This document shows, piece by piece, positions 1-28,931 of a stretch of DNA of 28,931 bases. The translations under genes were made by a program, and so were the position numbers. The DNA is from a virus: the IMG/VR virus record IMGVR_UViG_3300046007_007366, positions 1 to 28,931 of that record; one strand, written 5' to 3'. The notes beneath the pieces were generated by a model. That model searched no databases. It saw only the letters and a program-made list of their open reading frames with translations, and was not told the DNA's origin. Each line of letters begins with the position of its first letter. Position 1 is the first letter of the stretch.

Positions 1-1
1 A

Positions 2-280
2 ATCGGCACCGACATTATCTCGGCGACCTATACGGAAGAGTGCGAAGTCATCGACGTGACGAACCGCGCCAACGAGGGCGGGGCGTCAGGTGAAGCTGGT
101 TATCGGGCCTACAAGGCCGGTTTCAAGACGAAGATGTGGGAGATCGAGTGCCACGACGCCACGGGCGTGGTCACGCAGCTGACCGCAAACGCGGGGACCG
201 GATTCACGGTCATGAGCGTCAACGAGAACATCGGCATCGACGGAGCCGTGACGTTCACGATCACCGCACGGGAGGCTTGA
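2..280 (+). CDS. Small tail-tube-like phage protein (5' partial)
   Basis: The reading frame is open from base 2 and ends with TGA at 278-280, so the gene begins before the window; the in-frame GTG at 56 is internal. The 92 visible residues contain a pattern typical of small phage tail-tube proteins: an N-terminal strand leading to 'VIDVTNRAN', a Gly-rich turn, then 'KTKMWEIECHD' and a C-terminal 'DGAVTFTITAREA' strand. It has the same architecture and C-terminal wording as the next gene, so the two look like tandem paralogues. Its position two genes before the tail chaperone and tape measure fits a tail tube or tail completion role. The function is inferred from context and shape only. Confidence 0.6.
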   Translation: MGTDIISATYTEECEVIDVTNRANEGGASGEAGYRAYKAGFKTKMWEIECHDATGVVTQLTANAGTGFTVMSVNENIGIDGAVTFTITAREA

Positions 281-284
281 TCCC

Positions 285-656
285 GTGGCGATCCAACTCG
301 GCAAGGATTGCGTCATCAGCGTTGACGGCGTCACGCTGGTCGGCGTGCGTGCTGTCAACGTGCAGCGGACCGCACGCACGATTGACGTAGACGAGTACGG
401 CAGCCGCCAGGCGACCGTCTACCCGACCGGGTTTGAGACCTCAGTGTCGATTGAGTTCAACGACATTGACGGCTGCAACCTTGCCAAGGATGGCATCATT
501 GAGGGGCGGCAGTTCAGCCTGATTTCGGTCGGCGGCAGCGGCGTAGCTATTCCCTGCGTTGTCACGTCGTTTGCCGAAAGTCAGCCCGTCGATGGCGTCG
601 TGACATACACGGTCGAAGCCCGCTTGTGTCGGGAAGGCATCCAGCCAAACGAATGA
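285..656 (+). CDS. Small tail-tube-like phage protein
   Basis: A 123-residue protein starting at GTG 285, with a GGGAGG ribosome site at 270-275 ahead of it. The sequence is beta-rich: 'AIQLGKDCVISVDGVTLVG' followed by 'RTIDVDEYGSR', a central 'FETSVSIEFND' strand and 'DGVVTYTVEARL' near the end. This pattern (an early 'IDV' strand, a central strand pair, a terminal 'VxYTVEA' strand) is shared with the truncated gene upstream and resembles tail-tube folds. It lies four bases after the upstream stop and directly before the tail chaperone. The probable role is major tail tube or a tube-related structural protein. No catalytic motif is visible. Confidence 0.6.
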   Translation: MAIQLGKDCVISVDGVTLVGVRAVNVQRTARTIDVDEYGSRQATVYPTGFETSVSIEFNDIDGCNLAKDGIIEGRQFSLISVGGSGVAIPCVVTSFAESQPVDGVVTYTVEARLCREGIQPNE

Positions 657-666
657 GAGGTGACGA

Positions 667-1266
667 GTGAGGGAGTTTCGTGACAACGAGGGTCGTCCCT
701 GGCAGGTGGCGTTAACCGTGGCATCTGCCCTGCGGGTGCGGGACATGGTCACGGTGGACGTGACGGTCGAGGAGGAGTTGCCAGACGGTGGCGTGAAGAC
801 GGAACGCAAGACGCTGCCCTTCGATATGGTCGATGTGGCGGCTTTGTCGCAGACGTTCCAGGTGCTTCGCGGCCAGTTCGCCAAGGTCGGTGAGTCGCTG
901 TACGCGATCCTGACCAAGCAGGTCGAAGAGCGAAAGCTGACGAAGGATCAGTTTCTCGACGGGCTTCGCGGCGATTCCTTGGAGGCGGGAGCGAAGGCCC
1001 TGGAACAGGAGCTTGTCGATTTTTTCCCCCAGCGCCTCCGTCGAATGGTCGGGCTCCTCGCGGCAAAGATGGACGAAGTGGCCGGCGAGATGCTCGACAA
1101 GGCGGAGGCGGGGCTGGCCGAGGTGAAGGCGTCGGATCTGCCTGGAGTGCGATCTGGGAAGCCGCAGGAATCCTCGGCGTCCACCCCGGCGAGTGGACCT
1201 TCCGGCAACTCGCCGCAGCCCGAGACGCCCGCCTCGAACACGACTGGTGGCACACCGCCAACGTGA
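667..1266 (+). CDS. Tail assembly chaperone, short form (G-like)
   Basis: 199 residues from GTG 667, preceded by GAGAGGTGA at 654-662. It begins 'MREFRDNEGRPWQVALTV', is mostly helical, and ends in a Ser/Pro/Thr-rich tail after about residue 155. It sits between the tail-tube-like genes and the tape measure, the standard place for the gpG/gpGT chaperone that coats the tape measure during tail assembly. The last third is low complexity because the frame that reads like a protein there is the -1 frame (next entry). So the gene is probably translated in two forms: this 199-residue protein and a longer frameshift fusion. Family assignment rests on position, length and the frameshift architecture. 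Confidence 0.7.
   Translation: MREFRDNEGRPWQVALTVASALRVRDMVTVDVTVEEELPDGGVKTERKTLPFDMVDVAALSQTFQVLRGQFAKVGESLYAILTKQVEERKLTKDQFLDGLRGDSLEAGAKALEQELVDFFPQRLRRMVGLLAAKMDEVAGEMLDKAEAGLAEVKASDLPGVRSGKPQESSASTPASGPSGNSPQPETPASNTTGGTPPT
1020..1026 (+). promoter_or_regulatory. Candidate -1 ribosomal frameshift site, T TTT TTC
   Basis: In the chaperone frame the codons are GAT TTT TTC CCC CAG, so bases 1020-1026 form the canonical X XXY YYZ slippery heptamer T TTT TTC. A -1 slip moves the ribosome into the frame that is open from 894 to the stop at 1419-1421. GC-rich sequence follows directly and could fold as a stimulator. The slip point is about 115 bases before the recognisable downstream domain begins, so a later, less canonical site is not excluded. 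Confidence 0.5.
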
Positions 1267-1421
1267 TGGCGGCGATCTTCAATGTGAACAGGGACCGCCG
1301 CAAGCCGCCAATCGACCCGTCAAAGCTACACCCCTTCGCTCGCAAGAAAGCAGTCCGCCAGGCCACACCAGAAGAGATTGCCAAGCTTTTTGGGCCTGAC
1401 TGGCACACGGTAGAAACATGA
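1026..1421 (+). CDS. Tail assembly chaperone, frameshifted C-terminal extension (GT-like)
   Basis: This frame is open from 894 (after TGA at 891-893) to TGA at 1419-1421, but has no ATG, GTG or TTG until GTG 1263 and ATG 1266. The protein-like sequence starts well before those codons: from about 1143 it reads 'WSAIWEAAGILGVHPGEW', then 'ARLEHDWWHTANVMAAIF', then 'DRRKPPIDPSKLHPF' and 'ATPEEIAKLFGPDWHTVET'. It therefore needs a -1 shift from the upstream gene. With the slip at 1020-1026 the fusion would be 251 residues (120 plus 131). Before 1143 the frame is a Gly/Arg-rich linker. The 3' end overlaps the tape measure start as ATGA. This is the tail chaperone arrangement known from lambda G/GT; the specific slip site is inferred. 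Confidence 0.65.
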   Translation, partial: PPAPPSNGRAPRGKDGRSGRRDARQGGGGAGRGEGVGSAWSAIWEAAGILGVHPGEWTFRQLAAARDARLEHDWWHTANVMAAIFNVNRDRRKPPIDPSKLHPFARKKAVRQATPEEIAKLFGPDWHTVET

Positions 1422-3922
1422 GCGCATCGAAGGTCAGGGCCGGTCAGGCGTTTGTCGAGATCGGTGCCGACCCGCGCAAGTTCTTTGCGGCGCTCGGCAA
1501 GATTAACGCCCAGATCGGCAAGATCGGCAAGTCGATGGCGGGCGTTGGCGGAAGGATGACCGCCATCGGTGCCGGCATGGCCGCCCCGTTCGTGGCCTCG
1601 GCTATGGCTGGGGCACGGTTCCAGGACGTGCTGCTCAACGTCCAGGCGTCCACGGGGGCGACTGCGGCCGAGATCGACCAGGTCCGCAAGGCTGCCCTGT
1701 CGATGTCGCAGGCCCTCGGCGTCGGGCCGACCGAGGCCGCTGCCGGCTTCCTTGAACTGCTGAAGGCTGGCATGTCGCTAGAGCAGGTGCTCGGCGGTGC
1801 CGGCGAGGCGGCGATCGCGTTTGCCAAGGTCGGCGGCATGGCCGTGGCTGACGCCGCGGTCGTGATGGCCGACGCCATGAACGTGTTCAAGGTGAGCGGC
1901 GACGTGGCTGCGAACACGCTCTCGGCTGCGGCCGACGCGAGCTCGACCTCGATCGAGGGCATCGCCCAAGCGTTCTCGCAGGTGTCGGCCGTCGCTGGGC
2001 TCGCCAACCAATCCATTCAGGACACGGCGGCCTCGCTCGCCGTGCTGGCCAACGCGGGCATCAAGGGATCAGACGCCGGCACGTCACTAAAGACGATGCT
2101 CATGCGGCTCATGGCCCCAGCCGACGATGCCGTCGGGGCCTTGGAGCAGGTGGGCCTATCGGTGCAGTCGTTCCGCAACGCCGACGGCACCATGCGGCCG
2201 ATGGTCGAGATCATCGGCACCCTCACGACTGCCCTCGAAGGCATGGACCAGGCGGCGAAGGACGACATCCTCAGCCGAATCTTTGGATCCGACGCGATCC
2301 GAGCCGCCGCCGTGATGACCGCAGCCGGCGTCGATGGCTTCAACGCCATGCGGGACGGGATGGCCGGTGCGATGTCGGTGGGCGACAAGTTCGCCACGAT
2401 GTCGAGCGGGCTGTCGGGGGCTATGTCGAGTCTGTTTGCCGCGATGGAGCGGCTGGCGATCGCTGTAAGCGATGCCGTGGCCCCGGCTCTGATGGCCCTC
2501 GCCGGGCCAATCACGGCGGTGGTCAACGGCTTCGCGTCAATCGTGAGCAACAACCAAGAGCTCGTGGCCAACATCGCCAAGGGCGTGGCCGTGTTTAGCG
2601 CTGTCGGCGCTGTCTTGGTCGGCGTCGGGGGCTCGCTGCAACTGGTGTCGTTTGGCCTGGGCGGCCTGATCAACGCCGCGTCGCTCGTTGTGGCTCCGAT
2701 CGTGGGCATCATCACCACGCTGGCCGGGTTGGTCATGTCGTTCGTGTCGGCAACGGCCGGCGTGCTCGCCTACTCGGCAGCGTCGGTGGCGGCAGCCATC
2801 GCATCCGGCACGGCGTGGGCCGTGGCCAACGCCCCGCTCTTAGCCCTTGTGGCGGTGCTCGCTGCCGCGGGCGGCTTCGTCTTCTACATGCTCGGAGGCT
2901 TCGAGGGCATCGCCTCGACCATCGGCGGCGGGTTCAACTCCGCAGTGAGCGACGCGACCACGCTCCTGTCGGACCTCGGCAGCATCGGGAAGACCACGTT
3001 CTCGGGGCTCTACGAAGCCATTGCCGGCGGCGACCTTCAGGGGGCAATGGACATCGCCATGGCCGGGCTGTACGCCGCCTGGGCTCGCGGGTCGGAGGCG
3101 ATCATGGGCTCGGTCGATTCGTGGTCGGCGTTCGTGCAGAACACCGTGACCTACATGTGGGCCGGCATCAAGGGCGTGTTCGGCGACTCGATCAACTGGG
3201 TGCTCAACGCGTTTGACGACATGGTCGCTGCCGTCCAGAAAAGCTGGAACTACGTCCAGAGCTTTATCAAAAAGGGCTTTGACCTTAAGGCCGAGAATGA
3301 GAAGGTCACGAACGCCAACGAGGCCCGTAAGCGTGAGCGTGCAGCGGCCCGTGGCTCAGATGTCGAGATGAAGAAGGCCGATGATATCGCGGCCGGTCGG
3401 CATGCGGAAAACGACAGGCGAGCCGAGGAGCGACGGGCCAATACGGTGGCAGCGGAGCAGACCGTCGGACAGAAGGCCAGCGGAGCCAAGAACCGACGCG
3501 TCCAGGGCGAGCAGTTCGCCGACCTCCTGAAGAACATTGAATCCGCGTCGTCGATCGAGCAACTCCAAGACCTCTACGGCGAGTTCGACGCCCTCTCGTC
3601 CAACGGCCGGCTTTCGGCGCAGCAAGCCGCCACGATCGAGGCGGCTCTTGAAGACGCCCAAGAGCGTCTCAGTAAGGCTGGCAGTGCCGCAGCCGGCGGG
3701 GCCGCAGCTGCTGGCGCTGGCGGACAGGCGGCGGATCCGGCAGGCATGCAAGACGCTGCCGGTCAGGCGGCACAGAACCAAGGCGAGAGCGTCGGTTCGT
3801 TCTCCGCGTTTGCAGCTGGTGGTATGGGTGTAGGGACCAGCATTCCCCAGAAGCAGCTAGAGACGCTGCAGCGGATTGAGCAGAACACGCGCGAAGGCGA
3901 CGGCGGCGTCGTGAAGGAGTAG
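1418..3922 (+). CDS. Phage tail tape measure protein
   Basis: An 834-residue protein starting at ATG 1418, overlapping the chaperone extension stop. Residues about 60-330 carry the TP901-type tape measure core: 'GARFQDVLLNVQASTGATAA', a series of 'AA..LA.AADAS..SIEGIA' helices, 'LAVLANAGIKGSDAGTSLKT' and 'DILSRIFGSDAIRAAAVM'. A long hydrophobic Ala/Val/Gly region with several membrane-like segments spans about 375-495. It is followed by a charged coiled-coil region (about 610-700) with many Glu, Arg and Ala, then a Gly/Ala-rich tail. The protein sets tail length and is probably delivered into the envelope during DNA entry. The call is secure from motif, size, and position after the chaperone. 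Confidence 0.93.
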   Translation: MSASKVRAGQAFVEIGADPRKFFAALGKINAQIGKIGKSMAGVGGRMTAIGAGMAAPFVASAMAGARFQDVLLNVQASTGATAAEIDQVRKAALSMSQALGVGPTEAAAGFLELLKAGMSLEQVLGGAGEAAIAFAKVGGMAVADAAVVMADAMNVFKVSGDVAANTLSAAADASSTSIEGIAQAFSQVSAVAGLANQSIQDTAASLAVLANAGIKGSDAGTSLKTMLMRLMAPADDAVGALEQVGLSVQSFRNADGTMRPMVEIIGTLTTALEGMDQAAKDDILSRIFGSDAIRAAAVMTAAGVDGFNAMRDGMAGAMSVGDKFATMSSGLSGAMSSLFAAMERLAIAVSDAVAPALMALAGPITAVVNGFASIVSNNQELVANIAKGVAVFSAVGAVLVGVGGSLQLVSFGLGGLINAASLVVAPIVGIITTLAGLVMSFVSATAGVLAYSAASVAAAIASGTAWAVANAPLLALVAVLAAAGGFVFYMLGGFEGIASTIGGGFNSAVSDATTLLSDLGSIGKTTFSGLYEAIAGGDLQGAMDIAMAGLYAAWARGSEAIMGSVDSWSAFVQNTVTYMWAGIKGVFGDSINWVLNAFDDMVAAVQKSWNYVQSFIKKGFDLKAENEKVTNANEARKRERAAARGSDVEMKKADDIAAGRHAENDRRAEERRANTVAAEQTVGQKASGAKNRRVQGEQFADLLKNIESASSIEQLQDLYGEFDALSSNGRLSAQQAATIEAALEDAQERLSKAGSAAAGGAAAAGAGGQAADPAGMQDAAGQAAQNQGESVGSFSAFAAGGMGVGTSIPQKQLETLQRIEQNTREGDGGVVKE

Positions 3923-3925
3923 CGG

Positions 3926-4822
3926 ATGGCGATCCAGTGGGTCGAAGACAACGAGTCGCGGACGGCCACGATTGTACGGCCGGGCCGCAAGGCCACGAGT
4001 ACCTACGTCAAGTCGTGGAAGCTCTTTGGCTCGACGGACGACACTGCCGTCCACAACGACATCGTTGATCAACTAAACGTCCGCAATCTCTATTGGAACT
4101 ATCCGCCAGGCGGCGGCCAGCTGCAGGCCGATAGCTACACGCTGGAATACCTCGGCGGTGACGCGTGGCACCTGACCGTCAATTACTCCAAGGAAGGCGC
4201 CGAAGACGAGGAGCAGGAGGGGCCGATTCGCCGCTCGCGATCGTTCGACACGGGCGGCGGCCAAGAGCACATTACGCAGGCCATTGCGGGCAAGGTGTCG
4301 GAAAAGGGAAAGACGCCCAACCTGACTGACGGCGACAAGGTGATCGGCTTTGACGGCCAGAACGTCAACGGCGTGGACGTGATCGTGCCGCAGTTGTCGT
4401 GGCAAGAAAACTACGAGGTGCCGTCGTCGTACGTGAAGGCCGAGTACATCAAGAAAGTTTCGCAGTGCACGGGCACGACCAACAACGCCGAGTTCCGGGG
4501 CTTCAAGGCGGGTGAGGTGCTGTTTATTGGATGCTCTGGATCGCAGGAGTGGGACAAGGACAAAGGCGACGGGCCTTGGGCGCTGGCGTATAAGTTTGCC
4601 GTGTCTCCCAACGCTGGGGCCGACCAGACGCTGCCGGCACTTACGATCGGCGAGATCGTAAACATCGAAAAGAAGGGCCACGAGTACCTCAACACGTATT
4701 ACGAAGACGACGTACGGGATAACAAAATTTGGAAGGTGCCCAAGATCGTGTGGGTGCACCAGGTCTACCGCGAGAGCAACTTCGCCGATCTAAGCATCGG
4801 CACTGACACGACGGGGCTCTAA
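3926..4822 (+). CDS. Conserved tail-region protein, unknown function
   Basis: 298 residues, starting three bases after the tape measure stop. It opens with 'MAIQWVEDNESRTATIVRPG', has a 'YTLEYLGGDAWHLTVNYSKE' strand pair, a middle section 'GFDGQNVNGVDVIVPQLSWQ', and 'FRGFKAGEVLFIGCSGSQEW' followed by 'WALAYKFAVSPNAG'. I recognise this type of protein from planctomycete phage tail regions directly after the tape measure, but it has no named function that I can support. By position it could be the distal tail or baseplate hub component. There are no membrane segments, signal peptide or enzyme motif. The stop overlaps the next start by one base (TAATG). Confidence 0.7.
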   Translation: MAIQWVEDNESRTATIVRPGRKATSTYVKSWKLFGSTDDTAVHNDIVDQLNVRNLYWNYPPGGGQLQADSYTLEYLGGDAWHLTVNYSKEGAEDEEQEGPIRRSRSFDTGGGQEHITQAIAGKVSEKGKTPNLTDGDKVIGFDGQNVNGVDVIVPQLSWQENYEVPSSYVKAEYIKKVSQCTGTTNNAEFRGFKAGEVLFIGCSGSQEWDKDKGDGPWALAYKFAVSPNAGADQTLPALTIGEIVNIEKKGHEYLNTYYEDDVRDNKIWKVPKIVWVHQVYRESNFADLSIGTDTTGL

Positions 4823-5364
4823 TGGGCAACCCTACTCGCAAGGATGGCCGCATTGAGCCGGGCCAGAAGCTTGGCTCCGCTATCTCGGCCCGCGCGTGGA
4901 ACCGGGCGCAGGATGCGGCCGACATCGTGCTCGGCGAGCGAGATAAATTCTTATCGCCAGGACAGGAGGGGCCGCCTCGGGCGTCAAACATCTTGCTTGT
5001 GCGAAACAACAGCGGCGAAGATGTGCCGTGGCTGGGCGTGCTTGGCCTTGGCAATCCAGTCACCTCAACCGCAAGTAATTCCTCGGCTCAATTCACGTCT
5101 GACATGGTGCTCTCCGGCGTAATGCCACAAGGCGGCGACCAGGCCGTCGGGGTGGCCGTCGAGCCAATCGCCGCTGGAGCGGTCGGTCGCGTGGCTATTT
5201 CCGGTCGGTTTCCGGCCAAAATCAAAATCCTGACGACGGCCCACAAGTACGCCCGAGGGCGGGCCGACGATGTCACGCAACTCATCACGGCCGAGTGCGG
5301 GCCTCTACGAATAGTGTGGATGGGCTCCGGCACTGACGGGGTCATGGCCGCCGTGATTGGATAG
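4822..5364 (+). CDS. Small conserved tail-region protein, decoration-like
   Basis: 180 residues beginning at ATG 4822 inside the previous stop (TAATG), so translation is probably coupled. The C-terminal half has a beta-rich 'GVAVEPIAAGAVGRVAISGR' stretch followed by 'FPAKIKILTTAHKYARGRAD'. This resembles the small barrel found in phage decoration and cement-type proteins and in planctomycete tail-region proteins. The N-terminal third is basic and helical ('RKDGRIEPGQKLGSAISARA'). It lies between the post-tape-measure protein and the giant tail protein, so a structural role in the tail tip or particle surface is likely but unproven. Confidence 0.55.
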   Translation: MGNPTRKDGRIEPGQKLGSAISARAWNRAQDAADIVLGERDKFLSPGQEGPPRASNILLVRNNSGEDVPWLGVLGLGNPVTSTASNSSAQFTSDMVLSGVMPQGGDQAVGVAVEPIAAGAVGRVAISGRFPAKIKILTTAHKYARGRADDVTQLITAECGPLRIVWMGSGTDGVMAAVIG

Positions 5365-5366
5365 CC

Positions 5367-8300
5367 ATGGCCAACTGCAACTGCTGTGGCTGCATTGTTG
5401 TTGACGTGCTGCACAAGTACGCATACGGCAACTCACGCTACACGTTCTCGGCCGTTCAGTCGCTGCTCGCGCAAGGCGGCACGCTCATCGACTGCAGCGC
5501 CGCGGCACACCCGTCAACGGTCACGACATCGCGGGCGTGGTCCGTGGATGCGTATGAGATTTTCGGGCAGATCACGGGCACGGCCACCGGCGGAAGTTCG
5601 TCGTTTGACCTCGGGGCATTTAGCGTACGCATCGGAGCGACGTGGAGCCCTGTGCCGGGGCGAGAGACAGGCAACGTCTACATCTACGACGAAGAGCATC
5701 CGCCTACGCAGGCGGAGAAAAACGTCGCGGCGTCCGTGTCGCTTTTTGGGACAACGCAAGCCACGGCCAGAGGCGAGCTTATCGCGCGTGACGCGCCTGA
5801 GGGTTTTGCGGATTCGTGGATGATTTATTTTGACCCAGCCGATCCGCCAACGCTTAATGCGACCAATTGGCCAAATTCACTAGAGCCCACTCGCGGCTAC
5901 TATCTTGGCTACAACGGACTCGGATCGCACTACATTCGCAGCGCATATTTTGTCGATGTTCAGGCGTCCATCGTTGAATCGCTGGATTTCGGCTCACCGC
6001 TTGATCCGTACAGCGGCGACTTTAAGCCGTTTCTCGTCAGGGCATTGACAGACCTTCCCGAGCCGGCAGGCGACGTTGCCACCCTCGCTGGAACTCGATC
6101 CCTCCCGGCCCACCCAGGCACGCTGCTCAACGACTTTATAGAGCGGCCGTTGGAGGAGTTGGAGTCGGTCGTCATCTACGCCGAATCGGTTTCGCTTCAG
6201 CCACTCGCGACTGGCAACGAACTGGCGTGGGCCGCGCACCTGCCGGGCGTTAGCGGTTACTCTGGAAACACGCCGCCCAACACAGAAGGTTTTGACCCTA
6301 AAAGGTCGTTGGAGTTTCAAGGCCAGACGATGCTGATCGTCGCCGGCCACATCTATTCCGGCTTCAGCACTCCAGCCGGCCTCGACGTTGGGATTGTGTG
6401 CCTGGCGAGCGGCACGGCGGAGGAGATTCCGGCGAATGGCTTTTGCACTGCATTTGCGAGCCGCGGGCCTGCTTCGATTCCTTCGTCATACAACGGCCAG
6501 AACGCGGCGAAGTCTCACGCGACCTACTATCGCGACGGCGTCGAAGTGCTTACGGCAGTCAATCCGACGCAAGAGGCAATCAATGCGGCAACCAAGGCCG
6601 AGGGCTCGTATCTCGTCGTGACGGTGCCTGCCGAGGATCCATGGGAAGGCTCAGGCCCAGACTTCAGGCGATGGAACCCCGGGTTCCATAAGGCCTATTC
6701 GTCTTTTATTCGCGACATCACGAAACCGGCCGTTGGATACACGGTCCCAAACGATCTGTTCTGGGAGCTCGATTTTTTTGGCCAGCCGAAATATCTTCCA
6801 GCCGGCCGTGTTGTCTCCACTGAGCCGCTATCTGGCAAGCGCCCGGGATATAACGTCACCGGCAAGCAATACCTGTGCGAGCCAGACGAGCGGGCAAATG
6901 GATTTTTTGCGAGGCCGAGTAGTCGGATTGCATTCCGCGATGCGGCCAGCGGAGCGTACATCTCAGGGCCGGGGGATTACACACTCAGCCCCTATTTCAG
7001 CCTGGCGTTTCTCGCGGAATGGAATATCGGTGTTTTGGCGACGAGCGACGAGGCTGGAAACGCCCCGCTCGGTATTCCAGCGGTGCCATGGAAGTCGCAC
7101 CAAATCCCCGCCGACAACCATCGCGGCGCAGTGGCAACGCTTACGGACGTTGGCCTGCAGACGTGCGAATACTGGCGGGCGCGAAGGCAGTCAGAAAAGG
7201 TGTCGTCTGTCACGCTGACGTTTGATCGCAAGATTGACCCAGAAGGCGTCGATGTCGGCCAGTTCACGCTCACGAAATGGCTGCCCGACGGCACGCAGGA
7301 AGACGTGGATGGCATTGAGGTCGAGGCAGTTGGCGACGGCAGCCGGGAGTGGAAGGTCACGGTGCCGACCGCCGCTCAAGAAGAGCGAATGTTCTTGGTG
7401 CTTAAGTACGACCCGGCAGGCGATGTATTCACCGACGACATTGTGACCATTGAGCTCTCGTCGATTGATCGCCGCCCTCAGCCGGGGCAAGTCAAAGCAA
7501 TCTACGTCTACCCGGACCCTGAAGATCCAGAGCAGACCAAGCGTTCGTACTGGGGGCGAGCTCTTGGCGAAAGCGATGGTTCAGTCGGATACCACGACAT
7601 CGAAGAGGGGGATCCGCCAGTAGACCTAGCCGGGTTTCCCTACGATCCAGAGCCGTGCGTGCTTGCGGCTCGAACGTCGTGGCTGATGGCCGACGAAATC
7701 GGCTGGCCGCGGCTCATCGACACGAGCTCGACAACCGGGCCGTATGCCATCGGGCGAGTGGCAAGCCTCTCCGGGACAGTGACGCTCGGCAAGACTGCCT
7801 TTGAGAATGCCTCCAAAAAGCTGTCCACAGTATCGGCGTCGGCGACCGTGACCGTTCCTGTGACAATCGGCGAGTATTCGCCGCGACTGATCCGCGACGG
7901 CTACGTGCCGGGCGTGCCGCCGCTTACGTCGCCGCCTCCTGGGCATTCGTATTTCGGGCTGACGACCACAATCGATCCCTGCCCGCCGGCCAGCCTTTCG
8001 GCGTGCGTCGCGCCGTCGGCGGCCCAACTACACGCTTCCGCGATCCGCTGCGACGAGGACATCGACGGCTTTGAGGTTGAGCTCGTCGCGTACCAGGGCA
8101 ATGCCGAGGCCGATTTTACGAAGACGGATTACGGCAACGTCGGCGACTTTTCCGTCGTTCCAGCCAACAACGAAACGAGCCCCGGAACAACCGCTGCCGC
8201 AATACTCCTCGCCAAAGACGGCGGGCCGATCTCGTTTGCCAAGACGCTCCAGGGCCAGCAGCTGCCGCAAAACGTCTGGATGGCGATTGAGTCGGTGCGA

Positions 8301-9278
8301 AGCGCGGAGTTGCCGATCCGCGAAGCCGTTTCGCGCCCGCCCGACGCGGTGCGGACGAGCGGCGACTATGAGGGCGAGTGGTATCGCGTGCGATACACGT
8401 TTGAGAACAAGATGTATTCGCAAGCCGAGGTATTGGAGTGGGAGCCGATGCTGGCCGCTATGCCGGACGTGCAACGAGCCGACGGCACAATAGTAAACGG
8501 ACCTGTTGGCGGCTTTTACGATCCTGAAGAAATTGAATTCCTGCCAGGCGACAGATATGCGGGGGGCAGCTTTCATGCTCCGTCGATGGTCGGAAAGCTA
8601 ATCCCCTGGTGGCTCTATCGTCGCCCGCCGGAAGTGTGGCCTGATGACTGGTCTGTAATTCGCCACGAAGATAGCGGCGTCGTCCGGCAGTTGTCGGGCG
8701 GAGCGATTACGCAGACGGGCCTACAAGCGTGTTTGTCTGCGTGGCGAGATCATCGCACGTATCCGGCACTCAAGACAACGACGCTTGGTGATCTGTCGCT
8801 GGCGATCTCGGTGCGCGTCACATTGCGAGCCGATGTCGATTACGTGGATTGGCAGCTAGAGCCGCAGCTTTTCGCTACGGTAAGCGGAGACGCGAATTGG
8901 GCTGAGTTGTACGAGTACGACGACGATGCTTTATTGCAGGGCCAGTTCGGTCCAAACTGGCTTGCGTCGCGAGGCACAACCAACGGAGGGCCGTTCATTG
9001 GCGGCGCTTCGTCCGATCCAGGCGAGTACGAGCGGCAGTCACCGTACAAGCAAGGGTTTGCACTGCTTGGCGGCCTCGCCGCATGGCAAAAGCTTGAAGA
9101 CGCCACGGAGGCCGATTCTCGCAGTGTCACGCACCAGTTTTGCGCCGACATCTCCGACGTGCTCGTGCTCAACAAGTTCCAAGAGGAGCAACTGGCGAAA
9201 GGCGAGGACGTGATGATTCGGGCGGCTGGAATACCAGACGGCACGCGGACGTGGTATTGGCGGATTCGGAAGACCTGA
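5367..9278 (+). CDS. Giant tail protein (1303 residues), probable tail tip or host contact
   Basis: Starts at ATG 5367, two bases after the preceding stop. It opens with a striking Cys cluster, 'MANCNCCGCIVVDVL' (four Cys in residues 4-9), which could bind metal or form disulfides. Most of the protein is beta-rich, with aromatic repeats of the kind seen in receptor-binding and baseplate proteins. Around residues 600-690 there is an Ig-like region: 'SVTLTFDRKIDPEGVDVGQF', then 'EWKVTVPTAA' and 'ERMFLVLKYDPAG', the wording of SbsA-type/Big domains that begin with 'xVTLTFD'. As the last and largest gene of the tail block it is the best candidate for the central tail fibre or tip. It is somewhat lower in GC than its neighbours. 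No close family is recognised. Confidence 0.6.
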   Translation: MANCNCCGCIVVDVLHKYAYGNSRYTFSAVQSLLAQGGTLIDCSAAAHPSTVTTSRAWSVDAYEIFGQITGTATGGSSSFDLGAFSVRIGATWSPVPGRETGNVYIYDEEHPPTQAEKNVAASVSLFGTTQATARGELIARDAPEGFADSWMIYFDPADPPTLNATNWPNSLEPTRGYYLGYNGLGSHYIRSAYFVDVQASIVESLDFGSPLDPYSGDFKPFLVRALTDLPEPAGDVATLAGTRSLPAHPGTLLNDFIERPLEELESVVIYAESVSLQPLATGNELAWAAHLPGVSGYSGNTPPNTEGFDPKRSLEFQGQTMLIVAGHIYSGFSTPAGLDVGIVCLASGTAEEIPANGFCTAFASRGPASIPSSYNGQNAAKSHATYYRDGVEVLTAVNPTQEAINAATKAEGSYLVVTVPAEDPWEGSGPDFRRWNPGFHKAYSSFIRDITKPAVGYTVPNDLFWELDFFGQPKYLPAGRVVSTEPLSGKRPGYNVTGKQYLCEPDERANGFFARPSSRIAFRDAASGAYISGPGDYTLSPYFSLAFLAEWNIGVLATSDEAGNAPLGIPAVPWKSHQIPADNHRGAVATLTDVGLQTCEYWRARRQSEKVSSVTLTFDRKIDPEGVDVGQFTLTKWLPDGTQEDVDGIEVEAVGDGSREWKVTVPTAAQEERMFLVLKYDPAGDVFTDDIVTIELSSIDRRPQPGQVKAIYVYPDPEDPEQTKRSYWGRALGESDGSVGYHDIEEGDPPVDLAGFPYDPEPCVLAARTSWLMADEIGWPRLIDTSSTTGPYAIGRVASLSGTVTLGKTAFENASKKLSTVSASATVTVPVTIGEYSPRLIRDGYVPGVPPLTSPPPGHSYFGLTTTIDPCPPASLSACVAPSAAQLHASAIRCDEDIDGFEVELVAYQGNAEADFTKTDYGNVGDFSVVPANNETSPGTTAAAILLAKDGGPISFAKTLQGQQLPQNVWMAIESVRSAELPIREAVSRPPDAVRTSGDYEGEWYRVRYTFENKMYSQAEVLEWEPMLAAMPDVQRADGTIVNGPVGGFYDPEEIEFLPGDRYAGGSFHAPSMVGKLIPWWLYRRPPEVWPDDWSVIRHEDSGVVRQLSGGAITQTGLQACLSAWRDHRTYPALKTTTLGDLSLAISVRVTLRADVDYVDWQLEPQLFATVSGDANWAELYEYDDDALLQGQFGPNWLASRGTTNGGPFIGGASSDPGEYERQSPYKQGFALLGGLAAWQKLEDATEADSRSVTHQFCADISDVLVLNKFQEEQLAKGEDVMIRAAGIPDGTRTWYWRIRKT

Positions 9279-9290
9279 GCCAGCCACCCC

Positions 9291-9326
9291 CTGCGGCCGG
9301 CTCGACAGGCCCCGTACCCTAGCGGC
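9291..9326 (+). promoter_or_regulatory. Possible late-gene promoter or leader motif
   Basis: The 48 bases between the giant tail gene and the glycosyltransferase end in GGCCCCGTACCCTAGCGGC directly before ATG 9327. Nearly the same block, GGCGGCGACCCTAGGGGC, directly precedes GTG 12742. In both places the block abuts the start codon and no Shine-Dalgarno sequence is present. It may be a phage promoter giving a near-leaderless transcript. With two copies only, this is a suggestion. Confidence 0.25.
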
Positions 9327-10229
9327 ATGTCGCCCTTTCGCCTGGCCCTCGCCGACCGGCTCGACCACCCGCCGCTCCTGGTGCCGCCGATCCGCGAGCT
9401 CCGCGGCGTGGTCATCGTGGCCGGCGGCGACCTCTACAGCCGGCTCGCATTCCACCTGATCACCGCCCTCCGCGGCCTAGGCTGCCGGCTGCCCGTCGAG
9501 GTGTGGCACTTCTCGCACGAGATGCCCGACGCGATCCGCGGCGTGTTCGCCCCCGAGCCCGGCGTGCGGCTGGTGGACGTGGGCCAGTTCTGCCGCGAGC
9601 GTGGGATCCCTACGCGGGCCGTGGCGGGCCGATCCGCCCAGCATTCGGGCTGGTGGCTCAAGTCGTTTGCCCTCGCCCACACGGGCTTTGCCGAGGCCCT
9701 GCTGATCGACGCCGACAACGTGCCGGCGACCGACCCCACCTACCTCTTCCACGACAAAGCGTACGAGCGGGCCGGCGCGATGTTTTGGCCCGACCTGCCG
9801 CCGAGCCGCGAGCGTGGCCAGTGGGTGCCCGAGGGCGCGTGGCGGGCCGTGGGCCTGGAGCCCGTGCCCGGGGCGCGGCCGTTTGAGTCGGGCCAGCTTT
9901 TGGTGGACCGTCGCCGCCACTTCCAAGCCCTCGACGTGGCCCTCTGCCTCAACGACTGGTCCGACGAGGTTTATCAGTTCGTCTACGGCGACAAGGACAC
10001 GTTCCTCCTCGCGTGGCACCTCTGCGGGCATCGCTACCACCTGCCGCCCCGCAATCCCGTCTGGCGTCACCCCGCGATCTGCCAGCACGACAGCGACGGC
10101 AACCTCGTCTTTCAGCACGCATGCCAGGCGAAGGCCGAGATTGCTGGCGGTGCGATCATCAAGTCGGTGGTCAATCGCCGGTTCGCGCCGGACGCCAAGG
10201 CCGAATACGACCGCCGGCTCGCAGGGTAG
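9327..10229 (+). CDS. Glycosyltransferase, MNN2-like (alpha-mannosyltransferase family)
   Basis: 300 residues. Motifs of the nucleotide-sugar glycosyltransferase fold and of the MNN2-type mannosyltransferase family are visible: an N-terminal 'RGVVIVAGGDLYSRLAFHLI', 'LPVEVWHF' (second strand and the Leu-Pro-x-Glu signature), 'WWLKSFALAHTGFAEALLID', the DxD-type metal site at Asp128-Ala-Asp130, 'ESGQLLVDRRRH' (acceptor-loop ESGQ), and 'YGDKDTFLLAW'. The reaction would be transfer of a sugar from a nucleotide-sugar donor. It begins a small group after the tail genes and has no signal peptide. Likely targets are host surface glycans, phage particle proteins or modified DNA bases; the sequence does not choose between them. 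This is an unusual enzyme for a phage, so possibly cargo. Confidence 0.75.
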   Translation: MSPFRLALADRLDHPPLLVPPIRELRGVVIVAGGDLYSRLAFHLITALRGLGCRLPVEVWHFSHEMPDAIRGVFAPEPGVRLVDVGQFCRERGIPTRAVAGRSAQHSGWWLKSFALAHTGFAEALLIDADNVPATDPTYLFHDKAYERAGAMFWPDLPPSRERGQWVPEGAWRAVGLEPVPGARPFESGQLLVDRRRHFQALDVALCLNDWSDEVYQFVYGDKDTFLLAWHLCGHRYHLPPRNPVWRHPAICQHDSDGNLVFQHACQAKAEIAGGAIIKSVVNRRFAPDAKAEYDRRLAG

Positions 10230-10233
10230 CGCG

Positions 10234-10521
10234 ATGCCTCGCCGCCAACGCAAGCAGCGGACCGTCTACGTGGGCGAGCAACGGTGGAAGATCCTCCGCA
10301 AGCGACTCCGCAATGACGACGGCCAGTGCGACTACAACGCCAAGACGATCCGCATCGCCGACACGCTCCACGGCGTTGACCTCTTAGATACCCTGCTTCA
10401 TGAGTTGATACACGCCCGGTGGCCAGACCTGAGCGAGGAGGCCGTCGCGGAGTTTTCCGAGACCCTGTCGGGCGTGCTCGATGCCGAGGGGTTCCGACAG
10501 CCCGATGACCATGAGGAGTGA
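10234..10521 (+). CDS. Small HExxH metallopeptidase-like protein
   Basis: 95 residues from ATG 10234, four bases after the glycosyltransferase stop; a longer reading upstream overlaps the glycosyltransferase and is rejected. The start is strongly basic ('PRRQRKQRTVYV'). Residues 56-60 are His-Glu-Leu-Ile-His in 'LLDTLLHELIHARWPDLSEE', the zinc-binding helix of gluzincin/SprT/ImmA-type peptidases. The downstream 'EEAVAEFSETLSG' provides a Glu on the next helix that may be the third ligand. It is very short for a complete peptidase. Small HELxH proteins like this occur in phage genomes without a known substrate. It could also be non-catalytic. Confidence 0.65.
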   Translation: MPRRQRKQRTVYVGEQRWKILRKRLRNDDGQCDYNAKTIRIADTLHGVDLLDTLLHELIHARWPDLSEEAVAEFSETLSGVLDAEGFRQPDDHEE

Positions 10522-10524
10522 CGC

Positions 10525-10776
10525 ATGGGCAAGGCTAAAGGCGACATCATCGACGAAGTGCTCGGCAACATGAGCGAGCGGCAGCCACAGGCGTGGTATC
10601 AGCGGATCGCCCCCGAGCACGCCGACACGCTGCGGCAGATCAAAGACGCCTACCTCGCGGGCCGGTTCGGCAAGCAAAAGAAGCCGGCGGCCGAGGCGAT
10701 TGCACGGACGCTGAAAGATCGCGGCATTGCCGCCGTCCAATTTCAGGGGGTGCTCGCATGGCTCGAAAGAGCGTAG
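10525..10776 (+). CDS. Small conserved phage protein, unknown
   Basis: 83 residues, ATG three bases after the previous stop, and overlapping the phosphoesterase start by 19 bases. It is a helical, basic protein ('AYLAGRFGKQKKPAAEAIAR', 'LKDRGIAAVQFQGVLAWLE') whose C-terminal half resembles a small helix-turn-helix: 'AEAIARTLKDRGIAAVQFQG'. The compact overlap suggests co-translation with the phosphoesterase. It may be a DNA-contact partner of that enzyme, but no family is recognised. Confidence 0.55.
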   Translation: MGKAKGDIIDEVLGNMSERQPQAWYQRIAPEHADTLRQIKDAYLAGRFGKQKKPAAEAIARTLKDRGIAAVQFQGVLAWLERA

Positions 10777-11957
10777 TCGCTGAGGTTGCCGCCCAGATCA
10801 ACGGCGACAAAGGGCTGACGATCGAGGAGGTTTCCAAAAAGGAGACCGCCGACGGCTTGGAGGTGAAGAGCGTCTCGGCTCGCATCCGCACCGTCGAGGA
10901 TCTGCTGCGGCACATCGAGGCCGATATGACCCGCTTCGAGATCGCCACCAGCGAGGCGACCAAGTGGGAGGGCTTGACCGCAGACCGCGAGACGGGCGAG
11001 CCGGTTGTCACTGAGCTACACCGCGTGCACGTTCGGCTACGCCCGAAAGCCGGGCCGGGCATCCGCGAGGCGGTCGAGGCGATGATCGCCGGGGCTGCCG
11101 CCTCGGGCCGCATCGGCAAGCCCAGGGCGAAGGCGGCAAAGGCCAAACGCGACGGCGTCTGGCAGGTGCTCGTTGTCGCAGATCCGCACTTCGGCAAATA
11201 CGCATGGGGCAAGACGACGGGCGGCGACGACTACGACCTTGATCATGCCGACCGCCTGGTGCGAGACGCCGGGCTGCGGCTCATCGATGCCGGCGACCGG
11301 CAAGAGCCGGCCCGGCGGACGATTGCCTTCCTTGGCGACGTGTATCACTACGACACGCCCGACGCGAAGACGACGCGCGGCACGCAGCTGGAGCGTGACG
11401 GCCGCCTCGAAAAGATGATCGAGACTGGGACGGCCGCAGCGACGTACCTCGTCGATCGGTCTGCGGAGACCTGCCCGACCGATGTCGTCTGCGTCCCGGG
11501 CAATCACGACGAGACAATGACCGCGTGGTTCCGGTTGCTATTGGCCACCCACTTCAAGGCCGACAAGCGGGTGACGATCCACGAAACCTACACGCACAGG
11601 CAGTACCTGGAGCACGCCGGCAACCTCATCGGATTCGCTCACGGCGACAAGGCCCGCGGCAAGTTGCCGTCGCTCATGGCGTTAGAGGTGCCCGACGCCT
11701 GGAGCCGCTGCCGCTATCGCGAGTTCCACACGGGCCACCTTCACAAGCAAGCGGCGCGCATGCGGCGAGTGATCGACACGGACGGCATCGACACGGTTGA
11801 CGGCGTGGTCGTGCGGATCGCACCGGCTCTGTGCCCGCCCGATGACTGGCATTCGCAGGAAGGCTACCTCGGATCACGGCAGGCGATGGAGACGTGGTTC
11901 TACGCCCCCGGCGGCGGACTCGCCGGCATGCTCGTCGCTGGTGCCGCTCGTGCTTGA
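10758..11957 (+). CDS. Calcineurin-like metallophosphoesterase
   Basis: 399 residues from ATG 10758; longer in-frame extension upstream lies over the preceding gene and is rejected. The first 120 residues are helical with a basic linker ('KPRAKAAKAKRDG'). The catalytic domain follows with the full metallophosphoesterase motif set: Asp142-x-His144 in 'VVADPHFGKYAWGK', 'FLGDVYHY', Asn249-His-Asp251 in 'VCVPGNHDET', 'LIGFAHGDKARGK' and 'FHTGHLHKQ'. Such enzymes bind two metals and cleave phosphomonoesters or phosphodiesters; phage members are usually suspected DNA nucleases. The N-terminal helical region has no recognised match and may be a DNA or partner-binding part. The nearby HExxH and MazG-like genes suggest a nucleic-acid or nucleotide maintenance group. 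Confidence 0.85.
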   Translation: MARKSVVAEVAAQINGDKGLTIEEVSKKETADGLEVKSVSARIRTVEDLLRHIEADMTRFEIATSEATKWEGLTADRETGEPVVTELHRVHVRLRPKAGPGIREAVEAMIAGAAASGRIGKPRAKAAKAKRDGVWQVLVVADPHFGKYAWGKTTGGDDYDLDHADRLVRDAGLRLIDAGDRQEPARRTIAFLGDVYHYDTPDAKTTRGTQLERDGRLEKMIETGTAAATYLVDRSAETCPTDVVCVPGNHDETMTAWFRLLLATHFKADKRVTIHETYTHRQYLEHAGNLIGFAHGDKARGKLPSLMALEVPDAWSRCRYREFHTGHLHKQAARMRRVIDTDGIDTVDGVVVRIAPALCPPDDWHSQEGYLGSRQAMETWFYAPGGGLAGMLVAGAARA

Positions 11958-12702
11958 CGCTGACTACATAACGGCAGCAGAGCACCGCGCTCGCCGATTC
12001 TCTGGTGCTTACACGGGCACAAGCGGCACGCTCGCCGCCGATGTCATTCGATTGATCCACGAAAGGGAAGCTATGACCGCAGCATTCGACCGCCTAGAAG
12101 CCGACAACCAATCTCTCCGCGAGGCCGTTGCCGCCCGCATGGAAGCGACCGACCCTGCCGATCCGAAGCATCGCGGCTATACGCCGATGGCCGCTTCTTT
12201 GGCCGGATGCAAGCCGGCACAGGAGGCCGCGGCCCGGTGCTTCGACACGACCGTCGATCCGGTGCCCAGCGATGCCGCCGACTCTGACACGCCCAGCATT
12301 CCCGACGACTGGATTCTGCGTGGGCACCGCGAGCTCGAAGGGCAGCGACTGCGTGGCGATAGCCTGCTGAACGAGTCGCCCGCTCGCGGCAATACGTTCG
12401 TCGCCCCGCTCGGCTGGAAGGCAGTCACGCCAGACGACGTGAGCCCGTCGGAGCGGCTGCTCCTCGATGCCGCCGCCGCCGTCCGCGACCGCCGCCAGAA
12501 GTACGGGCCGCCGCTCGAGCACTTCAAGATCACGGTCGCTCTGGTCAACGCCGCCTTCGGAACAAACTTCCGGCCCGAGGACTGGGCGACGATCATGCAG
12601 CTGGACAAGATCGCTCGCAGCAGAGGCCCCGACGACCATCCCGATAACGACATCGACGCTGCCGGCTACGCCGCCTGCCGAGCCGAGTGTCGCCATCCAT
12701 AG
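11941..12702 (+). CDS. MazG/DUF6378-like protein, possible nucleotide pyrophosphohydrolase
   Basis: 253 residues if started at GTG 11941, overlapping the phosphoesterase end. GTG 11950 or ATG 12073 (with AAAGGGAAG before it) are alternative starts; the residues between look coding ('DADYITAAEHRARR'). The middle is a variable linker. Residues about 180-250 match the DUF6378 domain: 'LLDAAAAVRDRRQKYGPPLE', 'NFRPEDWATIMQLDKIAR' and 'DNDIDAAGYAACRAE', an all-alpha MazG-related arrangement. MazG-type enzymes hydrolyse (d)NTPs to monophosphates, often helping phage nucleotide pools or countering starvation alarmones. The catalytic EExxE set is not obvious, so activity is uncertain. Confidence 0.65.
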   Translation: MPLVLDADYITAAEHRARRFSGAYTGTSGTLAADVIRLIHEREAMTAAFDRLEADNQSLREAVAARMEATDPADPKHRGYTPMAASLAGCKPAQEAAARCFDTTVDPVPSDAADSDTPSIPDDWILRGHRELEGQRLRGDSLLNESPARGNTFVAPLGWKAVTPDDVSPSERLLLDAAAAVRDRRQKYGPPLEHFKITVALVNAAFGTNFRPEDWATIMQLDKIARSRGPDDHPDNDIDAAGYAACRAECRHP

Positions 12703-12717
12703 CCCCTCCGTTTTGCC

Positions 12718-12741
12718 CCCTCTGGCGGCGACCCTAGGGGC
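12718..12741 (+). promoter_or_regulatory. Second copy of possible promoter or leader motif
   Basis: The 39-base gap before GTG 12742 contains CCCCTCTGGCGGCGACCC followed by TAGGGGC. It shares the ACCCTAGnGGC block adjacent to the start codon with the segment before ATG 9327, and has TTTTGCC about 20 bases upstream of the block. No ribosome site is present. The role as a promoter is a guess from recurrence at two transcription-unit-like boundaries. Confidence 0.25.
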
Positions 12742-12981
12742 GTGATCGCTCACGCCCACTTTCGCCGAGGCGGTGCAGACGGCCGCGAGCCGATCGCGGC
12801 CCCGGGCGACATCACGTCGATTGCGGCGAACTACACGCCACAGCAGCAGTTTTGGGGCAAGGTGACGAGCAAGCGACCCGCCAAGCATTCCAAGGCTGAC
12901 ATCGAATTGGCGGCGTTTCGCGCCGGCGTAAAGCCGGCCGCCCTCCTTCAGGCCATCAACGCGGGGCTCGTCAATGGCTGA
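12742..12981 (+). CDS. Small hypothetical protein
   Basis: 79 residues from GTG 12742, overlapping the next start by 8 bases. It begins 'MIAHAHFRRGGADGRE' and its second half is basic and helical: 'QQFWGKVTSKRPAKHSKADI' then 'ELAAFRAGVKPAALLQAINA'. No family is recognised. As the first gene after a possible promoter motif, it heads the block containing the paralogous beta proteins and the lysis region. Confidence 0.5.
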   Translation: MIAHAHFRRGGADGREPIAAPGDITSIAANYTPQQQFWGKVTSKRPAKHSKADIELAAFRAGVKPAALLQAINAGLVNG

Positions 12982-13507
12982 GTCTTTGACCGACGCACTG
13001 ACCGGCACGATCCGCACGACGCTCTCGTGGACGCGCCTCGACACGCAAGAGGTCGGGTCGATCACAAACCGCAAGACCGTGTCTGGCACCTACGCGATCA
13101 CCGACGGCGACGGGCCGGGCGAGGCGGACCTTGTGTTTGCCGACGCTCGCACGATCCCGGCCAACACCATCGAGTCGTTCGACCTGCTCAACCTCACGCA
13201 GCAGTCGCTCGGCGTGACGGTGCCGTTCACCTTCCGGCAGCTGCGGGCCATCCGCGTGGCGAACACCACGACCACGCCGGGCCGTCGGCTCCTGGTGGGC
13301 GTGGATCCCGGGCGACCGACCGTCGTTTACGCGGCCGAGGTCGGACCCGGATCGGAGTGGTTTTCCGTGAATCAGACCGACTCGTGGGAGGTCACCGAGG
13401 CCAACAGCGTGATCCGCATCGCGAATCCCAACGCGTCGGCGGTCACCTACGAACTGTATTTGTTCGGCACCTCGACGGCAGCGGGAGGCAGCGGCAGTGG
13501 CAGCTAG
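12974..13507 (+). CDS. Beta-rich phage protein, tandem paralogue A
   Basis: 177 residues from ATG 12974. Predicted strands dominate: 'SGTYAITDGDGPGEADLVF', 'IESFDLLNL', 'LRAIRVANTTTTPGRRLLVG' and a C-terminal 'NSVIRIANPNASAVTYELYL'. The order of these segments is repeated in the next gene (see its 'VKTLLVKNRSTAASLSVGG' and 'DKVIAITNNGAAAADVELYV'), so the pair arose by duplication. The fold may be a jelly-roll or Ig-like barrel, suited to a virion surface or fibre component. It ends in a Gly/Ser tail ('AAGGSGSGS'). It is not in the main tail block, and no family is recognised. Confidence 0.6.
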   Translation: MAESLTDALTGTIRTTLSWTRLDTQEVGSITNRKTVSGTYAITDGDGPGEADLVFADARTIPANTIESFDLLNLTQQSLGVTVPFTFRQLRAIRVANTTTTPGRRLLVGVDPGRPTVVYAAEVGPGSEWFSVNQTDSWEVTEANSVIRIANPNASAVTYELYLFGTSTAAGGSGSGS

Positions 13508-13994
13508 TTTCTCGCTCACCGGTTCCCTGCGGATCGTCCCGCGGTGGATCGACGACATGAACACGACCACCGTCACCGACACGGCGACGGCGAATCTGGC
13601 GTTCACGCTGGCCGACGGCACGGGCAACGACCAGGCGAACGGCTACCACAAAGACGTGCTGACCATCGCGGCCGGCGGCACGGCGACCGTCGATCTGCGG
13701 GCGCTCTCACTCAACATCATGGGCGGCACCGGGACGCTGTCGCTTGCCAAGGTCAAGACACTACTAGTGAAGAACCGCTCGACGGCGGCGAGCCTGTCGG
13801 TCGGTGGCACGACCTCGAACCGCTGGACGGCCCTCGCGGCCGGCGCGACGACGGTCGGCCCCGACGGCGTGCTCTACGTCTCGCACCCGAAGGCGGGCTA
13901 CGCGACCACGGCGAGCGACAAGGTGATCGCGATCACGAACAACGGAGCCGCCGCGGCTGATGTGGAACTGTACGTCGTAGGAGTGAAGGCATGA
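13497..13994 (+). CDS. Beta-rich phage protein, tandem paralogue B
   Basis: 165 residues from GTG 13497, within the last codons of paralogue A. It is Thr/Ala/Gly-rich with regular strands: 'TDTATANLAFTLADGTGN', 'VDLRALSLNI', 'VKTLLVKNRSTAASLSVGG', 'GVLYVSHPKAGYATTASDKV' and 'AAADVELYVVGVKA'. It aligns by eye along its whole length with paralogue A, apart from the N-terminal 20 residues. The stop overlaps the next start (ATGA). Probable virion component; two diverged copies may form a hetero-oligomer or mark recent duplication and specialisation. Confidence 0.6.
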   Translation: MAASFSLTGSLRIVPRWIDDMNTTTVTDTATANLAFTLADGTGNDQANGYHKDVLTIAAGGTATVDLRALSLNIMGGTGTLSLAKVKTLLVKNRSTAASLSVGGTTSNRWTALAAGATTVGPDGVLYVSHPKAGYATTASDKVIAITNNGAAAADVELYVVGVKA

Positions 13995-14365
13995 TCTCGT
14001 CTGCACCGATCACCGTGGCCAGCAACCTCTACACGGTGGCCGACAAGGTCGCCGCGTTCATCGCAACGGCCCGCTCGGCCGCAGCCGACGGCATCACGGT
14101 CGCCGAGTTTGGCGAGCTCACCGTCGCCCTCCTGAAGACGGTCATGGCGGCACTCGACTCGCTGCCCGAAAGCGGGGCCGCGAAAAAGGCGTGGGCTCTT
14201 GAAGCCGTGGGCCTGCTCTTTGATGCCGTGGCCGACAAGGCCGTGCCCACGCTGGCGTGGCCCGTCTGGCTCATCGTTCGCCCGACGATCCGGCAGCTCG
14301 TGCTTCTCGCCGCGGCCGGGGCGATCGAATCCTTGCTGCCCCTCGTGCGAAAGGCCGCCATATGA
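13991..14365 (+). CDS. Small helical membrane-associated protein, unknown
   Basis: 124 residues, ATG overlapping the preceding stop and stop overlapping the next start, so tightly coupled on both sides. It is helical, with one strongly hydrophobic C-terminal stretch, 'PTLAWPVWLIVRPTIRQL' running into 'VLLAAAGAIESLLPLV', that could be membrane-embedded. It opens the run of small membrane proteins around the cysteine peptidase. A holin or envelope-disruption role is possible from position and hydrophobicity only. Confidence 0.5.
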   Translation: MISSAPITVASNLYTVADKVAAFIATARSAAADGITVAEFGELTVALLKTVMAALDSLPESGAAKKAWALEAVGLLFDAVADKAVPTLAWPVWLIVRPTIRQLVLLAAAGAIESLLPLVRKAAI

Positions 14366-14901
14366 TTACTGCCGCCCTGTTGCTGGCCGCTGCCGTCGCG
14401 CTGGCGTGGCCGTGGATCCAAGAGCACGCCCACCTGGTCGAGCGGCTCGACCGCCGGCACTACGCCGCGATCGCCCTCGGGGCCGCTGCCCTGATCTCCT
14501 ACGCCAGCCGCTCGCCGGCCAGCCCGCAGCCCACACCCACGCCAGACGCCACCAGGCTCGATTTGCGGGGCACGTTCGTCGGGCCTGACGCCGCAGCCGA
14601 CGCGGCCACGACGGCCGCTCTGTGCAACGAGCTCGCGGCCGAGATCGAGTGGGACGCCATGCAGCCCGAGCCGCTGATCAAGACGGGCGTCGCTTTCGAC
14701 GAGTTGCGAGTGCGGACCCGGCTCCTCTTGGTGAAGGGCCAGTCGCTGGGCGAGAAGCATCCTCGAGCACGGGCCGCGATCGAGGAGTTTCTTAACGCCG
14801 CCGCGGGCACCTCGGGCGGGCCGCTCACACCTGAGCAGCGAGCCCGATGGGTCGCCGCCTATCGCGAAGTGGGCCGAGCCGCGGAGGCCGCTGCCCGATG
14901 A
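14362..14901 (+). CDS. Membrane-anchored protein in lysis-like block
   Basis: 179 residues from ATG 14362 (earlier in-frame starts lie inside the previous gene). There are two N-terminal hydrophobic segments: 'ITAALLLAAAVALAWPWI' and, after a charged 'HLVERLDRRHY' turn, 'AAIALGAAALISYA'. A Pro/Thr linker ('SPASPQPTPTPDA') follows, then a soluble helical domain. The shape (membrane anchor, Pro linker, helical domain) resembles spanin- or holin-like accessory proteins, but no family is recognised. ATGA overlaps at both ends couple it to the flanking genes. Confidence 0.55.
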   Translation: MITAALLLAAAVALAWPWIQEHAHLVERLDRRHYAAIALGAAALISYASRSPASPQPTPTPDATRLDLRGTFVGPDAAADAATTAALCNELAAEIEWDAMQPEPLIKTGVAFDELRVRTRLLLVKGQSLGEKHPRARAAIEEFLNAAAGTSGGPLTPEQRARWVAAYREVGRAAEAAAR

Positions 14902-16016
14902 GCTCGTCCGCGAAAGCCAAGTGGCAAATCTTTACCGCCGCCCTGCTCCTCGGGCTGGGCCTCGCCGTGGCCCTTGAAGCGTGGCGAGTTCCTGACGGGC
15001 CAGTTGGGGGCGATGACGGCAACTACGGGTACGTGCCCAACCCGGAAGGCGTGGCCGAGTTCATGGCCGAGCTTCCGCAGCCGATGTTCCGGCAGGCTGG
15101 GGCCGAGGCTATGGCCAAGGCGAAGAACATGGACACGTTCCTCTATCGTGCCATGTTCAAGGCTCACCGTGCCCGCTACGGCACGGACTTCGTTGTTGGT
15201 AAGCAACTGAACGGCAGCTGCGTCGCGTGGGGCGCGATGCACGCCGTGTATTGTGCCGAGGCGGTGTCGTGGGAAATCGGCGAACTAGCCGAGCCGCCGC
15301 TGATGCCCGCGACCGAGCCACTGTATGGCGGATCCCGCGTCGAGGCGAGGCGAAGCAACCCCGAAGGCTACGACGGGTCGCAGCCCGTCGGCGGCTGGAG
15401 CGATGGCTCCTTCGGTGCCGCCGCCGCCCGCTGGCTCCGCGACTGGGGCGTGATCTACCGCAAGCCATACGAAGGTATCTTCGACTACACGACCTACAAC
15501 GCCAGCCGAGAAAAGAGCGAGGGGGCGTACGGGGCCGGCGGCCAGGGCGACAACTATCGGCTCGACCGGCTGGCGAAGAAGCACCCGTGTAAGCACGTCG
15601 TCAAGGTCGAGACCTGGAGCGAGCTAGCGGCAGCCCTGGAGTCGGGCTACCCGTGCACCGTCGCAAGCTCGCAGGGCTTCTCTACCGTCGCCAATCGCGG
15701 CATCGCCGAGGCCAGCGGGACGTGGCATCACCAGATGATGATTTGTGGGATTCTCCACAAGGCCAACGGCGCTCCAGACGATCTCGCTGTCATTCTCAAT
15801 AGCTGGGGGCCTCGCTACCTGCGCTACGAGGGCGGCAAGTTCCCGGCCGACCTGCCCGACGGTGCGTTTCTCGCACGCCGCAGCGTCGTCGAGCGAATGA
15901 TCAAGGGCGATACGTGGGCCATCGGCGGCGTCGCCGGGTTTGGCTACCGCGACATTCACAACGGCCGCTGGCTGCAGCCGGCACCGATCGAGTCTCTGAC
16001 GAAGGTTGAGCCATGA
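14898..16016 (+). CDS. Papain-like cysteine peptidase with N-terminal membrane anchor
   Basis: 372 residues from ATG 14898 (ATGA with the previous stop). Residues 8-26 form one membrane segment ('WQIFTAALLLGLGLAVAL'). The papain-family triad is visible in order: Cys108 in 'KQLNGSCVAWGAMH', with the preceding Gln for the oxyanion hole; His277 or His278 in 'GTWHHQMMICG'; and Asn301 in 'VILNSWGPRY', followed by the characteristic Ser-Trp-Gly. The core also holds several extra Cys. Such enzymes cleave peptide bonds. Here it is anchored to a membrane and surrounded by small membrane proteins, and no classical endolysin is present in the window. A role in host envelope breakdown, or in processing the particle at entry, is therefore plausible. 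The fold call is strong, the role is inference. Confidence 0.8.
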   Translation: MSSSAKAKWQIFTAALLLGLGLAVALEAWRVPDGPVGGDDGNYGYVPNPEGVAEFMAELPQPMFRQAGAEAMAKAKNMDTFLYRAMFKAHRARYGTDFVVGKQLNGSCVAWGAMHAVYCAEAVSWEIGELAEPPLMPATEPLYGGSRVEARRSNPEGYDGSQPVGGWSDGSFGAAAARWLRDWGVIYRKPYEGIFDYTTYNASREKSEGAYGAGGQGDNYRLDRLAKKHPCKHVVKVETWSELAAALESGYPCTVASSQGFSTVANRGIAEASGTWHHQMMICGILHKANGAPDDLAVILNSWGPRYLRYEGGKFPADLPDGAFLARRSVVERMIKGDTWAIGGVAGFGYRDIHNGRWLQPAPIESLTKVEP

Positions 16017-16273
16017 AAGTTGACCGCAACACGATGATCGTCCTCGTCGCCTGCGTGGCCCTCGGCTACTGGATGGCCAGCCCAAGCCAGCCCGTCGGCC
16101 CGCTCGCGGATCGACCCGTCCTCCGATGGATCGCCAAGGCGGCGAAACAGATGCTCTGGATTGCCGTGTTCGTTGAGCCCGCGCCGCCCGAGCCCGAGTC
16201 GCGGCAGCTAGTGAAGGCCCCCGCGATCGGTGACGACGGTTACGCGGTGATCGACCACGGGAAAGGCTGGTAG
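16013..16273 (+). CDS. Small membrane protein
   Basis: 86 residues; ATG overlaps the peptidase stop. The N-terminal 'TMIVLVACVALGYWMA' segment is a clear transmembrane helix, and a second amphipathic stretch ('AAKQMLWIAVFVE') follows. The rest is Pro/Glu-rich and soluble. It could be a holin- or spanin-like partner of the peptidase. No family is recognised. Confidence 0.5.
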   Translation: MKVDRNTMIVLVACVALGYWMASPSQPVGPLADRPVLRWIAKAAKQMLWIAVFVEPAPPEPESRQLVKAPAIGDDGYAVIDHGKGW

Positions 16274-16276
16274 CCC

Positions 16277-16612
16277 ATGTCCTTCTGGAACTGGATCCTC
16301 TGGGTGCTCACCGGGCTCTCGGCCGACCCGGTCGCGTTTGACCGTGAGGCGGCCCGCGCGGCTGCTGCCGTCAGTGCGGCCCGCGCGTCGATGGCGATCG
16401 AGGCCCCGAGCCCCACGCCCCCGGCCCCCGGGCCGAAGCCCGACAAGTGCTGCGGCGAGTGTGTCAACGGATGGATCACGCACGGAGACGGCCATCGCAC
16501 GGCCTGCCCGTGCCCGGCCTCGTGCAAGTGCAAGGGCGGCAAGGGCTGCCCAGACGGTAAGTGCCGCGTGTCGGGCGCGTCGCCCGCGCAAGGATCACCG
16601 GCCAGGCCCTAG
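16277..16612 (+). CDS. Cys-rich small protein with zinc-finger-like centre
   Basis: 111 residues, three bases after the previous stop. A hydrophobic aromatic N-terminus ('MSFWNWILWVLTGLSA') is followed by a helical Ala-rich part and a Pro-rich linker. A cluster of 9 Cys and 2 His then follows: 'DKCCGECVNGWITHGDGH', 'TACPCPASCKCKGGKGC' and 'PDGKC'. The CxxC...CxC spacing is reminiscent of DnaJ-type CxxCxGxG zinc modules and could bind two zinc ions. It may be a membrane-tethered protein-binding or chaperone-like factor for the peptidase. Speculative. Confidence 0.5.
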   Translation: MSFWNWILWVLTGLSADPVAFDREAARAAAAVSAARASMAIEAPSPTPPAPGPKPDKCCGECVNGWITHGDGHRTACPCPASCKCKGGKGCPDGKCRVSGASPAQGSPARP

Positions 16613-16627
16613 TGGCGGGAGGTGCCC

Positions 16628-17014
16628 GTGGGCGACGCGCTCGGCATGCTGCTCGTGGATCTGCACAAGACGATCAACCGCCGGCTCGCCGTCAAGGCAG
16701 GCGGCATGGCTGACGCTACGGCCGAGGTCGTGGATACGACGCTGCGGTTTTGGCCAGAGCGAACGATGGCCCGCTACGCCGCCAAGGGCGACGCCGACGC
16801 GCCGAAGGTGCTCGACGCGATGCCGGTCATCTGGGCCAAGGTCCGCGAAGACCTCGAAGCCCGATGGGGCACGTCGCCCAACACGATGGCGGCCCTCGAC
16901 CTCCTGGTGCAGCCCGTGGTGACAGAGCTTGCCGCGATCTGGTTCGCCAGCATTGAGGAGCGGATCGACTTCCGCCGCTGCATCTGGGAGGCACGGCATC
17001 TGCGCCGCGCTTGA
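16628..17014 (+). CDS. Small helical phage protein, unknown
   Basis: 128 residues starting at GTG 16628, chosen over GTG 16622 because a GGAGGT ribosome site lies at 16618-16623 and would overlap the earlier start. It is helical with a hydrophobic core ('ALGMLLVDLHKTINRRLAV', 'TTLRFWPERTMARYA', 'LLVQPVVTELAAIWFASIEE'). The stop (TGA at 17012-17014) overlaps the next start. No family is recognised. Confidence 0.5.
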   Translation: MGDALGMLLVDLHKTINRRLAVKAGGMADATAEVVDTTLRFWPERTMARYAAKGDADAPKVLDAMPVIWAKVREDLEARWGTSPNTMAALDLLVQPVVTELAAIWFASIEERIDFRRCIWEARHLRRA

Positions 17015-17436
17015 CTGACCGGATAGCGTGGATCGCAAAGGAAGCGACCCGGAGCGGTCGCGTGGCACAGCGAGTTCGGTGGCCCGACGATCTCAACCCG
17101 CAGCTACGCAAGTGGCTGACCAGGGTGCAGCGCGTGCAGGCCCACCTGCGTTCGACGTTACTGATCTACAGCAATCGCCGCAACGTCGGCGGCGATTCGC
17201 TGATTGGCAACCATGCGTACACCGAGCGGGCCGCGAGCTATGACCGCACGATTCTCCATGATGCCCTGCTCTTGGCCCGCGACGAGTTCGACGAGGTTGT
17301 CCGCGAGGTGCAGGCCGTGATGGATTCGCCAAAGCCGACGGCCGCGATCCCGGGCACTAAGGAAAAGGTCGATGTGATGGAGGCCAGGGCGCGAGGCGGC
17401 TACTCGATCTTCATCGACAAAGACCCGCAACACTGA
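17011..17436 (+). CDS. Small basic phage protein, unknown
   Basis: 141 residues from TTG 17011, overlapping the upstream stop as TTGA, the last gene of the late strand. It is charged and helical, for example 'LLLARDEFDEVVREVQAVM'. An N-terminal Trp/Arg region ('RIAWIAKEATRSG') could contact nucleic acid. No family is recognised. It is followed at once by the convergent hairpin terminator. Confidence 0.5.
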   Translation: MTDRIAWIAKEATRSGRVAQRVRWPDDLNPQLRKWLTRVQRVQAHLRSTLLIYSNRRNVGGDSLIGNHAYTERAASYDRTILHDALLLARDEFDEVVREVQAVMDSPKPTAAIPGTKEKVDVMEARARGGYSIFIDKDPQH

Positions 17437-17449
17437 CCCGGACGGGCGC

Positions 17450-17486
17450 GGCGGCGAGGGGTTTCGCTTCCTTTACCCTCGCCGCC
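17450..17486. terminator. Convergent bidirectional hairpin terminator
   Basis: An 11-bp perfect stem (GGCGGCGAGGG at 17450-17460 pairing with CCCTCGCCGCC at 17476-17486) with a 15-base pyrimidine-rich loop. It lies between the last plus-strand gene and the minus-strand gene ending at 17473, and its right arm encodes the last residues of that gene. It has no long U tract, but the position between converging genes makes termination in both directions likely. Confidence 0.6.
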
Positions 17487-17928
17487 CCCGTCGCGGAACG
17501 GCCAGCCCTGCCGCCTCTCGCTCTTTCGCCATCACCCGAAAGACGCAGGCCCGCAGGCTGGATTGCTTTGTGTCTGCCTCTCGCTGCAGCACTGACTCCA
17601 AGACGCCGCGATCAAAGAAATTCGACACGGCGTCAAAAGATTCTCCCTGCATAGACATGCAGTTTGGCGACGTTGATCCGCAAACCCGCGCGCGGTCAAT
17701 CACGATCCGCCCGTGGTCAAAGTGGAAATCGATATCAACGCATGGCATGACCTTCTTGGCGAGCGTCCCCAGCGGCAGCCGTGTCGGCTTAACCGTGAGG
17801 TGTTCACTTAACCAAAACTCTTTTAGGGTCCGGCTCGGAGAGTTTTGTGGCCATCCGCCTTCCCACGTCACCTGTTCGGCCCTGGCCAATGCCCAAGACT
17901 TAGGATTCAAAAACGAGAGCAAGCCCAT
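17473..17928 (-). CDS. Unknown accessory protein beside the integrase
   Basis: 151 residues on the minus strand. The start is supported by a strong ribosome site: on the minus strand AAAGGAGGG precedes ATG at 17928 by about six bases. The protein starts 'MGLLSFLNPKSWALARAEQ', has a middle section 'VMPCVDIDFHFDHGRIVIDR', and ends in a basic 'VPRRGRRG'. It is lower in GC than the phage backbone, and it is transcribed with the integrase rather than with the lytic genes. That is the usual place and style of a lysogeny-expressed cargo gene. No family is recognised. Confidence 0.6.
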   Translation of the reverse strand: MGLLSFLNPKSWALARAEQVTWEGGWPQNSPSRTLKEFWLSEHLTVKPTRLPLGTLAKKVMPCVDIDFHFDHGRIVIDRARVCGSTSPNCMSMQGESFDAVSNFFDRGVLESVLQREADTKQSSLRACVFRVMAKEREAAGLAVPRRGRRG

Positions 17929-17991
17929 GACACCCTCCTTTAAAGGGACATAACGCTACCCCCGGCTGGAGGCCGAGGCAATCGACATACG

Positions 17992-18933
17992 TCAAGCGGC
18001 TGGCTTGTCGGGCTCTTGACCAATACTGTCAGGGGGCGGGTCGTTCAGGTTGAGCGGCGGCATCACGTCCACGCTGCTCTGTTCGCTGGGGCAGATCGTC
18101 GGATCGACATATCGCTCCTGGAGCTTGGGATCGCTGTGATCGAGCACTTGGGTTGCCGCCGCCGTTCCGCCGGCCAGGGCTGCGTAGGAGGCCCGCGTGC
18201 GTCGCAGCCCGTGAAAGCCCCGGTATTTCACGTCAGCCAGCCGGCAAAGAAGTTTGAGGCTCGTCCAGAGCGATCCCTTTTGCCGGTCCCATGGCCAGAC
18301 GAGCTCGTCGGGCTTCCCTTTTTTTGCGGCCAGCATGGCGGCCAGATCCACCGTGAAGTCTCGCTCGATGTCGTGGGTCGAACCCTTCCTTGTCGCACCC
18401 AAAAAGCGCACCCTGCGACGCTCAAGGTCAAGTTCGCCCCACCGAAGCGACAGCAGGGCCGACGCCCGCTCGCCCGTGCAGTACGCCATGTAGATCAGAG
18501 TGGACCACCACCAGGCGGAATGCTTGCCGCCTGTCATGCCTTGGCGGCGCTTTGCCCGCCGCACGAGCTTGGCAACGTCTTCGGCCGTATAGGCCCGGCC
18601 CGTGGGGATGGATTTGGCCACCTTGATGCGGGGCAACTCGGGGAACTCTTTGGCCCACCGCTTGCGAGCGGCTAGGTTCCAAACCGCCTGGATCATCACC
18701 TTGTCCTTCTGGACCGAGGCTGGCCTCAACTGCTTGCCCTTGTGGACGTGCGTAGCACGCTGTCTGAGGTAGCGACTGATCACGAGGTCATCTAGGTCGG
18801 CCACCGTGGGCTCGTGCCCCAGGAAGGCTCGTAGGCGTTCCAAGAGCATCGCGTACAGCCGCATCGTCTTGGCGTCGAGATTCCTGAGATCCCCGTAGCG
18901 TTCAAACAGTTCTGCAAGCGTCATCGGGTCCAT
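17992..18933 (-). CDS. int: Tyrosine recombinase (phage integrase)
   Basis: 313 residues from the minus-strand ATG at 18933, chosen because AAGGAGG lies about six bases before it; an in-frame ATG at 18963 lacks a site. An N-terminal SAM-like core-binding domain ('MTLAELFERYGDLRNLDAKT' onward) precedes the catalytic domain. All catalytic residues are visible: Arg in 'YCTGERASALLSLRW', Lys in the 'TRKGS' hairpin, His-x-x-Arg in 'FHGLRRTRASY', and His plus the nucleophile Tyr in 'LDHSDPKLQERYVDP'. It catalyses site-specific integration and, with a directionality factor, excision. The adjacent region 18934-19091 should contain attP. It faces the divergent HTH gene. Confidence 0.93.
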   Translation of the reverse strand: MDPMTLAELFERYGDLRNLDAKTMRLYAMLLERLRAFLGHEPTVADLDDLVISRYLRQRATHVHKGKQLRPASVQKDKVMIQAVWNLAARKRWAKEFPELPRIKVAKSIPTGRAYTAEDVAKLVRRAKRRQGMTGGKHSAWWWSTLIYMAYCTGERASALLSLRWGELDLERRRVRFLGATRKGSTHDIERDFTVDLAAMLAAKKGKPDELVWPWDRQKGSLWTSLKLLCRLADVKYRGFHGLRRTRASYAALAGGTAAATQVLDHSDPKLQERYVDPTICPSEQSSVDVMPPLNLNDPPPDSIGQEPDKPAA

Positions 18934-18944
18934 AACTGCCTCCT

Positions 18945-18970
18945 TGTGGATAAGTGTACACAAGTATACA
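18945..18970. promoter_or_regulatory. DnaA box and imperfect inverted repeat upstream of the integrase
   Basis: TGTGGATAA at 18945-18953 is a perfect consensus DnaA box on the minus strand (TTATCCACA), 12 bases from the integrase start. It is followed by a 16-bp imperfect inverted repeat TGTACACAAGTATACA (18955-18970), arms TGTACAC/GTATACA with one mismatch. The repeat includes TATACT on the minus strand, a good -10 element for the integrase, although a matching -35 is not seen. It may be an operator controlling integrase expression or part of attP. Confidence 0.35.
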
Positions 18971-19057
18971 GCTCTTTGAGGGGAGCCGCCTCCACTCGAA
19001 CATTGGAGCTGCCCACGATCCTACGCCGGGGTCGGGAGGCAGTTCCAGTCGTACAGT
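18971..19057. other. Integrase-HTH intergenic region, possible attP
   Basis: About 90 bases without a gene. On the minus strand it includes TGTTCGAGTGGAGGCGGC, which resembles the T-arm and acceptor end of a tRNA and is the kind of segment found at attP. CTCCA/TGGAG can pair around it. A 10-base repeat TCGTACAGTT (19049-19058) recurs at 20138-20147. The attP assignment cannot be confirmed without the host junctions. Confidence 0.3.
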
Positions 19058-19085
19058 TTGACGGACGTAGCCCCGGCGTTAGTAT
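19058..19085 (+). promoter_or_regulatory. Operator-containing promoter of the HTH gene
   Basis: TTGACG (19058-19063), a 16-base spacer and TAGTAT (19080-19085). The spacer and -10 contain GTAGCCCCGGCGTTAG (19067-19082), the reverse orientation of the repeated 16-bp dyad. The predicted transcription start is at about 19091-19092, at the A of the start codon, so the mRNA would be leaderless. Confidence 0.55.
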
Positions 19086-19091
19086 TGAGGC

Positions 19092-19328
19092 ATGGTCGTG
19101 GCCCTACCTGAAGGCAAGAAGCTGATTTCGACGGCGGACGCCGCCAAGAAACTGGGCGTCAGCATGGGCAGGGTCCGCCAGTTGGGCCTGCTCGGGGCCA
19201 AGAAAGGCGGGCTGACCCGCTATTGGGCCGCCCCGACCGCCCTGGTGTTCGACGAGGCCGAGGTCGAGAAACTGGCCAAGGCCAAGCCGAAGACCGGCCG
19301 CCCCAAGGGCGGGTTCAAGGCGAACTAG
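19092..19328 (+). CDS. Small HTH regulator, excisionase/MerR-like fold
   Basis: 78 residues from ATG 19092. 'LISTADAAKKLGVSMGRVRQ' is a MerR/excisionase-type helix-turn-helix, and a wing-like 'GLTRYWAAPTALVFDEAEVE' follows, ending in a basic 'KPKTGRPKGGFKAN' tail that probably enters the minor groove. It lies divergent from the integrase. The 16-bp dyad found in its own promoter recurs at two further promoters and one more site downstream, which fits an autoregulated repressor or an Xis-like directionality factor. No Shine-Dalgarno sequence is seen and the transcript is probably leaderless. Confidence 0.7.
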   Translation: MVVALPEGKKLISTADAAKKLGVSMGRVRQLGLLGAKKGGLTRYWAAPTALVFDEAEVEKLAKAKPKTGRPKGGFKAN

Positions 19329-19379
19329 CCTTTCTTGCGATCCCGACAGGATGCCGTTTTCCCCGCTTTTTCTCACCTA

Positions 19380-19407
19380 TTGACACTTCTAACGCCGACG
19401 CTAGAAT
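19380..19407 (+). promoter_or_regulatory. Strong sigma70-like promoter with embedded operator
   Basis: TTGACA (19380-19385), a 16-base spacer, and TAGAAT (19402-19407). The dyad CTAACGCCGACGCTAG (19389-19404) fills most of the spacer and the start of the -10, so a bound regulator would block RNA polymerase. It would drive the small gene at 19460. Confidence 0.7.
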
Positions 19408-19459
19408 ACGGGCGTCGGGCAAATGAGACCTGACGACACAAAAGCCTGGAGACGAAACG

Positions 19460-19711
19460 ATGAATGCCGCCTTCGCCATCACCGAGCCCCGCCAGATCAT
19501 CAAGGCCCTGCTCGAGACGTTTGAGGATCCCCGCGGCTGGAAGTATCCGGTCGCCGCCCAGCGGTTTACGCAGGAACACCTCGCCTTCGAGGTCGCGGCG
19601 GCGATGGACTTCTACTACGGCGGCCACGAGATGAGCTCGCACGTCAACGATGCCGGCGAGACCGTCTACGTCGTCAGCAGTCGCGGCTACTACCACTACA
19701 TCGGGGCCTGA
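19460..19711 (+). CDS. Small unknown protein in the control region
   Basis: 83 residues from ATG 19460, with TGGAGA about 11 bases upstream and the operator-promoter at 19380-19407. Mixed alpha/beta with an aromatic C-terminus: 'AFEVAAAMDFYYGGHEMSSH' and 'VYVVSSRGYYHYIGA'. No family is recognised. As the first gene of the early control region under an operator, it may be an immediate-early host-takeover or anti-repressor-type protein; this is inferred from position. Confidence 0.55.
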   Translation: MNAAFAITEPRQIIKALLETFEDPRGWKYPVAAQRFTQEHLAFEVAAAMDFYYGGHEMSSHVNDAGETVYVVSSRGYYHYIGA

Positions 19712-19722
19712 CCGATTACCAC

Positions 19723-19748
19723 GCCCGGCGGCAACAGGGCCGTCGGGC
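19723..19748 (+). terminator. Stem-loop between small early genes
   Basis: GCCCGGCGGC (19723-19732) pairs with GCCGTCGGGC (19739-19748), 10 bp with one G-U pair, around the loop AACAGG. It sits between the stop of the 83-residue gene and the next start at 19769. It has no U tract; it may be a weak terminator, attenuator or mRNA-stability hairpin that lowers expression of the following gene. Confidence 0.45.
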
Positions 19749-19768
19749 AACACGGAAAGGATTCCGCC

Positions 19769-20014
19769 ATGATCCACGACACGCTCAGGGCCGCGCTCGT
19801 CATCGCCGTGCTCGCCGCCGGCTGCTCGCTCTTGGTCGAGACTCGGCAGCGGCTGGCCATGCTAGAGATCGCCACGCGGATCGCTGCCGCCCAGCCCTAC
19901 GTCCAACCGACCTACCAGCCGATCCCGCAGCCGCAGCCCGAGCCGGGCCGCCTGCTGCAACTCGGCCGGGCCACGCTCGAGCTTGCCGACGCCGCTCTTG
20001 GCATCGTCCGTTGA
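19769..20014 (+). CDS. Small membrane or lipoprotein-like protein
   Basis: 81 residues from ATG 19769 with GGAAAGGA upstream. The N-terminus 'AALVIAVLAAGCSLLVE' is a signal-like hydrophobic stretch ending in a lipobox-like Leu-Ala-Ala-Gly-Cys (Cys about residue 19). A helix, a Pro/Gln-rich linker ('PTYQPIPQPQPEPG') and a short C-terminal helix follow. Small surface lipoproteins in this position are often superinfection-exclusion or immunity proteins, but a simple one-helix membrane protein is equally possible. The stop codon overlaps the -35 of the next promoter. Confidence 0.5.
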   Translation: MIHDTLRAALVIAVLAAGCSLLVETRQRLAMLEIATRIAAAQPYVQPTYQPIPQPQPEPGRLLQLGRATLELADAALGIVR

Positions 20015-20038
20015 CAGTTCTAACGCCGCCGCTACCAT
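20011..20038 (+). promoter_or_regulatory. Third operator-containing promoter
   Basis: TTGACA (20011-20016), a 16-base spacer, and TACCAT (20033-20038). The dyad copy CTAACGCCGCCGCTAC (20020-20035) lies in the spacer, as in the promoter at 19380. The -35 overlaps the stop codon of the preceding gene. It would start transcription near 20045, in front of the next dyad. Confidence 0.6.
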
Positions 20039-20047
20039 GCTCACGAA

Positions 20048-20063
20048 CTAACGCCGACGCTAA
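20048..20063. promoter_or_regulatory. Fourth copy of the 16-bp dyad (downstream operator)
   Basis: CTAACGCCGACGCTAA (20048-20063), 28 bp (start to start) from the copy inside the 20011-20038 promoter. It lies just after that promoter's predicted start, so it could act as a second, roadblock-type operator or allow cooperative binding. A 19-codon reading frame (20063-20122) begins inside it but lacks a ribosome site. Confidence 0.55.
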
Positions 20064-20118
20064 TGGTGAACAAAGTTTCGACTCCTCAACACGCCTTCTC
20101 TTTCGGGTTTTTGCCTAC

Positions 20119-20146
20119 TTGATTCTGTAGTTCACATTCGTACAGT
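20119..20146 (+). promoter_or_regulatory. Sigma70-like promoter before the 20176 gene
   Basis: TTGATT (20119-20124), a 16-base spacer and TACAGT (20141-20146), with a predicted start near 20152 and ATG at 20176. It has no copy of the dyad, unlike the three promoters upstream, but overlaps the TCGTACAGTT repeat (20138-20147) that also lies at 19049-19058. Confidence 0.4.
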
Positions 20147-20175
20147 TGCCCCCACACACGAAGGGAGACCCACAA

Positions 20176-20454
20176 ATGAACGACACAACCACTCACCCGG
20201 GCGATGCCGAGTACCTCGGGGCCGTCGCCGGAATGGCCGAGACCTACGGCGGTCGGCCGCAGATCCGCGACGGGAAGCTCGTCACGACCTACGCCGTGGG
20301 TGATCGAATCGCCTGGCTCGACGAGAAGGGCCACCAGCGGCGAGGCGTGGTCGTCGAGGTGCTGACGGACACGCAGTACCACGTCCGCTCGCACGTCCCC
20401 GACAGGGGCAACGAACACCACTTGGTGGGCGAAGAGCAGGCCGTGCCGTTTTGA
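20176..20454 (+). CDS. Small unknown early protein, SH3-like
   Basis: 92 residues from ATG 20176, chosen because AAGGGAGA lies about 9 bases before it; an upstream in-frame start at 20146 would lie in the promoter. The first 40 residues are polar. 'AVGDRIAWLDEKGHQRRGVV' followed by 'VEVLTDTQYHVRSHV' reads like a small SH3-type barrel (a 'VGDxVxWxD..G..RxGxVVxV' pattern). Such domains bind nucleic acid or proteins. The role is unknown; position suggests an early regulatory protein. Confidence 0.55.
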   Translation: MNDTTTHPGDAEYLGAVAGMAETYGGRPQIRDGKLVTTYAVGDRIAWLDEKGHQRRGVVVEVLTDTQYHVRSHVPDRGNEHHLVGEEQAVPF

Positions 20455-20673
20455 GAAATCACGGGCGAAACGGCATGGGGATTGCTCCCCCCCCCCCCCG
20501 GTTATTTTTCTCGCCCGACTGAGGGATCACAGACGTACAGGACCGCCGCAAGAAGGATTCAACCGGCGGAAGGAAGGGTGTCGGAGACACCAGTAGCAAG
20601 GACGCACGAACCAGCCCGCCGAGCATGACGCAGAGCGGGATTTTCAAAGGACGCAGAACGAAAGGACGCGACG
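20455..20673. other. Non-coding leader of the recombination operon: C13 tract and hairpin
   Basis: 219 bases without a supported gene. It holds an uninterrupted run of 13 C (20487-20499) preceded by GGGGATTGCT, which could pair with it. A perfect small hairpin GGTGTC-GGA-GACACC lies at 20577-20591, and a direct repeat AAAGGACGC occurs twice (20646-20654 and 20661-20669) before ATG 20674. The second copy supplies the ribosome site for recT. No clear promoter is seen. Confidence 0.5.
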
Positions 20674-21501
20674 ATGACGACAGAGATCACGACGACGCCG
20701 GCTCGCGGGCTGGCGCTCACGACGATGGCCGATGCGATGAAGTTCGGCGAGATGATCGCCAACAGCGACTTCGCCCCGAAGGATTTCCGAGGCAAGCCCG
20801 CCAGCTGCGTGCTCGCCATTCAGGCCGGGGCCGAGATCGGCTTGAGCCCGATGCAGGCGATGCAGTCGATCGCCGTGGTCAACGGCAGGCCCAGCATCTT
20901 CGGCGACGCTGCCCTCGCCGTGGCGAAGGCCAGCCCCGTCTGTGAGTACGTCACCGAGGCCATCGAAGGCGACGGTGAGCAGATGGTGGCTACCTGCACG
21001 GCCAAGCGTCGCGGCTACCCTGCCCCGACGGTCAGCCGGTTCACCGTGGCCGACGCCAAGAAGGCTGGCCTGTGGGGCAAGACCGGCCCGTGGTCGCAGT
21101 ACCCACGCCGCATGCTCCAGATGCGGGCCAGAGGCTTCGCCCTGCGTGACGCGTTCCCTGACGTGCTCCGAGGCCTGGTGACGGCCGAGGAGGCCCAGGA
21201 CTACCCGACGCCTGCGGCCGAGCCGGTGCAGGTGCGGCCCAAGTTCCACACGCCCGACGTGCGGACCACGCCGGCCGATGTCGCTCCGCTCACCACCGAG
21301 CGGATCGAGGACGACCCGGTGGCCCGCGCCCGCCTGGCGATCAGTAACGCGAAGACGGTCGATGCCGTGGACACGCTGCGGCGGCGGATCGCCGAGCGCG
21401 TCGAGCAGGGCACGTTTACGTCCGAGCAGGGCGGCGAGCTCGCACAGCTGGCGATGGTCAAGGCCGAGATCCTCACGGCGAGCGAGGAGGTGACCGCATG
21501 A
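20674..21501 (+). CDS. recT: RecT-family single-strand annealing protein
   Basis: 275 residues from ATG 20674 with AAAGGA at 20661-20666. The RecT core is clear: 'KPASCVLAIQAGAEIGLSPM', 'QAMQSIAVVNGRPSIFGDAA', 'WGKTGPWSQYPRRMLQMRAR' and 'GFALRDAFPDVLRGLVTAEE'. The protein anneals complementary single-stranded DNA during phage recombination and replication. The C-terminal part from about residue 180 is a variable linker plus a helical domain of the type that often binds SSB. A paired exonuclease (RecE/Exo/YqaJ) is not seen in the window. The resolvase-like nuclease at 28488 is a possible pathway partner. The end carries 'EVTA' with an embedded ribosome site for the next gene. Confidence 0.9.
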   Translation: MTTEITTTPARGLALTTMADAMKFGEMIANSDFAPKDFRGKPASCVLAIQAGAEIGLSPMQAMQSIAVVNGRPSIFGDAALAVAKASPVCEYVTEAIEGDGEQMVATCTAKRRGYPAPTVSRFTVADAKKAGLWGKTGPWSQYPRRMLQMRARGFALRDAFPDVLRGLVTAEEAQDYPTPAAEPVQVRPKFHTPDVRTTPADVAPLTTERIEDDPVARARLAISNAKTVDAVDTLRRRIAERVEQGTFTSEQGGELAQLAMVKAEILTASEEVTA

Positions 21502-21647
21502 CTTCGCTTGACGCCCTCATCGTCGTGGCCAAGGCCGCGCTCGCCCAAAACGAGCACACGCCCGAGGCCGAGCGTCTGTCGTGCCGCACGCTCCTGGAAG
21601 CGGCATTGCCCTACCTCGAAGAGATCACCACGGAGGTGACCGCATGA
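21498..21647 (+). CDS. Very small protein after RecT
   Basis: 49 residues from ATG 21498, overlapping the RecT stop (ATGA), with GGAGGTGA immediately upstream. The sequence is 'MTSLDALIVVAKAALAQNEH' continuing 'TPEAERLSCRTLLEAALPYL' and ending in 'EVTA', a helical pair. Its ribosome-site/start junction is copied at its own end for the next gene. It is probably real because of coupled translation at both ends; the function is unknown. Confidence 0.55.
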   Translation: MTSLDALIVVAKAALAQNEHTPEAERLSCRTLLEAALPYLEEITTEVTA

Positions 21648-21889
21648 GCGACGAGCCCGACGAGGACCGCATGCAGGCCCAGCGTCGCGAATGGAAGCGG
21701 CTCGACGACCTGGCGGCTGAGATCAAGGCCGAGCCGCGGACGGTGGAGACCGACATCGGCAAGGTGCTGGACGCCAAGCCCGAGATCGTGATCAAGCCGG
21801 GCAACCATCACGCGCTGCGTGCGTGGGAGGTCGGCATGGAAGACGAGTACAGCAACCGGATGAAGGCCCGCTACGGCGGGGAATGGTAA
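21644..21889 (+). CDS. Small charged phage protein, unknown
   Basis: 81 residues from ATG 21644, within the preceding stop (ATGA) and after a GGAGGTGA ribosome site; a longer upstream start is rejected because it overlaps that site and the 49-residue gene. It is acidic then basic and helical: 'DRMQAQRREWKRLDDLAAEI', 'VIKPGNHHALRAWEVGMEDE', 'YSNRMKARYGGEW'. No family is recognised; possibly a small DNA-metabolism accessory protein of the RecT operon. The stop overlaps the start of a following small reading frame (TAATG). Confidence 0.55.
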   Translation: MSDEPDEDRMQAQRREWKRLDDLAAEIKAEPRTVETDIGKVLDAKPEIVIKPGNHHALRAWEVGMEDEYSNRMKARYGGEW

Positions 21890-22053
21890 TGCGACCGGCA
21901 CGCCCTTGCCGCAGCGGCTTACATCGGAGCCGCATGGGTCGCCCCGCGGGAGTGGCGAGTAACCACCGCAGCCTCGGCCGCTTCTCCATGGCCGGTGACG
22001 AGGCCGGAAGCCCCACGACACGGGGCAACCGCACAAGGAAGCAGGAAGCATGA
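21889..22053 (+). CDS. Doubtful small basic reading frame before recombinase 2
   Basis: 54 residues from ATG 21889. It shares TAATG with the previous stop and ATGA with the next start, the coupling pattern of real genes in this operon, but its sequence is Arg/Gly/Ser-rich ('RPARPCRSGLHRSRMGRPAG'). The third frame in the same interval gives more protein-like text ('HALAAAAYIGAAWVAPREWR') but has no start codon and follows the TAA of the previous gene. Either a short gene, a degraded gene or no gene. Confidence 0.35.
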   Translation: MRPARPCRSGLHRSRMGRPAGVASNHRSLGRFSMAGDEAGSPTTRGNRTRKQEA

Positions 22054-22871
22054 AGACGATCAAGATGGCCGACATAGCCGAGCGTTACCTCGCCGAGCGC
22101 GTGGTCTCAAAGCTCTACGCCCACAACGTCCGGCGCGTGTGTCGCGGCTGCCCCAAGGTCTCGGCAGAGGCGATCAACGCGTACCTTCGCCGCCGGCTGG
22201 CCGACCTCAGCACGGTGACCGTCCGCAGCGAGCGGGTGATCCTCGTCTCGCTCTGGAAGTGGGCCTACGAGGCCGGGGTCGTGGACGAAGCCCCTCGCGG
22301 CATCATGCGGGTAAAGGCTCGCCGGACACCCACACGGGCGTGGACCGTCGAGCAACTGCAGGCCGTGATTGAGGCGACGAAGAAGCACGACAAGCGGATC
22401 CTCCGCAGCGGGGCCGACAAGGGCCAGTTCCTGCGGGCGTGGGTGCTACTGGGCTACGAATGCGGAGCCCGGCACGGCGACCTCTGGCGATTCACTGGCG
22501 AGCACCTGGACGGCGACGCCATCGCGTGGACGCAGGGCAAGACCGGCGACGCGATCGTCCGTTTGCTGTCCGATCCCTGCCTCGAAGCGTGCCGGGCCAT
22601 GCTCAAGGCCAGCCCCGACGGCCGGATCCTCGGCTGGGCCTGCCAACCACGGCAGGCGATGCGGCTCATACGTCAGTTGCTCGACGACGTGGGCGTCGGC
22701 GGCACCTCGAAGTGGTTGAGGCGCTCAGGGGCGACCCACTGCGAGATGGCATCGCCCGGCGCAGGCCGGATGCACCTCGGTCATCGGTCGGTCGGCCTTT
22801 TCGAGCAGGCATACGCCGACTGGACCCAGCTACGGAAGAACACGCCACGGGCACCGCAACTGGTGCGGTAA
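22050..22871 (+). CDS. Second tyrosine recombinase, in the early operon
   Basis: 273 residues from ATG 22050, with GGAAGCAGGAAGC upstream. The N-terminal SAM-like core-binding domain spans about 1-95 ('MADIAERYLAERVVSKLYAH'). The catalytic domain has Arg in 'GYECGARHGDLWRF', Lys in the hairpin 'WTQGKTGDAIVRLL', box II 'SKWLRRSGATHCEM', and the His and Tyr of 'LGHRSVGLFEQAYAD'. The His of box II is replaced by Lys (Lys-x-x-Arg). This gene differs strongly from the integrase at 17992. Being inside the recT-replication operon, it may resolve or cyclise replicating phage DNA, act as a second integrase, or act in recombination with host Xer sites. Activity is likely, the role unknown. Confidence 0.8.
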   Translation: MKTIKMADIAERYLAERVVSKLYAHNVRRVCRGCPKVSAEAINAYLRRRLADLSTVTVRSERVILVSLWKWAYEAGVVDEAPRGIMRVKARRTPTRAWTVEQLQAVIEATKKHDKRILRSGADKGQFLRAWVLLGYECGARHGDLWRFTGEHLDGDAIAWTQGKTGDAIVRLLSDPCLEACRAMLKASPDGRILGWACQPRQAMRLIRQLLDDVGVGGTSKWLRRSGATHCEMASPGAGRMHLGHRSVGLFEQAYADWTQLRKNTPRAPQLVR

Positions 22872-22888
22872 TCAAAGGAGGCTCACGG

Positions 22889-23209
22889 ATGAGCGACTAC
22901 TACATCGAGGCACCGCTACCGCTGTTCACGCAGCGAGCCCCAGCCGTCAACGGCTCGATCACGTCGGCCCAGGCGGCCGACGCGCTGACGCCGGCGACGC
23001 TGAACGCGATGCAACGCAAAGTGCTCGCCCTGCTCCAGGCCACGCCCGAGGGGCTGACCGACGAGGAGATGCAGCGTCGTCTGGCAATGAACCCGTCAAC
23101 GCAGAGGCCGCGACGCATCGAGCTTGCGAGGGCAGGCATGATCCAGAAGGCCGGCGTCAGGAAGACGGCGAGCGGAAGGAATGCGGACGTGTGGAGGGTG
23201 AGTAAATGA
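22889..23209 (+). CDS. Small winged-helix protein
   Basis: 106 residues from ATG 22889 with AAAGGAGG six to ten bases upstream; a longer upstream reading overlaps the recombinase and is rejected. The C-terminal 70 residues are a winged-helix module: 'NAMQRKVLALLQATPEGLTD', 'EEMQRRLAMNPSTQRPRRIE', 'LARAGMIQKAGVRKTASGRN'. The N-terminal 35 residues are a flexible arm ('SDYYIEAPLPLFTQRAPAVN'). It is likely a DNA-binding regulator or replication accessory of the early operon. Its stop overlaps the next start (ATGA). Confidence 0.65.
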   Translation: MSDYYIEAPLPLFTQRAPAVNGSITSAQAADALTPATLNAMQRKVLALLQATPEGLTDEEMQRRLAMNPSTQRPRRIELARAGMIQKAGVRKTASGRNADVWRVSK

Positions 23210-24024
23210 GGCAGGGCCAAGGCCGGCATACAGCCAACAAAATCGCCGCTTTAGAGGCGTTTTTCACTCAAAACGTGTCGGTTGTCAGACGCGCGATTAA
23301 GTCGGCTTCGTACTTTCATTTTGATCTAAATGCTGGCTCCGGCTTCAACGAAGTCGCCGGCTGCATCGGAAGTCCATTGGCGTTTCGTGCTGCTGCAGTG
23401 AAGGCCGGAATGCCCGAGGCTTTGTGTTTTTGCTGCGAGGTGGATTTTGGTGCCGCCCGCCAGCTTCAATCTCGCACAGAAAATGATCTCCACACTTTTG
23501 TGACGATTGGCCGCAACCAAGATTTTGTCGAGCAAATACCTGACATTATCAGGGAATGCGGTGCAGATCCGCGACTGGCGTTTGGTTCAGTCCTCATTGA
23601 CCCAAACGATCACCGCAGGGACGCAATACCGTACGACGGACTTCGGCTTCTGGCTGACCAGTGTCCGAAGATTGACGTGATTTTTCACTTTCCGCAGTTG
23701 GCGATGAAGCGGATTGTTGCCGGTGTTGCGAAGGGCACATGCCCAGAGTCAGCCGCAGATGACTGCTTTGACATCGACGAACTTCCGCAGGTAATTGGCA
23801 AGCGGCATCTCTGGATCAAGCAAACTCCAGACCTTGGAAACTTTGCGATTGTCGTCGGCCGCAACACTGACAACGTCAATGACGACAAGCGCACTGGCCT
23901 TGCGCGATGGGAGTCTGAGTGCGGCCTTTGGTATCGCGAGCGGTGCAAATTGAAGGTCGAAGAAGCCGACCGCAGGCACCAAGAGCGAATCGACAAGGCT
24001 AATGGTCAGGGGCGGCTTTGGTGA
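23206..24024 (+). CDS. TcmP-like three-Cys-motif partner protein
   Basis: 272 residues from ATG 23206, overlapping the upstream stop. It begins with a basic helix, then 'FHFDLNAGSGFNEVAGCIGS' followed by 'PLAFRAAAVKAG', the Asp-x-x-Ala-Gly-Ser-Gly and 'GSPLxF' pattern of TcmP proteins, which resemble nucleotide- or AdoMet-binding folds. 'LCFCCEVDFGAARQL', 'FGSVLIDPNDHRRD' and 'VIFHFPQLAMKR' fit further core strands. TcmP is known for its co-occurrence with phage Gp37/Gp68 proteins carrying three conserved Cys, and such a protein follows two genes later, so the pair is intact. The gene is lower in GC than its neighbours, a sign of recent transfer. The chemical role is unknown. Confidence 0.7.
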   Translation: MRQGQGRHTANKIAALEAFFTQNVSVVRRAIKSASYFHFDLNAGSGFNEVAGCIGSPLAFRAAAVKAGMPEALCFCCEVDFGAARQLQSRTENDLHTFVTIGRNQDFVEQIPDIIRECGADPRLAFGSVLIDPNDHRRDAIPYDGLRLLADQCPKIDVIFHFPQLAMKRIVAGVAKGTCPESAADDCFDIDELPQVIGKRHLWIKQTPDLGNFAIVVGRNTDNVNDDKRTGLARWESECGLWYRERCKLKVEEADRRHQERIDKANGQGRLW

Positions 24025-24259
24025 TTGCGTGGCAACTTACAAATCGTATCGAGAGTATTTAGCAACGCCGTTGTTTCGCGCGGCGCGTGCTGTCGAGATG
24101 AAGAAGGCGAAAGGACTGTGCCGCACATGCGGCGGAAAGGCAACGGAGGTTCATCATGAGCACAAGAAGTACCCGCCTTGGGGATGCTGGGAAACGCCAG
24201 AGCACCTCCGAGCTATCTGTCATCGATGCCACTGCATTGAGCATGGCAAGCCAGATTGA
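24002..24259 (+). CDS. HNH-type endonuclease-like protein
   Basis: 85 residues if started at ATG 24002 inside the end of the TcmP-like gene; GTG 24029 is an alternative. It carries the zinc/HNH signature: a first Cys pair in 'LCRTCGGKATEVHHEHK', with the His-His of the catalytic strand, and a second in 'HLRAICHRCHCIEHG'. HNH proteins cut or nick DNA; small ones like this are common in phages as packaging, homing or stand-alone nucleases. It lies between TcmP and the Gp37/Gp68 fusion and overlaps both, so it belongs to the same module. Its 3' half overlaps the fusion gene start. Confidence 0.75.
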   Translation: MVRGGFGDCVATYKSYREYLATPLFRAARAVEMKKAKGLCRTCGGKATEVHHEHKKYPPWGCWETPEHLRAICHRCHCIEHGKPD

Positions 24260-25667
24260 CCTGCCTACAGATGACATCGCAGCCCTAGCTCAGGCCGAAG
24301 GTCGAATCGACGCGGTGACCAGGAGCGCCTACCTCGATGTCGGTCTGATGCTCAAGGCGATCCGCGACCGCAAGCTCTACAAAGCCCGCAGGCCCGAGGC
24401 TGTCGTCGGCCGCTACGCGTTCACGACGTTCGAGGAGTACGTCGAGGAGCGGTGGGACATGGCACGCAGTCGTGCTGCGCAGATGATCGACGCGGCGGAT
24501 GCTTGCGTAAAAATGTCCACAATTGTGGACATTTTGCCATCTCGCGAATCACATGTCCGCGAGCTGCTTAAGATCGAGGACGACGGCGACCGGGCCGCCG
24601 TGTGGCTGTCTGTGGTTCGCCGTGGCGAATTGGTCACTGGGCGGCTCGTGGCCGAGGAGGTTGATCGGTTTTTGTCGCCGCCGACTGAACCGGATGAGCC
24701 GTCGGATGACCTGGCGGATGAAGAGGCCGAGCAACCTGGCGAGCCAGTCGTAATCGACTGCGAAGAAGACGCTGCCGCCGGCCACCTTATCGACGACGTT
24801 GAGGCCGAGTCAGCCGCAAGTGAGCCGACGCGAGACCTGCTGTCGGTCAAGGAGTGGGAGTCTCTGTCTGCTGATGGTGCTACCGAGCTTTTTGACGCTC
24901 GCTCAGACGCCACATTCAACAAGCAGGACACCACTAGCATCGAGTGGGCTCAGTGGTCGTGGAACCCAATTACTGGCTGTAAGCACGACTGCCCATATTG
25001 CTACGCACGTGACATAGCCCAGCGGTTCACAAACCTCTACCGCAACGGGTTCGACCCGAGCATCTGGCCAGCCAGGTTTGCGGCGCCATCTAACACGCCG
25101 GTGCCGAAGATGGCCGAGCAGGACGTTGCCTACCGCAACGTGTTCACTGGCAGCATGGCCGACATCTTCGGCCGCTGGGTGCCAGAGGAATGGATTCACT
25201 TGGTCATTGAGCGAGTTGAGGCAAACCCTCAGTGGAACTTTCTATTCCTGACGAAGTTCCCGCAGCGAGTGCATGAGTTCGGGAAGATGCCAAAGAACGC
25301 ATGGATGGGAACAACTGTCGATTGCCAAGACCGTGTCGCTAACGCCGAAAAGGCGTTTGCCAAGATGGGGGGCGGCATCAAGTGGCTGTCAATTGAACCG
25401 ATGCTGACTCCGCTAAAGTTCACGCGGCTTGACCTGTTCGACTGGGTTGTGATCGGCGGCGCTAGTAAGTCTGCCCAGACTCCGGCGTGGGTGCCGCCGT
25501 TTGATTGGATTGCGGATCTGCACGCGCAGGCCAGGGCCGCCGGGTGCGCCGTCTATCACAAAGACAACCTCGGCCTTGGGGACGATGTGCGGCTCAAGGA
25601 GTTTCCATGGGGGCCGCGAGAACAGCGTGTGCTGCCTGATGCACTGAAGTACCTGGCAATGAAGTAG
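24156..25667 (+). CDS. ParB-like / Gp37-Gp68 (three-Cys, radical-SAM-like) fusion
   Basis: 503 residues from ATG 24156, supported by GGAGGT at 24144-24149. The start lies within the HNH gene, and ATG 24243 is the alternative; the first about 29 residues read weakly. Residues about 45-175 form a ParB/DUF3102-like helical region ('RSAYLDVGLMLKAIRDRKLY', 'DMARSRAAQMIDAADACVKM', 'LPSRESHVRELLKIEDDGDR'). An acidic linker follows. From about residue 255 the Gp37/Gp68 (DUF5131) domain begins: 'TSIEWAQWSWNPITGCKHDC' continues to 'PYCYARDIAQRF'. Cys275, Cys279 and Cys282 form CX3CX2C with an aromatic before the last Cys, exactly the radical-SAM iron-sulfur pattern. 'NVFTGSMADIFGRWVPEEW' and 'FLFLTKFPQRV' are further family blocks. 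The reaction is unknown. Confidence 0.75.
   Translation: MSTRSTRLGDAGKRQSTSELSVIDATALSMASQIDLPTDDIAALAQAEGRIDAVTRSAYLDVGLMLKAIRDRKLYKARRPEAVVGRYAFTTFEEYVEERWDMARSRAAQMIDAADACVKMSTIVDILPSRESHVRELLKIEDDGDRAAVWLSVVRRGELVTGRLVAEEVDRFLSPPTEPDEPSDDLADEEAEQPGEPVVIDCEEDAAAGHLIDDVEAESAASEPTRDLLSVKEWESLSADGATELFDARSDATFNKQDTTSIEWAQWSWNPITGCKHDCPYCYARDIAQRFTNLYRNGFDPSIWPARFAAPSNTPVPKMAEQDVAYRNVFTGSMADIFGRWVPEEWIHLVIERVEANPQWNFLFLTKFPQRVHEFGKMPKNAWMGTTVDCQDRVANAEKAFAKMGGGIKWLSIEPMLTPLKFTRLDLFDWVVIGGASKSAQTPAWVPPFDWIADLHAQARAAGCAVYHKDNLGLGDDVRLKEFPWGPREQRVLPDALKYLAMK
24510..24535. repeat. Perfect 26-bp palindrome inside the fusion gene
   Basis: The left arm AAAATGTCCACAA is followed directly by its exact reverse complement, with no spacer. 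It is very AT-rich for this genome and encodes Lys-Met-Ser-Thr-Ile-Val-Asp-Ile-Leu in the ParB-like region (residues 119-127). It could be an operator, a recombination site or a strong hairpin in mRNA or single-stranded DNA. Confidence 0.9.
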
Positions 25668-25677
25668 GAGGCCACGC

Positions 25678-26508
25678 ATGGCCGGTGAATGGATCGCCTA
25701 CGACCTGGCCCTGCCTCAAAAGCCCGAGGTCCAGGAGTTGATCGACACGACGGGCCTGCCGGTGCAGGACGTGGTCTTCAACCTCCTCAACCTCTGGGGC
25801 TGGGCGTCGCTGCACTGTGCCGACGGCGTCGCCCGCATGACGCTGCCACGGCTGGTTCGTACATGCGGGGCTACCGAGGAGTTCTGGACCGCTGTTGCCA
25901 GCGTCGGCTGGCTGGAGATCGACGAGACGGCCGCTACCGTTGCTGTCCCCGGATGGGATCGCCGGTTTAGCCAGGCGGCCAAGTCGAGAGCCCAGCACGC
26001 AGACCGCAGCAGGGATCACGAGGAGCGGAATCCCGGCCGAAAACGCCGGCCGCAACCTCCCGGCGCAGACGCGCCGGACGATCCGGCGCTCGCGCGCCGC
26101 AGAGGAGATGAGATGACAGGAGAATCTCATCATCATCCGCGTGAGGCGTGGGAGCAGTTCAGGCAGGCATGGAACGCCAGCAAGGGCAGGCAGTGGACGC
26201 CGGCCACGCCGCCGGATGGCTGGGCTGAACGCTTGTCCGAAGAGGGCTGGCTGGAAATCGCCACGCAAGCCATCGGCCGTATCGGCGAGTGCCGGTATTT
26301 CAAGACGCCGATGACGCTGATTCAGTTCGTGAAGCCCGGGTGGGCCGAGAAAGTGCTCGGCGGGTCGTTTGACCACCCTAAAGGCGAGCCACGCACCGGC
26401 AGAGATTTTGGCGACGCCCCAGCACCGCCCAAGGCGTTCGTCGGAGAGGCAGCGGATGCCTTTGAGTACACGAGGCGGAAGCTTTCTCAGAAAGAGGTGA
26501 CGGCATGA
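25678..26508 (+). CDS. Phage replication initiation-type protein
   Basis: 276 residues from ATG 25678 with AGGAGG at 25667-25672. The N-terminal about 100 residues match the winged-helix replication-protein type (phage O/gp39-like and DnaD-like families): 'MAGEWIAYDLALPQKPEVQE', 'VVFNLLNLWGWASLHCADGV' and 'WTAVASVGWLEIDETAATVA'. A long basic linker rich in Arg ('SRDHEERNPGRKRRPQPPG') leads to a C-terminal helical domain ('HPREAWEQFRQAWNASKGRQ'). The likely role is origin recognition and helicase loading. It ends in 'EVTA' with an embedded GAGGTGA for the next gene. Family assignment is by shape and context. Confidence 0.6.
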   Translation: MAGEWIAYDLALPQKPEVQELIDTTGLPVQDVVFNLLNLWGWASLHCADGVARMTLPRLVRTCGATEEFWTAVASVGWLEIDETAATVAVPGWDRRFSQAAKSRAQHADRSRDHEERNPGRKRRPQPPGADAPDDPALARRRGDEMTGESHHHPREAWEQFRQAWNASKGRQWTPATPPDGWAERLSEEGWLEIATQAIGRIGECRYFKTPMTLIQFVKPGWAEKVLGGSFDHPKGEPRTGRDFGDAPAPPKAFVGEAADAFEYTRRKLSQKEVTA

Positions 26509-26738
26509 CGGCGACGGTTACGGCTCCAACGGCTCGGCAGCGTGAGATCCACGCGTGGATCACGCAGTTCATCGGCGACAACGGGTACAGCCCGTCGTTC
26601 CGCGACATCGGCAAGGCGTTCGGCATCAAGTCGCCCAACGGCGTGGTCTGCCACCTGAAGCCCATGCGTGAGCGTGGCATGGTGACGTGGGTGGACGGCG
26701 TCGGCCGATCCCTGCGGGCTCTGGAGTGCGACGCATGA
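26505..26738 (+). CDS. Stand-alone LexA-like DNA-binding domain
   Basis: 77 residues from ATG 26505. It is the winged-helix of LexA: 'TARQREIHAWITQFIGDNGY', 'SPSFRDIGKAFGIKSPNGVV', 'CHLKPMRERGMV'. The autopeptidase domain of LexA is absent. It could compete with host LexA at SOS boxes, or regulate phage promoters without being cleaved in the SOS response. It follows the replication protein by ATGA coupling and overlaps the next small start. The family call is strong; the regulatory role is inferred. Confidence 0.85.
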   Translation: MTATVTAPTARQREIHAWITQFIGDNGYSPSFRDIGKAFGIKSPNGVVCHLKPMRERGMVTWVDGVGRSLRALECDA

Positions 26739-27052
26739 CCTGGTCCGACTGGGCATGGGTCGCAGCTGGTTGTGTTTCCCAGGCGGCGGTGTTCGCCGCT
26801 GGGTTGTTGGTTGGAAGTTCCCTAACGCGAAAGGAAGCGTGTTATGTCGGCGACAATGACGAGGCCCAAGCGGGCCAAGGCGAATGGTGTGACGGTGACT
26901 CGGGCGGCGCTCAAGGCTGCCCTCGACACGGTGGCGGATGCGGTGCCCGGCAAAACGCCGAAGCCGATCCTCAACTACGTGCTGCTCGATGGCGGGATGC
27001 TTTCGGCCACGGACCTGGAGTTGCGGATCACGACGCCGCTGCCCGGGAGTGA
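26735..27052 (+). CDS. Small membrane peptide overlapping the clamp gene
   Basis: ATG 26735 overlaps the upstream stop. The first about 35 residues read as one membrane helix ('WAWVAAGCVSQAAVFAAGLL'). From about residue 37 the frame overlaps the sliding clamp gene out of frame until TGA at 27050-27052 (105 residues), and this part is low-complexity, Gly/Ala/Arg-rich. Either the real product is this whole frame, or the gene originally ended earlier and lost its stop. Evidence is the coupled start and the hydrophobic segment. Confidence 0.35.
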   Translation: MTWSDWAWVAAGCVSQAAVFAAGLLVGSSLTRKEACYVGDNDEAQAGQGEWCDGDSGGAQGCPRHGGGCGARQNAEADPQLRAARWRDAFGHGPGVADHDAAARE

Positions 27053-27956
27053 CGGCCTGACAGTGCTTTTGCCGTTTGCTCGGCTGAAGGCGATCGTGTC
27101 GAACCTCCACCCGACGGTCGAGGTGACGATTGCCGTCGAAGGCTCTTCTGCGGTCATCCAGGCCAGCGGCGGGACGTGGCGGCTGCCCGTCGAAGATGCG
27201 GCTGAATACCCCCGGGGGGGTGATTTTTCTGGGGCAAGGCTTCCGCGCCTCCCTGGCGATCAGTTTTCGGCGCTGGTCAAGACTGTGAAGGAGGCAACGG
27301 ACAACGAATCGAGCCGTTACGCCCTCGGGGGCGTCCAGATCGAGTTCAGCGACGGGGAATTGACGTTCATCGCCACTGACGGTCGCCGGCTCTATGCGGC
27401 GTCGGCCGACATCGACCAGGCCCTCGACGATTCGCAGACGCTGGTGACGCGGCGGACGGTCAACGTGCTTCAGAAGCTCGCGGTGCACGCCGACGAGATC
27501 GAGCTCCAGGCGAGCACCACCGAGATCGTCGCCACCATTGGCGAGACCACGGTGCAGGCCCGGCTCCTGGACGGAAAGTTCCCGCGGTGGCGTGATGTGG
27601 ACGTGAACTACGAAGATCCCCCCTCCATGGTGCTCGTCGAGAACCTGATCCGCGCCTGCAATGCGGCCGACGTGTGCACGAGCGAGGCCAGCCGGGGCGT
27701 CGATTTCACGTTCACGAAGGAGGGCCTGTTTCTCTCGGGCCGCTCTAGCGAAAACGGCGAGTCGTCGGCTACGTGCGACCTCGCCGACGTTGGCAAGTGC
27801 ACCACGGTCAAGCTCGACCCGGCCTTTGTCTCCGACTGGCTCGTGACGCTTGACCCGGCTGAGACGATCGCCATCGAGGCGAAGGACAAGCAATCGGCCG
27901 TCGTCTTTCGCGCCGACCGATGCCGAGCGGTGGTAATGCCGCTCGATCCATCCTGA
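26844..27956 (+). CDS. dnaN: Phage-encoded DNA polymerase III beta sliding clamp
   Basis: 370 residues from ATG 26844 with AAAGGA upstream. Matches to the bacterial beta clamp run along the whole length: 'VTRAALKAALDTVADAVP', 'LSATDLELRITTPLP' in domain I; 'SSRYALGGVQIEFSDGELTF', 'IATDGRRLYAASADI' in domain II; 'QARLLDGKFPRWRDV' and the C-terminal 'VVMPLDPS' in domain III. The length equals normal bacterial clamps. A ring-shaped dimer would tether the host polymerase to phage DNA. In a phage this is uncommon and, with RecT and the replication protein, suggests the phage supplies its own processivity factor. Bases 27215-27221 form a possible -1 slippery heptamer. Confidence 0.9.
   Translation: MSATMTRPKRAKANGVTVTRAALKAALDTVADAVPGKTPKPILNYVLLDGGMLSATDLELRITTPLPGSDGLTVLLPFARLKAIVSNLHPTVEVTIAVEGSSAVIQASGGTWRLPVEDAAEYPRGGDFSGARLPRLPGDQFSALVKTVKEATDNESSRYALGGVQIEFSDGELTFIATDGRRLYAASADIDQALDDSQTLVTRRTVNVLQKLAVHADEIELQASTTEIVATIGETTVQARLLDGKFPRWRDVDVNYEDPPSMVLVENLIRACNAADVCTSEASRGVDFTFTKEGLFLSGRSSENGESSATCDLADVGKCTTVKLDPAFVSDWLVTLDPAETIAIEAKDKQSAVVFRADRCRAVVMPLDPS
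27215..27221 (+). promoter_or_regulatory. Possible slippery site in the clamp gene, G GGG GGT
   Basis: The clamp codons here are CGG GGG GGT GAT, so bases 27215-27221 are a G GGG GGT heptamer inside a CCCCCGGGGGGG run. A -1 slip would meet TGA at 27221-27223 at once, ending the product after 126 residues, close to the size of clamp domain I. It may also simply be an accident of GC-rich sequence. Confidence 0.25.
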
Positions 27957-28017
27957 CGCTATGGGCCGCAGCGTCGGCAATCGGGCTGGCGCTGCGGCTC
28001 ACACCAACGAGGAACGC

Positions 28018-28500
28018 ATGGAAGCGATCAGGGATGTCACGGACGATGAGTTTCGCCAGCTATGGGCGACGGCCAAATCAATCCGCGACGTGCAAAAGGC
28101 GTGCGGCCTGACTTACGACGCCACGTATCAAAAAGCGAGAGGCCTTGGACTGCCGCGACGCGCCAGCAAAGGCAAAACCAAACAGATCGACGTTCCGCTG
28201 CTGTACAAGCTTTGGGGCCGCGAAGTCGAGGTGCGAGAAATTGCTCATGTGCTTGGCGTCAGCGAAGCCTACGTAGGCCGACTGGCCCGCAAGCACCATT
28301 TGCCGAAAAGGTTGCCACAGAAGGCCGAGAACAACGGGCGTACTGTCGCCGACCCAACGCCAGAGGAGATCGCAGAGCGTGCCGCAGAGATCAGGGCACG
28401 CAGGCCAGTTGCGCAGGATGATGGCACGGTGGAAATCCGTTGCTATGCGTTCGACGCTCGTCACGCCGTCTACAGCGAGGGCTCGTTATGGGTCGCATGA
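28018..28500 (+). CDS. HTH protein with two recognition regions, unknown
   Basis: 160 residues from ATG 28018, chosen because GAGGA lies about six bases before it; ATG 27961 is possible but has no ribosome site. Residues about 5-45 resemble a GcrA/helix-turn-helix-like repeat: 'DDEFRQLWATAKSIRDVQKA' then 'CGLTYDATYQKARGLGLPRR'. A second helix-turn-helix follows: 'LLYKLWGREVEVREIAHVLG' then 'VSEAYVGRLARKHHLPKR'. The tail is charged. It is probably a regulator or replication/packaging DNA-binding protein. Lower GC than the backbone. The stop overlaps the next gene. Confidence 0.55.
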   Translation: MEAIRDVTDDEFRQLWATAKSIRDVQKACGLTYDATYQKARGLGLPRRASKGKTKQIDVPLLYKLWGREVEVREIAHVLGVSEAYVGRLARKHHLPKRLPQKAENNGRTVADPTPEEIAERAAEIRARRPVAQDDGTVEIRCYAFDARHAVYSEGSLWVA

Positions 28501-28847
28501 GTCGCCAGAAGGGCAAGCGAGGCGAACGTGAGGCAGCAGCCGAGCTCGCTGTCGTGTTCGCCTGTGACGCACGTAGGGGCGTGCAGTACCAAGGTGGGCC
28601 AGACTCGCCAGATGTCGTTCTCGAAGGCGTGAATGTGCACGTCGAGGCCAAGCGTGTAGAGGCGTTGAATCTCTACGCTGCGATTGAGCAGGCCCACAAT
28701 GATGCCAGTGGGAAAATCCCACTTGTGTGGCACAGGCGAAATGGAAAGCCAAGCGTCGTGATCATCGAAACGCAAAATTTGTTGCGATTGGCACGCGAAA
28801 TTGTGGATTCACAGGAAAGATGCGAGCATGTGCAGAAAAGCCTATAA
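28488..28847 (+). CDS. PD-(D/E)XK nuclease, Holliday-junction-resolvase-like
   Basis: 119 residues from ATG 28488, inside the previous gene's end. The catalytic pattern is complete: an N-terminal helix Glu in 'KGKRGEREAAAELA', Asp in 'GPDSPDVVLEGV', then Glu-Ala-Lys in 'VHVEAKRVEALNLY', and a Gln/His helix ('AIEQAHNDA'). This arrangement fits archaeal Hjc-type and phage resolvases, which cut four-way junctions made during recombination. With RecT upstream it completes an annealing-plus-resolution recombination set. The size is normal for the family. The position suggests a late-early operon end. Confidence 0.8.
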   Translation: MGRMSRQKGKRGEREAAAELAVVFACDARRGVQYQGGPDSPDVVLEGVNVHVEAKRVEALNLYAAIEQAHNDASGKIPLVWHRRNGKPSVVIIETQNLLRLAREIVDSQERCEHVQKSL

Positions 28848-28931
28848 AACAAGGGGTTTTTGTATCGTGACGCACGAAAATAGCTTAAAAATAGGCACAA
28901 AACGCACATGCCAGAATGGCATGGCCCCCAG
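28848..28931. other. AT-rich tail of the window
   Basis: 84 bases after the resolvase with no gene in view. The sequence is unusually AT-rich. AAAAC/GTTTT (28846-28850 with 28856-28860) can form a weak hairpin. A perfect 7-bp inverted repeat with a 3-base loop, CATGCCA-GAA-TGGCATG, lies at 28907-28923. It may be a terminator or regulatory region before the next module. Confidence 0.45.

Follow-up and report, generated by a model that had tools for sequence, protein, structure and literature searches.

The described system that comes closest to the one analyzed here is that of mycobacteriophage BPs, in which a small repressor, gp33, is encoded within an integrase/repressor cassette and has a palindromic operator between the −35 and −10 elements of an early promoter (PMC4557955). 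The BPs repressor gene contains attP, and truncation of the repressor takes place there in an integration-dependent manner (PMC4557955). Two proteins that consist only of a winged helix-turn-helix (wHTH) domain are relevant by fold: BldC, which binds DNA head-to-tail at direct repeats (PMC5859096), and RdfS, which binds attP and in addition controls promoters (PMC11963761). Promoters of the phage GIL01 are under the joint control of host LexA and gp6, a truncated homologue of LexA (PMC6182141).

The window under study is an entire virus record of 28,931 bp (IMG/VR IMGVR_UViG_3300046007_007366, positions 1 to 28,931), and ~80 relatives of this record were compared in all. The record encodes a tape-measure protein and further probable tail genes. 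Also present are a second integrase-like gene, a DUF5131 protein, a replication initiation protein, a LexA-type DNA-binding domain, DnaN and a RusA-like protein; the matches to DnaN and RecT are distant and mixed. The record and its kin are uncultured, integrase-bearing phages that are temperate-looking. No named phage matching either the HTH protein or the integrase was found in the phage collection searched, and two scans of genome contigs returned no relatives.

At the center of this study is a 78-residue wHTH protein (19092–19328, + strand), the proposed regulator. By analogy, the window system appears to work most like the BPs repressor system: the shared features are a small putative repressor linked to an integrase, a palindrome in a promoter spacer, one conserved and one variable half, and few sites per genome. 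The BPs protein differs in having 103/136 residues, in being a tetramer and in its operator, CGACATATGTCG (PMC4557955). BldC is likewise a wHTH-only, MerR-like protein of similar size and provides the best structural match (Z 7.5), but its targets are AT-rich and of varying length, whereas the sites found here are G+C-rich, near-symmetric dyads of fixed length (PMC5859096). RdfS, Pukovnik Xis and Tn916 Xis are alike in fold, size and location beside a tyrosine integrase, and RdfS also regulates promoters; RdfS has no consensus motif, whereas a near-invariant motif is present here in promoters (PMC11963761). GIL01 resembles the window in that a truncated LexA homologue is phage-encoded, as at 26505, and that LexA-type domain (26505–26738) is similar in kind to the gp6 activator; however, GIL01 is controlled by LexA boxes, whereas the operators described here do not track the LexA-type protein (PMC6182141). 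The window system is filed here as a variant of a phage repressor-operator system outside the BPs, BldC and RdfS families. No paper on this operator family was found in the literature.

Sites and promoters in the window

An earlier note on this DNA had described four near-identical 16-mers, one of them reversed, and all four were found at the coordinates given: O1 (19067–19082, − strand), O2 (19389–19404, + strand), O3 (20020–20035, + strand) and O4 (20048–20063, + strand). A dyad search of the whole record with the core CTAACGCCGNCGCTA, allowing up to one mismatch, yielded exactly these four sites and no other copy, whereas 300 dinucleotide-preserving shuffles of the 28.9-kb record averaged 0.01 matches and never gave more than 1. 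The looser pattern of the earlier note, CTANCGNCGNCGNTAG, gave seven matches at up to two mismatches where 1.62 were expected, and therefore three of the seven are probably chance matches. O2 represents the full operator, TTCTAACGCCGACGCTAGAA.

An independent consensus scan of the region 18900–20700 returned only three sigma70-like promoters, compared with 0.3 expected. All three are on the + strand, and each holds one site between its −35 and −10 elements with a spacer of 16 bases, which is the arrangement that had been claimed. The promoter of the HTH gene, P1 (19058–19085; TTGACG-16-TAGTAT), encloses O1; P2 (19380–19407; TTGACA-16-TAGAAT) encloses O2 and reads towards an 83-residue ORF; and P3 (20011–20038; TTGACA-16-TACCAT) encloses O3 and reads towards a 92-residue gene product and recT. 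O4, described previously as a downstream site, has no −35 element and lies just downstream of P3, in its start region and 28 bp from O3. The hexamers of these promoters are near-consensus, and the sites overlap the −10 element. Spacers of either 16 or 17 bp were observed in relatives, such that 16 bp is not universal. The −10 element of P1 ends 6 nt before the ATG of the HTH gene in the window (19080–19092), and the corresponding distance is 6–9 nt in nearly all loci examined from all three clades considered below. At such a distance, a leaderless transcript is predicted for the HTH gene.

The tyrosine integrase (17992–18963, − strand) is a conserved, divergent neighbor of the HTH gene, and its family adjoins the HTH gene on the opposite strand in 48 of 50 loci. 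The 83-residue ORF downstream of O2 (19460–19711, + strand) and an 81-residue ORF between O2 and O3 (19769–20014, + strand) are both without an assigned function; family matches were sought for the former and none was obtained. The first gene past O3/O4 encodes a ~92-residue protein, also without an assigned function (20176–20454, + strand), of a 90-residue family that is found downstream of the HTH gene in 45 of 50 loci. A RecT-type single-strand annealing protein (20674–21501, + strand) is a further member of the early operon.

Several other features of the early region were observed. The second tyrosine-recombinase-like gene (22050–22871, + strand; phrog_1, E 4e-24) lies within the early operon and is seldom at that place in relatives, and the DUF5131 (radical-SAM-like) protein is encoded at 24156–25667 (+ strand) in the early/replication region. 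Homopolymer tracts of 9–16 C residues occur downstream of the 90-residue family gene, at 20487–20499 in the window and at a similar place in relatives (~760–1630 bp past the HTH start in L129, L139, L147, L155, L164, L197 and L200), and are often preceded by GGCAC..GG..TTG.

Conservation and operator classes among relatives

The clade to which the window belongs, G1, was defined by a protein identity of 55% and above and comprises 36 non-identical loci. The HTH gene is present in all 36, and the operators recur in the slots that they occupy in the window; sites at up to one mismatch were found in 35 of these loci. O1 is located upstream of the HTH gene in reversed orientation, O2 right behind the gene and the O3/O4 pair further on; not all four sites are present in every locus. 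The distance between O3 and O4 is 27–31 bp in G1 relatives and 33 bp in a more distant clade, G3. Across the 36 loci, the information content of O2 and O3 is ~2 bits at most positions of TTCTAACGCCGNCGCTA and drops in the flanks, and O4 shows the same core between near-random flanks, though it lies outside a promoter. The proposal that the HTH gene carries a copy in its own promoter is borne out by O1, with one refinement: only the half-site GGCGTTAG is kept as one strong half, and the other half varies in most of G1.

The sites are concentrated in the early regions, with 90 in these 80 kb and 1 in the remaining 441 kb, although the latter is 5.5 times larger. Given that the records stem from many different metagenomes, an origin in one assembly error was dismissed. 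When the viral collection was scanned with the motif, every contig that had several unrelated, promoter-placed sites was found also to encode the HTH protein. Most single matches in this collection lacked both the HTH gene and promoter hexamers and were rejected as chance rather than true sites. Apparent double sites in L006 and L077 were also rejected, being repeats or duplications.

Distant relatives of the HTH protein carry other operators. The G3 relatives (41–47% identity) are without the window motif and instead carry GTTCTAACCACATCCCTAGAAC-type sites, located ~243–264 bp and 426–919 bp downstream of the matched HTH segment and then a further 33 bp on; TTGACA precedes the second of these, and no recognizable O1 was found in this clade. 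The G4 relatives (38–45% identity) have CTACCGAYGTCGGTA-type sites in the O1, O2 and O3 slots. In corresponding slots, the operators of one distant clade read CTA-ACCACATCCC-TAG and those of the other CTA-CCGAYGTCGG-TAG. An outer CTA-N10-TAG is common to all three operator classes and the inner bases are clade-specific, changing between HTH clades while the promoter hexamers remain. Cross-scans between G1, G3 and G4 revealed no operator of one class in another class. Self-complementary positions number 16 of 20 in O2 of G1, 12 of 16 in O1 of the G4 locus L200 and 14 of 22 in O3 of G3; the sites are accordingly described as near-dyads, for which the symmetry serves as an argument only.

When the operator class was placed on the tree of the HTH protein, two changes were required, which is the minimum for three classes, and each class formed one supported clade. 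By contrast, seven changes were required on the integrase tree, where clades with strong support (100/100) mix G1 and G4 phages, and seven on the tree of the 90-residue family. Judged from these trees, the integrase and 90-residue genes have undergone exchange, with the operator remaining tied to the HTH gene. With no more than three operator classes, the covariation is based on two events of divergence, and the argument drawn from it is strong but not proof. The prediction of one repressor for several early units and for itself, most likely the 78-residue protein, is supported by the operators in the same slots of 36 loci, by their clade-specific sequences and by the tracking of the HTH tree.

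The 78-residue protein and alternative explanations

Family matches of the 78-residue protein are weak and include HTH_17, Rv2175c_wHTH and phrog_66 (excisionase/regulator); the best, though weak, are the excisionase/regulator families phrog_66, phrog_4691 and TIGR01764. An AF2 model with a mean pLDDT of 81 displays a wHTH with the topology E-H-H-E-E-H. Comparison of this model with known structures yielded BldC (Z 7.5, rmsd 2.2 over 54) and Pukovnik Xis (Z 7.1, rmsd 2.1 over 53), with MerR-type proteins ranking after both; a profile search of PDB sequences was uninformative. Given that Z is under 8 and that the sequence matches of the window protein fall below curated cut-offs, the model places the protein in the MerR/BldC/Xis-type winged-helix superfamily at the superfamily level only. 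The predicted recognition helix, SMGRVRQL, barely differs between clades despite their differing inner operator bases; the wing differs most.

A less probable but serious alternative is that the protein is mainly an excisionase/RDF or a Cox/Cro-like early regulator that shuts early promoters by binding these sites and helps excision, while another protein keeps lysogeny. The weak excisionase/regulator family matches and the structural likeness to Pukovnik Xis and RdfS point in this direction, as does the position of the gene, which adjoins the tyrosine integrase divergently and is co-oriented with the early genes. P2 Cox and 186 Apl, likewise small wHTH proteins linked to an integrase, can act as repressor and as excisionase alike, and the 78-residue protein may resemble them in this. 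The dual activity of RdfS at attP and at promoters offers a further parallel (PMC11963761). However, the sites in the window are sharply defined promoter operators that lie mostly away from the integrase, and a search of 32 related records turned up no other CI-like repressor: S24 had no matches there, and none to HTH_3 exceeded the curated cut-off. The attP of the phage could not be located. The 78-residue protein itself matched neither HTH_3 nor the S24 peptidase that often accompanies this domain in CI-like repressors. Given that no CI-type repressor was found in the 32 records, the 78-residue protein is the leading candidate for the role of lysogeny repressor and would probably be the main off-switch of the phage, although it may instead be an early Cox/Xis-like regulator. 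A separate lysogeny repressor could escape view, since all of the records may be fragments.

That the sites are SOS-type boxes, bound by the stand-alone 77-residue LexA-type domain of the phage (26505–26738, + strand) or by host LexA, is improbable. The domain itself is clear (PF01726, E 4e-17, without a peptidase domain) and is over the cut-off in 22 of 33 related records. LexA boxes are dyads of similar length. The regulation of GIL01 promoters by gp6 with host LexA could also be cited in favor of such an arrangement (PMC6182141). Within G1, however, the operator is invariant, yet the LexA-type proteins drop to 31% identity with changed recognition helices, and one G4 LexA-type protein, 44% identical to that of the window, is closer to it than many G1 copies. 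In addition, the LexA-type tree clusters operator class no better than shuffled labels, no operator is near the LexA-type gene, and the gene was not seen in several operator-bearing records, though those are partial.

A comparably low probability attaches to the suggestion that the protein activates transcription in the manner of MerR, by remodeling the promoter spacer, as might be proposed from its MerR-like wHTH fold and from the sites between −35 and −10. Classical MerR activators have a C-terminal coiled coil/effector domain, and the promoters that they activate have spacers of 19–20 bp. Given that the promoters described here have spacers of 16–17 bp and near-consensus hexamers, occlusion by a repressor fits better than activation of this type. 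Moreover, the 78-residue protein consists of a single domain, with neither a dimerization nor an effector domain, and O4 lies downstream of the promoter. Finally, it is highly improbable that the motif is only a conserved promoter core to which no protein binds specifically: although its end overlaps the −10 element, O4 is conserved without a surrounding promoter, O1 is reversed, and the inner bases shift between HTH clades while the hexamers are constant.

Proposed mechanism and implications

The best explanation, for which we estimate a probability of roughly 0.77, is that the sites are operators of the 78-residue winged-helix protein, which would repress early promoters from within the −35/−10 spacer. 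Binding, its stoichiometry, repression rather than activation and the role in lysogeny are what we infer for this protein from the pattern of sites and genes. Two protomers probably bind each CTA-N10-TAG dyad; with the dyad situated in a spacer of 16–17 bp and overlapping the −10 element, RNA polymerase would be blocked at P2 and P3. O4, one site deeper in the P3 start region, would form a cooperative pair with O3 and thereby make repression of this promoter stronger; the O3/O4 arrangement points to cooperative binding where the recombination/replication operon has its promoter. Given that O1 is conserved as one strong half-site only, negative autoregulation of the 78-residue protein from its own promoter is probably weaker. 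The protein might additionally act as a Cox/Xis-like directionality factor for the neighboring integrase. What speaks against the operator explanation is that the known wHTH-only relatives BldC and RdfS do not bind symmetric dyads, that the predicted recognition helix is nearly constant between clades whose inner operator bases differ, and that O1 is not recognizable in G3 and is a half-site in most of G1.

A more specific proposal, which we put forward tentatively and at slightly less than even odds, is that a wHTH-only, excisionase-fold protein of ~78 residues acts as sole master repressor in a family of uncultured, integrase-bearing phages, is made from a leaderless mRNA and acts at symmetric CTA-N10-TAG operators; the specificity classes of these operators, three or more in number, would stay with the protein gene as its neighbors are exchanged. 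If true, the Xis/BldC fold would here form the basis of an immunity-group system.

The 78-residue protein and its sites offer a compact, testable regulator-operator code in three natural specificity classes. If the protein is the lysogeny repressor, then the excisionase/BldC fold, whose known binding is loose or to direct repeats, can also serve for immunity repression that is sequence-specific, and the operator would allow uncultured phages to be assigned to immunity groups by their sequence alone.
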